From the NCBI GenBank assembly GCA_900168235.1, contig FUZG01000004.1:62001-126000 (forward strand): a stretch of 64,000 nt of DNA. The letters are read 5' to 3'. The translations under genes were made by a program, and so were the position numbers. The notes beneath the pieces were generated by a model. That model worked only from the letters and a program-made list of their open reading frames with translations, had not been told where the DNA came from and ran no database searches. Source of the DNA: Lachnospiraceae bacterium. GTDB lineage: Bacteria > Bacillota > Clostridia > Lachnospirales > Lachnospiraceae. Positions 1 to 64,000 of this stretch are shown piece by piece. How positions within the stretch are numbered: the first letter of the stretch is position 1; each line of letters begins with the position of its first letter.

Positions 1-242
1 ATCTGTACATTTTTTTCCTTGAGCATCGCTGTGACACCCATGGCAAATGCTGTCATACAGGGCTGTGTATATTCAGTCTGGCTTAAAAGTCCGTTGGGAT
101 CTTCAAAGCACATTTCGTGCAGATCGAAAGAGAGCTCGGCTGCGTCAAATGCCTTTCGGAATGTTTCAGATGCTTCGTAGAAGTCTTTACCCATTCCTGC
201 ATGCTGACTTCCCTGTCCTGCGTAAAGAATTGCTGTTTTCAT
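1..242 (-). CDS. fabD: Malonyl-CoA:ACP transacylase FabD (partial, N-terminal 80 residues)
   Basis: This is the N-terminus of the enzyme that moves malonyl groups from CoA to acyl carrier protein, the step that supplies extender units for fatty-acid elongation in the cytoplasm. It starts MKTAILYAGQGSQ; GQGSQ is the conserved N-terminal motif of the family. The catalytic GHSxG serine would lie beyond the left edge, so most of the gene is missing. A GAAAGGA ribosome site precedes the ATG (complement of 240-242), and the gene follows fabK by 19 bp in the same operon. FabD is normally about 310 residues. Confidence 0.88.
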   Translation of the reverse strand, partial: MKTAILYAGQGSQHAGMGKDFYEASETFRKAFDAAELSFDLHEMCFEDPNGLLSQTEYTQPCMTAFAMGVTAMLKEKNVQ

Positions 243-261
243 GTGTTTTGCTTCCTTTCGA

Positions 262-1167
262 TCAAAATTCTCCGCCTGTGATGTCTGCGAAGATATCTGC
301 AATAGAACGGATCTCTTTTACCTGACCGCAGGTCTGACCTGCCATGAGGCTTCCGGTCTTTGTATCACCGTCAAATACGGCGCGGCGGAGAGAGCCGAGA
401 GTGAACTTTTCGAGCTCCATCTTATCTGCGCCGGCTTTTTCCTGCTTGATATATTCGCGTGTCATCTGATTTTTAAGGACACGTACAGGAGTACCGCCGA
501 TACGGCCTGTAACAACTGCGTCATTTCCCTTTGCCTTGATGACAGCGTTTTTATAATTCTCGTGGATCGGACACTCAGGGGATGCGAGGAGGACGGTTCC
601 TACCTGTACACCGCATGCGCCGAGAGCGAGAGCAGCCTTGAACTGTCTGTTATCTGCGATACCGCCTGCTGCGATGACAGGGATATTTACTGCGTCGCAT
701 ACCTGGGGTACGAGAGTCATGGTGGTCATTTCGCCGATGTGACCGCCGCTTTCGCAGCCTTCTGCAATAACTGCATCAGCTCCGAGGTCTTCAAGGTGCT
801 TTGCGAGGATAGCTGCTGCGACTACCGGAATTACAACAATTCCTGCATTTTTGAAGCTCTCCATGTATTTTGCAGGATTGCCTGCACCGGTTGTTACAAC
901 GGGAACTTTTTTCTCGACAACGATCTCTGCAAATTCGTCTGCTGCCGGATGCATGAGCATGATATTTACACCGAAAGGCTTATCAGTGAGGCTTCTGCAC
1001 TTGTCGATCTCTTCGCGGAGCATATCGGGATTCATTCCGCCTGTTCCGATGAGTCCGAGTCCGCCTGCATTTGAACATGCCGCAGCAAATGTTCCGTTTG
1101 CGATGTTAGCCATACCGCCCTGAATGATGGGATAGCGTGTACCAAGAATTTCGTTAAGATATTTCAT
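262..1167 (-). CDS. fabK: Enoyl-ACP reductase II FabK (FMN-dependent)
   Basis: FabK catalyses the last reduction of each fatty-acid elongation cycle, converting trans-2-enoyl-ACP to acyl-ACP with NAD(P)H and FMN. The 301-residue protein is a nitronate monooxygenase-like TIM barrel. It opens with a conserved IIQGGMA segment and carries glycine-rich FMN-phosphate loops (VIAAGGIAD near residue 165, then GACGVQVGT). Length is near the roughly 310-320 residues of characterised FabK. An AAAGGTGA ribosome site precedes the ATG. It sits between fabH and fabD, as in many Firmicutes operons. Having FabK rather than FabI would predict low triclosan sensitivity, which is inference from the family. Confidence 0.92.
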   Translation of the reverse strand: MKYLNEILGTRYPIIQGGMANIANGTFAAACSNAGGLGLIGTGGMNPDMLREEIDKCRSLTDKPFGVNIMLMHPAADEFAEIVVEKKVPVVTTGAGNPAKYMESFKNAGIVVIPVVAAAILAKHLEDLGADAVIAEGCESGGHIGEMTTMTLVPQVCDAVNIPVIAAGGIADNRQFKAALALGACGVQVGTVLLASPECPIHENYKNAVIKAKGNDAVVTGRIGGTPVRVLKNQMTREYIKQEKAGADKMELEKFTLGSLRRAVFDGDTKTGSLMAGQTCGQVKEIRSIADIFADITGGEF

Positions 1168-1220
1168 GATCTTTCACCTTTGTTTTTTAGTATAGGAACT
1201 ACCGCTTTTGATCAGATTGA

Positions 1221-2174
1221 TCAGGCTTTAGGCGCATAGCTTAAGAGAACGCCTGCTTCGGTGAGACCGCCGCCAAAACCTACGAGCATTACAGAGTCAC
1301 CGGACTTTACCTTACCTGATTCACAGAGTTCGTTAAGTGCCAGCGGTACGGAAGCAGCACTTGTATTTCCGAATCTGTCCATATTTTTGTAAAACTTTTC
1401 TGTCGGAGCTTTGTACTTCTTTACTACATGGTCGATTATGCGGGAATTTGCCTGATGGCATACCACCCAGTCAACATCGTCCATGGTCTTTTCTGATTTT
1501 TCAAAAATACCGTTGATGACTCTCGGGATAGCAGAAACAGCGAACTTAAACACATTTTTTCCGTTCATGGAAACATAGGACTTGCCATCTGCTTCGTTTA
1601 TGCCGGGAACAAGGATATCCTTTGCACCGCAGGCACCCTGAATGCTGTAATACATGGTGTCATCTGCTTCGTAAACCGCAGCGCCTGCTCCATCGCCGAA
1701 GAGTACGCATGTGGTGCGGTCTGTCATATCAAGGATCTTTGAAAGCTTTTCAACACCGATAACAAGTGCATATTTTTTACCATTGGCTGACAGGAAACCG
1801 CGGGCAACTTCTGTTCCGTAGATAAATCCTGTGCATGCTGCATTTATATCAAGTGCTGCTATATCTGTGGGAAGTCCCAGAGCTTCCTGTATGAGGCAGG
1901 CTGTGCTGGGACAGGCAAATTCTGCTGAAAGTGTGGCTACGACTACGCATCCGATCTGTTCTTTATCGATATTGGCGCGCTCAAGTGCCTGTGAAGCTGC
2001 CTTTATCGCGAGATCTGTTGTGCTTTCGTTTTCACCGCAGAAATATCTGGAATGGATTCCGGTTCGCGGATAGATCCATTCATCGCTTGTATCGACGATC
2101 TTTGAAAGATCATCGTTTGTAACGACACGGGAGGGGAGTGCACCTCCGGTCGCGATTATCTTGAGTCCTGTCAT
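1221..2174 (-). CDS. fabH: 3-oxoacyl-ACP synthase III FabH
   Basis: FabH starts fatty-acid synthesis by condensing a short acyl-CoA primer with malonyl-ACP. The 317-residue thiolase-fold protein shows all three catalytic residues in context: Cys in NAACTGF, His in VCHQANSRI and Asn in FGNTSAAS. The C-terminal glycine loop VGFGGGLTEAG is also present. The start overlaps the accA stop (ATGA), so the two are probably translationally coupled. Primer preference (straight or branched chain) cannot be read from this. Confidence 0.95.
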   Translation of the reverse strand: MTGLKIIATGGALPSRVVTNDDLSKIVDTSDEWIYPRTGIHSRYFCGENESTTDLAIKAASQALERANIDKEQIGCVVVATLSAEFACPSTACLIQEALGLPTDIAALDINAACTGFIYGTEVARGFLSANGKKYALVIGVEKLSKILDMTDRTTCVLFGDGAGAAVYEADDTMYYSIQGACGAKDILVPGINEADGKSYVSMNGKNVFKFAVSAIPRVINGIFEKSEKTMDDVDWVVCHQANSRIIDHVVKKYKAPTEKFYKNMDRFGNTSAASVPLALNELCESGKVKSGDSVMLVGFGGGLTEAGVLLSYAPKA

Positions 2175-3106
2175 GCGCTGACTGCTCCAATCTTTCTGAA
2201 TTTTTCTTTTCTGTCGATAAGGATCTGCTCCGGTGTGAGCTGCATGAGAGCGGAGAGATTCTTTTCGAGCGCCATATCAAGACTTCCGTAGAGGCGCTTG
2301 GGGTTTTCCTGGGCTCCGCCGAGGGGTTCCTGGATAATCTCGTCTGCAACGCCTGCTTCTTTCAGGTCATCTGCTGTGAGCTTCATGATGGCGCATGCTT
2401 CGCCGTGACGGGAGGAATCCTTCCAGAGGATACTTGCAAATCCCTCAGGGCTTAAGACAGAATAGATCGCATACTCAAGCATGAGGATCTTGTTTGCAAC
2501 ACAGATTCCAAGCGCGCCGCCGGAGCTGCCTTCGCCTGTTACGACTGAAATTACGGGTACGCGGAGTCTGGACATGGCAGCGAGATTTTTTGCGATCGCT
2601 TCACCCTGACCGTGTTCCTCTGCATCGATTCCCGGAAATGCGCCCGGAGTATCAACAAATGTGATGATGGGACGTCCGAATTTCTCTGCCTGCTTCATGA
2701 GACGGAGAGCTTTGCGGTATCCCTCAGGCTTTGCCATACCAAAATTGTATTTAGCGCTTGTTTCCGCAGTATGACCCTTTCTATGACCGAGAACAGTCAC
2801 AGGGATACCGTGGAAGCGCGCGATTCCGCCGTACATTGCAGGATCATCGTCATAAAGATGGTCACCGCGCTGTTCAAAGAAATCTGTGAAGAGATTTTCG
2901 ATGAAATCGTCGATATGCGGACGCTCGATCTTTCGCGCAAGGTAAACCTTGTCCTCAGGAGTCAGGCTTGTGCAGGGGCGGAGAGCCTTTGCCTTTTCAA
3001 TAGAAAGGAGCAGTACATCCTGATCATTTTCAGTTTTTCCTGCTGCGCGCAGTTCTCTGATCCTGCTCTCGATCTTTTCTGCTTCTAAAAGAGAATCTCT
3101 GATCAT
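2171..3106 (-). CDS. accA: Acetyl-CoA carboxylase carboxyltransferase subunit alpha AccA
   Basis: With AccD this forms the carboxyltransferase half of acetyl-CoA carboxylase, which transfers CO2 from carboxybiotin to acetyl-CoA to give malonyl-CoA. The 311-residue protein has the N-terminal helical region followed by a crotonase-like domain with the oxyanion-hole stretch GEGSSGGALGI and VDTPGAFPG. It overlaps accD upstream and fabH downstream by 4 bp each. A GGAGG ribosome site lies inside the end of accD. The biotin carrier and carboxylase genes (accB, accC) are not in the window and are expected further left. Confidence 0.95.
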   Translation of the reverse strand: MIRDSLLEAEKIESRIRELRAAGKTENDQDVLLLSIEKAKALRPCTSLTPEDKVYLARKIERPHIDDFIENLFTDFFEQRGDHLYDDDPAMYGGIARFHGIPVTVLGHRKGHTAETSAKYNFGMAKPEGYRKALRLMKQAEKFGRPIITFVDTPGAFPGIDAEEHGQGEAIAKNLAAMSRLRVPVISVVTGEGSSGGALGICVANKILMLEYAIYSVLSPEGFASILWKDSSRHGEACAIMKLTADDLKEAGVADEIIQEPLGGAQENPKRLYGSLDMALEKNLSALMQLTPEQILIDRKEKFRKIGAVSA

Positions 3107-3960
3107 ATTGCGTCCATCCTCCTTGTAAATCTTGAATCCACATGAAGCTTCAGCACATCATAAAGTGTCTGCTTCATTTCTTCTCTGGGCACGATCTTGT
3201 CGATGAAGCCGTGCTTTAAGAGATACTCACTTCTCTGGAAGCCCTTCGGGAGCTTCTGACCGATGGTCTGCTCGATAACACGGGGGCCTGCAAAACCGAT
3301 GAGTGCGTTAGGCTCTGCAAGAGTGATATCGCCGAGAGTAGCGAAACTTGCTGTTACACCGCCTGTTGTGGGATGTGTGAGATAGCTTATGTAAAGACCG
3401 CCATGCTCTGAAAATTCTTCAACAGCTGCGCTTGTCTTTGCCATCTGCATGAGAGAGTAGATACCTTCCTGCATTCTGGCACCGCCGCTTGCAGAGAAGA
3501 TAACAAGGGGAAGACGATGGATATCCGCAAATTCCACCGCGCGGGTAACCTTTTCGCCAACGACTGAGCTCATAGAACCCATAAAGAATCTTGTATCAAG
3601 TACAACTGCCACGATATGGATACCGTTCACACGGCCTTCCGCAGTGACCGCAGATTCGTTGATCCCGGTCTTTTTCTCCAGCTGCTTGACCTTTGCTTCA
3701 TAACCGGGAAAATCGATCTTGTCTGTAGTGATCATATCCTGGTTAAATTCTTTCATTGTTCCTTCGTCAAAAATTGCATTGAGCCGGTTCGCAGCAGTCA
3801 TGGGGCGGTATTTTCCGCAAGTGGGACAGATGTTCAGATTTTTGTCCCATACCTCCTTGAGAGCGCGGCGGCTGCAGGCTTTACATGTGATATATTCAGG
3901 AGAGGGTTTTCCCGTTATACGTTCAAACACCGATTTGAATTTACTTACTTCTTTTTCCAT
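3103..3960 (-). CDS. accD: Acetyl-CoA carboxylase carboxyltransferase subunit beta AccD
   Basis: This is the partner of AccA in the carboxyltransferase that makes malonyl-CoA. The N-terminus carries a four-cysteine zinc ribbon (CKAC near residue 22 and CPTC near residue 41), typical of bacterial AccD. It is followed by a crotonase-fold domain with SASGGARMQEG and HPTTGGVTAS. At 285 residues the length is normal. It lies 115 bp downstream of acpP, across a hairpin that may reduce read-through, and overlaps accA by 4 bp. Confidence 0.95.
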   Translation of the reverse strand: MEKEVSKFKSVFERITGKPSPEYITCKACSRRALKEVWDKNLNICPTCGKYRPMTAANRLNAIFDEGTMKEFNQDMITTDKIDFPGYEAKVKQLEKKTGINESAVTAEGRVNGIHIVAVVLDTRFFMGSMSSVVGEKVTRAVEFADIHRLPLVIFSASGGARMQEGIYSLMQMAKTSAAVEEFSEHGGLYISYLTHPTTGGVTASFATLGDITLAEPNALIGFAGPRVIEQTIGQKLPKGFQRSEYLLKHGFIDKIVPREEMKQTLYDVLKLHVDSRFTRRMDAI

Positions 3961-4024
3961 GTTTTCTCCAAATATTGTCAGGACCGGTCGTGCTTTAATA
4001 TCCTGACCGTGTCACGGATTTAAG

Positions 4025-4056
4025 AAAGGATGCAAACCACAAGGTCCGCATCCTTT
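4025..4056 (-). terminator. Hairpin between acpP and accD (possible leaky terminator)
   Basis: A 9-bp perfect inverted repeat (AAAGGATGC at 4025-4033 with GCATCCTTT at 4048-4056) follows the acpP stop. On the minus strand it is followed only by a broken T-run, so termination is probably partial. A second, weaker pair (GTCAGGA 3977-3983, TCCTGAC 4001-4007) follows. Partial termination would let acpP be made in excess of the downstream enzymes. That is inference. Confidence 0.5.
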
Positions 4057-4075
4057 TTCCGTCTGTTCTTAAGCT

Positions 4076-4306
4076 TCAGGCAGTTGCGCCCTTGAGATAC
4101 TCAACGATATCGCCTACTGTAGCGAGCTTAGCGAGCTGCTCATCAGGAATCTTGATGTTTGCTGCTTCTTCAAAAGCCATGTGAAGTTCTACAAGATCCA
4201 GAGAATCAGCCTCAAGGTCTTCCATAACGCTTGCTTCGGGAGTTACCTTGTCCTCGTCGCATCCAAGAGTGTCAACAATGATCTGCTTTACCTGTTCGAA
4301 ATCCAT
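4076..4306 (-). CDS. acpP: Acyl carrier protein AcpP
   Basis: This 76-residue acidic protein carries growing acyl chains on a phosphopantetheine arm. The attachment serine lies in the [10 protein letters not shown] context near residue 36 (DSL motif). It is the first gene of the fatty-acid operon, behind a long leader of about 180 nt. A GAAAGGA ribosome site precedes the ATG. Placing the carrier first, with a hairpin after it, suits the high dosage normally needed for ACP. Confidence 0.97.
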
Positions 4307-4445
4307 GATTTTTTCCTTTCGTTTCCGGGAATGAATTTGAACTTTATCTAAAAGTTCACCCGCATAATGACCGGGATTTTCATCACCGGCTGTTTCATTT
4401 TTTGAGATGCGTCATGTAGTTCTCATAACTGCATCACAGTTTAAT

Positions 4446-4486
4446 GATAACTAAATACGATTTATCTAAATCATATTTAACTAAAG
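4446..4486 (-). promoter_or_regulatory. Three direct repeats over the acpP start region (candidate lipid-regulator operator)
   Basis: Three copies of an 11-bp element with the core TAnCTAAA (read on the minus strand, TTTAGnTA) begin at 4446, 4461 and 4476, exactly 15 bp apart. They lie just downstream of the predicted minus-strand -10 box, where a repressor would block transcription. The fatty-acid operons of Firmicutes are commonly controlled by FapR or by MarR-type FabT. Which protein, if any, binds here is not shown by the sequence. This 312-bp gap (4307-4618) also holds the acpP promoter. No clear plus-strand promoter was seen for the divergent gene. Confidence 0.5.
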
Positions 4487-4495
4487 CACACTTAA

Positions 4496-4524
4496 TATTT
4501 ACACTAACATCATTTTTTTGTCAA
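4496..4524 (-). promoter_or_regulatory. Predicted sigma-A promoter of the fatty-acid operon
   Basis: On the minus strand a perfect -35 TTGACA (complement of 4519-4524) is followed after 17 bp by TAAATA (complement of 4496-4501). It faces acpP and gives an untranslated leader of about 180 nt. Confidence 0.6.
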
Positions 4525-4618
4525 CAATAATTTCAAAGTTGAGTGGTAAAAAGTACAGTAATCCGTTGTAAATTGTGCTATTGTGGGGGAGGAGTAAATA
4601 TTTAGGAGGGAAAGTATA

Positions 4619-5272
4619 ATGAGAAAAGAATCAGATCACATCACTATCAGTAACATCGGGCTGAAAAAGGGCGCTCCCTGCATAACAAAGGATATTTTTG
4701 AACGCGCTGACGAGATGATAGCCGAATTTGAGCTTGATCATAAAAAAGCTCTTCATGCGAGACTTATATTTGAAGAAACAGCAGGTATGCTTTCAAACAT
4801 AGCAGGAGAATTTACTGCAGATGTGTGGTTTGAGGAAAATAATCACAACTTCAGCTTAAAACTCAAGGCAAAAACAAGAATGGATCTTGATAAGAAGAAC
4901 GATCTTCTTTCCGTGGCAAGTGATAAGAAGAATACGAAGGTTAAGGGATTCATGGATAAGATCGGCGACATCATACAGAATGGTATCCTGAACTACGATT
5001 ATGTCATGAATTTATCCCAGGAATATGCAGGTGTTCCCGTAAACTATGGGGCATTAGGCATTTATGGCAGCAGTGATGCGCTTCTGCAGAGCGGTGTCAT
5101 GTGGTCTCTGAGTTCCTATAAAGATTCACTTTCTGAAGAGATGGAAGCAGAAGGCGGAGTCAAGGAAGCATGGGACGAGCTGGAAAGATCCATTGTTGCA
5201 AGTATCGCAAAGGATGTTCTGGTAGGTGTTAAGGGAAATACTTTTGAAATGACGATTCTCTGCGATAAATAA
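4619..5272 (+). CDS. Uncharacterised protein with a GHKL-ATPase-like pattern
   Basis: I do not recognise this 217-residue soluble protein firmly. Residues 47-60 (RLIFEETAGMLSNI) resemble the N-box helix of GHKL (histidine kinase/anti-sigma) ATP-binding domains, and the C-terminus (GNTFEMTILCDK) resembles the last strand of that fold. The middle lacks a clear G1 box (DxGxG), so it may be a degenerate member or an unrelated protein. An AGGAGGG ribosome site precedes the ATG. It is divergent from the fatty-acid operon and 21 bp upstream of the hydrogenase-system regulator, so it may be co-transcribed with it. Confidence 0.55.
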   Translation: MRKESDHITISNIGLKKGAPCITKDIFERADEMIAEFELDHKKALHARLIFEETAGMLSNIAGEFTADVWFEENNHNFSLKLKAKTRMDLDKKNDLLSVASDKKNTKVKGFMDKIGDIIQNGILNYDYVMNLSQEYAGVPVNYGALGIYGSSDALLQSGVMWSLSSYKDSLSEEMEAEGGVKEAWDELERSIVASIAKDVLVGVKGNTFEMTILCDK

Positions 5273-5293
5273 TTAATAGGAGGCGTATCGGTT

Positions 5294-5539
5294 TTGGAAA
5301 CAAGAGTTGCAGTCATGGCGATAATCGTTGAAAATGCCGATGCCACGGCAAAATTAAATGAAATCCTGCATGTTTATGCGGATCATATTATAGGAAGAAT
5401 GGGGATTCCCTACAGACAGCGGAATATAAGCATCATTTCAGTGGCTCTGGATGCTCCGCAGGATACTATATCGGCTCTGGCAGGAAAACTCGGCAATATT
5501 GAAGGCATCAGCGTCAAGACTGCATACTCGAATGTCTGA
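5294..5539 (+). CDS. TM1266-type iron-only hydrogenase system putative regulator
   Basis: This 81-residue protein has the ACT-like (NikR C-terminal-like) fold pattern of the TM1266 family, small proteins encoded next to [FeFe]-hydrogenase maturation genes. The N-terminal strand RVAVMAIIVE and the IIGRMGIPYR segment fit the family. The start is TTG, chosen because AGGAGG at about 5279-5283 is well placed and no ATG is available. It has no DNA-binding domain, so any regulatory role would need a partner or a ligand. It lies directly upstream of hydG and hydF, which supports the family assignment. Confidence 0.8.
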   Translation: METRVAVMAIIVENADATAKLNEILHVYADHIIGRMGIPYRQRNISIISVALDAPQDTISALAGKLGNIEGISVKTAYSNV

Positions 5540-5670
5540 CAAAATCGGGATGTATAGGGAATAGTCTTGATACCGATGTGTTGTCTCATAGGAGTATAAT
5601 ATAGGTACAACCCGTGACGTCATCAGGACGTTCATAGGGCAAAAAAATGTATATTCACAATCTGACGGAA

Positions 5671-5694
5671 AGAGGTCAATGAACCTCTGACCTC
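5671..5694 (+). promoter_or_regulatory. Two mutually exclusive small hairpins before hydG
   Basis: AGAGGT (5671-5676) can pair with ACCTCT (5683-5688). Alternatively, GAGGTCA (5672-5678) can pair with TGACCTC (5688-5694). The two pairings share bases and end just before the hydG ribosome site. A TATAAT at 5595-5600 lies in the same gap, without a good -35 box. Switching between the hairpins could affect translation of hydG, but this is only a structural possibility. Confidence 0.3.
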
Positions 5695-5714
5695 GAAAGA
5701 AAGGGAGAAATCAA

Positions 5715-7163
5715 ATGTATCCGTATCGACCGGAATCTATGATCGCTGATGAATTTATCAATGATGATGAAATTCTTCAGACGATCCAATTCGCAAATGA
5801 AAACAAGCATAATGTAGAGCTTATCGACTCTTTACTGGAAAAAGCCCGCCCGAAGAAAAAGGGAAACGGTGTGGTATGTGCAGGTCTGACTCATAGGGAA
5901 GCATCCGTGCTCCTTGCATGCGATATTCCTGAGAAGACGGAAGAGATGTTCCGCCTTGCAAATGAGATAAAACAGGCTTATTACGGCAACCGTATCGTTA
6001 TGTTTGCACCTCTTTATCTATCCAATTATTGCATAAATGGCTGTGTTTACTGCCCGTATCATACTGTAAATAAGAGTATTCCGAGAAAAAAACTTACTCA
6101 GGAAGAAGTGAGAAATGAAGTCATCGCGCTTCAGGACATGGGACACAAGCGTCTCGCTATCGAGGCGGGCGAGGATCCGGTAAATAATCCTATCGAATAT
6201 ATACTGGAATGTATCAAAACGATCTATTCCGTGCACCATAAGAATGGTGACATCCGCCGTGTAAATGTCAATATTGCAGCTACAACGGTAGAAAACTATA
6301 AGAAGCTCAAGGATGCCGGAATAGGCACATACATTCTTTTCCAGGAAACATATAACAAAAAGAGCTATCTGGAACTCCATCCCACAGGACCAAAGCATGA
6401 TTACAATTATCATACAGAGGCTATGGACCGCGCCATGGAAGGTGGTATTGATGATGTAGGACTTGGTGTGCTGTTTGGTCTTGAGGGCTACCAGTACGAA
6501 TTTGCCGGACTTTTGATGCATGCTGAGCATCTGGAAGCTGTTCACGGAGTAGGTCCGCACACCATAAGCGTTCCCAGAGTTAAAAAAGCAGACGACATCG
6601 ATCCCGGAGTATTCGACAACGGTCTTTCTGATGACAAGTTTGCAAAGATAATCGCATGTATCCGTATCGCAGTGCCTTATACCGGAATGATCATCTCTAC
6701 ACGAGAAAGCGAGGCTGTTCGCGGACGCGTTCTCGATTACGGAATTTCACAGATAAGCGGAGCTTCCAGAACTTCTGTAGGCGGTTACACAGAGGCAGAG
6801 CGTCCGCACGATACTGAGCAGTTTGATGTATCCGATAACAGGTCACTCGATGAGGTTGTGCGCTGGCTCATGGAAAATGACCATATTCCGTCCTTCTGTA
6901 CGGCATGCTATAGAGAAGGCAGAACGGGCGACCGCTTTATGGCGCTCTGCAAGAATGGTCAGATCCTGAACTGCTGTCATCCGAATGCACTTATGACTCT
7001 TTCAGAATATCTGGAGGATTACGCATCAGAGGAAACAAAGAAGATTGGTTATGAGCTGATAGAGCAGGAACTTAAAAAGATCCCGCATGATAATGTCCGC
7101 CGTATCGCCACAGAAAATATTGAAGCGATAAGAAGCTCTGACCGCAGAGATTTCCGATTCTGA
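5715..7163 (+). CDS. hydG: [FeFe]-hydrogenase maturase HydG (radical SAM tyrosine lyase)
   Basis: HydG cleaves tyrosine with S-adenosylmethionine to p-cresol, CO and cyanide, and delivers an Fe(CO)2(CN) synthon for the hydrogenase H-cluster. The 482-residue protein has the radical SAM cluster motif CINGCVYC (Cys 106, 110, 113; CX3CX2C). It also has the C-terminal second-cluster cysteines (CTACYREGRTGDRF followed by CKNGQILNC), which hold the dangler iron. These features separate it from ThiH. It is followed after 11 bp by hydF. hydE and the hydrogenase itself are not in the window. Confidence 0.95.
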   Translation: MYPYRPESMIADEFINDDEILQTIQFANENKHNVELIDSLLEKARPKKKGNGVVCAGLTHREASVLLACDIPEKTEEMFRLANEIKQAYYGNRIVMFAPLYLSNYCINGCVYCPYHTVNKSIPRKKLTQEEVRNEVIALQDMGHKRLAIEAGEDPVNNPIEYILECIKTIYSVHHKNGDIRRVNVNIAATTVENYKKLKDAGIGTYILFQETYNKKSYLELHPTGPKHDYNYHTEAMDRAMEGGIDDVGLGVLFGLEGYQYEFAGLLMHAEHLEAVHGVGPHTISVPRVKKADDIDPGVFDNGLSDDKFAKIIACIRIAVPYTGMIISTRESEAVRGRVLDYGISQISGASRTSVGGYTEAERPHDTEQFDVSDNRSLDEVVRWLMENDHIPSFCTACYREGRTGDRFMALCKNGQILNCCHPNALMTLSEYLEDYASEETKKIGYELIEQELKKIPHDNVRRIATENIEAIRSSDRRDFRF

Positions 7164-7174
7164 CAGGAGTAAAT

Positions 7175-8377
7175 ATGAGCTTAAATGAAACACCTTCTTC
7201 CGAGAGGATACATATTGGCTTCTTCGGAATGAGAAATGCCGGTAAATCAAGCGTTGTGAACGCTGTTACGGGACAAAAACTTGCACTTGTGTCTGACGTA
7301 AAGGGAACTACCACTGATCCTGTACAAAAGGCAATGGAGCTTCTGCCGCTCGGACCTGTCGTTATCATTGATACACCGGGTATTGATGATGAGGGTGAGC
7401 TCGGAGCCATGAGAGTCGAGCGCGCAAAAAATGCTCTCGCAAAGGTAGACATTGCGCTTCTGGTAGTTGACGGAGCCGTGGGTCTCCGTACTCCGGACGA
7501 AACTCTTATAACTGAATTTAAATCCAGAAAAATACCGTATATCGTAGTTTTTAATAAATCGGATCTTCTGGAGAAAAGTGACACAGAACAGACTGAAGGC
7601 GCTGATTCTCATGAACAGTCAATATACGTAAGCGCTGAGAATGGTCAGAATATCCATGAACTAAAGGAAAAGATCGCTCACCTCGGAAAAACTGTTCATA
7701 ACGAAAAGAAGTTGGTAGGTGACCTTATAGATCAGGGAGATACAGTGATACTTGTTACTCCCATTGATGAATCTGCACCAAAAGGACGCCTTATCCTCCC
7801 TCAGCAGCAGATGATACGGGATATCCTTGACCATGGCGGGATAAATATCGTTGTTCAGGTGGATCAGCTTGAGAGCGCCCTTAAAAACTGCGCTGTTAAA
7901 CCCAGAATGGTCATCACGGATTCGCAGGCATTTAAGGAAGTGAGCAGGATAGTACCGGAAGATATACCGCTCACGTCGTTCTCGATACTTTTTGCCAGAT
8001 ATAAGGGAGAGCTGTCAGCATTTGTAAATGGCGCAGATGCTCTTGATAAGCTTCAGGATGGGGATAAAGTGCTCCTTTCAGAAGGATGTACCCATCATCG
8101 TCAGTGCAACGATATCGGCACGGTAAAGCTCCCTGCATGGATACGTAAATATACGGGTAAGGAGCTTGAGTTTGCATGGTCCAGCGGAACAGAGTTCCCT
8201 TCTGACCTGTCAGCATACACGCTCGTGATCCACTGCGGAGGATGCATGCTGAATGAGCGCGAGATTCATTCTCGTATAGACAGGGCAGTCGCAGAGGGCG
8301 TACCTATAACAAATTATGGTACATGCATTGCCAAGATGAACGGTATTCTGGACAGGTCGTTACAGGTTTTGCATTGA
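7175..8377 (+). CDS. hydF: [FeFe]-hydrogenase maturation GTPase HydF
   Basis: HydF is the scaffold and carrier that assembles the two-iron subcluster and transfers it to apo-hydrogenase. The N-terminal GTPase domain shows the P-loop GMRNAGKSS, switch DTPG and base-specificity NKSD. The C-terminal part has the cluster-binding cysteine/histidine set: CTHHRQC around residue 305, then HCGGC around residue 350. At 400 residues the length is normal. It is immediately downstream of hydG. A TM1266-hydG-hydF order is common in Clostridia. Confidence 0.95.
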   Translation: MSLNETPSSERIHIGFFGMRNAGKSSVVNAVTGQKLALVSDVKGTTTDPVQKAMELLPLGPVVIIDTPGIDDEGELGAMRVERAKNALAKVDIALLVVDGAVGLRTPDETLITEFKSRKIPYIVVFNKSDLLEKSDTEQTEGADSHEQSIYVSAENGQNIHELKEKIAHLGKTVHNEKKLVGDLIDQGDTVILVTPIDESAPKGRLILPQQQMIRDILDHGGINIVVQVDQLESALKNCAVKPRMVITDSQAFKEVSRIVPEDIPLTSFSILFARYKGELSAFVNGADALDKLQDGDKVLLSEGCTHHRQCNDIGTVKLPAWIRKYTGKELEFAWSSGTEFPSDLSAYTLVIHCGGCMLNEREIHSRIDRAVAEGVPITNYGTCIAKMNGILDRSLQVLH

Positions 8378-8441
8378 TCTATTTTATGGTCTGATTTTGT
8401 TCAAATAATTGTTCAAAAGATAAATATTGTCTATTGAAGTT

Positions 8442-8471
8442 TTGGACAGTTTGCATTATTATGTTTACAAT
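8442..8471 (+). promoter_or_regulatory. Predicted promoter of the trp operon
   Basis: TTGGAC (8442-8447) and TACAAT (8466-8471) are separated by 18 bp, upstream of the T-box leader. Confidence 0.5.
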
Positions 8472-8491
8472 TTAATAACGCTTTAAACCAT

Positions 8492-8766
8492 TGAAGCGGA
8501 GATAACGGATGAAAAAGGCTTCACAGAGAGCTCTGATTTGCTGAGACAGAGCAGGTACTGTCATTCAAATGGACCGCTGAGGGCGCAGGGGAAAGGACTG
8601 TTTACAGTCTCAGTATAATGCGACGTGCAGGCATACGTAAGTTGCCGGGAATATGATGGTATTCCGCTAAGAGTACAGATTTTCTGTAAAGCAGGGTGGC
8701 ACCGCGAATAAGTACATTCGTCCCTGACCGGATTTTAATAAATTTCCGGTCAGGGACTTTTTTTGT
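8492..8766 (+). promoter_or_regulatory. tRNA-Trp T-box leader with terminator
   Basis: This leader senses uncharged tRNA. The conserved T-box sequence AGGGTGGCACCGCG lies near 8693-8706 and contains the UGGN bulge that pairs with the tRNA acceptor end. The specifier is read as TGG (8570-8572) in the context AAATGGACC, which matches tryptophan and the trpE gene downstream. A strong terminator follows (stem 8720-8732 with 8746-8757, then a T-run). Low charged tRNA-Trp should favour the antiterminator and read-through into trpEGD. Confidence 0.9.
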
Positions 8767-8770
8767 AGAG

Positions 8771-8941
8771 CACTTAGCGAGGTCCTGTCGAGCTTAGTGC
8801 GAACAACTTCTTTGCACTTAACGAGGTATTTTCGAGTTTAGTGAAAAGAAGTATCTACTTAGCGAGGTCCTGTCGAGCTTAGTGCGAACAACTTCTTTAC
8901 ACTTAACGAGGTATTTTCGAGTTTAGTGAAAAGAAGTATCT
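8771..8941 (+). repeat. 85-bp tandem duplication of hairpin-forming units
   Basis: Positions 8772-8856 and 8857-8941 are two 85-bp copies that differ at one base (8814 G, 8899 A). Each copy is made of two related halves of about 43 bp. Each half can fold, because an ACTTAGC or ACTTAAC arm faces a GCTTAGT or GTTTAGT arm. The second half has extended arms, ACTTCTTT facing AAAGAAGT. A decayed third start (GCTTGACGAAG) follows at 8942. The array lies between the T-box terminator and the trpE ribosome site, so it is in the read-through mRNA leader. Confidence 0.85.
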
Positions 8942-8973
8942 GCTTGACGAAGTCATGTACGGAAAGGACACAA

Positions 8974-10446
8974 ATGATACCGACACTAGAAGAATTTCAC
9001 AATTATGCAGCTGATCCTGCATACAAAAGAGTACCTGTTGCGAAGGAGATCATGTCAGACTGCGCAACGCCTATCACCGTATTACGCAAGCTCAAAAATG
9101 TATCACAGCATGTTTTCCTTCTGGAATCCGCAGAACAGAAGGACAGCTGGGGCAGATATACATTTCTTGGTTTCGATCCTATCCTCCAGATCTCATGCAC
9201 GAACGGACATATGTCAGTCGGTGCGGCAAAGATTGACACGGATCGTCCTGACAAAGTGATCAGGGATGTCCTTTCAGAGTATAAAGCACCGAGGATCCCG
9301 TCCCTTCCGCCATTTACCGGCGGTCTCATGGGATATTTTTCCTACGATTGGTTAAAATACGCAGAACCTGTGCTGAAGCTAGACGCTGATGACACAGAGC
9401 ACTTTAACGACGTGGATCTGATGCTTTTTGACCGAGTGATCGCTTTTGATCATTACAGACAAAAAATGTATCTCATCGCAAATGCAGATACCTCAGAGGG
9501 AGATGCAGGATATCATCACGCAGAGCTGAGAATTGCCGAGATGGAGAAGCTTATCCGTGAGGGTGCAGAAGTTAAGGATGCACCGGGAACTCTCAAATCC
9601 GAGATAAAACCTCTTTTTAACGAAAAAGAGTACACAGATATGGTAAATAAGGCAAAATACCATATCACCGAAGGCGACATTTTCCAGATAGTCCTGTCAA
9701 ACAGGCTTGAAGCAGAATATGAAGGAAGTCTCCTGAACTGCTACAGGGTTTTAAGAACCGTGAACCCGTCACCGTATATGTTTTATTTTTCGGGAACGGA
9801 TGTGGAAGTAGCAGGAGCATCGCCGGAAACACTTGTAAAACTTGAGGATGGCGTACTCCACACATTCCCGTTAGCAGGAACAAGACCGAGAGGCAAGACG
9901 CCGGAAGAAGATAAGGCGCTGGAAGAGGACCTTTTAGCTGATCCAAAGGAACTTGCAGAACACAACATGCTTGTAGACCTTGGTCGTAACGACATCGGAA
10001 AGATAAGCGAATTTGGAACAGTCAAGGTTGAAAAATACCATGAGATCGAGCGTTTCTCACACGTAATGCATATCGGATCGACCGTAAGAGGTGAGATCAG
10101 AAAAGATCTGGATGCGCTGGATGCGGTAAATTCCATCCTTCCTGCGGGAACACTTTCAGGAGCACCGAAGCTTCGTGCATGCCAGCTCATAAATGATCTG
10201 GAGCAGAATAAACGTGGTATTTACGGCGGAGCCATCGGATACATCGATTTCACAGGAAATCTCGACACCTGTATCGCGATCCGCATCGCATGGGTTAAAA
10301 ATAACAAGGTATTTATCCGAAGCGGTGCAGGAATAGTTGCAGATTCCGTTCCTGCAAAAGAATACAGAGAATGTATAAACAAAGCCGCTGCCGTTGTAAA
10401 AGCACTGAAGGAAGCGGATGCTCTCCGGGAAATGGAGGGAGAATAA
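8974..10446 (+). CDS. trpE: Anthranilate synthase component I TrpE
   Basis: TrpE makes anthranilate from chorismate, using ammonia released by TrpG; it is the first committed step to tryptophan. The 490-residue protein has the N-terminal regulatory part, with LLESAEQKDSWGRYTFLG holding the likely tryptophan-binding LLES. The C-terminal chorismate-binding domain has FSHVMHIGSTVRG, PAGTLSGAPKLRA and the terminal IRSGAGIVADSVP. The ATG at 8974 is preferred because GGAAAGGA lies just upstream. An in-frame GTG at 8926 would start inside the repeat array without a ribosome site. trpG follows after 2 bp. Confidence 0.95.
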   Translation: MIPTLEEFHNYAADPAYKRVPVAKEIMSDCATPITVLRKLKNVSQHVFLLESAEQKDSWGRYTFLGFDPILQISCTNGHMSVGAAKIDTDRPDKVIRDVLSEYKAPRIPSLPPFTGGLMGYFSYDWLKYAEPVLKLDADDTEHFNDVDLMLFDRVIAFDHYRQKMYLIANADTSEGDAGYHHAELRIAEMEKLIREGAEVKDAPGTLKSEIKPLFNEKEYTDMVNKAKYHITEGDIFQIVLSNRLEAEYEGSLLNCYRVLRTVNPSPYMFYFSGTDVEVAGASPETLVKLEDGVLHTFPLAGTRPRGKTPEEDKALEEDLLADPKELAEHNMLVDLGRNDIGKISEFGTVKVEKYHEIERFSHVMHIGSTVRGEIRKDLDALDAVNSILPAGTLSGAPKLRACQLINDLEQNKRGIYGGAIGYIDFTGNLDTCIAIRIAWVKNNKVFIRSGAGIVADSVPAKEYRECINKAAAVVKALKEADALREMEGE

Positions 10447-10448
10447 AT

Positions 10449-11057
10449 ATGATCTTACTGATAGATAACTATGACAGCTTTTCCTATAACCTGTTCCAGC
10501 TCGTTGGAACAGTCGAACCTGATCTGAAAGTTATCAGAAATAACGAAAAGACTGTACAAGAAATTGAACAGATGTCGCCGGACGGGATAATAATATCCCC
10601 CGGCCCCGGAAGACCGATAGATGCGGGCATTTCCGAAGAGGTGGTGAGATGCCTCGGCGACAGGATACCGATTCTCGGTGTCTGCCTCGGACATCAGGGT
10701 ATTTGTGAAGCCTTTGGCGCAACCGTAACTTATGCAAAGGAAATGATGCACGGAAAGCAGTCTGTTGCAGAGATTATCGGAGATTCTCCTCTATTCAGGA
10801 ACTTAAAGGAGCGTGTACCGGTTGCCAGATACCATTCACTTGCAGCAGATGCAGGGACAATGCCTGAATGTCTGAAAGTAACGGCGGTTGCTGATGACGG
10901 CGAGATAATGGCAGTGCAGCACAAGGATTATCCGATCTACGGCGTTCAGTTCCATCCTGAATCCATCATGACCCCTGACGGTCAGCAGATGCTTGAAAAT
11001 TTTGTTGCAGTCACAAAAGAGTTTAAGAAACAGACGGAATATAAAGAAGCAATCTGA
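10449..11057 (+). CDS. trpG: Anthranilate synthase component II TrpG (glutamine amidotransferase)
   Basis: This is the class I glutamine amidotransferase that feeds ammonia to TrpE. The 202-residue protein starts [15 protein letters not shown], as usual for TrpG/PabA. It shows the oxyanion/nucleophile motifs GPGRP and GVCLGHQG (catalytic Cys), and the catalytic His-Glu in QFHPES. The start is set by a GGAGGGAGAA ribosome site overlapping the trpE end. It could also serve p-aminobenzoate synthesis; its place between trpE and trpD makes tryptophan the main role. Confidence 0.95.
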
Positions 11058-11097
11058 GTTATTTATACGGACAATTTGTTCGGGAAAAGGAGTACAT

Positions 11098-12129
11098 ATG
11101 ATTAAAGAAGCTATCACAAAGATCGTAAATAAGGGAGATCTGACTTACGAAGAAGCAAAGACAGTTATGAACGAGATCATGAGCGGAGAAACTTCACCGA
11201 CTCAGAACGCAGCTTTCCTTGCAGCACTTTCCGCTAAGAGCACAAAGGCTGAGACCATCGAAGAGATTTCAGGATGCGCAGAAGCTATGAGAAATCTTGC
11301 AACTCCGGTTCCGCACCCCGGAATGGAAGTCATGGAGATCGTTGGAACAGGCGGAGACGGCGCACATACTTTTAACATTTCAACAACATCCGCAATGGTT
11401 GTTGCCGCAGCAGGCGTAAAGGTTGCAAAGCACGGTAACCGCGCGGCTTCATCTCTTTCAGGAACAGCTGACTGTCTGGAAGCACTTGGCGCAAATATCA
11501 GCGTAGATCCCGACAAGGCACTTGAGCTCTTAAAAGATGCCGGATTCTGCTTCCTTTTTGCACAGAAGTACCACACAGCTATGAAATATGTAGGACCTAT
11601 CCGTAAAGAGCTTGGATTCCGTACAGTTTTCAATATCCTGGGACCCATCACAAATCCTGCAAAGCCGGAGCTTTTCCTGCTGGGTGTTTATGACGAATAT
11701 CTCGTAGAGCCCGTTGCAAAGGTTCTCGCGTCTCTCGGCGTAAAGAGAGCACTTGTAGTATACGGTCAGGACAAGATGGATGAGATTTCCGCAAGCGCGC
11801 CTACGACTGTTTGCGAGCTTAAGGACGGCTACTACAGAACTTCTGTTATCAAGCCTGAAGATTTCGGACTTGAGCGCGGAACAAAAGAGGATCTCGTTGG
11901 CGGAGACCCTCAGGAAAATGCACAGATCACAAGAGATATTCTTGCAGGAAAGATTCACGGACCGAAGAGGACAGCAGTTCTCATGAATGCCGGAGCGGCA
12001 CTTTTTGTAGCAGGAAAAGCTGATTCTATCGCAGACGGAATCAAGCTCGCAGGTGATCTCATCGATAATGGCAGCGCAACCGACGTTCTTGAAAAGTACG
12101 TTCGTCTTTCAAACGAAATGACTGCATAA
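11098..12129 (+). CDS. trpD: Anthranilate phosphoribosyltransferase TrpD
   Basis: TrpD joins anthranilate to PRPP to give phosphoribosyl-anthranilate, the second step of tryptophan synthesis. The 343-residue protein has the PRPP loop [15 protein letters not shown] near residue 80 and the anthranilate-site stretch [18 protein letters not shown]. An AAAAGGAG ribosome site precedes the ATG. It is the last gene of the operon here. trpC, trpF, trpB and trpA are not adjacent, since a minus-strand gene follows 12 bp after the stop. Confidence 0.95.
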
Positions 12130-12141
12130 AATCAATAATAC

Positions 12142-13359
12142 TCATTTAGCCAGAGCCGTTTTGAACATTTTTTCCAGTTCAAGGGCTCTGTGCTTCCATG
12201 TATGGGCTTTTTTAGCTTCTTCGTAGCCTTTAAGAGCGAGGTCACGTGCCTCGGCAGGGTGATCCATGATCCACGCGTAGTCTTCAACGATATGGTCAAT
12301 TTTTTGCAGATCATAGAAAACAATGTCGTCTCGGTCCGTAAAATATTCGTCTAAGGCTCTCGAATGGTCGGAAAGGGATATCGCGCCGTTCAGCATCGTA
12401 TTAAATACGCGGTCGTGAGGGCCGTCCTTGAACCACGGCATCACATTTAGTGAAACTCGTGACTGGGCAATGGCTTCCAGACATTTTCTGGAATTTACGT
12501 TGCCTTTATTAATGATGTTTTCCTTGTGCCGGCAGGGTAGATCTTCATATCCGGCGCCGTATACCGTGATCCTGTATCCTGCGTCAGCAATGGCCGAAAC
12601 CGCCTGTCCCCTGAAGTAATGGCGTATCTGCAGGTCCAGCATTATCATATTTGCAAAGCACTGGCGCAGATAATCATCAGTAACTTTATCTCCAAATTCC
12701 TCTCGGATCCGGAGCTCCAGATGATCTTCCAGCGTTTTGGATGGATTTTCACGAAGCTCGCGGAATATCCTGTGATAAAAATCGGCTACAGGCTGTTCCA
12801 GAGGCTCCAGATATTTTTCGTAACTTTCAGGAAGTATATAATTTCCCGTAAAAATAATGTCATCCCGCCTTTTTTCGTATGGGATAAGGTCATCAGCAGT
12901 GAGTTCCCACTGCTTTTTTTCGCTGCTGCCCCGAAGCTGGGTTCCCGCAAGCTCCATATAGTGATCCGCGTCAATATGCGGGAAAAATCTCTTCATATAG
13001 CGGATATGGTTTTTATCGATACAGAGCTGTACATAGTTCGGCGGAACATGTGCAAATTCTTCATGATAATAAAAAGGGTGATCCACGACCATGTTGAAGT
13101 AGGGCAGACCTGTTTTTTTCAAAAATACAGGATCACGGTCTTCGCAAAGGCACGGATCATTTATCATTCCATTAAAATTAAAGGCAAAGATCACAGTATT
13201 GCCCATTTCTATAAATTCCACGAGATACCGGAAGCTTACCAGCGGATCTCCGCAGTCATAGATAAAGACCTCATGGCCCATTTCACGAAAGGCTTCCGCA
13301 AGAACAAAAGAAAAAAATTCCTGACTTTCAACTGTGTTTTTGAATAATACGATCTTCAT
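12142..13359 (-). CDS. CgeB-like glycosyltransferase family protein
   Basis: This 405-residue cytoplasmic protein has a GT-B-like layout: an N-terminal Rossmann half (MKIVLFKNTVESQEFF) and a C-terminal half with the pattern SLNVMPWFKDGPHDRVFNTM. That pattern is typical of the CgeB/DUF3880-type glycosyltransferases first named from Bacillus spore maturation. The acceptor and sugar donor are unknown. A GGGGGGG ribosome site precedes the ATG. It stands alone between the trp operon (convergent) and parE (divergent). A spore-surface role is possible by family but is not shown here. Confidence 0.65.
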   Translation of the reverse strand: MKIVLFKNTVESQEFFSFVLAEAFREMGHEVFIYDCGDPLVSFRYLVEFIEMGNTVIFAFNFNGMINDPCLCEDRDPVFLKKTGLPYFNMVVDHPFYYHEEFAHVPPNYVQLCIDKNHIRYMKRFFPHIDADHYMELAGTQLRGSSEKKQWELTADDLIPYEKRRDDIIFTGNYILPESYEKYLEPLEQPVADFYHRIFRELRENPSKTLEDHLELRIREEFGDKVTDDYLRQCFANMIMLDLQIRHYFRGQAVSAIADAGYRITVYGAGYEDLPCRHKENIINKGNVNSRKCLEAIAQSRVSLNVMPWFKDGPHDRVFNTMLNGAISLSDHSRALDEYFTDRDDIVFYDLQKIDHIVEDYAWIMDHPAEARDLALKGYEEAKKAHTWKHRALELEKMFKTALAK

Positions 13360-13456
13360 GACTGTTCCCCCCCTATAGATTATCGACCATTGAGGCGGCT
13401 GGATTACAGCTTTTCAACATTATTTTCGGCAAAAAATCGTACATTAAAATTTTTTG

Positions 13457-13470
13457 CGAATATACGTTCG
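13457..13470 (+). promoter_or_regulatory. LexA-box-like palindrome upstream of parE
   Basis: CGAATATACGTTCG differs by one base from the Gram-positive SOS box pattern CGAAC-N4-GTTCG that is seen perfectly at 39396-39409. It lies 9 bp upstream of the putative parE -35 box, which is a weak position for repression. The 192-bp gap 13360-13551 otherwise holds only the two divergent start regions. Confidence 0.35.
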
Positions 13471-13478
13471 CATTTTTC

Positions 13479-13507
13479 TTGTTTTTTTGTCGTTCTTATG
13501 TTATGGT
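13479..13507 (+). promoter_or_regulatory. Possible promoter of the topoisomerase operon
   Basis: TTGTTT (13479-13484) and TATGGT (13502-13507) are spaced by 17 bp, about 45 bp before the parE ATG. The boxes are moderate matches only. Confidence 0.4.
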
Positions 13508-13551
13508 AAACCTTTGAATAAACTACTACGTAATTCGGAGAGAATAGATCT

Positions 13552-15474
13552 ATGGATGAAAAAGAAAATTATGGCGCCAGTTCGATACAGGTTCTTGAAG
13601 GACTGGAACCCGTAAGACTTCGCCCCGGTATGTATATCGGAAGTACCGGAGTAAGAGGACTGAACCACCTTATATATGAGATAGTTGACAACTCAGTGGA
13701 TGAGCACCTTGCAGGTTATTGTAAGAATATCTGGGTAACACTGAATGAAGACGGTTCTGCAACCATCACTGATGACGGTCGTGGTATTCCTGTCGGCATG
13801 CATGAAAAGGGTGTTTCCGCAGAGCGAGTTGTTCTGTCAACGCTCCATGCCGGAGGTAAGTTTGATGATACCGTTTACAAGACTAGCGGTGGTCTTCACG
13901 GTGTTGGTTCATCTGTTGTAAACGCTCTTTCTTCATGGCTTGACATCAATATCAGCAGAGAAGGTCTCGTTCATCACGACAGATATGAAAAGGGGCATCC
14001 GGTAGTTGAGCTTATCAACGGACTTCTGCCTACAACAGGCAGAACAAGGAAGACAGGAACAAGCATCAGCTTCCTGCCCGATCCTGAGATTTTTGATGTT
14101 ACCCGTTTCAAATCCGATGACATCAAGAGCCGTCTGCATGAGACCGCTTACCTGAATCCCAGCCTGCAGATCCATTTCGAGGATAAGCGTCCGGGAACAG
14201 AAGAAGCAGAGGATTTTCATGAGCCGGACGGTATCAACGGTTTTGTCCGTGACATGAATCAGAATAAGGAAGTGCTGACTCCGGTCATCTATTTCAAGGG
14301 CGAATCTGAGGGTATTCAGGTTGAGTGCGCTTTCCAGTACGTTAATGAATTTCATGAGGATGTGCTCGGCTTCTGTAACAATATCTACAATTCCGAGGGC
14401 GGTACTCATATCACAGGATTTAAGTCTACTTTCACGACTATAATGAACAGTTACGCCCGCGAGATAGGCGTTCTTAAGGAAAAGGATTCTAATTTTAACG
14501 GTGCTGATATCCGTAACGGAATGACAGGTATCATTTCCGTAAAGCATCCGGATCCGCGTTTTGAGGGTCAGACAAAGACAAAGCTCGACAATCAGGACGC
14601 ATCACGTGCAGTCGGTAAGGTTACAAACGAAGAGATCCAGCTTTATTTTGACCGAAACCTCGATGTACTTAAAACTGTCATCGGATGTGCTGAAAAAGCT
14701 GCAAAGATACGTAAATCAGAGGAAAAGGCAAAGACAAATCTTCTCACAAAGCAGAAGTATTCCTTTGATTCCAACGGAAAGCTCGCTAACTGCGTGAGCA
14801 AGGATGCTTCCAAGTGCGAGATCTTTATCGTAGAGGGAGATTCTGCGGGAGGCTCTGCAAAGACTGCCCGTGACAGAATGTATCAGGCGATCCTTCCTAT
14901 CCGTGGTAAGATCCTTAACGTTGAAAAAGCGTCCATCGATAAAGTGCTTGCAAACGCTGAGATAAAGGCTATGATCAATGCTTTTGGATGCGGATTTTCA
15001 GAAGGATACGGCCAGGACTTTGATATCACAAAGCTCCGTTATGACAAAATTATCATCATGGCGGATGCCGACGTGGACGGTGCCCATATCGCGACACTGC
15101 TCCTGACTCTTTTCTACCGTTTCATGCCTCAGCTTATCTTCGAAGGTCATGTTTATGTAGCTATGCCGCCTCTTTACAAGGCACAGCCTTCACGCGGAGA
15201 GGAAGAGTATCTTTACGATGATCATGCTCTCGCAGAATACAGAAAGACTCACAAGGGTAATTTCACCCTTCAGAGATATAAGGGTCTTGGTGAGATGGAT
15301 GCAGAACAGCTCTGGGAGACCACGCTTGATCCCGCTCACAGAAGACTGAAGCAGGTTAGTATTGATGATGCCCGTATGGCTTCCAGCACAACGGCGCTTC
15401 TCATGGGCAACGATGTACCGCCCAGAAAAGAGTTCATCTATCAGCACGCAAGAGATGCGGAGCTCGATATTTAA
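13552..15474 (+). CDS. parE: Type II topoisomerase ATPase subunit (ParE, GyrB-like)
   Basis: This is the ATP-binding and TOPRIM subunit of a type IIA topoisomerase. The 640-residue protein shows the GHKL motifs EIVDNSVDEHLAG and DDGRGIPVG, the ATP-lid GGLHGVGSSVVNAL and the QTKTKL lysine loop. The TOPRIM motifs EGDSAGGSAK and DADVDGAH follow, then QRYKGLGEMD. It is followed by the ParC-like gene. The pair is called topoisomerase IV because the A subunit lacks a visible GyrA box. GyrB cannot be fully excluded from sequence alone. Confidence 0.8.
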   Translation: MDEKENYGASSIQVLEGLEPVRLRPGMYIGSTGVRGLNHLIYEIVDNSVDEHLAGYCKNIWVTLNEDGSATITDDGRGIPVGMHEKGVSAERVVLSTLHAGGKFDDTVYKTSGGLHGVGSSVVNALSSWLDINISREGLVHHDRYEKGHPVVELINGLLPTTGRTRKTGTSISFLPDPEIFDVTRFKSDDIKSRLHETAYLNPSLQIHFEDKRPGTEEAEDFHEPDGINGFVRDMNQNKEVLTPVIYFKGESEGIQVECAFQYVNEFHEDVLGFCNNIYNSEGGTHITGFKSTFTTIMNSYAREIGVLKEKDSNFNGADIRNGMTGIISVKHPDPRFEGQTKTKLDNQDASRAVGKVTNEEIQLYFDRNLDVLKTVIGCAEKAAKIRKSEEKAKTNLLTKQKYSFDSNGKLANCVSKDASKCEIFIVEGDSAGGSAKTARDRMYQAILPIRGKILNVEKASIDKVLANAEIKAMINAFGCGFSEGYGQDFDITKLRYDKIIIMADADVDGAHIATLLLTLFYRFMPQLIFEGHVYVAMPPLYKAQPSRGEEEYLYDDHALAEYRKTHKGNFTLQRYKGLGEMDAEQLWETTLDPAHRRLKQVSIDDARMASSTTALLMGNDVPPRKEFIYQHARDAELDI

Positions 15475-15506
15475 TTTTAGAAAAATAACAAACGGAGTGC
15501 ATAAAA

Positions 15507-17759
15507 ATGCCATCAAATACAGAAGAATATATTATAAGTACTGAATATAGCGACATTATGCAGCAGAACTACATTGACTACGCTATGTCAGTCATTGTTT
15601 CAAGAGCACTGCCTGATGTCCGTGACGGACTGAAGCCTGTACAGAGACGAACACTTTTCGATATGAGTGAGCTCGGTATCCGCCATGACCGCCCTTATCG
15701 TAAATGCGCACGTATCGTAGGTGATACCATGGGTAAATATCATCCCCACGGTGACAGTTCCATCTATGATTCTCTTGTAGTTATGGCTCAGGATTTTAAG
15801 AAGGGCTGTGCGCTTGTAGACGGTCATGGTAATTTCGGCTCTATCGAGGGCGACGGAGCCGCTGCTATGCGATACACAGAGGCAAGACTTCAGAAGATCA
15901 CAGAAGATGCCTTTCTGTCCGACCTTGATAAAGATACTGTAGACTTTGTTCCGAACTTCGACGAGACAGAGAAAGAGCCGTCCGTTCTTCCTGTACGTAT
16001 CCCGAATTTCCTTATCAACGGTTCAGAAGGTATCGCAGTTGGTATGGCTACATCCACACCTCCTCATAATCTCGCAGAGGTTATCGAGGCAGAAAAAGCC
16101 TACATGAAAAACCGTGATATCACTACAGAAGAGCTGATGCAGTTTATGCCAGGACCGGATTTCCCCACAGGCGGTATCGTTGTAAATAAGGACGATCTCC
16201 CGAAGATCTACGAAAAGGGCGAGGGAAAGATCCGTATCCGCGGTCGTGTCGAGGTTGAGCCTCTCAAGGGCGGTAAGAAGAATCTTGTTATCACGGAAAT
16301 CCCTTACACAATGATCGGAGCAGGTATCGGAAAATTCATGTCTGATGTTGCAGGTCTCGTAGAGTCCAAGAAGACAACAGATATCACCGATATCTCCAAC
16401 CAGTCCAGTAAAGACGGCATCCGTATCGTGATCGAGCTTAAAAAGGATGCAGATGTAGAGAATATCAAGAACCTTCTCTACACAAAGACAAAGCTTGAAG
16501 ATACCTTTGGTGTAAATATGCTGGCGGTAGTAAACCGCAGACCTGAGACACTTGGACTTCGCCAGATCCTCGCAAATCACGTAGGATTCCTTTTTGAAGT
16601 AAATACCAGAAAGTACACCACACTTCTTGCAAAGGAAAAGGAGAGAAGCGAGGTACAGGAAGGTCTCATCAGAGCATGTGACTGTATCGACCTTATCATC
16701 GCCATCCTTCGCGGTTCTAAGAACAGAGCACAGGCAGTTGATTGTCTTGTTAAGGGTATTACAGACGGCATCACTTTCAAGAATGAGCAGGATATAGCTG
16801 ATGCAGCCGCTCTTAAGTTTACTGAGCGTCAGGCAACAGCTATTCTTGATATGCGTCTCTACAAGCTCATTGGTCTCGAGATCGATCAGCTGAAAAAAGA
16901 GCATGACGAGACATTAAAGAAGATTGCTGATTACCAGACACTTCTTTCTGACTCAAAGGCAATGGGCAAGGCTATCATGAAGGACCTTGACCGCTACAAG
17001 AAGGAATTTGGACGTGAGCGCAGAACTTCCATCGAAAATGCAAGTGCATCTTCCTTTGAGGAAAAGCCTGTTGAGGAGATGGATGTATGGTTCCTGATGG
17101 ACCGCTTTGGATATGCAAAGCTCATTGATACCAATACATACGAGAGAAATAAAGAAACAGTGCTTTCTGAGAACAGATTCGTGATACCTGTAAAGAACAC
17201 TGGAAAGATCGGTCTTTTCACAACCGACGGTACATTCCACGTAGTTAAGTGTCTGGATCTGCCCTTCGGAAGACTTCGTGATAAGGGAACACCTATCGAC
17301 AATATCAGTAATTTTGACAGTTCCAAGGAAAACTACATCCTTGTGGATTCACTGGATCACATCATTCATTCAAAGCTTTTGTTTATGACAAAGAATGCAA
17401 TGGCAAAGATGGTCGATGGATCAGAATTTGATGTATTAAAGCGTACAGTTGCGGCTACAAAGCTTGCAGACGGTGATGAACTGCTTCTCCTTAAGCATAT
17501 CACCGATGAGACACGACAGATCCTTCTACAGTCAGAGCATGGATTCTTCCTCAGATTCAATCTGGATGAGATCCCTGAAAAGAAGAAGATCGCTGTAGGT
17601 GTCCGCTGTATGAAGCTTGAAAAAGATGACAGCCTTGAAGAAGCATACCTTATGAACTATGCAGATGAGCGTACTATTGAGTATAAAGGACAGGAAATGC
17701 CCATGACTTATGTAAAAACCGCTCATAGGGATACCAAAGGAACGAAAATCAGAGTATAA
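15507..17759 (+). CDS. parC: Type II topoisomerase cleavage subunit (ParC, GyrA-like)
   Basis: This is the DNA breakage-reunion subunit, probably for decatenation of sister chromosomes. The 750-residue protein has the winged-helix region with HPHGDSSIYDSLV (quinolone-resistance region, with Ser and Asp in the sensitive states) and the catalytic tyrosine in AAAMRYTEARL (Tyr123). A coiled-coil tower and a C-terminal beta-pinwheel follow. The seven-residue GyrA box (QxxGGKG) is not seen in the C-terminal part, which favours ParC over GyrA. It follows parE by 32 bp with its own ribosome site. Confidence 0.8.
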   Translation: MPSNTEEYIISTEYSDIMQQNYIDYAMSVIVSRALPDVRDGLKPVQRRTLFDMSELGIRHDRPYRKCARIVGDTMGKYHPHGDSSIYDSLVVMAQDFKKGCALVDGHGNFGSIEGDGAAAMRYTEARLQKITEDAFLSDLDKDTVDFVPNFDETEKEPSVLPVRIPNFLINGSEGIAVGMATSTPPHNLAEVIEAEKAYMKNRDITTEELMQFMPGPDFPTGGIVVNKDDLPKIYEKGEGKIRIRGRVEVEPLKGGKKNLVITEIPYTMIGAGIGKFMSDVAGLVESKKTTDITDISNQSSKDGIRIVIELKKDADVENIKNLLYTKTKLEDTFGVNMLAVVNRRPETLGLRQILANHVGFLFEVNTRKYTTLLAKEKERSEVQEGLIRACDCIDLIIAILRGSKNRAQAVDCLVKGITDGITFKNEQDIADAAALKFTERQATAILDMRLYKLIGLEIDQLKKEHDETLKKIADYQTLLSDSKAMGKAIMKDLDRYKKEFGRERRTSIENASASSFEEKPVEEMDVWFLMDRFGYAKLIDTNTYERNKETVLSENRFVIPVKNTGKIGLFTTDGTFHVVKCLDLPFGRLRDKGTPIDNISNFDSSKENYILVDSLDHIIHSKLLFMTKNAMAKMVDGSEFDVLKRTVAATKLADGDELLLLKHITDETRQILLQSEHGFFLRFNLDEIPEKKKIAVGVRCMKLEKDDSLEEAYLMNYADERTIEYKGQEMPMTYVKTAHRDTKGTKIRV

Positions 17760-17821
17760 TGTTTTCGTTAAATTGTTCACAGGTACGACAATTTAGAAAA
17801 ATTTGAAACGAGAGATAAATT

Positions 17822-18376
17822 ATGAGAGTAATCGCAGGCACTGCCAGAAGGCTCAGACTGAAGACCCTCAGCGGTCTCGAAACACGTCCGACCCTGGACA
17901 TGGTAAAAGAAACATTATTTAACGTGATTCAGGTGGATGTGCCCGGGAGCCGTTTTCTTGACCTCTTTGCAGGAAGCGGATCAATCGGTATCGAGGCACT
18001 TTCACGCGGAGCGGACGAAGCGGTATTTATCGAAAATAACCGCAAGGCTGTAGCCGTCATCAATGAAAACCTTGCAACTACCCATCTTGCAGACCGTGCT
18101 GAGGTCATCACAGGAGATGTGATGATCGGTATGCAGCAGATCGAGAAGAAGGGCGTTTTTAACATCATCCATATGGATCCGCCCTACAACAAAGATCTGG
18201 AGAAGAACATCCTTATGTACCTTCGAAATTCCAGACTTTGTGATGAAGACACACTGATCATAATCGAAGCGTCACAGGAAACTGATTTCAGCTATATTGA
18301 AGAACTCGGATATACTGTAGTGAAAGATAAGATCTATCGTCATAACCGCCATCTTTTCCTTAAAAAGGCGCAGTGA
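17822..18376 (+). CDS. rsmD: 16S rRNA (guanine-966 N2)-methyltransferase RsmD
   Basis: RsmD methylates G966 of 16S rRNA using S-adenosylmethionine. The 184-residue protein has the SAM-binding motif I DLFAGSGSIGIEALSRGA, the acidic loop FIENN and the catalytic motif DPPY, all diagnostic for this N2-guanine methyltransferase family. It starts MRVIAGTARRLRL, as is usual. The rsmD-coaD pairing is widespread in Firmicutes. Confidence 0.95.
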   Translation: MRVIAGTARRLRLKTLSGLETRPTLDMVKETLFNVIQVDVPGSRFLDLFAGSGSIGIEALSRGADEAVFIENNRKAVAVINENLATTHLADRAEVITGDVMIGMQQIEKKGVFNIIHMDPPYNKDLEKNILMYLRNSRLCDEDTLIIIEASQETDFSYIEELGYTVVKDKIYRHNRHLFLKKAQ

Positions 18377-18417
18377 CAAACAAATCTAAATAAACAGAAA
18401 GGCACAGTGTAATAAAA

Positions 18418-18909
18418 ATGGCTTGTGCAATATACCCTGGATCATTTGATCCGGTCACAAGAGGACACCTTGATATCATCCGCAGAGCAGCAAAAATGTT
18501 TGATGAGCTGACGGTCGCAGTCCTCAATAATTCCGAGAAAACTCCGTTGTTTTCTGTAGATGAACGTGTTAATATGTTACGTGAGGTATGTGAAGAAATT
18601 CCTAACGTAAAAGTGGATTCTTTTTCCGGTCTGACTGTTGATTATGCTCAGCAGCAGGGGGCTGTGATCATCAGAGGACTTCGTGCTATCACAGATTTCG
18701 AGTACGAACTCCAGATGGCTCAGACAAACAGGAAGATTCTTCCTTCGGTTGATACTGTATTCTTAACAACCAGCCTCGAATATGCATATCTTTCCTCATC
18801 CATCGTAAGAGAAGTTGCTGCATACGGCGGCGACATACAGGAATTTGTACCTGCTTACGTTGCACAAAAAGTTTATGCGAAATTGGAGACAAAAAAGCAT
18901 GGCCAGTAG
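18418..18909 (+). CDS. coaD: Phosphopantetheine adenylyltransferase CoaD
   Basis: CoaD catalyses the penultimate step of coenzyme A synthesis, making dephospho-CoA from 4'-phosphopantetheine and ATP. The 163-residue nucleotidyltransferase has the start [16 protein letters not shown] with the (H/T)xGH signature, and the second motif SSSIVRE. The length is standard. It overlaps the downstream coiled-coil gene by 11 bp. Confidence 0.96.
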
Positions 18910-19582
18910 GATCGAACAGATTATCGAAGAAATTCAGGATTACATCGACGAATGTAAGTATTCCACCTTTTCCAGCACAAAGATTCTGGTAAATAAAGAG
19001 GAGATAGACGAGCTTCTTCATGAGCTTAAGTCACGTACTCCGGATGAGATCAAGCGTTACCAGAAGATCATCAGCAATAAAGAAGCGATCATGGATGATG
19101 CCAAGCAGAAGGCAGATGCGCTGATAAAGCAGGCACAGTCCTATTCTGATCAGATGGTAAATGAACATACCATCATGCAGCAGGCTTATGAGCAGGCAAG
19201 CGAAGTTGTAAATCAGGCAAGACAGCAGGCTCAGGAAATCGTAGCAAGTGCAAATGCTCAGGCTGAGCAGATTCAGGTTTCTATAATGCAGTATGCTGAT
19301 GACACACTTGCAACTATTCAGAATCTTCTTTCACATTCTATTACTGAGACTCAGGAACACGATGCAGCATTTATCAATTCGCTGAATCAGATCCTGATGG
19401 TTGTTAATTCAAACAGAGCAGAGCTTCATCCCGAAGAGGATCTGGCGCAGAACGAGGCTATTGCAGATCGTGCTGAGGCAGAGAGAACAGCAAGGGCAGA
19501 AGTTGAAGAAGCGCAGGATGTTTCTGAAACAGACAATGTAGAAGGTATTGTCGGCGACGAAACTCTGAATGTGATCAGATGA
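18899..19582 (+). CDS. Conserved coiled-coil protein of unknown function
   Basis: I do not recognise a named function. The 227-residue protein is soluble, highly charged and glutamine/alanine-rich. A long helical coiled coil at about residues 60-140 contains heptads such as [20 protein letters not shown]. An N-terminal block ([11 protein letters not shown], then [13 protein letters not shown]) looks conserved, and the C-terminal tail is acidic. Similar proteins follow coaD in related Clostridia and are loosely annotated as ATPase or DivIVA-like, but I see no P-loop. The ATG at 18899 is used because GGAG lies about 11 bp upstream. The gene is coupled to coaD by overlap. Confidence 0.7.
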
Positions 19583-19620
19583 TATTATCCCGTTACAGAT
19601 GTTTGTATCGGTACGCTTAA

Positions 19621-19652
19621 TGATAGCCGTCATAGTAATATGGCGGCTATTA
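19621..19652 (+). terminator. Hairpin after the coiled-coil gene
   Basis: ATAGCCGTCATA and TATGGCGGCTAT can pair around a four-base loop, with one G-U pair. No clean T-run follows, so it may be a weak terminator or a processing site. Confidence 0.4.
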
Positions 19653-19683
19653 CTGTATGGGAATTTGTTTTATGGGGGTAAAA

Positions 19684-21156
19684 ATGAGTAAGGTACTTTC
19701 AGGTCTTGAACCGTCAGCGGTTTTTGGTTATTTCGAGGAGATCTGCAATATTCCGCATTGTTCCGGATATACAAGTGAACTTGCGGATTACATCGTAAAA
19801 TTTGCAGAGGCGCATGGATTAGAGTTTCGCATGGATGACTCGGGAAATATAGTCATACATGCTCCTGCATCAAAAGGAGCTGAAAATGCTCCGACAGTTC
19901 TTCTCCAGACTCACCTTGATATGCAGTGTGAAAAAGTTGATGACAGCAGACACAATTTCCGCAAGGATCCGCTGGAACTCCGCTTTATGGATGATGAAGT
20001 CTTCGCAAGGGGTACAACTCTTGGCGCGAGAAACGGCTTTGGCATAGCATCCTGTCTTGCAATCCTGGATAGTTCTGAAATAGTGCATCCGCCTCTTGAG
20101 GTCGTATTTACCGTAGATGAGAGGGAAGGCATGAAGGGTGCCCGTATCCTTGATATGTCTGATCTTAAAGCCAGCTATATGATCGGTTTTGACGGTAACG
20201 ACGATGGAACTATACTTGCGAGCTCTGCGGGCGTTCTCGTAGGAAGCATGTATGTTCCTGTAAAATACACTACAAAGAGTGGTCTTAAATACAAGATCAT
20301 CGTTGGAGGACTCCACGGCGGTCATGCAGGAACTGCCATCGACTCGTATCAGGCAAATGCAAATATCATCATGGGCAGACTCCTTCATTTCCTCGGAGAC
20401 CGGGTGAATTACAGCATGGCATTTCTGTCAGGCGGTCTTGCGCAGAATACCATCCCCAGAGAAGCTGACTGCAGAGTAGTCATAGCTAAGGAAGATGCTG
20501 ATAAATTCGAGAATCTAATATCCGAATTTGAAAAGACTATTCAGCATGAGTACCGTGCAAATGAGCATAACCTCATGATCTACAGTGATTTCCTTGAGGA
20601 AGCCGAGGATGAGCCGGTTCTTTTCAAAAAGACGCAGGAAAGAGTTATCTTCCTGCTGAATACCATTCCAGACGGAGTCCAGAAGACCAGTCAGGAAGAG
20701 GATACAAAGGGAATCCCGGAAACTTCCATCAATGTCGCACTCATGAGATGCGGTGAAACAGAATTTTTCCTGCAGGGGTCTATCCGCAGTTCCATAACTT
20801 CTGCGAAGTATGCGTTGTCTGAGAAGCTTCGTTATCTCACAGAAATGATCGGCGGAAGATATGAAGTGACAGGTGATTATCCTGCATGGGAATACAATGA
20901 GGACTCAAAGCTTCTTTCCATGATGAAAGAAGTTTATCGTGAGGAATTTGGACGTGCGCCTTTTATAACAGGTGTACATGCCGGAAGAGAAGGCGGTATT
21001 TTTTCTCACAACATAAAGGATCTGGACGTTGTGTCCATCGGTCCTGACATCAGTAATATCCATACTCCGTCAGAGAAATTGAGCATTTCATCTACACTTC
21101 GTACATGGAAATTCCTTCTGGCGGTGCTTGGAAAAATCGCTGCTTTAGAGCAGTGA
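19684..21156 (+). CDS. PepD-like M20 family dipeptidase, metal site altered
   Basis: By length (490 residues) and overall pattern this is a relative of aminoacyl-histidine dipeptidase PepD, a two-metal M20 peptidase. It keeps LQTHLDM (His and Asp), GGLHGGHAG, AGREGGIF and IHTPSE. Two conserved metal-site residues are changed. The bridging Asp of GTTLGADNG is Arg116 here (GTTLGARNG), and the second Glu of the TEE/DEE motif is Arg147 (VDEREGM, with Glu146 kept). It may therefore be inactive, use one metal, or have a new role. The ATG at 19684 is chosen for its GGGGG ribosome site. Confidence 0.75.
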   Translation: MSKVLSGLEPSAVFGYFEEICNIPHCSGYTSELADYIVKFAEAHGLEFRMDDSGNIVIHAPASKGAENAPTVLLQTHLDMQCEKVDDSRHNFRKDPLELRFMDDEVFARGTTLGARNGFGIASCLAILDSSEIVHPPLEVVFTVDEREGMKGARILDMSDLKASYMIGFDGNDDGTILASSAGVLVGSMYVPVKYTTKSGLKYKIIVGGLHGGHAGTAIDSYQANANIIMGRLLHFLGDRVNYSMAFLSGGLAQNTIPREADCRVVIAKEDADKFENLISEFEKTIQHEYRANEHNLMIYSDFLEEAEDEPVLFKKTQERVIFLLNTIPDGVQKTSQEEDTKGIPETSINVALMRCGETEFFLQGSIRSSITSAKYALSEKLRYLTEMIGGRYEVTGDYPAWEYNEDSKLLSMMKEVYREEFGRAPFITGVHAGREGGIFSHNIKDLDVVSIGPDISNIHTPSEKLSISSTLRTWKFLLAVLGKIAALEQ

Positions 21157-21189
21157 TCGTGTTTTTATATAAAGGAATTGTTTTTATAA

Positions 21190-21849
21190 ATGAATTTTAA
21201 GATTGAAAAGCCCGAAGCCGTACTTTTTGATATGGACGGTTCTCTCGTTGATTCCATGTGGATGTGGAAGCAGATTGATATTGATTTTCTGGAAGAGAGG
21301 GGGCTTGATTATTCTCCGGACTTCCATCAGGAAATCGAAGGCATGTCCTATGCCGAGACCGTAAGTTACTTCAAAAAGAAGTTCAAGCCTGAGGAATCCG
21401 AAGAGGAACTTGCAGCTATCCTTAATCATATGGCGTCCGATAAGTACGAATTTGAGGTAAAGTGGAAGCCCGGCGCGCTTGATTTCCTTAAGTGCTGTGC
21501 CGAGCACAACATTCCCTGCGGTATCGCTACGAGCAATTCAAAAGAACTTGTAGAGGCATGCAACCGCAATCTGAACCTCAGAAAATGGATCCGTTCTATC
21601 CGTACAGCTGACGAAGTTCAGAAAAGCAAGCCGTTTCCTGATATTTATCTAAAGGTTGCGGAGGATCTGAATGTTGATCCTGCAAAATGTCTTGTTTTTG
21701 AGGACGTTATTCCGGGTATCATGGCAGGTAAAAATGCCGGAATGAAGGTCATCGCAGTACAGGATGATTATTCAAAGGATGTTGAAAACGAAAAAAGAGA
21801 AGCCGCTGACGGATTTATATCGGATTACAGGGAACTTCTAATGGATTAA
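21190..21849 (+). CDS. HAD-superfamily phosphatase/phosphomutase
   Basis: This 219-residue protein belongs to the haloacid dehalogenase superfamily, of the beta-phosphoglucomutase/phosphatase type. The nucleophile motif is FDMDGSLVDS (Asp nucleophile plus Asp +2), with a helical cap, motif II in ATSNS, the motif III lysine in KSKPFPDIY, and the metal motif VFEDVIPGIMAG. The substrate is not evident. An AAAGGAA ribosome site precedes the ATG. It lies between the PepD-like gene and an SDR gene in the same direction, with short gaps. Confidence 0.85.
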   Translation: MNFKIEKPEAVLFDMDGSLVDSMWMWKQIDIDFLEERGLDYSPDFHQEIEGMSYAETVSYFKKKFKPEESEEELAAILNHMASDKYEFEVKWKPGALDFLKCCAEHNIPCGIATSNSKELVEACNRNLNLRKWIRSIRTADEVQKSKPFPDIYLKVAEDLNVDPAKCLVFEDVIPGIMAGKNAGMKVIAVQDDYSKDVENEKREAADGFISDYRELLMD

Positions 21850-21869
21850 GTCCGGAAAGGAGTACATCA

Positions 21870-22640
21870 GTGAGAATCGCGATCGTAACAGGAGCCAGTT
21901 CAGGAATGGGCTCTGAATTTGTCCGTGAGATAGTAAAGGTTCACAGAGAGATAGACGAAGTCTGGGCTCTTGCAAGGCACCGTGATAAGCTCCTGGAGCT
22001 TGTAAAAAAGTACGGCATAAAGGTGCGTCCTATGCCTGTAGATCTGACAGATGAAAAGGATATTAATTTCCTAAAGCAGACCCTTGCTGCTGAAAATCCC
22101 TCTGTAAGCCTGCTGGTCAACTCTGCGGGTTTAGGTATCATCGGAAATATAGCAGAAGTTCCGATAGAAGACACCTTGAGCATGATCGATCTTAATATTC
22201 GTGCGCTTACAGAAGTTACAGTTTCGGTCCTTCCGTTTATGAAACGAGGTGGAAGGATAGTAAATCTCGCTTCCAGCGCAGCTTTTATGCCTCAGACAGG
22301 TTTCGGGGTGTATGCTGCGTCAAAGTCCTATGTACTGAGCTTTTCAAGGGCACTTGGAATGGAGCTCAGGCCCAGAGGCATCTCCGTGACATCAGTATGT
22401 CCGGGGCCGGTAAAAACCGCATTTTTCAACACAGCAGAAAAGCATCGTAAGAGTCCCGCATGGAAGGAACGCTTTATGGCGGATCCTCGTGCGGTAGTTC
22501 ATCTTGCAATGAAAGATGCATATAACAGACGTGAGCTCTCGGTCTACTCACCTTCAATGAAGGCAGGAGCCGTACTCATGAAAATATTGCCGCATAGCTT
22601 TTTATTGAATGTTATGCAGGCATTTAAGACAATTTGGTAA
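21870..22640 (+). CDS. Short-chain dehydrogenase/reductase
   Basis: This 256-residue NAD(P)-dependent oxidoreductase has the cofactor motif TGASSGMGSEF, the NSAGLG strand-4 motif and the catalytic Ser/Tyr/Lys set (NLASSAAFMP, then YAASKSY). The substrate is unknown. The start is GTG at 21870, supported by GGAAAGGAG nearby. The C-terminal PSMKAGAVLMKILPHSFLLNVMQAF stretch is hydrophobic and may sit at the membrane. Confidence 0.88.
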   Translation: MRIAIVTGASSGMGSEFVREIVKVHREIDEVWALARHRDKLLELVKKYGIKVRPMPVDLTDEKDINFLKQTLAAENPSVSLLVNSAGLGIIGNIAEVPIEDTLSMIDLNIRALTEVTVSVLPFMKRGGRIVNLASSAAFMPQTGFGVYAASKSYVLSFSRALGMELRPRGISVTSVCPGPVKTAFFNTAEKHRKSPAWKERFMADPRAVVHLAMKDAYNRRELSVYSPSMKAGAVLMKILPHSFLLNVMQAFKTIW

Positions 22641-22666
22641 AAAACAGCAACAGGAGTATCTGCAAA

Positions 22667-23278
22667 ATGACACAGACAGAAAAGCCGACGACAACAATAT
22701 TTGACATACTCACGCTGCGTGCAAAAAAAGGTACATATGGTTATATTCACACCATGAAGCGTTTTGCAGCCATAAGAGCAGCGCTCTGCTGCGGCTTTTC
22801 TCTGCTTCTGGTGATATGTGGAAGATTGATATTTACACGTTATGCAGGGCTTTTTACACTGCTCGCGATCATATCCTCGGTACCTGCGGCAATGTCGGCT
22901 GTTTCATTCATAATGTATGCCAGATTCAGGACAGGAAGCCGGGAGATATTTGATTCTGTCGAATCACTCCGGAATAATGCGCCCGTTTTTTATGATTCAG
23001 TTATCACGACTCCCGATAAATCCTACGGCGTGAACTGTTTTGTGGCATTAAATAAAAATCTTCTCGCGTTCTCGGATCATGAAAAGATCGAGGTCAGCAA
23101 GCTCGAAAAGTATTTACAGAACATGGCCCGTAAAAACGGCTATAAAGACTGGACAATAAAGGTATTTACCGATTTTTCCGCATATCAGGAAAGGCTCGGC
23201 TATCTTAAGGAAAAGAAAGTGAAGCCGCTTAATAAGGATCGGGAAATGATCGAGCTCGTGGGAAATCTGTCGCTCTAA
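22667..23278 (+). CDS. Uncharacterised two-TM membrane protein
   Basis: I do not recognise this 203-residue protein. Two hydrophobic helices (about residues 34-54 and 59-80) sit near the N-terminus. They are followed by a soluble domain of about 120 residues that would face the cytoplasm if both ends are inside. The ATG at 22667 is preferred because AGGAG lies about 9 bp upstream. A longer in-frame form from 22634 would overlap the SDR gene. It is in line with the SDR and pseudouridine synthase genes and may be co-transcribed. Confidence 0.6.
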   Translation: MTQTEKPTTTIFDILTLRAKKGTYGYIHTMKRFAAIRAALCCGFSLLLVICGRLIFTRYAGLFTLLAIISSVPAAMSAVSFIMYARFRTGSREIFDSVESLRNNAPVFYDSVITTPDKSYGVNCFVALNKNLLAFSDHEKIEVSKLEKYLQNMARKNGYKDWTIKVFTDFSAYQERLGYLKEKKVKPLNKDREMIELVGNLSL

Positions 23279-23293
23279 AGGAAATTTGATTTA

Positions 23294-24289
23294 ATGAAGG
23301 AATTTAAGGTTAATACAACCGATGAAGGTCAGACTCTTCTTCGATATGTATCAAAGATATTACAGAAAGCACCATCCAGCGTTATAAGAAAGGCGCTCAG
23401 AAAGAAGAATATCGATCTGAACGGTAAGAAGGCAACGGGATCAGAGGCATTAAAAAGCGGAGACAGCGTAAAAATCTGGTTTTCTGACGAAACCTTTGAG
23501 AAATTCATGGCGCCTCAGGGGAAAAACAGTACTACTGCAGTAAAGATTTCGAAGGAAGCCCTGAATCGTTTTAAGCGGTCGATCATTTACGAAGACAGGA
23601 ATATCGCCATCGTAAATAAGCCTGCAAACCTGCTGTCACAGTCTGATGATTCCGGTGAAGTGTCCTTAAATGACGAGCTTAGAGCTCATTACAGCGATCT
23701 CACAAAGATGCAGACTTTTAAGCCGTCTATCTGCAACCGTCTTGACCGAAATACAAGCGGGCTGGTTCTCTGCGGACTGACCACAAAGGGTCTCCAGCAG
23801 ATGAACGCGGTTTTGAAAGACCGTTCTATTCACAAGTATTACAAGACCATCGTTTACGGACGGATCACAGAAGCCATGGAATTGCATGGTTTCCTCACAA
23901 AAGACCATAAGACAAATGAAGTAAAGGTCACAAAGGAAAAAGTATCTGCGGATTCTGTTCCGATAGAAACAGACTTAAAACCCATAGCGTACATAAAGAT
24001 CGATGATACGATCCTTACAGAGCTTGAGATACTGCTCGTAACAGGAAGGTCCCATCAGATAAGAGCTCACCTTACTTCCATCGGTCATCCGATCATAGGT
24101 GATCCAAAGTACTTCACACCGGAGAGCAGAGCTTTTTCCGATAAGCAGAAGGTAAAGCGTCAGCTCCTTCATTCAGCAAGAGTTCAGATGCCAAAGATCA
24201 CAGGTGAGCTTTCAATGTTATCCGGAAAGGAATTTGAAGCACCTGTGCCGGATGACATGGAAAAGCTTCTGAAACACAGAATCAAATAA
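23294..24289 (+). CDS. RluC/RluD-family pseudouridine synthase
   Basis: This enzyme isomerises uridine to pseudouridine, probably in 23S rRNA. The 331-residue protein has an N-terminal S4 RNA-binding domain (about residues 15-60, SVIRKALRKKNIDLNG) and the catalytic motif NRLDRNTSGLVLCG, whose second Asp is the nucleophile. VTGRSHQIRAHL follows near residue 250. The canonical motif begins HRLD; here it is NRLD, which is seen in some RluC-like members. The exact target uridines cannot be told. Confidence 0.88.
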   Translation: MKEFKVNTTDEGQTLLRYVSKILQKAPSSVIRKALRKKNIDLNGKKATGSEALKSGDSVKIWFSDETFEKFMAPQGKNSTTAVKISKEALNRFKRSIIYEDRNIAIVNKPANLLSQSDDSGEVSLNDELRAHYSDLTKMQTFKPSICNRLDRNTSGLVLCGLTTKGLQQMNAVLKDRSIHKYYKTIVYGRITEAMELHGFLTKDHKTNEVKVTKEKVSADSVPIETDLKPIAYIKIDDTILTELEILLVTGRSHQIRAHLTSIGHPIIGDPKYFTPESRAFSDKQKVKRQLLHSARVQMPKITGELSMLSGKEFEAPVPDDMEKLLKHRIK

Positions 24290-24297
24290 TTCGTGAT

Positions 24298-24342
24298 TGT
24301 TCCATGCAGTCTTAAGCGCTAAATGCTTAAGACGCAGGAACA
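24298..24342 (+). other. Long hairpin between the pseudouridine synthase and recU
   Basis: TGTTCC (24298-24303) pairs with GGAACA (24337-24342), and the inner arms GTCTTAAGC and GCTTAAGAC enclose a seven-base loop, giving about 18 paired bases with small bulges. No T-run follows, so it is not a standard terminator. It may be an mRNA processing or stability element. Confidence 0.5.
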
Positions 24343-24363
24343 TGATGCGGGTGAAAGGAATAT

Positions 24364-24906
24364 ATGACAGCCTGGAAAACAAGAGGTCTTCGCGGTTCAG
24401 GACTTGAAGACCTCATAAATTATACAAATGAAAAATATCTGGACGGACATCTTGCGCTGATACAAAAGATACCTACGCCGATAACACCCGTCCAGTTCGA
24501 TAAGTCCAGCAGAACTATTAAGTTGGCTTATTTTGATCAAAAAAGTACCGTTGACTATATCGGTGCTGTGCAGGGGATCCCTGTGTGCTTTGATGCAAAA
24601 GAGTGCGCGGTCGACACGTTCACTCTGAGAAATATACATGAACATCAGGTCCGCTTTATGGAAGAATTTGAAAGGCAGGGCGGTATCGCCTTCTTTCTTA
24701 TCCAGTACACAAAGAAGGATCTTTTTTATTATCTGACGTTCAAAAAACTGCACGAATTTTGGAAAAGATGGGAAAACGGCGGAAGACGCTCATTCCGCTT
24801 CGATGAGATAGACGAAAAATACATAATCCGTCCGCAGGCGGGGATACCTATACCGTATCTCAATGCATTGCAGACAGATTTAGACGAACGCAGTGAAATG
24901 CGCTAA
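24364..24906 (+). CDS. recU: Holliday junction resolvase RecU
   Basis: RecU cleaves four-way junctions during recombination in Firmicutes. The 180-residue protein shows the family N-terminus WKTRGLRGSGLEDLINYTNE and IQKIPTPITPV. The nuclease core follows, with STVDYIG (metal-binding Asp), CFDAKE (Asp/Glu-x-Lys) and the helix HQVRFMEEFERQGGIAFF. Length is close to characterised RecU (about 200). It ends the upstream gene run, and the his promoter begins just after it. RecU is often beside a penicillin-binding protein gene in Bacilli, which is not the case here. Confidence 0.93.
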   Translation: MTAWKTRGLRGSGLEDLINYTNEKYLDGHLALIQKIPTPITPVQFDKSSRTIKLAYFDQKSTVDYIGAVQGIPVCFDAKECAVDTFTLRNIHEHQVRFMEEFERQGGIAFFLIQYTKKDLFYYLTFKKLHEFWKRWENGGRRSFRFDEIDEKYIIRPQAGIPIPYLNALQTDLDERSEMR

Positions 24907-24915
24907 TTTACTCTC

Positions 24916-24945
24916 TTGACATATCACAGATCTGCCTAGTATAAT
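24916..24945 (+). promoter_or_regulatory. Predicted promoter of the his operon
   Basis: A perfect TTGACA (24916-24921) and a perfect TATAAT (24940-24945) are separated by 18 bp. The leader to hisZ is only about 75 nt and shows no T-box or obvious attenuator. Confidence 0.8.
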
Positions 24946-25029
24946 TCTTTTAACGTGCTACTATGATAACACTTCACAGCGATAAAGTAAAAGCAAGTGT
25001 GAACAAATTTCTGCACAGAAAGGAAAACT

Positions 25030-26244
25030 ATGGATAACAGACTTCTGCATACTCCTGAAGGTGTTCGGGATATTTATGGTGACGAGCTGCAGAAAAAGCT
25101 GAAGCTCGAAAGGATACTGCATAAAAAGGTGGCATCCTTTGGTTATCATGATATCGAGACACCTTCTTTTGAGTATTTCGATATATTTTCCCGTGAGATC
25201 GGTACGACACCGTCCCGCGAGATCTATAAGTTTTTCGACAGCGAAAATAATACTCTGGCACTTCGTCCTGACTTTACTCCGGGCGTTGCCAGAGCGACTA
25301 TAAAGTACTTCATGGAAGATATCCACCCGATTCGTCTGTGTTATATGGGAAATACCTTCTCAAACCGTTCTGATCTGCAGGGTAAGCTCAAGGAAGTGAC
25401 AGAGCTTGGCGTTGAGTATATGCGTGAGCCCTCTGTTGATGCAGACGCAGAGATGATCGACATGACAGTGGAGCTTCTGAAAACCGCAGGTCTTGATGAG
25501 TTCCAGATCTGTATCGGAACAGTTGAGTATTTCCGCGGACTTTGTGAAGCAGCAGGGCTTGATCGCGAGACCGAGGAAGCGCTGTCAGACCACATCCGTA
25601 ATAAAAACTATTTCGGTATCCAGGATATTTTGAATGATGTAAAAATGTCTGCTGATATAAAGAAGACCCTGTCATCATTCTCAGACTACTTTGGAAGCGT
25701 AGATATCCTTGATGAAGCAGCAGAGAGGGTAAAGAAAGTTCCCCGCTCACTGGCTGCCATCGAACGTCTCCGTGCGCTCTATGAGAAGCTGAAGATCTAC
25801 GGTGTTCAGAATTATCTGACATTTGATCTCGGACTCATATCACAGCACGACTATTACACGGGTCTCCTTTTTCAGGCGTACACCTTTGGCACAGGAGAGC
25901 CTATTGTCAGAGGCGGCCGTTACGACAATCTTCTCGGAAGATTCGGAAAGCCAGGCGCTGCGGTCGGATTTACGGTAGTCGTGGATCAGCTCTTAAATAC
26001 ATTAAACCAGCAGCACATCCTTATCGAGCGTGACTGCAACAATGCACTCGTGGTTTATGACAAGGATTCCTTTGAAGCTGCTGTCCGCGAATCAGGTTCT
26101 CTGAGACTTGACGGTGTTCACACTGAGATGATCCTTTACTCTCCGGACATGACGAATGAATCCATAAATGCATATGCAAAAGAGATTCACGCAGCAAAGA
26201 TCTACAGGATACGAGGCGGCAAGACGGAGGTACAGAAAATATGA
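25030..26244 (+). CDS. hisZ: ATP phosphoribosyltransferase regulatory subunit HisZ
   Basis: HisZ is a catalytically inactive histidyl-tRNA synthetase paralogue that activates and regulates the short form of HisG. The 404-residue protein starts with [13 protein letters not shown] and keeps the class II synthetase core ([39 protein letters not shown]). Its place next to a 212-residue HisG, at the head of a his operon, identifies it as HisZ rather than HisS. It overlaps hisG by 4 bp. Confidence 0.93.
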
Positions 26245-26879
26245 GATATCTGACATTTGCGCTTACCAAGGGTCGTCTTGCTGACAAGACCCTTGAAGCA
26301 TTGGAAAAGATCGGCATCGGATGTGAAGAGATGCATGACAAAAGCTCAAGAAAGCTGATCTTTGTTAATGAAGAAAAGAAGCTTAAATTTTTCCTGGCAA
26401 AAGGACCTGACGTTCCGACCTATGTCGAGCATGGAGCTGCTGATATCGGTGTTACAGGAAAAGACATCATCATGGAGGAAAACCGTCAGATCTATGAGGT
26501 TCTGGACCTCGGATTCGGCAAGTGCCGTATGTGCGTATGCGGTCCGGCAGAGGCAGGAAAACTTCTCCAGCATCAGGAAATGATCAAGGTTGCGACCAAG
26601 TATCCCCGGATCGCCAGAGATTATTTTCACAATAAAAAGCACCAGACCGTGGATATCATCAAGCTCAACGGTTCCATCGAGCTTGCTCCCATCGTAGGAC
26701 TCACAGATGTGATCGTTGATATCGTAGAAACAGGAACTACTCTTAAAGAAAACGGACTGCAGGTTCTCGAAGACGTTTGTCCGCTTTCTGCAAGAATGGT
26801 AGTAAATCAGGTTTCCATGAGAATGGAAGCTGAGAGGATCCGTTGGATCATAAATGAGCTTAAGAAAAATTTGCAGTAG
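26241..26879 (+). CDS. hisG: ATP phosphoribosyltransferase catalytic subunit HisG (short form)
   Basis: HisG condenses ATP with PRPP in the first step of histidine synthesis. At 212 residues it is the short form, which lacks the C-terminal ACT-like regulatory domain and needs HisZ. Motifs visible include [13 protein letters not shown] at the start, [11 protein letters not shown], and the PRPP-binding stretch [15 protein letters not shown]. It overlaps hisZ by 4 bp. Confidence 0.95.
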
Positions 26880-26923
26880 TGCACGAAGTTTTAGATAAAA
26901 GCAGAAAGAAGGAAAAGACATTC

Positions 26924-28219
26924 ATGAGAATCGTAAATCTCACAGAGGAAACAAAAAACGATCTCCTCGGCAGCCTGCTCAAAAGAAGTCCTTCAAGTTA
27001 TCCGGAATTTGAAAAGACTGTTGCTGAGATCCTTGAAAATGTGCGAAATAACGGCGATAAGGCTGTTTTTGAATATGCTCAAAAATTTGATCATTGTGAG
27101 CTGACTCCCGATACACTTAAGGTTACGGAGAGTGAGATCGAAGAAGCCTGCAGCGAAGTAGGATCAGAGCTTCTCGGCATCATGCAGAGATCGATGGAGA
27201 ACATAAAGTCTTATCATGAATGTCAGAAGAGACAGAGCTTTTTCACTACAAGGCCTGACGGCGTCATTCTTGGACAGCGCATCACTCCTATCGAGACTGT
27301 AGGTGTGTATGTGCCCGGCGGAAAAGCTGTTTATCCCAGTTCCGTGCTCATGAACGTAGTACCTGCCATCGTTGCAGGAGTTCCCAGGATCATCATGTGT
27401 ACTCCCTGCAAGGCAGACGGAAAGGTTAATCCTCAGGTTCTCGCCGCTGCAAAGCTTTTGGGTATTACCGAGATCTTTAAGACAGGCGGTGCCCAGGCTA
27501 TCGGCGCGATGGCTTATGGAACAGAGACTATTCCGAAAGTTGACAAGATCGTAGGACCAGGAAACATTTTTGTTGCCCTTGCAAAACGTGCGGTTTACGG
27601 ACATGTGAGCATCGACTCCATCGCAGGTCCTTCCGAGATAATGGTTCTTGCTGATGAAACCGCAAATCCAAGATTTGTTGCGGCAGATCTTTTAAGCCAG
27701 GCAGAACACGATGAAATGGCATCTGCGATACTTGTAACAACTTCACGTGAATTAGCCGAAAAAGTATCTGAGGAGATCGACGGATTCCTTTCTGTACTGT
27801 CAAGACGAGAGATCATGCAGAAGTCCCTTGATAATTACGGATATGCACTTGTTGCGGACAATATGGATGACGCTATTGATGCAGTGAATGATATCGCATC
27901 CGAGCACCTTGAGCTCGTGACAGCCGATCCCTGGACAGTTATGACAAAGGTAAAAAATGCAGGTGCGATCTTTATCGGACCTTATTCTTCAGAACCGCTG
28001 GGAGACTACTTTGCAGGACCTGACCATGTTCTTCCTACAAACGGTACCGCAAAGTTCTTTTCACCGCTTTCTGTTGATGACTTTATAAAGAAATCTTCCG
28101 TGATCTCATATTCAAAAGAAGCTCTGAAAAAAGTTCACGAAGATATCGAAGCTTTCGCAAAAGCTGAAAAACTTACAGCACACGCAAATTCTATCGCTGT
28201 TAGATTTGAAAACGAATAA
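26924..28219 (+). CDS. hisD: Histidinol dehydrogenase HisD
   Basis: HisD oxidises L-histidinol to L-histidine in two NAD-dependent steps. The 431-residue protein has the typical YVPGGKAVYPSSVLMN, GGAQAIGAMAYGTE, GPGNIFV, SIAGPSEIMVLAD and LLSQAEHDEMA motifs, the last carrying zinc ligands. EHLEL and the C-terminal GDYFAGPDHVLPT are also present. The ATG at 26924 is supported by AGAAGGA upstream. A GTG-started extension from 26879 would lack a ribosome site. Confidence 0.96.
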   Translation: MRIVNLTEETKNDLLGSLLKRSPSSYPEFEKTVAEILENVRNNGDKAVFEYAQKFDHCELTPDTLKVTESEIEEACSEVGSELLGIMQRSMENIKSYHECQKRQSFFTTRPDGVILGQRITPIETVGVYVPGGKAVYPSSVLMNVVPAIVAGVPRIIMCTPCKADGKVNPQVLAAAKLLGITEIFKTGGAQAIGAMAYGTETIPKVDKIVGPGNIFVALAKRAVYGHVSIDSIAGPSEIMVLADETANPRFVAADLLSQAEHDEMASAILVTTSRELAEKVSEEIDGFLSVLSRREIMQKSLDNYGYALVADNMDDAIDAVNDIASEHLELVTADPWTVMTKVKNAGAIFIGPYSSEPLGDYFAGPDHVLPTNGTAKFFSPLSVDDFIKKSSVISYSKEALKKVHEDIEAFAKAEKLTAHANSIAVRFENE

Positions 28220-28245
28220 AAACTTATGATCGGAGGTTTTTTCAA

Positions 28246-28839
28246 ATGGCAGAAGCACGTATCGTGACCTGCTCCAGAGAAACAAAGGAGACCAGCATCA
28301 ACATTACACTGAACCTTGACGGAACAGGAAAGTCGGATATTAATTCCGGTGTCGGATTTTTTGACCATATGCTTGACGGATTTACCCGCCACGGACTGTT
28401 CGACCTTACTCTGACCTGCAAGGGAGATCTGGAGGTTGATGATCACCACACTATCGAGGACTGTGGTATCGTGCTCGGCACAGCTATCCGTGAAGCGATC
28501 GGGGATAAGGTAGGAATCTCAAGATTCGGACACTTTATACTCCCGATGGACGATGCGCTGATCCTTTCTGCCATTGATCTTTCCGGAAGACCATATTTTT
28601 CATATGATCTCAATTTCACAGGTGAGCGCTGCGGCGGTATGGAAACACAGATGTGCAGGGAATTTTTCTATGCAATCTCATACTCAGCGGCAATGAACCT
28701 GCATCTGAAACAGATAAGCGGTATAAATGATCATCACATAATGGAAGGTGCTTTTAAGGCATTTGGTAAGGCACTCGACATGGCAACCAGGCGGGATGAC
28801 CGCATAAACGGCGTTCTTTCAACGAAAGGATCACTCTGA
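28246..28839 (+). CDS. hisB: Imidazoleglycerol-phosphate dehydratase HisB
   Basis: HisB dehydrates imidazoleglycerol phosphate to imidazoleacetol phosphate. The 197-residue protein is the monofunctional form without a histidinol-phosphatase domain. It shows the manganese-binding histidine clusters [21 protein letters not shown] and [20 protein letters not shown] ribosome site precedes the ATG. It overlaps the next gene by 1 bp (TGATG). Confidence 0.96.
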
Positions 28840-30164
28840 TGAGTACAAATTACAAAAGGTTACTGCCTTCGATCTTTTTAAAAAACGGCGAAGGAGTTGC
28901 ATGGTTTGACGGAACTCCCCTGGCTTATTCAGATCCGATAGCTGCAGCAGAAAATTATAATAATTACGGCGCTGACGGCATCATTGTTTTTGATCTTTCA
29001 GAGGAAGATGATGAACATGATGTAAATATGCTCACGATCAGAAAAATCTGTCAGGCAGTGGATATACCGGTTTACGGAGCAGGACGCATACGCCGTCTCG
29101 ATGACGTAAAAAAGCTCATTTATGCCGGATGTCACAAGGCATGCTTAAATTTTGCCAGAGAAGATAATATCGAGCTTGCAACAGGGGTTGGAGCACGTTT
29201 TGGACGTGACCAGCTTGCAATCTGTGTTGACAATGTGTCCCAGCTCGAAGATAATCAGAATCTGATCAAGAATCATGTAAGCGAGATAATCCTCGTAAAT
29301 AATGTGTCGCTTCCTGCCTGTGCAGACTGGATCATGTCCTCCTGCAACCGCAATGCGAACCCTATAAGCCTGTCTCTGGATTGTGTTTACAGGGAGATTA
29401 CACTGCATGATGCCGCGGCATCTCTCAGGACTTTTTCTGCATTGAACGGTATTTCCGGCGGCGAACTGAACAATTCATATAAGTCATTTATGGATTTTAA
29501 GCGCCAATGCAAGAGCCTTAATATCCCGATCAATACGTTTGAGAGCTCTATAGACTGGAGTGAGCTGAAGCTCAACGGCGACGGCATGGTTCCGGTCATC
29601 GTTCAGGACTACAAGACTGACGAAGTCCTGATGCTTGCTTATATGAATGAAGAGTCATTCCGGCATACGTTAAAAACAGGTCTCATGACCTATTGGAGCC
29701 GCAGCCGCAACGAGCTCTGGGAAAAGGGTGACACGAGCGGACACTTCCAGTATGTAAAAAGTCTGACCTGTGACTGTGACAAGGATACGATCCTTGCAAA
29801 GGTGCTCCAGATCGGGGCTGCATGCCATACAGGAAGCAGAAGCTGCTTTTTCAACACAATGATGAAAAAGGAATATGATGATACAAATCCTTTGAAAGTT
29901 TTTGAAAAAGAGTATAATGTAATTCTTGATCGCAAGGAACACCCTACAGATGGCTCATATACCACATACCTCTTTGAAAGCGGACTCGATAAGATCCTGA
30001 AGAAAGTAGGAGAGGAATGTACCGAGCTCATTATTGCAGCGAAAAATCCGAATCCGGAAGAGCTGAAATATGAAATGGCAGACTTTCTGTATCATGCCAT
30101 GGTGCTGATGGTTGAAAAGGGTGTGACCTGGAACGAAATTATAAAGGAGATTTCACACCGATAA
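28839..30164 (+). CDS. hisIE: HisI-HisE bifunctional enzyme with an N-terminal HisF-like half-domain
   Basis: This 441-residue protein catalyses two histidine steps: phosphoribosyl-ATP pyrophosphohydrolysis (HisE, about residues 350-441, [14 protein letters not shown]) and phosphoribosyl-AMP cyclohydrolysis (HisI, about 240-345, [11 protein letters not shown] and [11 protein letters not shown] with zinc cysteines). An unusual N-terminal region (1-235) resembles His[13 protein letters not shown] aligns with the HisF start, and [11 protein letters not shown] with its phosphate loop. The first catalytic Asp of HisF is Phe13 here, while the second aligns with Asp131, and the second half-barrel is degraded. 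It is therefore probably not an active HisF. It is the last his gene here. Confidence 0.88.
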
Positions 30165-30167
30165 TTT

Positions 30168-32039
30168 ATGAAAAAAACTGCCTTAAGCGATGAGATTTTA
30201 TTAAAGATCGAGAAGCCGGAACGCTATATCGGCAACGAGATCAACGCTGTTTTCAAGGACAAAGAAAAGGTGGACATCCGGTATGCCATGTGCTTCCCGG
30301 ATGTCTATGAGATCGGAATGTCACATCTTGGTATTCAGATTCTCTATGATATGTTCAATAAGCGGGAGGATGTCTGGTGCGAACGCGTCTATTCACCATG
30401 GGTGGATCTGGACCGTGTTATGCGCGAGAAAAACATCCCGCTTTTTGCGCTGGAAAGTCAGGATAATATCAAGGATTTTGATTTCCTCGGCATAACTATC
30501 CAGTATGAGATGTGCTACACAAATATCCTTCAGGTGCTCGATCTGGCACAGATCCCGCTCACTGCAACAGATCGTACAGAGGAGCATCCTATCGTCATCG
30601 GCGGCGGTCCGTGCACTTATAATCCTGAACCTATCGCCGAATTTTTTGATATGTTCTATATAGGTGAAGGAGAGATAAGCTATGATCCTCTCTTTGACCT
30701 TTATAAAGAAATGAAGAAAAACGGTGCTTCCCGTAAGGATTTCCTCAAGGCTGCTGCAAGTATCCCGGGAATCTACGTACCGTCTCTTTATGATGCGGAA
30801 TATCACGAAGACGGCACACTTGCGTCCTTCAAACCTAATGTGCCGGAAGCGCCTGTACGTGTCAGGAAGCAGATCGTTATGGATATGAATGATGTTTCAT
30901 ATCCTGACAAGCCTATCGTGCCCTTTATCCGTGTAACACAGGACAGAGTTGTGCTCGAGGTTATGCGCGGATGTATCCGCGGATGCCGTTTCTGTCAGGC
31001 TGGAGAGATCTACCGCCCGGTAAGAGAGCGTTCTCTTGAGTTCCTTAAGAAAAAGGCTCAGTCCATGCTTGATTCCACAGGACAGGATGAGATCACACTG
31101 AGTTCCCTCAGTACTTCCGATTACTCACAGCTTGGAGAACTGGTACACTGGCTTATCGATAATTACAGAGATAAGTACGTAAATATTTCCCTGCCGTCTC
31201 TTAGAATCGACGCTTTTTCGCTTGATATCATGAGCCGTGTGCAGGATATCAAAAAGAGCAGTCTTACATTTGCTTCAGAGGCTGGTTCACAGCGTCTCAG
31301 AAACGTTATCAATAAGGGAATCACTGAGGAAGACATTATGAAGGGTTCAGCCGAAGCATTTAAGGGCGGCTGGAACAAGGTTAAGCTTTACTTCATGCTT
31401 GGTCTTCCCACTGAGACTGATGAAGACGTAAAGGCTATCGCTCATCTTTCAGATGCGGTTGCCATGAATTATTTTGATACCATACCGAAGGAGAACCGTA
31501 AGGGCGTCCGCGTGCAGGTTACAAGTTCTGCATCATTCTTCATTCCGAAGCCCTTTACAGCGTTCCAGTGGTCACCCATGAACTCAGCAGATGAATTTCT
31601 GCGCAAAGCGCACCTTTGCAGTGATGAGTTCAGGCAGATGCTGAATCACAAGTCTCTGCGCTTCATGTACCACGAGAACGAGCTTTCTGAGCTTGAGGGT
31701 GTACTTGCCCGCGGCGACAGAAAACTTTCCAAGGTTATCCGTTCTGCATACGAGAATGGCGCTATCTACGACTCCTGGGGCGAAATGTTCGAGAAGAAGA
31801 GATGGACAGACGCATTTGCAGAAAATGGTATTGATATAGACTTCTATACACTCAGGGAACGCCCGGAAGACGAGCTTTTCCCTTGGGATTTCATAGATGC
31901 CGGAGTTACAAAGAAGTTCCTGCTTGACGAATGGCATCAGGCACAGGCTGGCGTAGTAACGCCTAACTGTCGTCAGAAATGTTCAGGCTGCGGAGCTGCA
32001 GTCTTTGGAGGAGGTGTTTGCTTTGAAAGCAGGAAATAA
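30168..32039 (+). CDS. TIGR03960-family radical SAM protein
   Basis: This is a radical SAM enzyme of unknown reaction found in Clostridia and relatives. The 623-residue protein has an N-terminal B12-binding-like region (MCFPDVYEIGMSHLGIQIL), the cluster motif MRGCIRGCRFCQAG (CX3CX2C) near residue 270, and a C-terminal cysteine set (CRQKCSGCGA). It starts 4 bp after hisIE, and its partner gene overlaps its end. The pair upstream of RNase G and L21 is a conserved clostridial order, suggesting a role in RNA modification or translation. No substrate is known to me. Confidence 0.85.
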   Translation: MKKTALSDEILLKIEKPERYIGNEINAVFKDKEKVDIRYAMCFPDVYEIGMSHLGIQILYDMFNKREDVWCERVYSPWVDLDRVMREKNIPLFALESQDNIKDFDFLGITIQYEMCYTNILQVLDLAQIPLTATDRTEEHPIVIGGGPCTYNPEPIAEFFDMFYIGEGEISYDPLFDLYKEMKKNGASRKDFLKAAASIPGIYVPSLYDAEYHEDGTLASFKPNVPEAPVRVRKQIVMDMNDVSYPDKPIVPFIRVTQDRVVLEVMRGCIRGCRFCQAGEIYRPVRERSLEFLKKKAQSMLDSTGQDEITLSSLSTSDYSQLGELVHWLIDNYRDKYVNISLPSLRIDAFSLDIMSRVQDIKKSSLTFASEAGSQRLRNVINKGITEEDIMKGSAEAFKGGWNKVKLYFMLGLPTETDEDVKAIAHLSDAVAMNYFDTIPKENRKGVRVQVTSSASFFIPKPFTAFQWSPMNSADEFLRKAHLCSDEFRQMLNHKSLRFMYHENELSELEGVLARGDRKLSKVIRSAYENGAIYDSWGEMFEKKRWTDAFAENGIDIDFYTLRERPEDELFPWDFIDAGVTKKFLLDEWHQAQAGVVTPNCRQKCSGCGAAVFGGGVCFESRK

Positions 32040-32826
32040 AGTTATCCGGCTGAAATTCAGCAAGCATGGCCTTATGAAGTACATCGGACACCTTGATGTC
32101 ATGCGTTCTTTTCAGAAGGTTGTCCGGCGTTCAGGAATTGATGTAGCGTATTCCGACGGTTATTCACCGCATCAGATTATGAGTTTCGCTCAGCCTCTCG
32201 GCGTAGGTCTTGAGAGTAACGGTGAATATTTTGATCTGGAAGTACAGTCTGCTGATACTACAGAAAAAATGATGGCTGCTCTTAATGAACAGTGCCCCGA
32301 GGGTATCCGTATCCTCGATGCAGTTCAGCTTCCCGAGAAGTCACCAAATGCTATGGCAAGCGTAAATCAGGCGTCCTACACAGTAAGATTCCGTGAAGGA
32401 CATATGCCTTCATTTGATATAAAACATGCTGCTGAAGATTTCTTAAATGCAGAGACAGTTACCGTTACAAAGAAGACAAAGAAATCAACACGTGAAATAG
32501 ATATCAGATCACTTGTTTTTGATCTTGTCGTTCTCAATAACGAAGACGAGCTCAATGCATATAATGAGAAAAACGGCATCAAAACTGACTGCGGCTCATC
32601 AGAAGACCGCGATACGACAGTTGATTTTGGTGCTGCAGCATTTCCTGTGATCAAAATGCGCGTCATGGCATCAAGCGGAGACAATGTAAAGCCCGGACTT
32701 TTGATGCAGGCTCTTTCAGACAGGAATAACGGCGGAGAGATCGGCGACACTGACCTTATGATCATCCGCGAAGATCTCTTTGATGAATCAGGAAAGTCTC
32801 TGATAGAGGCAGGAGAGAGATTCTGA
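32023..32826 (+). CDS. TIGR03936-family radical SAM-associated protein
   Basis: This 267-residue protein belongs to the DUF2344 family that accompanies TIGR03960 radical SAM proteins, sometimes as a fusion. Conserved segments are KFSKHGLMKYIGHLDVMRSF and SDGYSPHQIMSFAQPLG at the N-terminus. The start is taken as TTG at 32023, because GGAGGAGG (32007-32014) is ideally spaced. This gives a 17-bp overlap with the preceding gene. It presumably forms a complex with that protein. The function is unknown. Confidence 0.82.
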   Translation: MKAGNKVIRLKFSKHGLMKYIGHLDVMRSFQKVVRRSGIDVAYSDGYSPHQIMSFAQPLGVGLESNGEYFDLEVQSADTTEKMMAALNEQCPEGIRILDAVQLPEKSPNAMASVNQASYTVRFREGHMPSFDIKHAAEDFLNAETVTVTKKTKKSTREIDIRSLVFDLVVLNNEDELNAYNEKNGIKTDCGSSEDRDTTVDFGAAAFPVIKMRVMASSGDNVKPGLLMQALSDRNNGGEIGDTDLMIIREDLFDESGKSLIEAGERF

Positions 32827-32827
32827 T

Positions 32828-34000
32828 ATGGGTTATAAATTTGTGATCACCGAGGAACAGGGCTACATCATGACAGCTCTGTTTGACGGTGACAGATGCG
32901 ATGATCTGCTATTATCTGTTAATTCAGCGGAAAATGCTCCTGTGATAGGTGATATCTGGATCGGACATGTAAAACGTGTCCTGCCGAATATCCACGCAGC
33001 TTTTGTCGATATCATGCCCGGAGTCACTGGATATCTGCCCCTTAACGGTCATGATGACATCAAGGCTGAGCAGGATATCCCGGTCCAGATAGTTAAAGAA
33101 GCCGTAAAATCCAAGGATATGATGCTGACCGCCGATTTTTCCATAAGCGGTCGTTTTTGTGCGATGACAATAGGAAAAAGAGGAGTCGGTATCTCGAAAA
33201 AGATAAATGATACTGAACTCCGGGAAAAACTCCTTGAGCGCGCGCGTAACATCCTTTCACCTTCGGCTGATGAACCTTATGTGGGCACCGTGATACGTAC
33301 AAATGCTGTTGAAGCTGATGACGATGCGTTTCTCCGAGATCTTCTTAATACAAAGGAAGAAATGGATCGTATCCTTCTTGCTTCGAAGCACAGGACCGTT
33401 TATTCAAGGCTCTATCATGCGCCCGATCCTGAGATCAGTCTCATCCGTGACATGCATGCTCCCATCGAAAAGATAGTGACTGATATCCCGGAAGAGGCAG
33501 AAAAGATCCGCGGATTTTTTGCGGATACGGAAAAGATCACATCTGTGCTTTCTTTATACGAAGATGAATCACTTGCATTGAGAAAGCTTTACAGGCTTGA
33601 TTCACTGCTTGACGAAGTGTTTAAGAAGACTGTCTGGCTTCCGTCAGGCGGTTCTATCGTACTGGAAGTCACGGAAGCGCTTACAGTCATCGATGTTAAT
33701 ACAGGAAAAACCGATAAAAAACGGACTAAAGAAGAAAATTTCCTTCAGACCAATATAGAAGCTGCAAGAGAAGCAGCAAGACAGATACGTTTAAGAAACT
33801 ACTCAGGAATGATCCTTATCGACTTCATCAATATGAGAGAAAAGTCGAATCTCAAAGAGCTTGAAAAAGAACTGACAAAGGATCTTTCCCGTGACAGGAT
33901 CACATGCAGGTTCATGGATTTTACGAAACTAGGACTTGCTGAGATAACCCGTGAAAAGACAAGCCGTCCTCTTCATGAAATTATTAGAAAAAAGGGTTGA
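32828..34000 (+). CDS. rng: RNase E/G-family ribonuclease (short form)
   Basis: This endoribonuclease of the RNase E/G family processes or degrades RNA. The 390-residue protein has an N-terminal S1 domain (about residues 35-110, HVKRVLPNIHAAFVDI) and the catalytic core with both metal-binding aspartates in VIDVNTGK and LIDFINM. It ends right after REKTSRPLHEI, where other family members continue with the zinc-link CPxCxG motif. That motif is absent, so oligomerisation may differ. It lies directly upstream of the L21 leader, a typical clostridial arrangement. Confidence 0.88.
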   Translation: MGYKFVITEEQGYIMTALFDGDRCDDLLLSVNSAENAPVIGDIWIGHVKRVLPNIHAAFVDIMPGVTGYLPLNGHDDIKAEQDIPVQIVKEAVKSKDMMLTADFSISGRFCAMTIGKRGVGISKKINDTELREKLLERARNILSPSADEPYVGTVIRTNAVEADDDAFLRDLLNTKEEMDRILLASKHRTVYSRLYHAPDPEISLIRDMHAPIEKIVTDIPEEAEKIRGFFADTEKITSVLSLYEDESLALRKLYRLDSLLDEVFKKTVWLPSGGSIVLEVTEALTVIDVNTGKTDKKRTKEENFLQTNIEAAREAARQIRLRNYSGMILIDFINMREKSNLKELEKELTKDLSRDRITCRFMDFTKLGLAEITREKTSRPLHEIIRKKG

Positions 34001-34015
34001 CGGTAAATTAGTCAT

Positions 34016-34109
34016 GTGCTAACTTATATGAGTATGCCGCATGCCCAGGTTAGAAAGTCTGCAGAATATCTTTGCAGCACCGCAGGCAGCGAGTAATGAA
34101 TTAGGAGGT
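34016..34109 (+). promoter_or_regulatory. Ribosomal protein L21 leader (putative)
   Basis: The stretch before rplU contains the conserved-looking TTAGAAAGTCTGCAG and CACCGCAGGCAGCGAG segments. These can pair (CTGCAGAATATCTTTGCAG and CTGCAG/GCAGGCAG alternatives) and end at the AGGAGGTG ribosome site. Such leaders are known upstream of rplU in Firmicutes and are thought to mediate feedback by L21. The assignment is by position and appearance. Confidence 0.5.
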
Positions 34110-34114
34110 GTCCT

Positions 34115-34420
34115 ATGTACGCAATTATTGCAACAGGCGGAAAACAGTACAAGGTTTCGGAGGGCGATGTAATCTACGTTGAGAAGCTCGCCGCTGAAAA
34201 GGATAGCGCTGTTACGTTCGACCAGGTTCTTGCAATCGGCGGTGACAAGCTTGCAGTAGGTGATGAAGTTGCCAAGGCTACTGTATCCGGAAAAGTTCTG
34301 GATCAGGTTAAGGGTAACAAGGTTATCGTTTACCACTACAAGAGAAAGACCGGCTATCACAAGAAGAATGGTCACAGACAAGCATACACAAAAGTACAGA
34401 TTGAAAAGATCAACGCTTAA
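34115..34420 (+). CDS. rplU: 50S ribosomal protein L21
   Basis: L21 binds 23S rRNA in the large subunit. The 101-residue protein starts [20 protein letters not shown] and ends in the basic [23 protein letters not shown] signature. It is followed by prp and rpmA, the usual Firmicutes order. Confidence 0.98.
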
Positions 34421-34429
34421 TCTTTTTGT

Positions 34430-34756
34430 ATGATCAGTGTAAAGATTTATAAGACAGAAGATGGCAAAATAAACGGATTTCAATGCCTTGGTCATGCAGG
34501 TTTTGCAGAATCAGGTGAAGATATAGTTTGTGCCGCTGTTTCGATGCTCGTTATCAATACTATAAATTCTCTGGAGAAATTTCTTCCGGATGATTCATTT
34601 ACAGTAACTACTGATGAAGAGAGCGGTCTTATCGAGTGCGTATTCGATAAAAAACCGTCTGAAAAAGCGGGACTTCTTCTGGATTCAATGCTTTTGGGTC
34701 TCAAAAGTGTTGAAGAAAACTATCATGGTAAATACCTGAAGTTAGTTTCTAAATGA
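34430..34756 (+). CDS. prp: Ribosomal-processing cysteine protease Prp
   Basis: Prp removes the N-terminal extension of L27 in Firmicutes and related bacteria. The 108-residue protein has the catalytic His in [18 protein letters not shown], and the Cys twelve residues later in the same segment. It lies between rplU and rpmA as in other Firmicutes, and the L27 product here carries the matching extension. Confidence 0.94.
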
Positions 34757-34779
34757 TGATTGAAAAGGAGGAAAAGGTC

Positions 34780-35073
34780 ATGTTAAATCTGAACCTTCAG
34801 TTCTTCGCTCATAAAAAGGGAGTAGGATCAACCAAGAACGGTCGTGATTCCGAGTCCAAGAGATTAGGCGCGAAGAGAGCCGACGGACAGTTCGTTAAGG
34901 CCGGCAATATTCTCTACAGACAGCGTGGAACCCATATCCACCCTGGTAAGAACGTTGGTATTGGCGGAGATGATACACTTTTCGCTAAGGTTAGCGGCGT
35001 ACTCAGATTCGAGAGAGTTGGTAAGTATCGCAAGCAGGCTAGCGTTTACGAGGTTGAGGAAAAGGCTGAATAA
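34780..35073 (+). CDS. rpmA: 50S ribosomal protein L27 (with Prp-cleaved N-terminal extension)
   Basis: L27 reaches toward the peptidyl-transferase centre. The 97-residue precursor begins [14 protein letters not shown]. The LQFFA segment is the known Prp cleavage signature, so the mature N-terminus should start at [19 protein letters not shown] follows as in the family. The ATG at 34780 is fixed by AAGGAGG upstream and by the extension motif. Confidence 0.97.
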
Positions 35074-35097
35074 TTCAGTTTTATTCTGTAATTTCGG

Positions 35098-35128
35098 GGC
35101 TTCAGATGTCTACATCTGAAGCCTTTTT
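35098..35128 (+). terminator. Rho-independent terminator after rpmA
   Basis: An 11-bp perfect stem (GGCTTCAGATG 35098-35108 with CATCTGAAGCC 35113-35123) with a four-base loop is followed by TTTTT. It closes the L21-Prp-L27 operon. Confidence 0.92.
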
Positions 35129-35190
35129 ACATGCATTTTACATGTCTAAACGGAATTTAGCGTTACAGCTATTGTTTATTGTTGCAAAAA

Positions 35191-35219
35191 TTGTCGTAAA
35201 GGCGTTTATTATATATAAT
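35191..35219 (+). promoter_or_regulatory. Predicted promoter of obgE
   Basis: TTGTCG (35191-35196) and a perfect TATAAT (35214-35219) are spaced by 17 bp, about 45 bp before the obgE ATG. Confidence 0.65.
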
Positions 35220-35265
35220 CCCGTTCACCGGTTCCGCTGTCAGCATTCACAGCAGAAAGGGGCAT

Positions 35266-36600
35266 ATGTTCACAGATAGAGCTAAAATTATTATAAGATC
35301 AGGAAAAGGCGGAGATGGTCACGTAAGTTTCCGTCGTGAAAAGTACGTTCCCAACGGAGGACCTGACGGCGGAGATGGCGGAAACGGCGGCTCTGTAATA
35401 TTCAAAGTCGATACAGGTATGACAACACTTACTGACTACAGATTCCGCAGAAAATTCTCTGCAGAAGATGGAGAGCAGGGCGGAAAAAAGCGTTGTCATG
35501 GAAAAGACGGACAGGATCTCATTCTTAAGGTACCGGCAGGAACTGTCGTACGCGAGTTTGAGACAGGAAAAGTCATCGTTGATATGTCAGGTGACAATAC
35601 AGAAGTAGTTGTATTAAAGGGTGGAAAAGGCGGAAGAGGAAACCAGCATTTCGCAACCAGCACAATGCAGGCGCCGAAATACGCTCAGCCCGGTCAGGAT
35701 GCTCAGGAAGTTACAGTACAGCTCGAGCTCAAGACCATCGCTGACGTGGGACTTGTTGGCTTCCCCAACGTTGGTAAATCAACACTGATCTCCATGGTAA
35801 CAAACGCAAAGCCGGAGATCGCCAACTACCACTTTACAACACTTACACCTCACCTCGGAGTTGTAGACCTTCCCGAAGGTGACGGCGGTTTCGTTATCGC
35901 AGATATCCCGGGACTTATCGAGGGTGCTTCAGAAGGTGTCGGACTTGGTCATGAGTTCCTTCGTCATATCGAGCGATGTCGTGTCCTTATCCATATCGTA
36001 GATGCAGCAGGAGTGGAAGGAAGAGATCCTGTTGATGATATCTACGCAATTAATAAAGAGCTTGCTGCATATAATGTTGATCTCGCTAAGAAGCCTCAGA
36101 TCATCGCAGCAAACAAAACCGATGTTATCCAGACACCGGAAGGCGAGGAGGATCCTATCACACGCATAGAGAAAGAATTTGGACCTAAAGGTATCAAGAT
36201 ATTCCCTATATCTGCAGCTACCAAGACAGGCCTCAGAGAGCTTATCTACTATGTAAATGACGTGCTGAAGAAGATGGATAATACTCCGGTCGTATTTGAG
36301 CAGGAATATTTCCCTGAAGAGCATATCGGAGAGAAGCTTCCTTACACTGTTTCCTATGACGAGAAGGAGCAAATGTATCTCCTTGAAGGACCTCGTATCG
36401 AAAAAATGCTCGGTTATACCAACCTTGATTCTGAGAAGGGCTTCCGTTTCTTCCAGAAGTTCATTAAGGAGATCGGTGCAACTGACCAGATGGAAGCACT
36501 TGGTATTCAGGACGGCGATACAGTTAAGATGTACGGTTTCCACTTCGATTATTACAGAGATACAGAATCACCGGCTGCTTCGGAAGGAGAAGATAAATGA
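35266..36600 (+). CDS. obgE: Obg-family GTPase ObgE/CgtA
   Basis: This essential GTPase is linked to 50S assembly and stress control. The 444-residue protein has the glycine-rich Obg domain (RSGKGGDGHVSFRREK and GGDGGNGGSVIF), then the GTPase domain with GFPNVGKSTL, DIPGLIEG and NKTD. A C-terminal OCT domain (about residues 355-430, ending KMYGFHFDY) follows. It overlaps yhbY by 4 bp. Confidence 0.97.
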   Translation: MFTDRAKIIIRSGKGGDGHVSFRREKYVPNGGPDGGDGGNGGSVIFKVDTGMTTLTDYRFRRKFSAEDGEQGGKKRCHGKDGQDLILKVPAGTVVREFETGKVIVDMSGDNTEVVVLKGGKGGRGNQHFATSTMQAPKYAQPGQDAQEVTVQLELKTIADVGLVGFPNVGKSTLISMVTNAKPEIANYHFTTLTPHLGVVDLPEGDGGFVIADIPGLIEGASEGVGLGHEFLRHIERCRVLIHIVDAAGVEGRDPVDDIYAINKELAAYNVDLAKKPQIIAANKTDVIQTPEGEEDPITRIEKEFGPKGIKIFPISAATKTGLRELIYYVNDVLKKMDNTPVVFEQEYFPEEHIGEKLPYTVSYDEKEQMYLLEGPRIEKMLGYTNLDSEKGFRFFQKFIKEIGATDQMEALGIQDGDTVKMYGFHFDYYRDTESPAASEGEDK

Positions 36601-36893
36601 CTATAACAAGCAAACAGCGTGCATATTTAAGAAGTCTTGCAATGACTCTGGATCCGATCTTCCAGATCGGTAAATCCAGCCTTACTCCTGAAGTCTGCAC
36701 TTCAGTAGGCGAGGCACTCGAAAAAAGAGAACTTGTAAAGATTTCTGTTCTCAAGAATTGCGAAGATGATCCGAAAGCCATTGCTGAGGCTCTCGCAGGC
36801 AGAACACAGTCTATTCTTGTTCAGGTAGTCGGAAGAAAGATCACACTTTATCGTCAGGCAAAAGAGCCGAAGATTGAGCTTCCAAATAAGTGA
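36597..36893 (+). CDS. yhbY: YhbY-family RNA-binding (CRM domain) protein
   Basis: This small CRM-domain protein is associated with pre-50S ribosomal particles. The 98-residue protein starts LTSKQRAYLRSLA-like (ITSKQRAYLRSLA) and contains FQIGKSSLTPE, the GxxG-type RNA-binding loop region. It ends with VVGRKITLYRQ. It overlaps obgE by 4 bp and precedes nadD, as often seen in Firmicutes. Confidence 0.93.
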   Translation: MTITSKQRAYLRSLAMTLDPIFQIGKSSLTPEVCTSVGEALEKRELVKISVLKNCEDDPKAIAEALAGRTQSILVQVVGRKITLYRQAKEPKIELPNK

Positions 36894-36910
36894 TCACAGA
36901 ATAAAATCAC

Positions 36911-36944
36911 AAATACGTAAGCTGTTTTAACGGCTTACGTATTT
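36911..36944 (+). terminator. Hairpin between yhbY and nadD
   Basis: A perfect 12-bp stem (AAATACGTAAGC 36911-36922 with GCTTACGTATTT 36933-36944) and a 10-base loop lie after yhbY. The tail is only TTT followed by CAC, so termination may be incomplete and nadD could still be reached. Confidence 0.5.
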
Positions 36945-36965
36945 CACATATAACGGGAGGACCAG

Positions 36966-37595
36966 ATGTCTGACAAAAAAACAGAACATCCACTGAAGGT
37001 CGGTATCCTGGGCGGAACCTTTAATCCGATCCATATAGGTCATCTGATTCTTGCAGAGCAGGCTCGTTCTGAGTTCAATTTGGATCAGGTGCTGATAATG
37101 CCTAGCGGAATATCTTATTTTAAGAGCGATATAAACGTACTTCCGGCAGAGACCAGATATGAGATGGTTAAGGCAGCCTGCAAGGATAACCCCTGTTTTA
37201 AGGCTTCTGACTTTGAGATAAAAAGAGCTGGAAACACTTATACATCAGAGACACTTCGGGATCTTACAATAGAGAACCCTGATATCCACTATTATTTCAT
37301 CATTGGTGCAGATACGCTTCTGCAGATGGATACCTGGTATAAACCTGAAATATTATTTAGTTCATGTACTATTCTTTGTGCCGTCAGGGATAAGATCACA
37401 TCTGAGGAACTGGAATCCAAAAAGGCTGAATATATCGATCGATTTAATGCAGATATCGAATTTCTTCATACCACCGATCTGGAAATTTCATCAAAAATGC
37501 TCAGACATATGGTGGCTGAGGGTCGTTCTATCCGATATTATGTTACAGATGAGGTTCTGCGATATATAAATGAGCATGATCTCTATCGGGAATGA
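36966..37595 (+). CDS. nadD: Nicotinate-nucleotide adenylyltransferase NadD
   Basis: NadD makes deamido-NAD from nicotinate mononucleotide and ATP. The 209-residue protein has the nucleotidyltransferase start GILGGTFNPIHIGHL with the GxFxPxHxGH signature, FIIGADTLLQMDTW, and ISSKMLRHMVAEGRSIRYYV (the SxxxR-type second ATP motif). A GGGAGG ribosome site precedes the ATG. It is followed by yqeK and rsfS. Confidence 0.95.
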   Translation: MSDKKTEHPLKVGILGGTFNPIHIGHLILAEQARSEFNLDQVLIMPSGISYFKSDINVLPAETRYEMVKAACKDNPCFKASDFEIKRAGNTYTSETLRDLTIENPDIHYYFIIGADTLLQMDTWYKPEILFSSCTILCAVRDKITSEELESKKAEYIDRFNADIEFLHTTDLEISSKMLRHMVAEGRSIRYYVTDEVLRYINEHDLYRE

Positions 37596-37631
37596 TCGGA
37601 GTAATAAGCTTTTAGGAAGAAGGATCTTCAA

Positions 37632-38207
37632 ATGAACGAAAAAATAATTGATATCAAGCATAAGATGAAGAAAGTTCTGGATAAAGACAGATACCAGCAT
37701 ACACTTGGTGTGGCTTATACAGCATCATGCATGGCTATGCGCTACGGTCTGGATCCGGACAGGCTTTTTCTCGCAGGTTTACTTCATGACTGTGCAAAAA
37801 ACATTCCAAATGGCGAGAAATATGCTTTATGTAAAAAGTACAGGATAGAACTTAATGAAACAGAGAAAAAAGCTCCGTCTCTGGTTCACGCAAAGCTTGG
37901 TGCATACCTTGCAGAGCATACATATGGCATAAAAGATCCGGAGATAATCAGGGCAGTACGTAATCATACCACCGGAAGACCCGGAATGAGCATTATCGAA
38001 AAGATAATCTTTACGGCTGATTATATAGAGCTTCATCGCGATCAGGCACCAAATCTGCCGGAGATAAGGCATATGGCGTTTACAGATCTCGACGATGCGG
38101 TACTAAAGATCTTAAGCGATACACTGGTATTTCTTAATTCCAAAGATCGTCCGGTGGATCCGATGACAAAAGAAACCTATGATTACTATATGACACACAG
38201 AAGTTAA
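37632..38207 (+). CDS. yqeK: YqeK-type HD-domain diadenosine tetraphosphatase
   Basis: YqeK family proteins hydrolyse symmetrical Ap4A to ADP. The 191-residue HD-domain protein shows the metal residues YQHTLGVAYTA (His), LLHDCAKNI (HD), HAKLGAYLAE (His) and RNHTTGRPGMS. The IFTADYIELHRD Asp follows. It sits in the conserved nadD-yqeK-rsfS cluster. Confidence 0.92.
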   Translation: MNEKIIDIKHKMKKVLDKDRYQHTLGVAYTASCMAMRYGLDPDRLFLAGLLHDCAKNIPNGEKYALCKKYRIELNETEKKAPSLVHAKLGAYLAEHTYGIKDPEIIRAVRNHTTGRPGMSIIEKIIFTADYIELHRDQAPNLPEIRHMAFTDLDDAVLKILSDTLVFLNSKDRPVDPMTKETYDYYMTHRS

Positions 38208-38239
38208 GATTTTAATTTAGAAAAGGCGGATCAGAATTA

Positions 38240-38590
38240 ATGAAAGACAGCAGAGAACTTGCAGCAGAAGTTGTTCGTGCCCTTGAAGACAAGAAGGGTG
38301 AGGATGTGATCGTAATCGATCTCAGAGAAATCACTGTATTTACTGACTACTTTGTAATCGCAACAGGAAATAACGTTCCTCAGGTACAGGCTATGAGCGA
38401 TGCTGCAGGCGATGCAATGGCTAAGAACGAAGTCGAAGTAAAGAGCGTGGAAGGATATCAGTCAGCAAACTGGATCCTCATGGATTACGGTGATGTTATT
38501 GTACATATTTTTGATAAGGAAAGCCGTTCCTTCTATGATCTGGAAAGAATCTGGAAAGACGGAAAGTTCATAAAGGCTGAAGAAATCTAA
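38240..38590 (+). CDS. rsfS: Ribosomal silencing factor RsfS
   Basis: RsfS binds L14 and blocks subunit joining when nutrients are low. The 116-residue protein has the family pattern VIDLREITVFTDYFVIATG, then QVQAMSDA, and the C-terminal WILMDYGDVIVHIFDKESRSFYDLERIW. It is the last gene before a bidirectional terminator. Confidence 0.95.
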   Translation: MKDSRELAAEVVRALEDKKGEDVIVIDLREITVFTDYFVIATGNNVPQVQAMSDAAGDAMAKNEVEVKSVEGYQSANWILMDYGDVIVHIFDKESRSFYDLERIWKDGKFIKAEEI

Positions 38591-38601
38591 AGCATAAAAA
38601 C

Positions 38602-38640
38602 AACACCATTGTGATTATTAAAGTCACAATGGTGTTTTAA
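38602..38640. terminator. Bidirectional terminator between rsfS and lexA
   Basis: A 13-bp perfect stem (AACACCATTGTGA 38602-38614 with TCACAATGGTGTT 38624-38636) has T-rich tails in both directions and lies between convergent genes. Confidence 0.88.
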
Positions 38641-38650
38641 TGTTTAAATA

Positions 38651-39286
38651 TTATTTATTTTCGAGAGAACGGAACACAGCAAATACTTTACCAAGAATCT
38701 TGCAATCCTTAACGATTATGGGTTCCATAGTATCATTTTCCGGCTGGAGTCGGATCTTATCTTTCTCTTTGTAGAAAGTCTTTACTGTTGCACTGTCATC
38801 AACCATGGCAACAATGACATCACCATTCTTTGCTGTAGAGCACTCACGTACGAATACAAAGTCACCATCCATGATACCGATATTGATCATGCTGGTTCCC
38901 TTTACACGGAGAACAAATGAATCTGATGCGCCTGAGCCTGCCGGCAGGAAATCTGTAGGAAGAGGGAAATATCCGTCAACATTCTGCTCTGCAAGAATAG
39001 GCTGACCTGCAGCAACCTGTCCGATGATCGGAATGCTGGTCATTTCCTTACGGACCATTTCAAAGCTTTCATCAAGAATCTCTATAGTACGGGGCTTGGT
39101 AGGATCTCTGCGGATATATCCGTTCTTTTCAAGAGTTTCGAGATGAGAATGAACAGAAGATGTAGACTTGAGATTGACTGCCGCACAGATTTCTCTTACT
39201 GAAGGCGGAAAACCGCGGTCAAGAATCTGATTTTTGATGTATTCAAGAATTTCCTGCTGCTTAGGACTAATTTTTCCAGTTGCCAT
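38651..39286 (-). CDS. lexA: SOS repressor LexA
   Basis: LexA represses DNA-damage genes and cleaves itself when RecA is activated. The 211-residue protein has the N-terminal winged-helix DNA-binding domain (PSVREICAAVNLKSTSSVHSH) and the self-cleavage Ala93-Gly94 bond in GQVAAGQPI. The catalytic Ser132 (KGTSM) and Lys169 (SATVKTF) are also present. Its promoter region carries LexA-like sites, so it is probably autoregulated. It is divergent from a YneA-like gene, as in Bacillus. Confidence 0.97.
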   Translation of the reverse strand: MATGKISPKQQEILEYIKNQILDRGFPPSVREICAAVNLKSTSSVHSHLETLEKNGYIRRDPTKPRTIEILDESFEMVRKEMTSIPIIGQVAAGQPILAEQNVDGYFPLPTDFLPAGSGASDSFVLRVKGTSMINIGIMDGDFVFVRECSTAKNGDVIVAMVDDSATVKTFYKEKDKIRLQPENDTMEPIIVKDCKILGKVFAVFRSLENK

Positions 39287-39315
39287 ATTTAAAACCTCTC
39301 TTTCAAGTTATCACA

Positions 39316-39344
39316 ATTATACTACACTTGTTCCCAAAATACAA
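39316..39344 (-). promoter_or_regulatory. Predicted lexA promoter
   Basis: On the minus strand TTGTAT (complement of 39339-39344) and a perfect TATAAT (complement of 39316-39321) are spaced by 17 bp. The -35 abuts imperfect LexA-like sequence. Confidence 0.7.
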
Positions 39345-39368
39345 ACGTATATTCCGAATTTTTGTTCG
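39342..39368. promoter_or_regulatory. Two imperfect LexA-box-like sites upstream of lexA
   Basis: CGAATTTTTGTTCG (39355-39368) differs by one base from the CGAAC-N4-GTTCG pattern. A weaker site (CAAACGTATATTCC from 39342) overlaps the lexA -35 box. They would fit autorepression of lexA. Confidence 0.5.
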
Positions 39369-39387
39369 TATTTTTCTCTCAAAAGTA

Positions 39388-39416
39388 TTGACACGCGAAC
39401 GGTCGTTCGTTATAAT
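39388..39416 (+). promoter_or_regulatory. SOS-controlled promoter of the YneA-like gene
   Basis: A perfect TTGACA (39388-39393) and a perfect TATAAT (39411-39416) are spaced by 17 bp, with the LexA box filling the spacer. This is a consensus promoter that needs a repressor to be silent. Confidence 0.9.
39396..39409. promoter_or_regulatory. LexA operator (perfect SOS box)
   Basis: CGAACGGTCGTTCG is a perfect palindromic match to the Gram-positive LexA site and sits exactly between the -35 and -10 boxes of the rightward promoter. Confidence 0.92.
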
Positions 39417-39488
39417 CTGCTTGCAAACAGGCGTTCCGAAACTATGTTTTTGAACGTTTGTACAGTTCCTGTCGGAGGTCAGATCATA

Positions 39489-39872
39489 ATGTTCAGATCA
39501 GTAAGTTTTGTAAAATCTCATACAAACCATAATAATAAGCTTTCCGGAGCTGTTATCCGCAGAAGACGCCGTATGAAAAGAAGAGGAGCGCGTTTTCTCG
39601 TAATATCCGCAGTTCTCCTGCCGATAGGCATTGCTCTGGGTGCAATACGTTCCTATGCGGATCCTGCGACAACGATCACGACAGGAACAAAATATTATAA
39701 GAGCATTGTAGTGATGCCCGGCGATACACTTGCAGAAATAGCAGAGATCAATCTGTCTCCGGAGTATTCTTCAGCAGAGGAATACATGGAGGAAGTCCGC
39801 CAGATGAATCATCTGGATTTTGACTACAGTATACATTCGGGCGAATATCTTCTCATACCTTACTACAGGTGA
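39489..39872 (+). CDS. YneA-like LysM protein (probable SOS cell-division inhibitor)
   Basis: This 127-residue protein has a basic N-terminus (RRRRRMKRRGAR), one membrane helix (about residues 39-58, FLVISAVLLPIGIALGAI) and an extracellular LysM-like domain (residues 70-127, VVMPGDTLAEIAEINL to GEYLLIPYY). This is the layout of Bacillus YneA, an SOS-induced inhibitor of septation encoded divergently from lexA. The ATG at 39489 is supported by GGAGGT. Sequence identity to YneA was not measured, so the role rests on layout, operator and position. Confidence 0.75.
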   Translation: MFRSVSFVKSHTNHNNKLSGAVIRRRRRMKRRGARFLVISAVLLPIGIALGAIRSYADPATTITTGTKYYKSIVVMPGDTLAEIAEINLSPEYSSAEEYMEEVRQMNHLDFDYSIHSGEYLLIPYYR

Positions 39873-39976
39873 TAATATAGGGTGAGAGATACATTATAGA
39901 TATGCTCATCCTCGCGGAGCATTTATGATAAGTGTTGAAATTTTTGATGCTTACGATGGAACTGGATTTATTGGGT

Positions 39977-40879
39977 ATGGAAGAAAAAATCATTGTCAAA
40001 AAAATGACCCTGGTAGGTATCCTCGGTAATGTCATGCTTACGGCATTTAAGCTGTTTGCCGGTATTATTGGCAGATCCGGAGCTATGGTATCTGATGCGG
40101 TACATTCACTTTCTGATGTGTTCGCTACGTTCATTGCGTTCTGGGGAACTATTGTATCCAAACGTCCGGCTGATACAGAGCATCCCTATGGACATGAACG
40201 GGTAGAATGTGTTGCTTCACTTATCCTCGGAATGATCCTCTTTGTGACCGGATTAGAGATCGGTAAAGTTGGTATTCAGACTATCTTGTCCGGAAAATAT
40301 GAGGCTATGCCTGTTCCGGGAAAGATCGCTCTTATCGCTGCGATAGTTTCCATAGTCACCAAGGAAGCGATGTTCTGGTACACAAGGCACTATGCAAAGA
40401 TACTTCATTCAGAGGTATTTCTTGCCGATGCATGGCACCATCGTTCAGATGCACTTTCATCCGTAGGATCACTTATCGGTATCGGTGGTTCTATGCTTGG
40501 TTTTCATGTAATGGATTCCGCCGCCAGTGTCATTATCTGTTTCTTTATTCTAAAAGTTGCATACGATATCCTAAAAGATGCCATTAATAAAATGATGGAT
40601 ACTTCCTGTGGCGAAGAGTATGAACAAAAAATCAGGGATTTTGTTTCAGAACAGGAAGGTGTCCGGGCGGTTGACGTACTTCACAGCCGTATGTTTGGAA
40701 GCCGTGTCTACGTTGATCTGGAAATAGAGGTTGATAGAAATATAACCGTGGGTGAAGGTCATGATATCGCTGAAAATGTTCATGACCGCATTGAACAAAA
40801 TTTTGAAGAGATAAAGCATGTAATGATCCACGTTAATCCAACCGCAGAGCTTGTGACCGGAAGCCTGAAAGATATGTAA
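39977..40879 (+). CDS. Cation diffusion facilitator (CDF) family efflux transporter
   Basis: This inner-membrane antiporter exports divalent metals. The protein of about 300 residues has six predicted helices and the two metal-site motifs SDAVHSLSD (helix II) and ADAWHHRSDALSS (helix V). Residue patterns of this kind occur in zinc, iron and manganese exporters. A cytoplasmic C-terminal domain (ENVHDRIEQNFEEIKHVMIHVNP) follows. The start is uncertain: ATG at 39977 begins MEEKIIVKK, but longer in-frame starts exist at 39932 and 39956 without better ribosome sites. Confidence 0.87.
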   Translation: MEEKIIVKKMTLVGILGNVMLTAFKLFAGIIGRSGAMVSDAVHSLSDVFATFIAFWGTIVSKRPADTEHPYGHERVECVASLILGMILFVTGLEIGKVGIQTILSGKYEAMPVPGKIALIAAIVSIVTKEAMFWYTRHYAKILHSEVFLADAWHHRSDALSSVGSLIGIGGSMLGFHVMDSAASVIICFFILKVAYDILKDAINKMMDTSCGEEYEQKIRDFVSEQEGVRAVDVLHSRMFGSRVYVDLEIEVDRNITVGEGHDIAENVHDRIEQNFEEIKHVMIHVNPTAELVTGSLKDM

Positions 40880-40887
40880 ATCCTTTA

Positions 40888-40916
40888 TTTACGCCATATC
40901 TTTTGTTCAGTATAAT
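40888..40916 (+). promoter_or_regulatory. Predicted promoter of lemA
   Basis: TTTACG (40888-40893) and a perfect TATAAT (40911-40916) are separated by 17 bp. Confidence 0.5.
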
Positions 40917-40979
40917 GTAGATAATGTGCATAAAAATGTGCCATTATTTATCATTGATCTTTTAAGACAGGGGAAACTT

Positions 40980-41543
40980 ATGAAAAACAGTAATGTAACT
41001 TTATTTGTGATTCTTGGAATTATTTTTGTATTCGTGCTGGGAGTGATCGGTGGATATAATTCACTGATAAGCAAGCAGACCGCTGTAGAGGAGCAGTATG
41101 CAAATATAGATACTCAGTTACAGCGCCGCAATGACCTGATACCGAATCTGGTTAATACTGTAAAGGGGTATACCGATCATGAAAGCGAAGTCTTTCAGCA
41201 GGTCACAGAAGCCCGTGAAAAGATGATGGCTGCAAATTCCGTTGCAGAGAAATCAGAGGCAGATGCAGAGGTAACAAGTGCTCTTAATAAGCTGATCGCA
41301 GTTGCCGAAAACTATCCTGAACTCAAGTCTGACACTGTTTACGTCAGCCTTATGGATGAACTTGCAGGTACAGAAAACCGTATTTCTTATGCAAGACAGG
41401 AGTACAATGCTTCTGTTGCTTCTTACAACAAGTCTATCCGTGCATTTCCCGGTGTAATGTATGCTAATATATTCGGATTTGAGAAAGCCGAACTCTTTGA
41501 AGCCAGCGAAGGCTCAGACGTTGTTCCGTCTGTAGAATTTTAA
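40980..41543 (+). CDS. LemA family protein
   Basis: LemA proteins are membrane-anchored helical-bundle proteins of unclear role. The 187-residue protein has one N-terminal helix (about residues 7-26, LFVILGIIFVFVLGVIGGYN) followed by the signature VEEQYANIDTQLQRRNDLIPNLV and, later, ENRISYARQEYNASVASYN. The ATG at 40980 is used because GGGGAAA precedes it; an upstream ATG at 40926 is less likely. It is paired with a TPM-domain gene, a very common association. Confidence 0.93.
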   Translation: MKNSNVTLFVILGIIFVFVLGVIGGYNSLISKQTAVEEQYANIDTQLQRRNDLIPNLVNTVKGYTDHESEVFQQVTEAREKMMAANSVAEKSEADAEVTSALNKLIAVAENYPELKSDTVYVSLMDELAGTENRISYARQEYNASVASYNKSIRAFPGVMYANIFGFEKAELFEASEGSDVVPSVEF

Positions 41544-41568
41544 TATAACGCACGGTTTAAGGTTGAAA

Positions 41569-42513
41569 ATGTCTTCTAGAAGAAAAAAGCATGTTTATGC
41601 GCCCAATTCACCATATTATTCATATAGAAAACCGAAATTTATAGAACACCCTGCTGCCAAAGTACTCGTATTTTTGGTGTGTGTGTTTATCACGATAGTA
41701 GGAGTAAAGCATTTCTACGATGAAGGTAAATACAAGTATTCCATAAATATTCCGGAACACACAGAGTACTTCTATGTGGAGGATTACAGTGGTGTACTGA
41801 ACCAAAAAACAGAAAAGTATATCCTGGATGAAGCAGTCAAGCTTAATAAAGCTACAAGTGCTCAGGTAGTCGTTGTAACAGTTCCAAATACCCAGCACCA
41901 GTCGCTGGAAGATTTCTCTATCGAACTTGCAAACGAATGGGGAATCGGCGACAGAGCCCTTGATAACGGTGTATTGTTATTATTCACCACAGCCTATGAT
42001 GATCCCCATGTGAGACTTGAGATAGGCAAGGGTCTTGAGGGCGCGATTTCTGACGGAAAAGCAGGACGTATACTTGATAAATATGCCGTTGAGCCTAAGG
42101 ACGACGGTCTTTGGAACACTGCTGCTGGTGACACATTTACGGCAGTAATTAAAGAAGTTTATAAAGAATATGGGAAGGAAGTTCCTGATTCGGTAACTTC
42201 TCAGGAATGGGAAGACGACAATGCTCCCACGAAGGGAACCTTTGCTGACAGCGATTTTCCGGGTCCTGTGCTGATCGCGAACGATGATCCATTTTTTGAA
42301 CAGCTGATCGATGCTATTATAATGTTCGGATATCATGCATTTTTAGTAATAATGATCTTTATGCTTATTTTATATACCATATTCGACAGAGGTAATGGTT
42401 CCTCATCAGGGCGAGGCGGATTCTTTGGTGGTAGTTTATCCGGCGGCTCCAGCGGCGGAGGGGGCTACAGCGGTGGAGGCGGTTCCTTCGGCGGAGGAGG
42501 AGCTTCCAGATAA
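41569..42513 (+). CDS. TPM-domain membrane protein (YgcG family)
   Basis: This 314-residue protein has a first membrane helix (about residues 25-42) and an extracytoplasmic TPM/DUF477 domain (residues 60-200, VEDYSGVLNQKTEKYILDEA and EWGIGDRALDNGVLLLF). A second membrane helix (about 245-265) follows, with a glycine/serine-rich tail ending in GGGGSFGGGGASR. This layout is typical of YgcG-like proteins beside LemA. The biochemical function is not settled; acid phosphatase activity has been described for plant TPM proteins. Confidence 0.88.
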   Translation: MSSRRKKHVYAPNSPYYSYRKPKFIEHPAAKVLVFLVCVFITIVGVKHFYDEGKYKYSINIPEHTEYFYVEDYSGVLNQKTEKYILDEAVKLNKATSAQVVVVTVPNTQHQSLEDFSIELANEWGIGDRALDNGVLLLFTTAYDDPHVRLEIGKGLEGAISDGKAGRILDKYAVEPKDDGLWNTAAGDTFTAVIKEVYKEYGKEVPDSVTSQEWEDDNAPTKGTFADSDFPGPVLIANDDPFFEQLIDAIIMFGYHAFLVIMIFMLILYTIFDRGNGSSSGRGGFFGGSLSGGSSGGGGYSGGGGSFGGGGASR

Positions 42514-42540
42514 GGCTTTCAATATAACACATGTATCTAA

Positions 42541-42574
42541 AAGGGCTGGGAACAACAAGTTCCAAGCCCTTTTT
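42541..42574 (+). terminator. Rho-independent terminator after the TPM gene
   Basis: AAGGGCT-G-GGAAC (42541-42553) pairs with GTTCC-A-AGCCCTT (42559-42571) apart from one mismatch, followed by a T-run. It separates this pair from the Pel operon. Confidence 0.88.
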
Positions 42575-42721
42575 ATGTGCACATAAAACATGTCCGATAC
42601 AATGACCAATTTTGCTATTGATATTTATATCTATTATTTCGATATTCATTTCAGAGGAATCGATACAGTATGTAGTTTTGACTGCTCTGGTTAAACGTGC
42701 GTCTGGATAAAGGATGTAGAT

Positions 42722-44818
42722 ATGAACACATTGATAATCGGTAATGTTGGATATTGGACTGAGGAAACTCTGAAAATAGCATTTCCAGATGATTCCATCA
42801 TCCTATGCGGAACAAACTGTGAAGATAAAAAATCAGGAAATATCAAGTGGTTTAAGATAGGGCTGGAGGGGAGAAAAGCCAGATACGTGTTCGAAACATT
42901 TAATTTCGAACGCGTTGTTTATATGTCCGAATATCTCACGTACCACACTGTAGCAGAAGACGAGCTTGAAAGAGTGCGAAGACTTCTGAGACTATGCAGA
43001 AATTCAAATATTTCCCAGCTGATATATTTCACTTCTGATGTTGTTTGCAGTACCGAGGAAAATTCAAAGAAAATGATCCTCGAAGCCGGAGAGAATCTTT
43101 TTGCGTATTACGCAAATCAGTTCAGAGTTGACTTCCGGATCGTCAGATGCCCGTTTTTAATCTCTCCTACATTGAAAACTGACTATATTTATCAGTTATT
43201 CCATAATGCATACAGCGGAAAGGACGAGATCGAACTGGATGCTCCAATGGAAGAAATAAATCACTTCATAGATATGAGAGATGTGGCAAACTTCTTCTAC
43301 AGGCTTCAGGATAACTGGGAGGTCGGAGACAAGATTTTGAGGCTTTTCCCAAGAGCAAAATGTTCATTTAAGACATTAGGAGATTTCCTAAAAAAGAAAA
43401 ACACGAATCTATTGGTTGTATATGCAGATAATTCAGCAGTACGTCCAAAATTCAGTAAAGAAGAGAATACCGTTCGAGAGAGATTTGGCTGGACGCCAAT
43501 GTATGATCCGCTGGAGATCCTGGATGAGTATTACGAAGAATATCTGACTCTAAACGAGCAGAAGCCAAGCTTACGTGAGCGGATCAAGAGAAAACTGCAT
43601 CTCAAGAGCTGGACGATGATGGTTATAGAAATAATCGTCGGTGCACTCTTTGTAGAATACCTGAATAAGATTTCCGGAAATTCAGTTCAATTCCGGATGA
43701 TCGATTACAGGCTTCTTTTTGTTGTGATAATTTCTACAATTTATGGCACAAATATTGGTTTTATCGCTGCTGTTATAGAATCAATATCACTTGTTGCCGC
43801 ATATTATCAAAGGGGCAGTAACTGGCTCATGCTCTTCTATGATCCGGGTAACTGGATGCCGTTCATTTTGCTGTTTGCAGTAGCTGCTGTATGCGGTTAT
43901 ATCAAGCAAAAGAAGGATGAAGACATTCATTTTGTTTATGAAGAAAATAAATCTATCAGAGAACAGAACAATTTCATAACTCAGCTGTATGAGCAGGTTC
44001 TGGATTACAAAAATCAGTATCGAAAGGACCTTATCGGCAGCAGAGACGGTTTCGGACGTATTTTTGAAGTTGTTCAGAGACTGAACAATACTATCCCTGA
44101 AAAAATATTTACTGAGTCCATCCCGGTAATGGAGGATGTTCTCGAAAATGACTCCATCGCCATTTATTCCATAAATGATCCTACTGCAAGATTTGCTCGA
44201 CTCGAAGTATGTTCCACGAATATTGCGGCTGACCTGAAAAAATCCTTCCAGCTTGAAGGATACGAAAACATAATAGAAACCGTTAAAAAGGGTGAAGTCT
44301 GGTTTAATAAGGATCTGGCGGAATCTCTTCCAATGTATGCCTCAGGTATCCTCGCGGAAGGTGAGCTTACAGTGCTCATAATGATCTATCATGCAGGATT
44401 CGGACAGACCAATAACTACTATTCAAACCTGATACGTATTCTCAGCGGTCTCATGGAGAACTTTATCGTAAAGGCATGGGATTACAGGAAAGCTATAGAA
44501 GAGAGGATATACATTTCAGGAACGAATATTTCAAATTGGGATTATTTCAAGGAACAGCTTGAAATTGAAAAACAGGCGGCGTCAAACCAGCTTGTATCCT
44601 TTAGATTGTTTAAACTCGATCCCGCCGGAAACAGCATTGTTGAAATGGATTCACTTCTGCAGTCAAAGATACGAAATAACGACCTCATAGGTCAGAGTCC
44701 GGACGGGTTTGTATTTGTCATGGCATCCCAGGTGGATGCGAGCAGTGAACAGATCGTATTAAAGAGATTTTTAGACCTTGGACTAAATTGTGAGATTGTT
44801 GACCCTGCCTCAGTATGA
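42722..44818 (+). CDS. pelD: PelD-like c-di-GMP receptor with N-terminal epimerase-like domain
   Basis: This 698-residue membrane protein is the likely regulatory subunit of a Pel polysaccharide synthase. Residues 1-285 resemble an extended SDR/NDP-sugar epimerase, but the nucleotide loop is degenerate (IIGNVGYWTEE) and no YxxxK is seen. Residues about 298-395 hold four membrane helices, about 430-580 a GAF-like domain, and about 600-698 a GGDEF-like domain. In the last, the catalytic motif is lost (SPDGF), but RNND at 651-654 stands at the RxxD inhibitory-site position, the site PelD uses to bind c-di-GMP. An AAAGGA ribosome site precedes the ATG. pelE, pelA, pelF and pelG follow. Confidence 0.85.
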   Translation: MNTLIIGNVGYWTEETLKIAFPDDSIILCGTNCEDKKSGNIKWFKIGLEGRKARYVFETFNFERVVYMSEYLTYHTVAEDELERVRRLLRLCRNSNISQLIYFTSDVVCSTEENSKKMILEAGENLFAYYANQFRVDFRIVRCPFLISPTLKTDYIYQLFHNAYSGKDEIELDAPMEEINHFIDMRDVANFFYRLQDNWEVGDKILRLFPRAKCSFKTLGDFLKKKNTNLLVVYADNSAVRPKFSKEENTVRERFGWTPMYDPLEILDEYYEEYLTLNEQKPSLRERIKRKLHLKSWTMMVIEIIVGALFVEYLNKISGNSVQFRMIDYRLLFVVIISTIYGTNIGFIAAVIESISLVAAYYQRGSNWLMLFYDPGNWMPFILLFAVAAVCGYIKQKKDEDIHFVYEENKSIREQNNFITQLYEQVLDYKNQYRKDLIGSRDGFGRIFEVVQRLNNTIPEKIFTESIPVMEDVLENDSIAIYSINDPTARFARLEVCSTNIAADLKKSFQLEGYENIIETVKKGEVWFNKDLAESLPMYASGILAEGELTVLIMIYHAGFGQTNNYYSNLIRILSGLMENFIVKAWDYRKAIEERIYISGTNISNWDYFKEQLEIEKQAASNQLVSFRLFKLDPAGNSIVEMDSLLQSKIRNNDLIGQSPDGFVFVMASQVDASSEQIVLKRFLDLGLNCEIVDPASV

Positions 44819-44849
44819 GAGCTGATTCAGATAAAGCCCGGAGGTAGAA

Positions 44850-45731
44850 ATGGTTAAGTTATTTTTACTGATACATGTGTTATTACTGTTAGCAATAGTG
44901 TATCTGCGGATGATAAGCAGGCTGAGACTCACTCTGACGACGATTCCGCTTGTCTTGTTCGTCCCTGTTTGGGGAAGTATCTCTGTTTTGCTGGAGTACT
45001 ATCTCAGAAAGACACACAGGATTGGGACAGCAGCTGAAAACCTTGAAGTCATGAAAGCGAGTCTCGTCAACATGGACGAAATGCCGACGCCGGAGGATGA
45101 AGAAGGTGGTTCTGTTCCTCTGCAGGATGCACTTTTGATCGATAATTCGCAGATGAAGCGTTCGGTTATCCTGAATGTTCTGATGCAGGACGCAAACAGC
45201 TATGTAAAGGTCCTTAATGAAGCCCGAATGAATGAAGACGTGGAAGTTGTTCATTATGCCACAACTGCCATGATGGAGCTGTCAAAAGAGTATGAGTTCA
45301 GGATACAAAAATTTGCGGCAATGTACGCAGACGAACCTGATAATGATGAGCTTCTGACAGAATACAGGAACTATATCGAGCAGTATGTGTATTCCGGCAT
45401 GGTCGAAGGACAGATGCTGGAACTGCACATGAATACGTATAAGCAGCTTTTGCTGGACTGCATCCAGAGATTTGATAATAAAGAAGACTATTTTTCACTT
45501 ATAAACTGCTTATTTGAAAGCGGTGAGCTTGCGCAGGTCAGATCGTATCTGTCCAAAATAGAAGAAAAATGGCGGGATGATGAAAACGTCTGGTTATTCA
45601 AGTTCAGACTGGCGTTTGAAACCAGTGACACGGATGAAATGTGCAGTCTTATCAATGAAACTAAAGAAGAAGGCAGATTCTTCTCTAAGGATATCAGAAA
45701 AATAGCTGCATTTTGGGAAAAGAAACAATGA
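44850..45731 (+). CDS. pelE: PelE-like membrane TPR protein
   Basis: This 293-residue protein has two N-terminal membrane helices (about residues 2-20 and 29-50) and a helical, TPR-like cytoplasmic part (about 100-290). That matches PelE, the scaffold that connects PelD, PelF and PelG at the membrane. The position between pelD and pelA supports the call. Sequence conservation of PelE is low, so it is named mostly from layout and order. A GGAGG ribosome site precedes the ATG, and the stop overlaps the next start (ATGA). Confidence 0.78.
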   Translation: MVKLFLLIHVLLLLAIVYLRMISRLRLTLTTIPLVLFVPVWGSISVLLEYYLRKTHRIGTAAENLEVMKASLVNMDEMPTPEDEEGGSVPLQDALLIDNSQMKRSVILNVLMQDANSYVKVLNEARMNEDVEVVHYATTAMMELSKEYEFRIQKFAAMYADEPDNDELLTEYRNYIEQYVYSGMVEGQMLELHMNTYKQLLLDCIQRFDNKEDYFSLINCLFESGELAQVRSYLSKIEEKWRDDENVWLFKFRLAFETSDTDEMCSLINETKEEGRFFSKDIRKIAAFWEKKQ

Positions 45732-47572
45732 GCATTTTTGAGAAAAAATCAAAAACAAAAGATCATAGATTTTACATAACGCTCAGGGTTTTTGCGGGAT
45801 TCTGCGCTTTCTTTCTGCTGCTCCTTTTAGAGAGGGTGGGAATCATATATAAATATCCTCATCCTGTTATCAATCTGGTCTCAGCAGATGAAAAATCTGC
45901 AAATAAAAAGGCTGTCGGCGACACAACGTGCCTGCTCATCGTTGACAGCAATAACGAAACGAGCCTTGCTGACAGGAACGAGTTCGAACAGATCTTAAAG
46001 GATATGAGGATCGCATATGATCTGGAAGACCTCGCGGATAAAAAGGGACACCTGGAAGAACTTAACAAATATAAGACTATAGTATATGCGACCACAGACG
46101 TTTCTGCTATGGGAAATACGCTTCTGGATATGGTCGAATGGGTTGCAGACGGCGGTTCTATGCTCTTTGCACTTCCGCTTCAAAAAACAAACGAACTGAA
46201 TGTCATCGGTCCGAATGTCGGCATAGAAGAAAGCGGATATGAATACTCCATGGTAGATACATTCCTTCCGACAGAAGATTTCATGCTGGGCGGAGGTCAG
46301 GTTTATAAGATTCAGGACGGATACGAGTCTGCCCTCACCGTCGGACTAAGCGACAAATGTAATGTTTATGCGACGACAGCAGACGGCAGTGTTCCCATCA
46401 TTTGGGAAAAAGATTATAAAAACGGCAGATTTGTTGTCTGCAATTTTGCGTACTGTCAGAAAGCCTACAGAGGCGTTTACGCCGCCGCATATTCACTTTT
46501 GGGAGATTCCTGCGTTTATCCTGTGATCAATGCCTCCACATATTATCTGGACGATTTCCCGTCGCCTGTACCTCAGGGGGACGGAACATATATTGAGCGT
46601 GACTATCACATGCAGACCGCAGATTTCTATTCGTCTGTATGGTGGCCGGATATGCTGACTCTTGCAGAAGAGCATGACATTCAGTACACAGGTCTCATTA
46701 TCGAAACCTACGAAGGTAATACGAGCGAAAAACTAAACTCAAACCTGAGTACCGCAGATTTTTATTACTACGGAAATATGCTGTTAAACCGCGGCGGAAC
46801 GCTTGGTTATCACGGCTATAACCATCAGCCCTTATGTGGACCGAATTATACATACGAAGAGGATCACGGCTACAAAGTATGGGAAAGCTTTGATGCAATG
46901 CACAATGCCATGGATGAGCTTGAAAGATTTTCAAAATCCATCTTCACAGGCGCGGAATTTGCAGTTTATGTCCCGCCTTCAAACATTTTATCTGACGAAG
47001 GAAGGTATATGCTGGGGCACGATTATGACGACATTAAGTGCATAGCCAGTACGTATTTTGAAGGAAATGATGCATATACACAGGAATTTGAAGTAGCTGA
47101 AGACGGTATCGTAGAAACTCCGCGTATCATATCCGGAGGTATTCTTGATGACTATATGAGGTTTTCAGCCTTTTCGGAGCTGAATTTTCATTTTGTAAAT
47201 TCACATTTCATCCATCCTGACGATCTCCTTGATGCTGACCGCGGAGCAGCTCTGGGATGGGAGACGCTTAAGGGCAATCTGTCAAATTACATGGAGTGGC
47301 TGGATAAAAGTGCACCTGATATACGTCATGTCACCGGAAACAGCATGGCTGGCGCTGTTCAGCGATACAGTATGCTCTCATGTGATAAAGAAGAAAAAGA
47401 GAACGAGATCATTTTGGATTTCAAAGGTGTAAGTGACGAAGCATATTGTTTTATACGCTTAAACAGAGGAAAAGCAGGCGAAGTTACCGGAGGTTCCATA
47501 AAGAATCTTGTAGGAGATCTGTACCTTCTGAAGATTGACGATGATAAAGTGACGATTGTTATTGATCACTGA
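45728..47572 (+). CDS. pelA: PelA-like polysaccharide deacetylase (DUF2194 family)
   Basis: This 614-residue protein is anchored by one N-terminal helix (about residues 17-36) and otherwise lies outside the membrane. The middle holds a CE4-like deacetylase with the metal-binding YYLDDFPSP (Asp275/276) and YHGYNHQP (His362/366). It is preceded by a region resembling the Rossmann-like part of PelA (LLIVDSNNETSLADRNEF). It would remove acetyl groups from the polymer. No separate glycoside-hydrolase domain like that of Pseudomonas PelA is apparent. The start overlaps the pelE stop (ATGA); a start at 45713 is also in frame. Confidence 0.82.
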   Translation: MSIFEKKSKTKDHRFYITLRVFAGFCAFFLLLLLERVGIIYKYPHPVINLVSADEKSANKKAVGDTTCLLIVDSNNETSLADRNEFEQILKDMRIAYDLEDLADKKGHLEELNKYKTIVYATTDVSAMGNTLLDMVEWVADGGSMLFALPLQKTNELNVIGPNVGIEESGYEYSMVDTFLPTEDFMLGGGQVYKIQDGYESALTVGLSDKCNVYATTADGSVPIIWEKDYKNGRFVVCNFAYCQKAYRGVYAAAYSLLGDSCVYPVINASTYYLDDFPSPVPQGDGTYIERDYHMQTADFYSSVWWPDMLTLAEEHDIQYTGLIIETYEGNTSEKLNSNLSTADFYYYGNMLLNRGGTLGYHGYNHQPLCGPNYTYEEDHGYKVWESFDAMHNAMDELERFSKSIFTGAEFAVYVPPSNILSDEGRYMLGHDYDDIKCIASTYFEGNDAYTQEFEVAEDGIVETPRIISGGILDDYMRFSAFSELNFHFVNSHFIHPDDLLDADRGAALGWETLKGNLSNYMEWLDKSAPDIRHVTGNSMAGAVQRYSMLSCDKEEKENEIILDFKGVSDEAYCFIRLNRGKAGEVTGGSIKNLVGDLYLLKIDDDKVTIVIDH

Positions 47573-47588
47573 TAGAAAGGTTATCAAG

Positions 47589-48998
47589 ATGAGAATCTGC
47601 CTCGTATTGGAAGGAAGTTACCCGTACGTTCATGGTGGAGTTTCCACTTGGATGCACAGCTACATACAGAATATGAAAGAGCATGAGTTTGTTCTCTGGG
47701 TGATCGGCGCAAAATCCGCAGACAGGGGACACTTTGCCTATGAGCTTCCTGAAAACGTGGTTGAGGTTCAAGAAGTTTTCCTTGATGATGCGCTTTCTGT
47801 AAAGCCGGACAAAAAACAGATTCCCTCATTGAATAAAGAGGAAAAGCAGGCTTGCAGAGAATTGATGAAATGTGAGAGGCCGGATTGGGACGTTATCATA
47901 CGAATGTTTCAGGATAAAGGTATAAATCCGCAGAATTTCCTGATGGGAGAGGACTTTCTCGAAGTAATTTCAACACTTTGTCTTGAAGAATATCCCTATG
48001 TTCCGTTTGCGGAAACCTTCCATACGATAAGGTCCATGCTCCTGCCTGTGCTATATCTGCTCGGAACAAAGGTCCCGAAAGCAGACATGTATCACGCGAT
48101 CTGTACCGGATACGGCGGACTGCTGGCTGTTCTCGGAGCGTACAAGTATAAAAAGCCCATCGCTCTGTCGGAGCACGGAATATACAGCCGAGAACGCGAA
48201 GAGGAGATAATCCGCGCAAAATGGGTTGTTCCGTCATTCAAGAAGCAGTGGATAAAGTTCTTTTACATGCTTTCAGATGCGATATACAAAAGAGCCGCTG
48301 CCGTAAGCTGCCTTTTCGTACGGGCATCCCTCACACAAAAAGAACTGGGAGTTCCTGGTAACGTGAGTTACGTTATACCAAACGGTATCGACTACGATAG
48401 ATTCTCGTCAATTCCGGAAAAACCCGATGACGGCTTCGTAGACATCGGCGCAGTCATCAGAATGGCACAGATAAAAGACGTAAAAACCCTGATCTATGCA
48501 TTTTATGAATTGCAGAGCATGCGGGATAATGTGCGTCTTCACATCCTCGGCGGAGTAGATGACGACGAATATGCAAACGAGTGTTACGACATTGTAAAGC
48601 AGCTCAACATCCAAAATCTGTTCTTCGTGGGGCGTGTTGATGTGGTGAAATACATGGAAAAGCTGGATTTCACCATCCTTACAAGCCTTTCGGAAGGTCA
48701 GCCGTTATCAGTTTTGGAGTCTCTGGCTGCAGGACGCCCATGTGTAACTACCGAGGTTGGATGCTGCAGAGAGCTTCTAGAGGGAATGGATAATGACAAT
48801 TTTGGTGTAACAGGCTATCTTGCACCGCCGATGCACAGAAAAGCTATCGCTCTCGCTATGAATAAAATGTGCGAAAGCAGGCAAAAGCGCCTTGAGATGG
48901 GAGAACTCGGAAAACTCAGGGTTAAGAGCTTTTACAAGACTGAAATGATGATGGAAAAATACAGGCACTTTTATGACCGTGTCATGGAAAATCAGTAA
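47589..48998 (+). CDS. pelF: PelF glycosyltransferase (GT4)
   Basis: PelF is the cytoplasmic GT-B transferase that polymerises Pel from UDP-sugars. The 469-residue protein starts MRICLVLEGSYPYVHGGVS, the highly conserved PelF beginning, and has HGIYSRERE, YVIPNGIDYDRF and the donor-site stretch SLSEGQPLSVLESLAAGRP (with the E-x7-E type motif). The ATG at 47589 lies 17 bp after pelA with AAAGG upstream. It is the best-supported member of the cluster. Confidence 0.95.
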   Translation: MRICLVLEGSYPYVHGGVSTWMHSYIQNMKEHEFVLWVIGAKSADRGHFAYELPENVVEVQEVFLDDALSVKPDKKQIPSLNKEEKQACRELMKCERPDWDVIIRMFQDKGINPQNFLMGEDFLEVISTLCLEEYPYVPFAETFHTIRSMLLPVLYLLGTKVPKADMYHAICTGYGGLLAVLGAYKYKKPIALSEHGIYSREREEEIIRAKWVVPSFKKQWIKFFYMLSDAIYKRAAAVSCLFVRASLTQKELGVPGNVSYVIPNGIDYDRFSSIPEKPDDGFVDIGAVIRMAQIKDVKTLIYAFYELQSMRDNVRLHILGGVDDDEYANECYDIVKQLNIQNLFFVGRVDVVKYMEKLDFTILTSLSEGQPLSVLESLAAGRPCVTTEVGCCRELLEGMDNDNFGVTGYLAPPMHRKAIALAMNKMCESRQKRLEMGELGKLRVKSFYKTEMMMEKYRHFYDRVMENQ

Positions 48999-49038
48999 AT
49001 ACACGCGAAAATATATACAAAGATATCGGGTATGAAAT

Positions 49039-50490
49039 ATGGCAGGAATAGGATTTGAACTGAAAAAATTATTTCGCTCAACAGGTGTTTTTGCGATATT
49101 AAAAGCATATGGATATACGGGAATGGTCACTGCAGGACCCATGCTCCTTGGCGTGATCTTTCTTCTCAGCGTCTCGTATCTCGGGAGATTTTTCGGGCTT
49201 GCGAAAGCTGATCAGGATCTGCTGGTCGCTATGATAACATATGCTCTTCTTGCGTCCCTATTGCTCACAAGCCTGTTTTCCATGGGAACTACGCGATATG
49301 TGGCGGATATGCTCTATCAGGAGATGGAAGACAGGATTCTTCCTTCGCTTGACGGCGTCATCTGCATAACCGTTCCTCTGGGCGGATTAATATACGGGAC
49401 CTTCCTGATCTTTTCAGGAATCCCGCTAGGTCTCGGCATCCTGAATTTCCTGTTTTTTACGGAACTGGTCGTTGTATGGATGCAGATGAACTATTTATCT
49501 GCGATAAAGGACTATAAGGGCATCATGTTCGGTTACGTTATCGCTATCATTTTTTCCGTATCTATAGCGATAGTACTCTGTTTATTGATAGAGGTATCCC
49601 TGATAAGCCTGATGATCGCTGTTACATCAGGATATGGCGTCATGGTGGTCTTTCATTACTATCTTCTTTACAGGTATTTTGATAATCCAAAGAAGATGAG
49701 CTTTGAATTTTTGAAATGGTTTGACGAATACGGTGAGCTGTCCGTAATCGGATTCTGCATGAACCTGGGTCTGTTCTCACACTTGGTGATCGGCTGGTTT
49801 TCACACGTTGGCTATCAGATACGAGGGCTGTTTTACAGCGCGCCACAGTACGATGTGCCGGCTCTGTACGCATTCATTACGATACTCATTACCACTATAA
49901 ATTTTGTGGCATCTGTTGAGGTCAATTTTTATCCAAAATACAGGCGTTACTATGACCTTTTCAACGGAAAGGGCTCTATCACAGAGATCACAAAAGCCGA
50001 AGAGGAGATGCTCACAGTCCTTGATCACGAGATCACGTATACTGCGAGAAAGCAATTTTACGGAACTGCGCTGATGCTTTCCCTCGGACTTCTCATATTA
50101 AACAGACTTCCTCTAGGCTTTGATTCCCTGATGGAAGGCTATTTCAGGATTTTATGTGTGGGTTACGGTGTATATGCCATTGCTAATGTCATGATGATGA
50201 TCCTCATGTACTTTTCCGATTATGAGGGAGCCAAAAAAACTGCTGTGATTTTTGCAGCGTTAAGCACGACACTCAGCATATTATCGCTTTTCATAAACGT
50301 TAAATACTACGGTTTTGCGTTCTGCCTCGGAAGCATGGTCTATTTTCTCGCGTGCTTCAAGAGACTCAGATACTTTACCCAGAGACTTCCGTATCATATT
50401 TTGAGTAAACAGCCAATGGTCTACGTGAGAAAAGACGGACTGGGCGTAAAGGTAAGCAAAAAAATGACCCATATGGAAGATAATTTTTAA
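49039..50490 (+). CDS. pelG: PelG polysaccharide exporter (MATE/MOP-like)
   Basis: PelG is the membrane protein that moves the nascent polymer across the cytoplasmic membrane. The 483-residue protein starts MAGIGFELKKLFRSTGVF, typical of PelG, and has about 12 hydrophobic helices. It belongs to the MOP flippase superfamily. It directly follows pelF, as in other pel operons. Confidence 0.93.
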   Translation: MAGIGFELKKLFRSTGVFAILKAYGYTGMVTAGPMLLGVIFLLSVSYLGRFFGLAKADQDLLVAMITYALLASLLLTSLFSMGTTRYVADMLYQEMEDRILPSLDGVICITVPLGGLIYGTFLIFSGIPLGLGILNFLFFTELVVVWMQMNYLSAIKDYKGIMFGYVIAIIFSVSIAIVLCLLIEVSLISLMIAVTSGYGVMVVFHYYLLYRYFDNPKKMSFEFLKWFDEYGELSVIGFCMNLGLFSHLVIGWFSHVGYQIRGLFYSAPQYDVPALYAFITILITTINFVASVEVNFYPKYRRYYDLFNGKGSITEITKAEEEMLTVLDHEITYTARKQFYGTALMLSLGLLILNRLPLGFDSLMEGYFRILCVGYGVYAIANVMMMILMYFSDYEGAKKTAVIFAALSTTLSILSLFINVKYYGFAFCLGSMVYFLACFKRLRYFTQRLPYHILSKQPMVYVRKDGLGVKVSKKMTHMEDNF

Positions 50491-50550
50491 ACCATAGATT
50501 GAAGTAAACTACTTCATGCGAGTGAACGGTAACGGAAAAGAGGGACACGG

Positions 50551-52371
50551 ATGAAGAAGGAAACACAAAAGTTTTTGAGCGTTGTATTGGCATTATGCAT
50601 AGTAATGGTGATCTCATGGCAATATGGACGTATTTCTAACGATTCACCGAAAAATACACCTCCCGAAGAAGTTAAGGAAGCAGATGCGTCCGATGCAGCA
50701 TCTGAAGCTAAAACTCCTATGGCATCAGATGAAATTAAGTTTGATACTTCAAATTCTAAGCACCTTTCTGACTTTTCTTATCTCTATGAAGATAATGGTG
50801 ATTCATATGTGACCATGTATCTCACAGTACGAAAAGGGAATAAAACAGAGGGAACAGATCACACCTGGAAAGAAGTAAACGCTCATTCCGTTTATTACTA
50901 CGAAGAAAAAGATATTGACCGTTATAAAATAGAGGGACTCCTGCAGGTAGGAGACGAGAACGGACCTCTCCCCGGACTTTTAGGATATGGCAAAAAAGTG
51001 CCCAATGCCATTGTTCAGATCAGAGGTCAGTCATCCAGTACGAATACACAGAAAAACTACAAAATCGAGCTGAAGCCAAATCAGGGATCGTGGAACGGGC
51101 AGACAACTATCGCACTGAATAAACACGTAAATGACGGTCTACGATTCAGAAATAAGATGGGTTTTGATCTGCTTTCAGGGATTGATGAACTGATGAGCCT
51201 CAGAACAACTTTTGTACACTTGTACGTTAATGATCTTACCGATGAGGAAAGCGACGGTTTCCGAGACTATGGTCTTTATACTCAGGTCGAACAGTTAAAT
51301 AAAACTGCATTAAAGAACCACGGTCTGGATAAAACAGGTCATTTATACAAGGTAAACTTTTTTGAGTTTTACAGATATGAGGATGTCATAAAACTCGCGA
51401 CAGATCCTGATTATGATGAAAAAAAATTCGAAACCTACCTTGAAATAAAGGGGGCTTCTGACCATACCAAACTCATAGAAATGCTTAAGGATGTGAATGA
51501 TTACACCATCCCTATTGATGATGTAATCGAAAAGCATTTTGATATGGAAAATCTGACTTACTGGCTTGCATTCAATATTTTGACAGGAAACGCAGATACT
51601 CAGAGCAGAAATTTCTACCTGTACAGTGCTCAGAATGAAAAGACCTGGTATCTCTATTCCTGGGATCTGGATGGAATGTTCCGTTATGATGAGAACAGAC
51701 TTACAGATATCAACGATTTTGAAAGCTGGGAGCGAGGAGTCAGCAATTACTGGGGAAATGTTCTGTTCCAGAGATGCCTGAAATCCTCGAAATTCAGAGA
51801 TCAGTTAGATTCTGCAATACATGATCTGAAGGATTATCTTTCCAAAGAAAGACTTTCAGGAATGATAGCTGAGTACCGCAAGGTTGCCAAGCATTTTGCA
51901 TACTCTGAACCTGATCTCACATATATGAAGCTGACAGAAGAGACATATGATGAAATAGCAGCAAAACTTCCTGATCTGGTCGACACATATTATGGATTCT
52001 ACAGCGACTCCCTGCAGAAACCGATGCCATTCTTTATTTATGAGCCGGAAGTACAGGACGGAAAGTTAAAGGTTGGATGGGAAGCCTCATATGACTTCCA
52101 GGAAGAAGAGCTGTCATACACCGCGTGTCTGTCAAGAAATCCTGATGGAACAGACGTTGTCGGTGAATACACAGGAAAATGGACTGAAGCTACATTTGAT
52201 ATGCCTTCAAGCGGCGAGTATTTCCTTAAAGTTTATGCATCGGATGAAAGCGGCAATACTCAGGATGCCTTTGATCGTTACGAAGTAGAAGGATACGGAA
52301 AGTACTACGGTGTTATCTGCTTCTATATTAACAGCAACGGAACCATCGGTAATTACGAGACAGAGGAATGA
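50551..52371 (+). CDS. CotH kinase family protein, membrane-anchored
   Basis: CotH-like proteins are atypical kinases; Bacillus CotH phosphorylates spore-coat proteins. The 606-residue protein has an N-terminal membrane helix (about residues 8-26), then the kinase-like domain. That domain has the glycine/serine stretch IRGQSSSTNTQKNYKIELK (putative ATP-binding lysine), NADTQSRNFYLYS, and SWDLDGMF (Trp371, Asp372, Asp374; metal-binding). A C-terminal beta-sandwich-like region (about 490-590) follows. It would act outside the cell. It follows pelG by 60 bp and overlaps the VTC gene, so it appears to be part of the operon. The substrate is unknown. Confidence 0.85.
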   Translation: MKKETQKFLSVVLALCIVMVISWQYGRISNDSPKNTPPEEVKEADASDAASEAKTPMASDEIKFDTSNSKHLSDFSYLYEDNGDSYVTMYLTVRKGNKTEGTDHTWKEVNAHSVYYYEEKDIDRYKIEGLLQVGDENGPLPGLLGYGKKVPNAIVQIRGQSSSTNTQKNYKIELKPNQGSWNGQTTIALNKHVNDGLRFRNKMGFDLLSGIDELMSLRTTFVHLYVNDLTDEESDGFRDYGLYTQVEQLNKTALKNHGLDKTGHLYKVNFFEFYRYEDVIKLATDPDYDEKKFETYLEIKGASDHTKLIEMLKDVNDYTIPIDDVIEKHFDMENLTYWLAFNILTGNADTQSRNFYLYSAQNEKTWYLYSWDLDGMFRYDENRLTDINDFESWERGVSNYWGNVLFQRCLKSSKFRDQLDSAIHDLKDYLSKERLSGMIAEYRKVAKHFAYSEPDLTYMKLTEETYDEIAAKLPDLVDTYYGFYSDSLQKPMPFFIYEPEVQDGKLKVGWEASYDFQEEELSYTACLSRNPDGTDVVGEYTGKWTEATFDMPSSGEYFLKVYASDESGNTQDAFDRYEVEGYGKYYGVICFYINSNGTIGNYETEE

Positions 52372-52373
52372 CT

Positions 52374-53099
52374 ATGAAGCGTTTTCGTCATGAACTGAAA
52401 TATCTCATAAATTACGGCAATCTTGAAGAACTACGGCTTCGTATGAAACCTTATTTCAAGATAGATCCGCATGCCGTAAACGGTGAGTATATGATCCGGA
52501 GCCTGTATTTTGATGATATCTACAACAGCGCTTACGATGACAAAGAGAGCGGTATTTTCTATCGTACTAAATACCGGATACGGATCTACAACTGCTCAGA
52601 CTCCAGTATAAAGCTGGAGCGGAAAATAAAGCAGGGAAGCTATATTTATAAGGAATCCGCAGCTCTCACAAAGGATGAAGTCTGCAAGATAATTGACGGT
52701 GATTTCGATTTTCTTTTACACCACGAGAATAATCTCTGCCGGGAGTTTTATATCGAGTGTATATCGAAATTCATGAGGCCAAGAGTCATTGTTGATTACG
52801 AAAGAGAACCGTATTTTTTGGACGAAGGCACTGTCCGCATCACCTTTGATAAAAGAGTGCGTGCATCATCGTTTGGCTTCGATATTTTTGATAAAGAGCT
52901 TCCGACCCTTCCTGCAATGACCTACGACAAGCTGATCATGGAAGTGAAATATACGGAGTTTCTGCCAAAGATCGTAAAAGATATGATACCTGTCAGAGCC
53001 ACGGAGTTCACAGCAGCATCAAAATACGTGATCTGCTGTGATCAGACGAAATATCTGAACGGTAGCGACTATTATATTGATGAGAGGAGTGCGTTATGA
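52374..53099 (+). CDS. VTC-domain protein (polyphosphate polymerase-like)
   Basis: This soluble protein of about 241 residues has the VTC/CYTH-type tunnel fold pattern of the polyphosphate-polymerase domain of yeast Vtc4. Visible segments are FRHELKYLINY, RSLYFDDIYNSAYDDK, YRTKYRIRIYN, IKLERKIKQGSYIYKESA and a late LIMEVKYTEFLP. They supply the basic and acidic tunnel residues. Bacterial members are of unproven activity. Two starts are possible (52368 or 52374); GAGG favours 52374. It overlaps the DUF4956 gene by 4 bp. Confidence 0.85.
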   Translation: MKRFRHELKYLINYGNLEELRLRMKPYFKIDPHAVNGEYMIRSLYFDDIYNSAYDDKESGIFYRTKYRIRIYNCSDSSIKLERKIKQGSYIYKESAALTKDEVCKIIDGDFDFLLHHENNLCREFYIECISKFMRPRVIVDYEREPYFLDEGTVRITFDKRVRASSFGFDIFDKELPTLPAMTYDKLIMEVKYTEFLPKIVKDMIPVRATEFTAASKYVICCDQTKYLNGSDYYIDERSAL

Positions 53100-53767
53100 G
53101 CGTAAGAGATGTTGTAAAAAAATCAATCCTTAATTCGGAGGCGTTCACAACCTACGACATAGGCAGTATCGCCCTCAAGATTTTGATAGCCGTACTGCTG
53201 GGCGTTATCATCTTTCTGATATATAAAAAGTTCTATTCCGGAGTCATCTATTCAAGGAACTTTGCCGTAACGCTCATCGGTATGACGGTGATGACCGCAA
53301 TGATCACTGTGGCTATCAGCACAAACGTCGTTATCTCACTTGGTATGGTCGGTGCGCTTTCGATCGTGAGATTTAGGACAGCAGTGAAGGATCCGCTGGA
53401 TCTGCTATACCTGTTTTGGGCGATATCCAGCGGTATAACAGTAGGCGCAGGCATGAATCTGCTGGCACTTATCGTTGCCGCTGTCATGATGGCACTGATC
53501 TGGTTTTTCTATGCACAGCAGAGTACAAATCAGGTTTACATGGCAGTGATCCACTATACAGGCGATGATACCGGTGACGAGATACTGCGTGAATTAAATA
53601 AGGCAAGATATCACGTGAAATCCAGAACCTTCAGAGGATCAAAAACCGAACTCGCAGTTGAAGTATACGTAAAAAATAATGATTTCTTTTTTGAAGAAAA
53701 AATACGAAATATGCCCGGTGTTGCTGATATAACACTTATTCAGTACAGCGGGGAGTATCATGGCTGA
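53096..53767 (+). CDS. DUF4956 membrane protein
   Basis: This 223-residue protein has three to four membrane helices (about residues 22-45, 58-78 and 98-140), with the conserved stretch GMVGALSIVRFRTAVKDPLDLLYLFWAI. A cytoplasmic ferredoxin-like tail (about 150-223) follows. DUF4956 proteins are repeatedly encoded beside VTC and CotH genes. The function is unknown. It is the last gene of the Pel operon, followed by a strong terminator. Confidence 0.87.
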   Translation: MSVRDVVKKSILNSEAFTTYDIGSIALKILIAVLLGVIIFLIYKKFYSGVIYSRNFAVTLIGMTVMTAMITVAISTNVVISLGMVGALSIVRFRTAVKDPLDLLYLFWAISSGITVGAGMNLLALIVAAVMMALIWFFYAQQSTNQVYMAVIHYTGDDTGDEILRELNKARYHVKSRTFRGSKTELAVEVYVKNNDFFFEEKIRNMPGVADITLIQYSGEYHG

Positions 53768-53777
53768 TAAAGCATTG

Positions 53778-53819
53778 AAACCGGTCGATGTTCAAAAAAT
53801 TGACATCGACCGGTTTTTT
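53778..53819 (+). terminator. Rho-independent terminator ending the Pel operon
   Basis: A 14-bp perfect stem (53778-53791 with 53803-53816) is followed by a run of T. It marks the end of the transcript that begins upstream of pelD. Confidence 0.92.
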
Positions 53820-53856
53820 AAACTACACGTTTAATGACGCAGAAAAAACTACAGCG

Positions 53857-53978
53857 TATAATAAGTACATAAATTGCCTATGTAGAATAAAGCTTCATAC
53901 ACTTTGCCTGCTTATGCTCAATTTGTGCGGCTATCATCATATTACGAAAAGTTAAAATCTTTCAGCTTGAGCATAAGC
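53857..53978 (+). promoter_or_regulatory. Upstream region of the macrodomain gene: TATAAT and 12-bp inverted repeat
   Basis: A perfect TATAAT lies at 53857-53862 with a poor -35 (ATGACG at 53834). Downstream, GCTTATGCTCAA (53910-53921) and TTGAGCATAAGC (53967-53978) form a perfect 12-bp inverted repeat with 45 bp between, in the leader before the AAAAGGAGAG ribosome site. Confidence 0.4.
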
Positions 53979-54001
53979 TACTCATAAAAAGGAGAGACGT
54001 A

Positions 54002-54517
54002 ATGATTATAAAAGCAATACTTGGCGATATTACAAAACAAACTGATGTAGAAGCAATCGTGAACGCAGCCAATTCATCACTTCTTGGTGGAGGCGGGGTT
54101 GATGGTGCGATTCACCGAGCTGCAGGACCTGAACTTTTAGAAGAATGTAGGAATCTACATGGATGCAAGACCGGAAATGCTAAGATTACCGGAGCATATC
54201 GCCTGCCGTGCAAGTATGTCATTCATACTGTAGGACCAGTCTGGAACGGCGGAAAATATTCCGAGCCTGAAAGTCTCAGAAACTGCTACATAAATTCGCT
54301 GACTATCGCAAAAGAAAAAGGCATACGGACTATTGCATTTCCGTCAATTTCAACCGGAATCTACAGCTATCCATTAGATCAGGCTTCGGAAATAGCAGTG
54401 AAAGCGGTTTATGATTTTACATCAGAAAATCCTGATTCCTTTGATCTCGTTGAATGGGTCTGCTTTGATGAAAATACGCTTGCTTCATATAGTAAAGTAA
54501 TTAAGCAATTTATATGA
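54002..54517 (+). CDS. Macrodomain ADP-ribose/O-acetyl-ADP-ribose hydrolase
   Basis: This 171-residue macrodomain protein removes ADP-ribose modifications or deacetylates O-acetyl-ADP-ribose. It shows the full set of ligand motifs: [34 protein letters not shown] and [27 protein letters not shown] follows. It belongs to the MacroD/YmdB type. It stands alone after the Pel terminator; no ADP-ribosyltransferase partner is seen nearby. Confidence 0.93.
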
Positions 54518-54674
54518 AATTTTATTATAGTTATGGGATTGGAAATTCTCGAAAACGTTTGGAAGCCGCAAACATGGCTATGAATAATTATTTAAAAGAT
54601 GACATTCAAAGGAGCTATTTGGAATGAAATGGAAATATAACGTATTGATTGACAGAATCAACTGGCGGAAATAA
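54514..54674 (+). other. Two overlapping micro-ORFs after the macrodomain gene
   Basis: A 37-codon frame (54514-54627, starts [19 protein letters not shown]) overlaps the macrodomain stop as ATGA. A 16-codon frame (54624-54674) overlaps the end of the first as ATGA and has AAAGGAG 9 bp upstream. They look either like tiny coupled genes or like remnants of a decayed gene. The rest of 54675-55467 is AT-rich and shows no convincing gene on the plus strand. Confidence 0.3.
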
Positions 54675-54935
54675 AATAGTAAAAGTATCGTCAGTGATTC
54701 TGAATCTGACTTCTAACACAGATTGAATCTTAGTAATCTATTTTCTTACATTTAATTGCACACAGAGAGTATTCTAATAGATAATGAAAAGCAGATTGTC
54801 TCTGTTGCAAGATTTTTCTTTATTTCATAATTTCCCGCGCAATGCACAACTGAAAATCGAATAGACGGTGCTTCGGGAGAATAGTTCTAAATATATTCGC
54901 ATAATATAAATTATACGAATATATTGCCGCATGAA

Positions 54936-55091
54936 TCAAAAACTGTCAAGATTCGTGTCTTTGGTTAACATAAATCCATTATGTAAACCATTATCGGTTT
55001 TAACGTCCCAAACCCATATTTTTACGATTTTCATAATTTTACCCTTGAGCTTGTCAAGCTCTTCTGATTTTGCTCTTAAAAGTACCAGCAT
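54936..55091 (-). CDS. Possible 51-residue small protein
   Basis: A short frame in an otherwise empty stretch encodes a basic protein of 51 residues starting MLVLLRAKSEELDKLKGK. The N-terminal half could form an amphipathic helix. An AGAGG lies only 2 bp before the ATG, which is closer than usual. I recognise no family. It may be a chance frame. Confidence 0.25.
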   Translation of the reverse strand: MLVLLRAKSEELDKLKGKIMKIVKIWVWDVKTDNGLHNGFMLTKDTNLDSF

Positions 55092-55396
55092 AACCTCTCA
55101 CTTAAAATAATTACAATTAATTGATCATATTTACTGTCGAGGTTTTAGAAAGCAAACATTTTATACATTTAAATATACATAGCTTAATGCATATTTTTTC
55201 CGTTATTAATTTCTGCAGATTGCTTTTGCTTTAACCATTTTCTATCATTCTTTCCCAGCCATTTTTATCTCGCCTCGCCGATAAATTACGCTTAAAGCAC
55301 GCAGAATCATCCGCGTAAAAAAATACGAGCATCAAGACCGGTTCGATTTATTTTTATGCCCGCCTGGTGTATAATCATGAGCAGCACGTATCTTTT

Positions 55397-55425
55397 TTGA
55401 AATAATTCAATACCTTTTATAGATA
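55397..55425 (+). promoter_or_regulatory. Possible promoter of the diguanylate cyclase gene
   Basis: TTGAAA (55397-55402) and TAGATA (55420-55425) are spaced by 17 bp, about 43 bp before the ATG. No c-di-GMP riboswitch signature was seen in the leader. Confidence 0.35.
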
Positions 55426-55467
55426 CGGCTAAAATCAGCATACACTTAAAATTGAGGGAGAGATCAT

Positions 55468-56649
55468 ATGCTGCCACATCCAGAAAAACCATTTATTCTG
55501 TTTATCATAATAATTTGTCTTATGACACTGAGTATTATCGCGTCAAAAACAAATGAAAATATTGGCAGCCGTCAGGAAGTTCGTGCTTTTAAGGGAATGT
55601 TGTATTCATTCATGGCTTATGCACTCGTTGATCTGAGGCTTTTATTTGATCATTTTTATACTTCATTTCCCAGACTGTTCGTTCTGTTTGTAATGGCTGT
55701 TGGATTTTCGTCCATGTCATTTGCATGTTACTGCTGGTTTATGTACGTTTCTTCCAGCGTTCGCCCACTCGTTAAATCCACAAAAATATGGAATATTCTG
55801 ACAGCTATTCCGCTTTTATTCGTTATATGTATGCTGTTCACACCCCTGCATATATTTGTCTACGATTTTGATACGGAACCAACTTTCAAGCCCATGCTTT
55901 CCATGATCATTTTTATGGACTATGTTTATCTGATCGTTGCTTCCGGTATTTCAATATATAAAAGGAATACAGCCAAGAGCCGTTTTGAAAAAAAGCAATA
56001 CAGCGGTCAGCTCATATTTATCCTTTTCTTTACCCTATGCGGTGCTGTTGTGGTTGTCCTGCTTAACCTTCCTGTGACTGAACTGCTTTATATTCCTGTT
56101 GTACTTAAATTATTTGTGGATCTTCAGGAATCGCGGATTTATACAGACGCGCTGACTAAACTTAATAATCGTCGTCGGATCACGGAATATATCACCGACG
56201 AGCTTGCTACCTGTAATAAAGAAAATCCGCTGACCATCATCATGCTGGATCTTGATTTCTTTAAGAGTATCAATGATATTCTCGGACATGATGACGGCGA
56301 TAAAGCGCTTATTTCATTTTCAAATGCTCTTAGAAACGTTCTTGCTCCAAAATACGCCATCGCAGCCAGATGGGGAGGCGATGAATTTGTCGTTGCAGGA
56401 AAAGAAAAGAATCTTGAAATTAATTTACGTGAAAAAATTGTAGAAGAATTGAAAAAAGATCCCTATTCAGAATTTCTGCCTCTGTTCAGCATTGGTGTCT
56501 ATAAATGTACTTCGCCAAACATCACATACGAACAGGCACTCGTAAACGCAGATACGGAGCTATATAAAGATAAATCAGTCCAGCACAGAAAATCAGATGC
56601 ATTTTTTATGCAGTTAAATATGATAAAACAAGACCGCGCATCACGTTAA
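55468..56649 (+). CDS. Membrane diguanylate cyclase (GGDEF domain)
   Basis: This 393-residue protein should make c-di-GMP from two GTP. The N-terminal half (about residues 5-210) has six to seven hydrophobic helices forming a membrane sensor without a recognised ligand domain. The C-terminal half (about 225-380) is a GGDEF domain. It has DALTKLNNRR, MLDLDFFKSIND, GHDDGDKAL and the intact active site RWGGDEF. The RxxD inhibitory site is absent (PKYA at that position), so product inhibition is not expected. A GGGAGAG ribosome site precedes the ATG. It lies 1.7 kb downstream of the Pel operon and may supply its PelD. Confidence 0.93.
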   Translation: MLPHPEKPFILFIIIICLMTLSIIASKTNENIGSRQEVRAFKGMLYSFMAYALVDLRLLFDHFYTSFPRLFVLFVMAVGFSSMSFACYCWFMYVSSSVRPLVKSTKIWNILTAIPLLFVICMLFTPLHIFVYDFDTEPTFKPMLSMIIFMDYVYLIVASGISIYKRNTAKSRFEKKQYSGQLIFILFFTLCGAVVVVLLNLPVTELLYIPVVLKLFVDLQESRIYTDALTKLNNRRRITEYITDELATCNKENPLTIIMLDLDFFKSINDILGHDDGDKALISFSNALRNVLAPKYAIAARWGGDEFVVAGKEKNLEINLREKIVEELKKDPYSEFLPLFSIGVYKCTSPNITYEQALVNADTELYKDKSVQHRKSDAFFMQLNMIKQDRASR

Positions 56650-56670
56650 ACCTGTTACATGAAACACAAA

Positions 56671-56710
56671 GAACCCGATACCTCCAATTACGAAGTATCG
56701 GGTTCATTTA
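56671..56710. terminator. Terminator between convergent cyclase and lipoprotein genes
   Basis: An 11-bp perfect stem (GAACCCGATAC 56671-56681 with GTATCGGGTTC 56695-56705) lies between the two convergent genes, with A/T-rich flanks on both sides. Confidence 0.75.
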
Positions 56711-56730
56711 TTGAACACTTAGCAAGTTTT

Positions 56731-57468
56731 TTACTTTAATACTCTGATAACTTCCTCAAGCGCATCTACCAACTGGGAAAGATTATTATAGGTCTCCAAT
56801 TTCTTCTCAGCCGAAAGATCTGAAAGGTCGATATCACCATAAATATCGATTGCCTGACGCGATGACTGCAATAATTCCTCGAGATCATCATTCTGAGCGA
56901 CTGCGTCATCCGCATAGGTATCAATGAGTTCATTATATGTATTAACAAGTTTCTGGTACATATTTCTGACATCTGTGTTTGATACCGCAGGCTCTGCGTC
57001 ATCAACCGTTTCCATCTGGTCAATAATCATCTGAAGCGCTTCGGCTGTAGTGATCATTGCATCATTCAGTGTCTTATAATCTTCCTGACCGTTGAAATCA
57101 TCCTCTGATAATTCTCCCATCTCTTCGATAAGATCCTTTGCATCAGACATATTTTTCTCAACAGAGTCAGACTGCGCGATCTTATCATTCATGTACAGAT
57201 CATTTACGGTATCATAAATTTCTGTCAGGGTTTTGTAATTATCCTGAAGATCCTCAAATGTGAGTTCAGAGGACTCTTCCTTTAGATCAGCCTTTTCTCC
57301 AACAGCCTTTGCCGGAGCTTCTGCCTCTTCTGCTTCTTCTGCCTGTGTCTCTTCCTGAGCAGGTGCTTCTGCAGGCGCCTTGTCATTGGTGTCACCACCG
57401 CCGCATCCCATTAGTAAAGATGCGCACAATACACCTGCGATTAAAAGTGATAAAAATTTGTTTTTCAT
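56731..57468 (-). CDS. Lipoprotein with internally duplicated helical domain
   Basis: This 245-residue secreted lipoprotein has a signal peptide with the lipobox LLMGC (Cys22 lipidated), an acidic alanine/glutamate-rich linker (residues 23-60) and a helical part. The helical part is built from two similar halves: about 70-145 (LQDNYKTLTEIYDTVNDLY, IAQSDSVEKNM) and about 165-245 (MYQKLVNTYNELIDTYADD, VAQNDDLEELL). The duplication is visible by eye. No function is recognised. An AGAGGGG ribosome site precedes the ATG. It is encoded alone. Confidence 0.8.
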   Translation of the reverse strand: MKNKFLSLLIAGVLCASLLMGCGGGDTNDKAPAEAPAQEETQAEEAEEAEAPAKAVGEKADLKEESSELTFEDLQDNYKTLTEIYDTVNDLYMNDKIAQSDSVEKNMSDAKDLIEEMGELSEDDFNGQEDYKTLNDAMITTAEALQMIIDQMETVDDAEPAVSNTDVRNMYQKLVNTYNELIDTYADDAVAQNDDLEELLQSSRQAIDIYGDIDLSDLSAEKKLETYNNLSQLVDALEEVIRVLK

Positions 57469-57494
57469 ATTAATCCCCTCTTAAAGTAAAACCG

Positions 57495-57523
57495 TATATA
57501 GTAACTCCTTTATGCGCTTACAA
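57495..57523 (-). promoter_or_regulatory. Predicted promoter of the lipoprotein gene
   Basis: On the minus strand TTGTAA (complement of 57518-57523) and TATATA (complement of 57495-57500) are spaced by 17 bp. Confidence 0.5.
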
Positions 57524-57700
57524 AATATCCCTAACACATATGTTAATAATGCGGTTTAACCCAAGAAATGTCAACACAACTCGCTTTTGTAGACATAATA
57601 GTCAGACACACAAGAAACCCCGAAAATATCGGCAAAACAGTCATCAAAATTGTTTTGGGACGTAAATTGTATATAATTATGCCCATTCGCAGGACAAATA

Positions 57701-57709
57701 TGCTATAAT
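57701..57709 (+). promoter_or_regulatory. Extended -10 promoter of the recombinase gene
   Basis: TGCTATAAT is a perfect extended -10 element (TGnTATAAT) about 50 bp before the recombinase ATG. No good -35 is seen, which is tolerated with an extended -10. Confidence 0.55.
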
Positions 57710-57757
57710 ATATGCAAACATACATTCGTGCAGGCTATGTACGATCACAGAGGTACT

Positions 57758-58810
57758 ATGTCAGATTACAAAAAAGAAACAAACTACGAGGTGCGTCAAA
57801 AGGCGAATAAGATCATTGCCAGACTTCCGGACTACATTCACGACTATTTTCTCGAGCGTGAGATACGTCTCAGCGCTATGTCCATATATTCATATGCAAA
57901 CCAGCTTCAGACTTTTTTTAATTTTCTAAAAGATCACAATCCTGCCCTGTCCGACAAGGATATTTCAGAGATCAGTCTGGATGATCTGAATCGTTTGAAT
58001 GACCGTGATCTCGTTGAATTTATGCATCATCTTCGAAATTATCCCGAAAAACGCGCTAACGGTTCTATTCATTATATAGAGTGCAGTCCCATCACCATAG
58101 AGCACTACACAGTGACTCTCAATACTTTCTGGAAATATCTGGTCGCGCGTCATATGGTGGATTCAAACCCCATAGAGCTCATAACCCGAGCAAAGCTCCC
58201 AAAACAGGAAGTTATCTATCTGGACAGAGACAGCCGGGACCAGTTCCTTGACGCGGTGGAAACCGGAGACGGGCTCAATGACAGACAGGCAAAGTTTCAC
58301 GAAAAAAACGGGGTGCGTGATCTTGCGATCATGAACATTTTTTTGTCCACAGGCATACGAGTTTCAGAGCTTGTGGGAATGGACATAAATGACATTGATT
58401 TTCAGAAACACAGCATAAATGTGTACCGTAAGGGCGGAAATTTCGACCGTGTTTTTTTCAGTGATAAGGCAGAATACTACCTTAAACAGTACCTTGAAGT
58501 ACGAAAAGATCTTTACGAACCTGAAGAAAAGGAAATGGCGGTATTCCTCAATAGAAACGGAAAACGGCTCAGTGTCAGATCTGTACAGCTAATGGTCAAA
58601 AAATACATAAACGCTTCGATGCCTTCGGAAGCCGACCGCATCACCCCGCATAAATTGAGGTCGACCTATGCGGAAACTATGCTGAAAGCTACAGGCGGCG
58701 ATCTGGAGAAGGTTCAAAAGCTTCTCGGCCACTCTTCCATTACCTCAACCACTCACTACGTTGATAGTACGGAAGCAGAAAAAGCGTCCGTCAGAAATCT
58801 TTCTCAGTAA
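57758..58810 (+). CDS. XerS-like tyrosine recombinase
   Basis: This 350-residue site-specific recombinase has the N-terminal core-binding SAM-like domain (about residues 20-150) and the catalytic domain. Catalytic residues are visible: Arg in STGIRVSEL, the Lys-containing beta-turn YRKGGNFDR, HKLRSTYA (His-x-x-Arg) and LGHSSITSTTHYV (His and the nucleophilic Tyr). The length and the RDLAIMNIFLSTGIRVSE/RKGG pattern resemble XerS, the single-recombinase system for chromosome dimers. There is no sign of a mobile element around it. The ATG at 57758 follows AGAGG. Confidence 0.85.
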   Translation: MSDYKKETNYEVRQKANKIIARLPDYIHDYFLEREIRLSAMSIYSYANQLQTFFNFLKDHNPALSDKDISEISLDDLNRLNDRDLVEFMHHLRNYPEKRANGSIHYIECSPITIEHYTVTLNTFWKYLVARHMVDSNPIELITRAKLPKQEVIYLDRDSRDQFLDAVETGDGLNDRQAKFHEKNGVRDLAIMNIFLSTGIRVSELVGMDINDIDFQKHSINVYRKGGNFDRVFFSDKAEYYLKQYLEVRKDLYEPEEKEMAVFLNRNGKRLSVRSVQLMVKKYINASMPSEADRITPHKLRSTYAETMLKATGGDLEKVQKLLGHSSITSTTHYVDSTEAEKASVRNLSQ

Positions 58811-58814
58811 ATTT

Positions 58815-58866
58815 AAAGTGCTATGTACAAAAATGTCCCCGACACAATGTACATAGCACTTTATTT
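58815..58866. terminator. Bidirectional terminator after the recombinase gene
   Basis: A perfect 15-bp inverted repeat (58815-58829 with 58848-58862), with an inner TGTC/GACA pair in the loop, lies between the convergent recombinase and xanthine dehydrogenase genes. The plus-strand tail is TTATTTT. Confidence 0.85.
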
Positions 58867-58898
58867 TCTACTTATTCAAATATGAACATATCAAAACA

Positions 58899-61457
58899 TC
58901 ATTTCCGATATGCCGTGTTATCAAGCGGAAGTTTCGTACGGAAGATGCCGTCTCTCTTGTAGTAAGCGAGCTGAACCGCAGGTGATGTAGGGATGAGCGG
59001 GATCTCTCCCACGCCCTTTGCACCGTATGCGAGTTCTGCATGGTTTTTTTCAACAAGTATCGTCTCGATCTCAGGCACATCCGTTGCACGCCACAGACCT
59101 ATACCGCCAAAACGCACCGTGGGATGTCCATCCTTCATCTTAAGGCTCTCAGTAAGACCATAGCCCAGTCCGGTTACGATACCTCCTTCGATCTGACCCT
59201 CTACATTTACAGGATTGACTGCTTTTCCTACATCGTGGGCTGCGACAATTTTTTTCACCTTACCGTCATCATCAAGTATCACAACCTGAGTTGCATAGCC
59301 GTATGCCAGATGACTCACAGGATTCGGCTTATCAGAGCCCATAGGATCAGTGATGCCTTCAAATTCTGCATAGAACTCTTCTCCCTCCATCTCTGACAGG
59401 GACTTTTCCTTCAATGCATCACGAAGCTTCAGCGAAACTTTTCTGGTTGCTTCTCCTGTTAAAACAGTCTGTCTGGAAGCCGTACTTGTGCCGGAATCAG
59501 GCGTATACTTGGTGTCTGGCATCATGCAGATAACATCTGATGCAGAAAGACCTGTGGTTTCACAGCATATTGCCCTCATAGTGGAAACAATTCCCTGTCC
59601 CATGCATGCAGCACTTGTTCTGAGGCTTACCTTTCCGTCAACGATCTTGAGTCTGACACGTCCGATATCAGGAACACCTACACCAACGCCGGAATTTTTG
59701 ATAGCGCATGCGATACCTGCATGACTCTCATTTGCATAGTAAACGTCCTTAACTGCATCCAGTGTTTCTACGATTCCTGTACCCTCGTCAGCGATCTGTC
59801 CGTTTGGAAGTACCTGCCCGGGACGGAGTGCGTTGAGATAACGTATCTCAAAAGGATCGATGCCAACCTTTTCTGCCAGCTCATTCAGCTGGCACTCAGT
59901 AGCAAACATGGTCTGAACAACACCAAATCCGCGGAATGCACCGCAGGGAATGTTATTTGTATAAACTGCAGTCCCAACAATATCAATATCCTGATAATTA
60001 TAAGGACCTGCCGCATGTGTGCATGCTCTCTGGAGAACCGGGCCGCCGAGTGAAGCGTATGCGCCTGTATCGGATACCAGACGGAGCTTCATTCCTGTGA
60101 GTCTTCCGTTTTTATCGCATCCTGTGGTCATTTCCATCTTCATGGGATGACGCTTCGGATGATACCAGAGGCTTTCTTCGCGGGTGAAAGTGACTCTGAC
60201 AGGAACTTTTGCGAGATATGCAAGGAGTGCCGCATGATGCTGCACACTCATATCCTCTTTTCCGCCAAAACCTCCTCCCACATACGCACTGATTATGCGT
60301 AGCTTATCAGGATCGGTTATTCCGAGAAGTTTGCTTATCTCACGGTGTTCATCATAAACAGACTGTCCGCCTGTATAAACTGTGAGTACGTCGCCTTCCG
60401 GAACGGCAAGAGCACTTTCAGGCTCCAAAAATGCGTGTTCCTGCGCCTCTGTCTGATAAACATGAGTTACGGTATAGGCAGACTCAGCCAGCGCTTTATC
60501 AGCATCACCACGATGAATCTTCTCGACGCGGTACACATTTCCGCTTTCATGAATCTTCGGAGCGCCGTCCTTTAACGCATCCTCAGGATCGAGGATCGGT
60601 GTTCTTTCTTCGTAATCAACTTCGATAAGTTCACGTATCTCATTCAGCGCTTTCTCCGAACGAGCCGCTATCAGAGCAATGGCGTCACCAAGATATCTCG
60701 TTTCCTCGCCGACTGCTATAAGTGCAGGCCAGTCCTGAGTCAGATGACCTATAACGCGGTCTCCCGGGACATCCTCCGCAAGGACGATCTTTACGCAGTC
60801 AGGATGTGCCAGAGCTTTGTCGATATTTATGGAGCGGACAAGCGCTCTCGGATACTTACTGTGGAGCGCACCGCCGTATACCATCCCCGGAACTTTGATA
60901 TCTCGTGCAAATTTTGCTGTGCCGAGAATCTTTGTCGAAGCATCCTGTCTTATTGCTCTTTCACCTACAAATCCCTTTGCCACAGCTTTTTCCGGCTTTA
61001 CCTCACCTCTAAAGCACTTAGCCGCAAGGGAAATTGCCTCTACTATCTTCTTATAACCAGTACATCTGCACAGATTTCCCTTGATAGCCTGACGGATGTC
61101 GTCTTCTGTAGGATTGAGATTAGTGTCCAAAAGAGACTTTGCACTGATGACCATTCCCGGCGTGCAGAATCCGCACTGCACAGCTCCGGCAGTTCCAAAT
61201 GCATAGTCATAGACTTCCTTTTCTTTCTCCGTTAATCCTTCTACAGTAATGATCTCGTGTCCATCTGCTTTCTCAGTAGAAACGAGACATGCACGCTGTT
61301 TTTTGCCGTCTACGAGAATAGTACACGCGCCGCAGGCACCTTCACCGCATCCGTCCTTGACCGAGGTCAGGTCCAGTACTTCTCTTAAAAAATGCAGCAT
61401 CGTGCAGTTTTCCTCGGTCGATATATCTTTTCCGTTTACCTTAAATGAATATCCCAT
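58899..61457 (-). CDS. xdh: Selenium-dependent type xanthine dehydrogenase (fused 2Fe-2S and molybdopterin subunits)
   Basis: This 852-residue molybdenum hydroxylase probably oxidises purines such as xanthine. Residues 1-160 form the two-cluster 2Fe-2S domain (CGEGACGACTILVDG, then CGFCTPGM and NLCRCTGY). Residues about 165-852 form the molybdopterin domain with YVGGGFGGKED, the GAFRGFG arginine loop and the catalytic Glu in AKGVGEIPLIPTSPA. The fused layout and length match the selenium-dependent molybdenum hydroxylase 1 family. Any selenium would be a labile ligand, not a selenocysteine in this chain. The FAD subunit gene lies 15 bp upstream. Confidence 0.88.
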   Translation of the reverse strand: MGYSFKVNGKDISTEENCTMLHFLREVLDLTSVKDGCGEGACGACTILVDGKKQRACLVSTEKADGHEIITVEGLTEKEKEVYDYAFGTAGAVQCGFCTPGMVISAKSLLDTNLNPTEDDIRQAIKGNLCRCTGYKKIVEAISLAAKCFRGEVKPEKAVAKGFVGERAIRQDASTKILGTAKFARDIKVPGMVYGGALHSKYPRALVRSINIDKALAHPDCVKIVLAEDVPGDRVIGHLTQDWPALIAVGEETRYLGDAIALIAARSEKALNEIRELIEVDYEERTPILDPEDALKDGAPKIHESGNVYRVEKIHRGDADKALAESAYTVTHVYQTEAQEHAFLEPESALAVPEGDVLTVYTGGQSVYDEHREISKLLGITDPDKLRIISAYVGGGFGGKEDMSVQHHAALLAYLAKVPVRVTFTREESLWYHPKRHPMKMEMTTGCDKNGRLTGMKLRLVSDTGAYASLGGPVLQRACTHAAGPYNYQDIDIVGTAVYTNNIPCGAFRGFGVVQTMFATECQLNELAEKVGIDPFEIRYLNALRPGQVLPNGQIADEGTGIVETLDAVKDVYYANESHAGIACAIKNSGVGVGVPDIGRVRLKIVDGKVSLRTSAACMGQGIVSTMRAICCETTGLSASDVICMMPDTKYTPDSGTSTASRQTVLTGEATRKVSLKLRDALKEKSLSEMEGEEFYAEFEGITDPMGSDKPNPVSHLAYGYATQVVILDDDGKVKKIVAAHDVGKAVNPVNVEGQIEGGIVTGLGYGLTESLKMKDGHPTVRFGGIGLWRATDVPEIETILVEKNHAELAYGAKGVGEIPLIPTSPAVQLAYYKRDGIFRTKLPLDNTAYRK

Positions 61458-61472
61458 ATTTCCCCAAATCCT

Positions 61473-62312
61473 TTATCCTAAAAACTCATCGAGAAGATTC
61501 AGACAGACTTTTCTCCGGTATATTTCAGAAGAACGCTGATCACTTATCGGATGGAGCACTGCATCATATTCTGAAATGATCTCGCTCTTTTTATCCGAAA
61601 GCTCTGAAACCGACAGACCAACGATTTTTTCCTCTATATCCTTTCGGCGTAAAACTGTTATTCCAACAGAGCCGAAAGCTATACGGATGTCCAAAATTTT
61701 GTCGTCCTGAACCTTGCATATACCAGCAAAAGAAAGCTTTGCGATAGCCTCTGCTTTTCTGGCACCGACCTTTGTGTGACTGAGCTTTGTCATGCCTTTA
61801 TATGAAGCCTGCGGAATCTCTATTCTTGTCACGATCTCATCAGGATGAAGGTCGATCTTTCGGATTCCGAGTATAAAATCTTCTATAGGAATACGCCGCT
61901 CAATAACTTCACCGTTTTCGCCTGCAGACGAAACAACGACCACCGCATCCATCGCATAGAGGACAGGAAGCGTATCTCCTGCCGGTGAGGCATTGCAGAC
62001 ATTTCCCGCAACAGTACCTACATTCCGTATAGCAGGAGAAGCTATCTCGCGCATGGTGTCACGAAGAACTTTCGGTACGCGCTCATCCTCGATAAGCTCT
62101 GCGTAAGTGCATCCTGCTCCTATACTCAAAAAATCTCCGTCTTCTTCGACAGTCTTTAATTCAGCCAAAGAACTCAGATAAATGATATTTTCAGCAGTTT
62201 TATGTATGACCATTACATCACTGCCGCCCATCACAAGAACTGCGTCATTCTGCTTTTCCTTTTTTACTGACAGCGCTTCTGCAAGGCTCTCAGGATAATA
62301 TGCATTTACCAT
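61473..62312 (-). CDS. Xanthine dehydrogenase FAD-binding subunit
   Basis: This is the FAD-containing electron-transfer subunit of a molybdenum hydroxylase. The 279-residue protein has the FAD-binding pattern VLVMGGSDVMVIHK near residue 30, SIGAGCTYAELIED, and GTVAGNVCNASPAGDTLPVLYAMDA. A C-terminal CO-dehydrogenase-flavoprotein-like domain follows. It overlaps the 2Fe-2S subunit gene by 7 bp and precedes the fused dehydrogenase. It could serve either enzyme. Confidence 0.92.
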   Translation of the reverse strand: MVNAYYPESLAEALSVKKEKQNDAVLVMGGSDVMVIHKTAENIIYLSSLAELKTVEEDGDFLSIGAGCTYAELIEDERVPKVLRDTMREIASPAIRNVGTVAGNVCNASPAGDTLPVLYAMDAVVVVSSAGENGEVIERRIPIEDFILGIRKIDLHPDEIVTRIEIPQASYKGMTKLSHTKVGARKAEAIAKLSFAGICKVQDDKILDIRIAFGSVGITVLRRKDIEEKIVGLSVSELSDKKSEIISEYDAVLHPISDQRSSEIYRRKVCLNLLDEFLG

Positions 62313-62773
62313 AATCCTGCTCCTTTCTCCGCTGCCATGCTGACGGCATCGATTATCATGTTATAGCCTGTGCATCTGCAAAGATTTCCCGACAAGCCTT
62401 CCCTTATCTCATCCTCCGTGGGATGCGGTTTTCGGAGAAGCAGTGCTTCTGAAGCCATTATCATTCCCGGTATGCAGAAACCGCACTGTACAGCCCCTGC
62501 ATCAGCAAAACACTTTTCCAAAAGCTTGTACTCTTCGCTGTCACGAAAGCCTTCAAGAGTGATCACATTTTTGCCCCTAACATTTCCAAGAGGAGTTATG
62601 CAGGAGTTCCATAATTTTCCGTCCACAAGCACGGAACAGGCACCACATTCACCTTCTCCGCAGCCTTCCTTTGGACCTGTGAGCTCAAATTCCTCACGGA
62701 GCACATCCAGCAGTCTCGTATCAGGAGACATCTGACTGCTTCTTTTCTTGCCATTTAACGTAAACTCAACCAT
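62306..62773 (-). CDS. Xanthine dehydrogenase 2Fe-2S subunit
   Basis: This 155-residue iron-sulfur subunit carries two [2Fe-2S] clusters. The plant-type cluster cysteines lie in CGEGECGACSVLVDG, and the second set is in QCGFCIPGM and NLCRCTGYN. The ATG at 62773 (minus strand) begins MVEFTLNGKK with AAGGAG upstream. A longer frame adds a basic leader without a ribosome site. It follows the partial molybdopterin subunit by 20 bp and probably partners it. Confidence 0.93.
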   Translation of the reverse strand: MVEFTLNGKKRSSQMSPDTRLLDVLREEFELTGPKEGCGEGECGACSVLVDGKLWNSCITPLGNVRGKNVITLEGFRDSEEYKLLEKCFADAGAVQCGFCIPGMIMASEALLLRKPHPTEDEIREGLSGNLCRCTGYNMIIDAVSMAAEKGAGLW

Positions 62774-62793
62774 AGTCTGATTTCTCCTTATTT

Positions 62794-64000
62794 TTAATCT
62801 GCGCACAGTATCTTTTCAGGCGTGAGCGGTATCACGGAAAAATGCTTTCCTGAAGCCTGTTCCACCGCTGCCTCATACGCAGGAGCTCCTCCAACGAGAG
62901 TGAGCTCACCCGCGCCCTTTGCACCGAAAGGTCCGTCATTATACGGATTATCTATAAATACGATCTCATTTCTCACTGTGTCCATAGCAGTCGGGATCAT
63001 GTAATCTGTAAAGCTGTTCTGACGTATCCTGCCCTTAAAGGACTCCATGTTTTCCATCGAACCATAGCCGATTCCCTGTAACATACCGCCCTGAGCCTGA
63101 CCGTCCATTATCAGCGTATCGATAGCTTTACCTACATCAAAAATTCCCCAGACACCGAGAAGATCCGTTGATCCCGTAAGGGTATCCTCCTGAAGCTCCA
63201 CCACATTTAATCCCCATGAAAAAGTGGGGTAAGCATCGCCGTGGAATTTCGACAGATCCCAGGGGACCGATTCGCGGTTTTCTGTATAGTTTTCGATGAT
63301 TTCCTGCTCTTTACCGGGAATCCATTCATCCTTTAGCTTTTTAGCCGCCCGCTCGATCAGCTTTCCGTCGATCATGAGCGATCTGGAAGCTACCGTAGGA
63401 CCGGAATTTGGAACCCTATCTGTGTCAGGATTTTCGATTATTATCTGAGAATACGGAATCTCAAGCACGTGTGACGCGATCTTGCTGAAAGTAGTCTTTA
63501 GTCCCTGACCCATATCCGTATTGCTTGCAAGGATCTCAACCCTGTCATCCGCATATTTACGAAGCTTTATCTGTGACTTAATAAAATCCTTTTCCGCTGA
63601 GCCCGTAAATCCGCATCCATGGAAAAATATGGACATTCCGATACCTTTTCTGTACCGTCCGCTCTGAGGCTTTGCGTATTCTTTATATTTTCTGCTGTAA
63701 TCTGAGATTTCTTCTGCCTTTGCGATCATTTCAGGTATCGGAACGTGATGCCAGAACTTTCCACCTGTTCCGGTCTCATCACCCTGTTTTACAAAGTGCA
63801 TATTTCTGTATGACAGCGGATCCATATCATATTTATCCGCCAAATGATTCATAAGGGTTTCCATTGCGAAAAATGCCTGAGGCGCACCGAAGCCTCTGTA
63901 GGCACCATTATTAACGAGATTTGTTGTCATGGCATTACCGGTGACATACAGATTATCAATCTTGTAAACACCGCTTGCCGCCAGAAGTGTGCGCTGCATA
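62794..64000 (-). CDS. Xanthine dehydrogenase molybdopterin-binding subunit (partial, start beyond window)
   Basis: This is the C-terminal part (402 codons visible) of a second molybdenum hydroxylase large subunit. It shows GAYRGFGAPQAFFA (active-site arginine loop), SNTDMGQGLKTTFSKIA, VPNSGPTVASRS and the catalytic Glu in FGAKGAGELTLVGGAPA. The reading frame stays open through the right edge, so the N-terminal part lies outside. With the 2Fe-2S and FAD genes it makes a three-gene dehydrogenase. The substrate cannot be told from this half. Confidence 0.9.
   Translation of the reverse strand, partial: MQRTLLAASGVYKIDNLYVTGNAMTTNLVNNGAYRGFGAPQAFFAMETLMNHLADKYDMDPLSYRNMHFVKQGDETGTGGKFWHHVPIPEMIAKAEEISDYSRKYKEYAKPQSGRYRKGIGMSIFFHGCGFTGSAEKDFIKSQIKLRKYADDRVEILASNTDMGQGLKTTFSKIASHVLEIPYSQIIIENPDTDRVPNSGPTVASRSLMIDGKLIERAAKKLKDEWIPGKEQEIIENYTENRESVPWDLSKFHGDAYPTFSWGLNVVELQEDTLTGSTDLLGVWGIFDVGKAIDTLIMDGQAQGGMLQGIGYGSMENMESFKGRIRQNSFTDYMIPTAMDTVRNEIVFIDNPYNDGPFGAKGAGELTLVGGAPAYEAAVEQASGKHFSVIPLTPEKILCAD

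Follow-up and report, generated by a model that had tools for sequence, protein, structure and literature searches.

A c-di-GMP-responsive-looking Pel operon with a CotH-VTC-DUF4956 cassette in a Lachnospiraceae genome

Genes and boundaries of the locus

The window analyzed here is the whole 64,000-nucleotide stretch of contig FUZG01000004.1 from a Lachnospiraceae bacterium. Positions 42722-50490 contain five consecutive plus strand open reading frames in the order pelD-E-A-F-G, which confirms the gene order proposed in the initial annotation. These are pelD (42722..44818, 698 aa), pelE (44850..45731, 293 aa), pelA_DA (45713..47572, 619 aa), pelF (47556..48998, 480 aa), and pelG (49039..50490, 483 aa). 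An alternative ATG at 45728, which overlaps the pelE stop, is the likelier start of pelA_DA, and the ATG at 47589 is the likelier start of pelF. The cluster had been taken to end at 50490, three genes short. The candidate transcription unit extends on the same strand to 53767 and includes a cotH-like secreted kinase gene (50551..52371, PF08757), a gene with a VTC-type polyphosphate polymerase domain (52368..53099, PF09359), and a DUF4956 gene (53096..53767, PF16316). The cotH/VTC and VTC/DUF4956 junctions each overlap by 4 bases. The same gene order is present in relatives.

Two terminator-like hairpins with T runs, both on the plus strand, flank all eight genes. The 5′ hairpin (42539..42573; fold -19.9 kcal/mol, z -4.68) is preceded by a gene at 41563-42513, and the other (53777..53817; fold -25.4 kcal/mol, z -7.06) lies 3′ of DUF4956. 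Both were spotted by direct reading of the sequence and then scored against 200 shuffles, with 0 of 200 equally good in each case; neither is among the 12 predictions of a consensus terminator scan (8.7 expected). A promoter scan was uninformative (37 predicted, 33.7 expected), and no RNA families were found between 40000 and 58000 at gathering thresholds. From this arrangement we infer that the eight genes form one transcription unit and would be co-transcribed.

The eight-gene unit contains no depolymerase gene. The next gene after DUF4956 and its hairpin encodes a macro-domain protein. A DUF4832 gene does not follow DUF4956 at the locus, and none was found genome-wide in a search whose control was also silent. 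There are 28 loci with both PelG and DUF4956, and ten long next genes on the same strand were picked from them and scanned; nine encode DUF4832 and one a GGDEF-EAL protein, and the other 17 loci (the window aside) have an unscanned next gene or none. We do not retain the idea that DUF4832 usually comes next, as it stands on 9 of 10 picked genes from 28 loci.

The five Pel proteins and published loci

PelF matches NF038011 at 300.7 bits (cut-off 100) and is the only one of the seven NF038011 matches in the genome to exceed the cut-off. PelG matches PF16933 at 434.8 bits (cut-off 29), the single match in the genome. The earlier naming of a PelF GT4 transferase and a PelG exporter is borne out by these scores, and on family membership we predict that PelF is a GT4 polymerase and PelG a membrane translocase. 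PelA had been called a DUF2194 deacetylase, which also holds: it matches DUF2194 (PF09960) at 532.8 bits and the solved B. cereus PelA_DA (9zau) at E 1.6e-52. The catalytic residues DD, HxxxH, PP, R, and HPDD are conserved relative to 9zau, as read by eye, and the protein is a predicted extracellular deacetylase of the CE26 type.

PelE has no Pfam match at E 0.01. Its family and its position between pelD and pelA are common to relatives, and its AF2 model (pLDDT 82.5) is all helical, with N-terminal membrane helices plus an alpha-solenoid. It had been described earlier as a TM-TPR protein; TPR proteins are among the top Foldseek rows, with a best E of 1.2e-3 and 0 matches at E <= 0.001.

PelD appears to consist of a degenerate SDR domain (about residues 1-285), membrane helices, a coiled coil, a GAF-like domain, and a degenerate GGDEF domain. 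The initial annotation described a GAF/degenerate-GGDEF membrane receptor and did not mention the N-terminal SDR domain. The receptor layout is consistent with the AF2 model (mean pLDDT 84.4, pTM 0.45), whose secondary structure is compatible with membrane helices, a coiled coil, and GAF and GGDEF-like parts, and with a profile of the last 300 residues, which weakly matches solved diguanylate cyclases (best E 2.9e-4). On their own, the last 300 residues of the window protein match no Pfam family. Among the C-terminal stretches of 21 PelD sequences, Pfam found GAF in 3 and GGDEF in 3, the window's own having none, and GAF_3 is matched in 9 of 18 sequences with Bacilli added. The Pfam PelD_GGDEF model (PF16963) has no match to PelD and was likewise silent on the control. 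Bridging to solved PelD via Bacilli relatives gave only diguanylate cyclases and uncharacterised chains, more weakly (best E 0.014). A structural match of the first protein to PelD had also been anticipated. No direct one was obtained: solved PelD is absent from the best 50 Foldseek matches listed, all of which are SDR-type enzymes (best E 1.7e-12). A profile of the SDR domain likewise finds SDR enzymes in the PDB (E down to 1.6e-22). According to passages of PMC7112168, sequence methods are equally blind to B. cereus PelD.

The PelD I-site is R651-N-N-D654 (codons at 44672..44683, plus strand, located by alignment), plus R682. Its R and D do not vary across the 21 aligned sequences, the window protein included, or across the 18 of a second alignment with Bacilli relatives added; the third I-site arginine is missing in one (L166) of the 21. 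The RxxD site is as in B. cereus PelD, which is described as binding c-di-GMP with a KD of about 103 nM and requiring RxxD (passages of PMC7112168).

This kind of Pel operon is already known. Passages of Whitfield 2020 (PMC7112168) describe Gram-positive pelDEA_DAFG followed by cotH-PPP-DUF4956-DUF4832 in streptococci and clostridia; as here, the eight genes come in this order, PelA is deacetylase-only, and PelD carries a degenerate SDR domain. The window locus has that clostridial layout minus the DUF4832 gene, with the hairpin and the macro-domain gene after DUF4956 instead. The initial annotation was right that Pel is known from Firmicutes and was silent on the publication of this layout for clostridia. 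S. intermedius SIR_1591-1594 has the same core, the same cotH-polymerase-DUF4956 trio, and a degenerate SDR domain on PelD, and its five core pel genes are reported as essential (passages of PMC12345266). Its PelD is described there as lacking GGDEF and the species as having no known diguanylate cyclase, whereas the window PelD has a GGDEF-like domain with an I-site. The source genome has 39 GGDEF matches, i.e., it is rich in c-di-GMP enzymes. The B. cereus ATCC 10987 pel operon and PelA_DA (9ZAU) share the core five genes and the PelA_DA catalytic residues with the window, but in passages of PMC7112168 and PMC13254593 the B. cereus PelD is without an SDR domain, and the accessory genes given for bacilli are galE plus a hydrolase rather than the cassette.

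The cassette beside pel and away from it

The VTC protein matches PF09359 at 134.2 bits. Its single sequence gave chance matches only against the PDB, so yeast Vtc4 (3g3q, E 1.9e-16) was reached only with an alignment, a profile of 28 proteins; 21 columns of this alignment are invariant, 16 of them charged residues. The CotH-like protein matches PF08757 at 235.5 bits and B. cereus CotH (5jd9) at E 2.3e-7; two aspartate sites, NAD and WDxD, which we take to be the catalytic ones, align between them. The DUF4956 protein (PF16316, 45.2 bits) is a membrane protein with a C-terminal soluble part, and the block SLGMVGALSI.R.RTA.K is invariant in 14 of 14 aligned sequences. No phage families were found for VTC and DUF4956.

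Elsewhere in the source genome, a different contig carries a CotH-VTC-DUF4956-CotH operon, and there is also a third VTC-DUF4956 pair. In a family sample of 120 genomes with 131 DUF4956 genes, nine of these genes are pel-linked and the other 122 are without pel. Among the 122, 41 stand with VTC and CotH and 43 adjoin the carbohydrate-binding protein Cthe_2159. The occurrence of cotH-VTC-DUF4956 mostly away from Pel in the sampled genomes is the new part of this analysis. It is contrary to the 2025 S. intermedius paper, passages of which state that no such arrangement was found outside pel (PMC12345266). C. perfringens NELoc-2 also has VTC and CotH genes close together, as here; the passages of PMC2879425 on it name no pel genes and annotate a nearby gene as chitin synthase. 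By its length and place, the 'tubulin/FtsZ' gene after each NELoc-2 VTC may be DUF4956. A search for a conserved gene 5′ of non-pel VTC found nothing general; 13 of the 59 scanned had histidine kinase domains. VTC-DUF4956 resembles a core module whose secreted partners can be exchanged.

The 122 DUF4956 genes without pel would fit a reading in which CotH, VTC, and DUF4956 merely adjoin pel and do not contribute to Pel biosynthesis, as would the 17 of 26 PelG genomes in which no cassette is visible beside pel, some of their contigs ending close by. We consider this unlikely. The trio lies inside the same two hairpins as the pel genes, with its overlapping junctions, and seven of eight pel-linked VTC-DUF4956 pairs cluster in the tree. 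The distances of the pel-linked cassette track those of PelG (rho 0.88, 0 of 2000 permutations, 23 loci), a correlation that includes shared ancestry. In S. intermedius, deletion of either the cotH or the DUF4956 homologue is reported to alter Pel level and aggregation, and the polymerase-homologue deletion mutant to aggregate still (passages of PMC12345266). The trees do not show a single origin of the pel-linked cassette: the pel label needs 3 changes on the first tree and 9 on the second, and some rows labelled non-pel stop at contig edges.

Predicted product, control and role of the cassette

The eight genes very probably constitute a c-di-GMP-controlled Pel exopolysaccharide operon in which the cassette tunes Pel. 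The unit would make and export a Pel-type, GalNAc-rich, partly deacetylated exopolysaccharide: UDP-GalNAc would be polymerised by PelF, the chain carried across the membrane by PelG with PelD and PelE, and deacetylation carried out outside the cell by PelA_DA. PelD may be the switch, with c-di-GMP at the RxxD I-site of a catalytically dead GGDEF domain turning synthesis on. The CotH-VTC-DUF4956 cassette would tune the amount of Pel or its surface behavior, and its pel-linked copy may have been recruited from a more general one.

It is quite unlikely, but conceivable, that VTC-DUF4956 serves bacteria generally as a polyphosphate synthase-translocase, with a secreted partner using the polyphosphate it exports. 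A cytosolic VTC would make polyphosphate and DUF4956 would pass it through the membrane (compare the yeast VTC complex). Outside, polyphosphate could donate phosphate to the CotH kinase or act as a polyanion for Cthe_2159. Recruited into pel operons, the cassette would act on the surface hold of cationic Pel, set by exported polyphosphate or by CotH phosphorylation.

A Pel-like machine could also make a different polymer (e.g., GlcNAc or mixed), in which case the homology holds and the product is not Pel. Passages of PMC7112168 leave the product open for Roseburia-type loci and some variant pel clusters, and extra GT2 or GT4 genes are present in two scanned pel loci of the family (L153 and L168). 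No separate epimerase gene is present among the eight, and the PelD SDR domain looks dead. We find a different polymer very doubtful, however, as PelF is the sole glycosyltransferase of the eight genes, the PelA_DA catalytic residues are present, and the similar S. intermedius layout is described as giving a GalNAc-rich polymer, with aggregates disrupted by PelA and Sph3 (passages of PMC12345266).

The SDR domain of PelD is probably a pseudo-enzyme with a structural role. YxxxK and GxxGxxG are motifs of SDR proteins; the Tyr and Lys of the former and the third Gly of the latter are not kept in the window PelD (alignment to SDR structures, by eye). Despite the clear SDR fold and a potentially functional Brevibacillus version, an active UDP-GlcNAc 4-epimerase in PelD feeding PelF was rejected because these residues are lost and is highly improbable, clostridial versions being described as altered and likely inactive (passages of PMC7112168).

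Read as a Pel operon, the locus adds a c-di-GMP-responsive-looking example to the clostridia, with a layout already in print. The literature leaves open how the accessory trio takes part in Pel, and the published argument tying the trio to Pel needs correcting. The trio can be parted from pel: it occurs beside pel, with only CotH, or, in the form of VTC-DUF4956, next to Cthe_2159, and its function is therefore testable away from Pel, even in Pel-free organisms.

Gene content and limits of the pel unit

ORF calling returned all five genes that the initial annotation had recognized as a pelD-E-A-F-G operon (42722-50490), at these coordinates and on a single strand. Family models confirm the identity of PelF (NF038011, 300.7 bits against a cut-off of 100) and PelG (PF16933, 434.8 bits against a cut-off of 29), and place PelA in the DUF2194 family (532.8 bits). 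The five core genes stand, and the operon end at 50490 does not, as pelG is followed by genes for CotH (PF08757, 235.5 bits), a VTC-type polyphosphate polymerase domain protein (VTC; PF09359, 134.2 bits), and a DUF4956 protein (PF16316, 45.2 bits), with 4-base overlaps at the cotH/VTC and VTC/DUF4956 junctions. Hairpins with a T run, spotted in the sequence and then folded, lie ahead of pelD (-19.9 kcal/mol, z -4.7) and past the DUF4956 gene (-25.4 kcal/mol, z -7.1); a consensus terminator scan reported neither. We read pelD through DUF4956 as one eight-gene unit (42722-53767) and infer co-transcription.

Excerpts from a 2020 paper on Gram-positive pel loci (PMC7112168) already describe pel with cotH-VTC-DUF4956 in streptococci and clostridia, where DUF4832 makes up a fourth accessory gene. 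The window differs from that layout in having a macro-domain gene in the next place (54002-54517, + strand), directly past the closing hairpin, a place that DUF4832 takes in nine relatives. From the 28 loci with PelG and DUF4956 (window included), ten long same-strand next-genes were chosen for scanning; nine encode DUF4832 and one GGDEF-EAL. The window probably shares its lack of DUF4832 with other loci, because many of the other next-genes are shorter or on the opposite strand. Two hydrolase families were sought in the window's own genome. DUF4832 gave no match, in a search where the control gave none either, and GH114 gave one, unlinked to pel (contig C13:37773). This GH114-type protein (C13:37773-38072, 294 aa) has a hydrophobic N-terminus and resembles the product of a divergent gene adjoining another pel locus, L189 (22% identity over 165 aa, E 1e-11).

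The + strand also encodes a diguanylate cyclase whose RWGGDEF motif is intact (55468-56649), 1.7 kb past the operon and outside the closing hairpin; this enzyme could supply PelD with c-di-GMP. A motif search placed GGDEF-like genes within the fetched stretch at 3 of 27 family pel loci, counting the window's.

Predicted features of the encoded proteins

Approximately the first 285 residues of PelD form a short-chain dehydrogenase/reductase (SDR) domain. Among PDB entries, a 21-row profile matched threonine dehydrogenases and epimerases (E down to 1.6e-22), and SDR-type chains make up all 50 Foldseek matches listed for the AF2 model (mean pLDDT 84.4, pTM 0.45), with no solved PelD among them. 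In the alignment, read by eye, the window's protein has lost both Tyr and Lys of YxxxK as well as the final Gly of the nucleotide motif, so the domain is probably a pseudo-enzyme. Clostridial PelD SDR domains are likewise described as inactive-looking in excerpts from PMC7112168.

The proposal that PelD is a GAF/degenerate-GGDEF receptor is borne out in part: a profile built on the C-terminal 300 residues weakly matches solved diguanylate cyclases (6khu, E 2.9e-4), but the window's own stretch alone has no Pfam family match. Among 21 PelD C-terminal stretches, Pfam found GAF in three and GGDEF in three; GAF_3 was found in 9 of 18 PelD sequences once Bacilli were added. SPDGF occupies the position of the GGDEF signature in the window. 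R651 and D654 are kept in all 21 aligned sequences, the window's and those of 20 relatives; R682 is kept in 90% or more.

The PelE model (pLDDT 82.5) is all helices, N-terminal ones and then an alpha-solenoid; TPR proteins are among the top Foldseek matches listed, none reaching E 0.001. PelA matches Bacillus cereus PelA_DA, a deacetylase-only PelA (9zau, E 1.6e-52). Compared by eye with the catalytic positions described in excerpts from PMC13254593, it has the catalytic DD, HxxxH, VPPSN proline, PRI arginine, and HPDD. For CotH, the match is to its B. cereus namesake (E 2.3e-7), and two aspartate sites coincide in the alignment. The VTC enzyme looks intact by sequence because a 28-protein profile matches yeast Vtc4 (E 1.9e-16) and the 28-protein alignment has 21 invariant columns, 16 of them charged.

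The cotH-VTC-DUF4956 cassette away from pel

According to excerpts from a 2025 Streptococcus intermedius pel paper (PMC12345266), its authors' analyses failed to find this syntenic trio outside pel. The window's own genome has three VTC-DUF4956 pairs, in the window and on contigs C5 and C19. The C5 pair lies in a CotH-VTC-DUF4956-CotH operon (L012:7307-12535) flanked by genes resembling a butyrate pathway; across 19 kb, nothing there was labelled as a pel gene. The C19 pair (L011:8492-11696) adjoins a DUF6311 protein, has no pel gene near, and shares its downstream neighbours with loci L187 and L188. CotH-family genes occur at eight places in this genome, five away from any VTC-DUF4956 pair.

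DUF4956 was detected in 89 and PelG in 26 of 120 genomes of the family. ORFs were called in regions around 130 DUF4956 places and around PelG places distant from DUF4956 (the window's own place being read in the window), and labelled with HMMs grown on window and own-genome seeds. With six duplicate own-genome loci left out, 131 DUF4956 genes were called, 9 pel-linked and 122 non-pel; this list differs from the 130 places by about one gene because the HMM sees a second DUF4956 at L118 and L149. The non-pel genes have CotH downstream (32), Cthe_2159, a carbohydrate-binding family, downstream (43), CotH upstream (9), CotH on both sides (1), or neither partner (37). Consistent with these labels, Pfam assigned Cthe_2159 to 43 of 70 non-CotH downstream genes. 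VTC, DUF4956, and CotH occur together in 41 of the 122 loci, ten having CotH upstream, the side it takes in pel. Since some regions stop at contig edges, a few loci counted as non-pel may be truncated pel loci; the C5 operon is not one. We found no account of the VTC-DUF4956-Cthe_2159 set in excerpts of the open-licence literature.

The cassette was not seen beside pel in 17 of the 26 PelG genomes, though some of these 17 have contigs that end close by. A protein of 713-936 aa lies between pelE and pelA in 12 of 27 family pel loci, all cassette-less (L153, L155, L158-L163, L165, L167-L169); Pfam gave no match for it in the two scanned, L153 and L168. Downstream of pel, L153 has DUF2304, GT4, GT2, and DUF4832 genes.

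Beyond the family, a phylum sample of 149 genomes had DUF4956 in 20 and PelG above cut-off in five. Among 14 control genomes, VTC and DUF4956 match the same three (Bacteroides ihuae, Corynebacterium glutamicum, and Methanosarcina acetivorans), none of which has PelG; CotH matched Bacillus subtilis as well as two of the three. The best 80 named loci by match to the window's DUF4956, among the matches listed (DUF4956 called in 79), include 19 with PelG (Peribacillus, Lysinibacillus, Cytobacillus, Exiguobacterium, Paenibacillus, a Collinsella assembly, and Abiotrophia among them) and 39 non-pel loci with CotH close by. Two loci first flagged as pel on partial or PelF-like matches fall outside the 19. 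In Dethiobacter alkaliphilus (L238:7468-12416), CotH-VTC-DUF4956 precedes a PelF-like GT4, and nothing in the 20.6-kb locus was labelled PelG: a cassette with a Pel-type transferase alone. The other (L237:8904-12020) has a PelD-like protein of SDR and membrane parts only directly ahead of DUF4956, whose neighbour by eye resembles a DUF4832 hydrolase.

History and possible role of the cassette

A tree built from 117 VTC+DUF4956 pairs groups seven of the eight pel-linked pairs in one clade with the own-genome C19 pair (SH-aLRT 100), while L114, the eighth, falls in another part of the tree. Once 75 named pairs are added, the 25 pel-linked pairs all fall in one 37-row region (SH-aLRT 88) among 12 non-pel rows. 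PelG and VTC+DUF4956 distances correlate across 23 pel-linked loci (rho 0.88, 0 of 2000 permutations as high), a figure uncorrected for shared ancestry. CotH and Cthe_2159 partners alternate within one clade of the 117-pair tree (13 rows, support 98).

By a simple index, a hydrophobic N-terminal stretch is present in 60 of 62 CotH, 42 of 44 Cthe_2159, and 1 of 128 VTC proteins. The VTC-DUF4956 pair is constant while its secreted partner varies. Yeast VTC synthesizes polyphosphate and translocates it across the membrane, and CotH is a kinase. The boldest reading left, that the cassette has an exported-polyphosphate role, seems to us quite unlikely. For this organism, Pel production under c-di-GMP control is a prediction well supported by homology.
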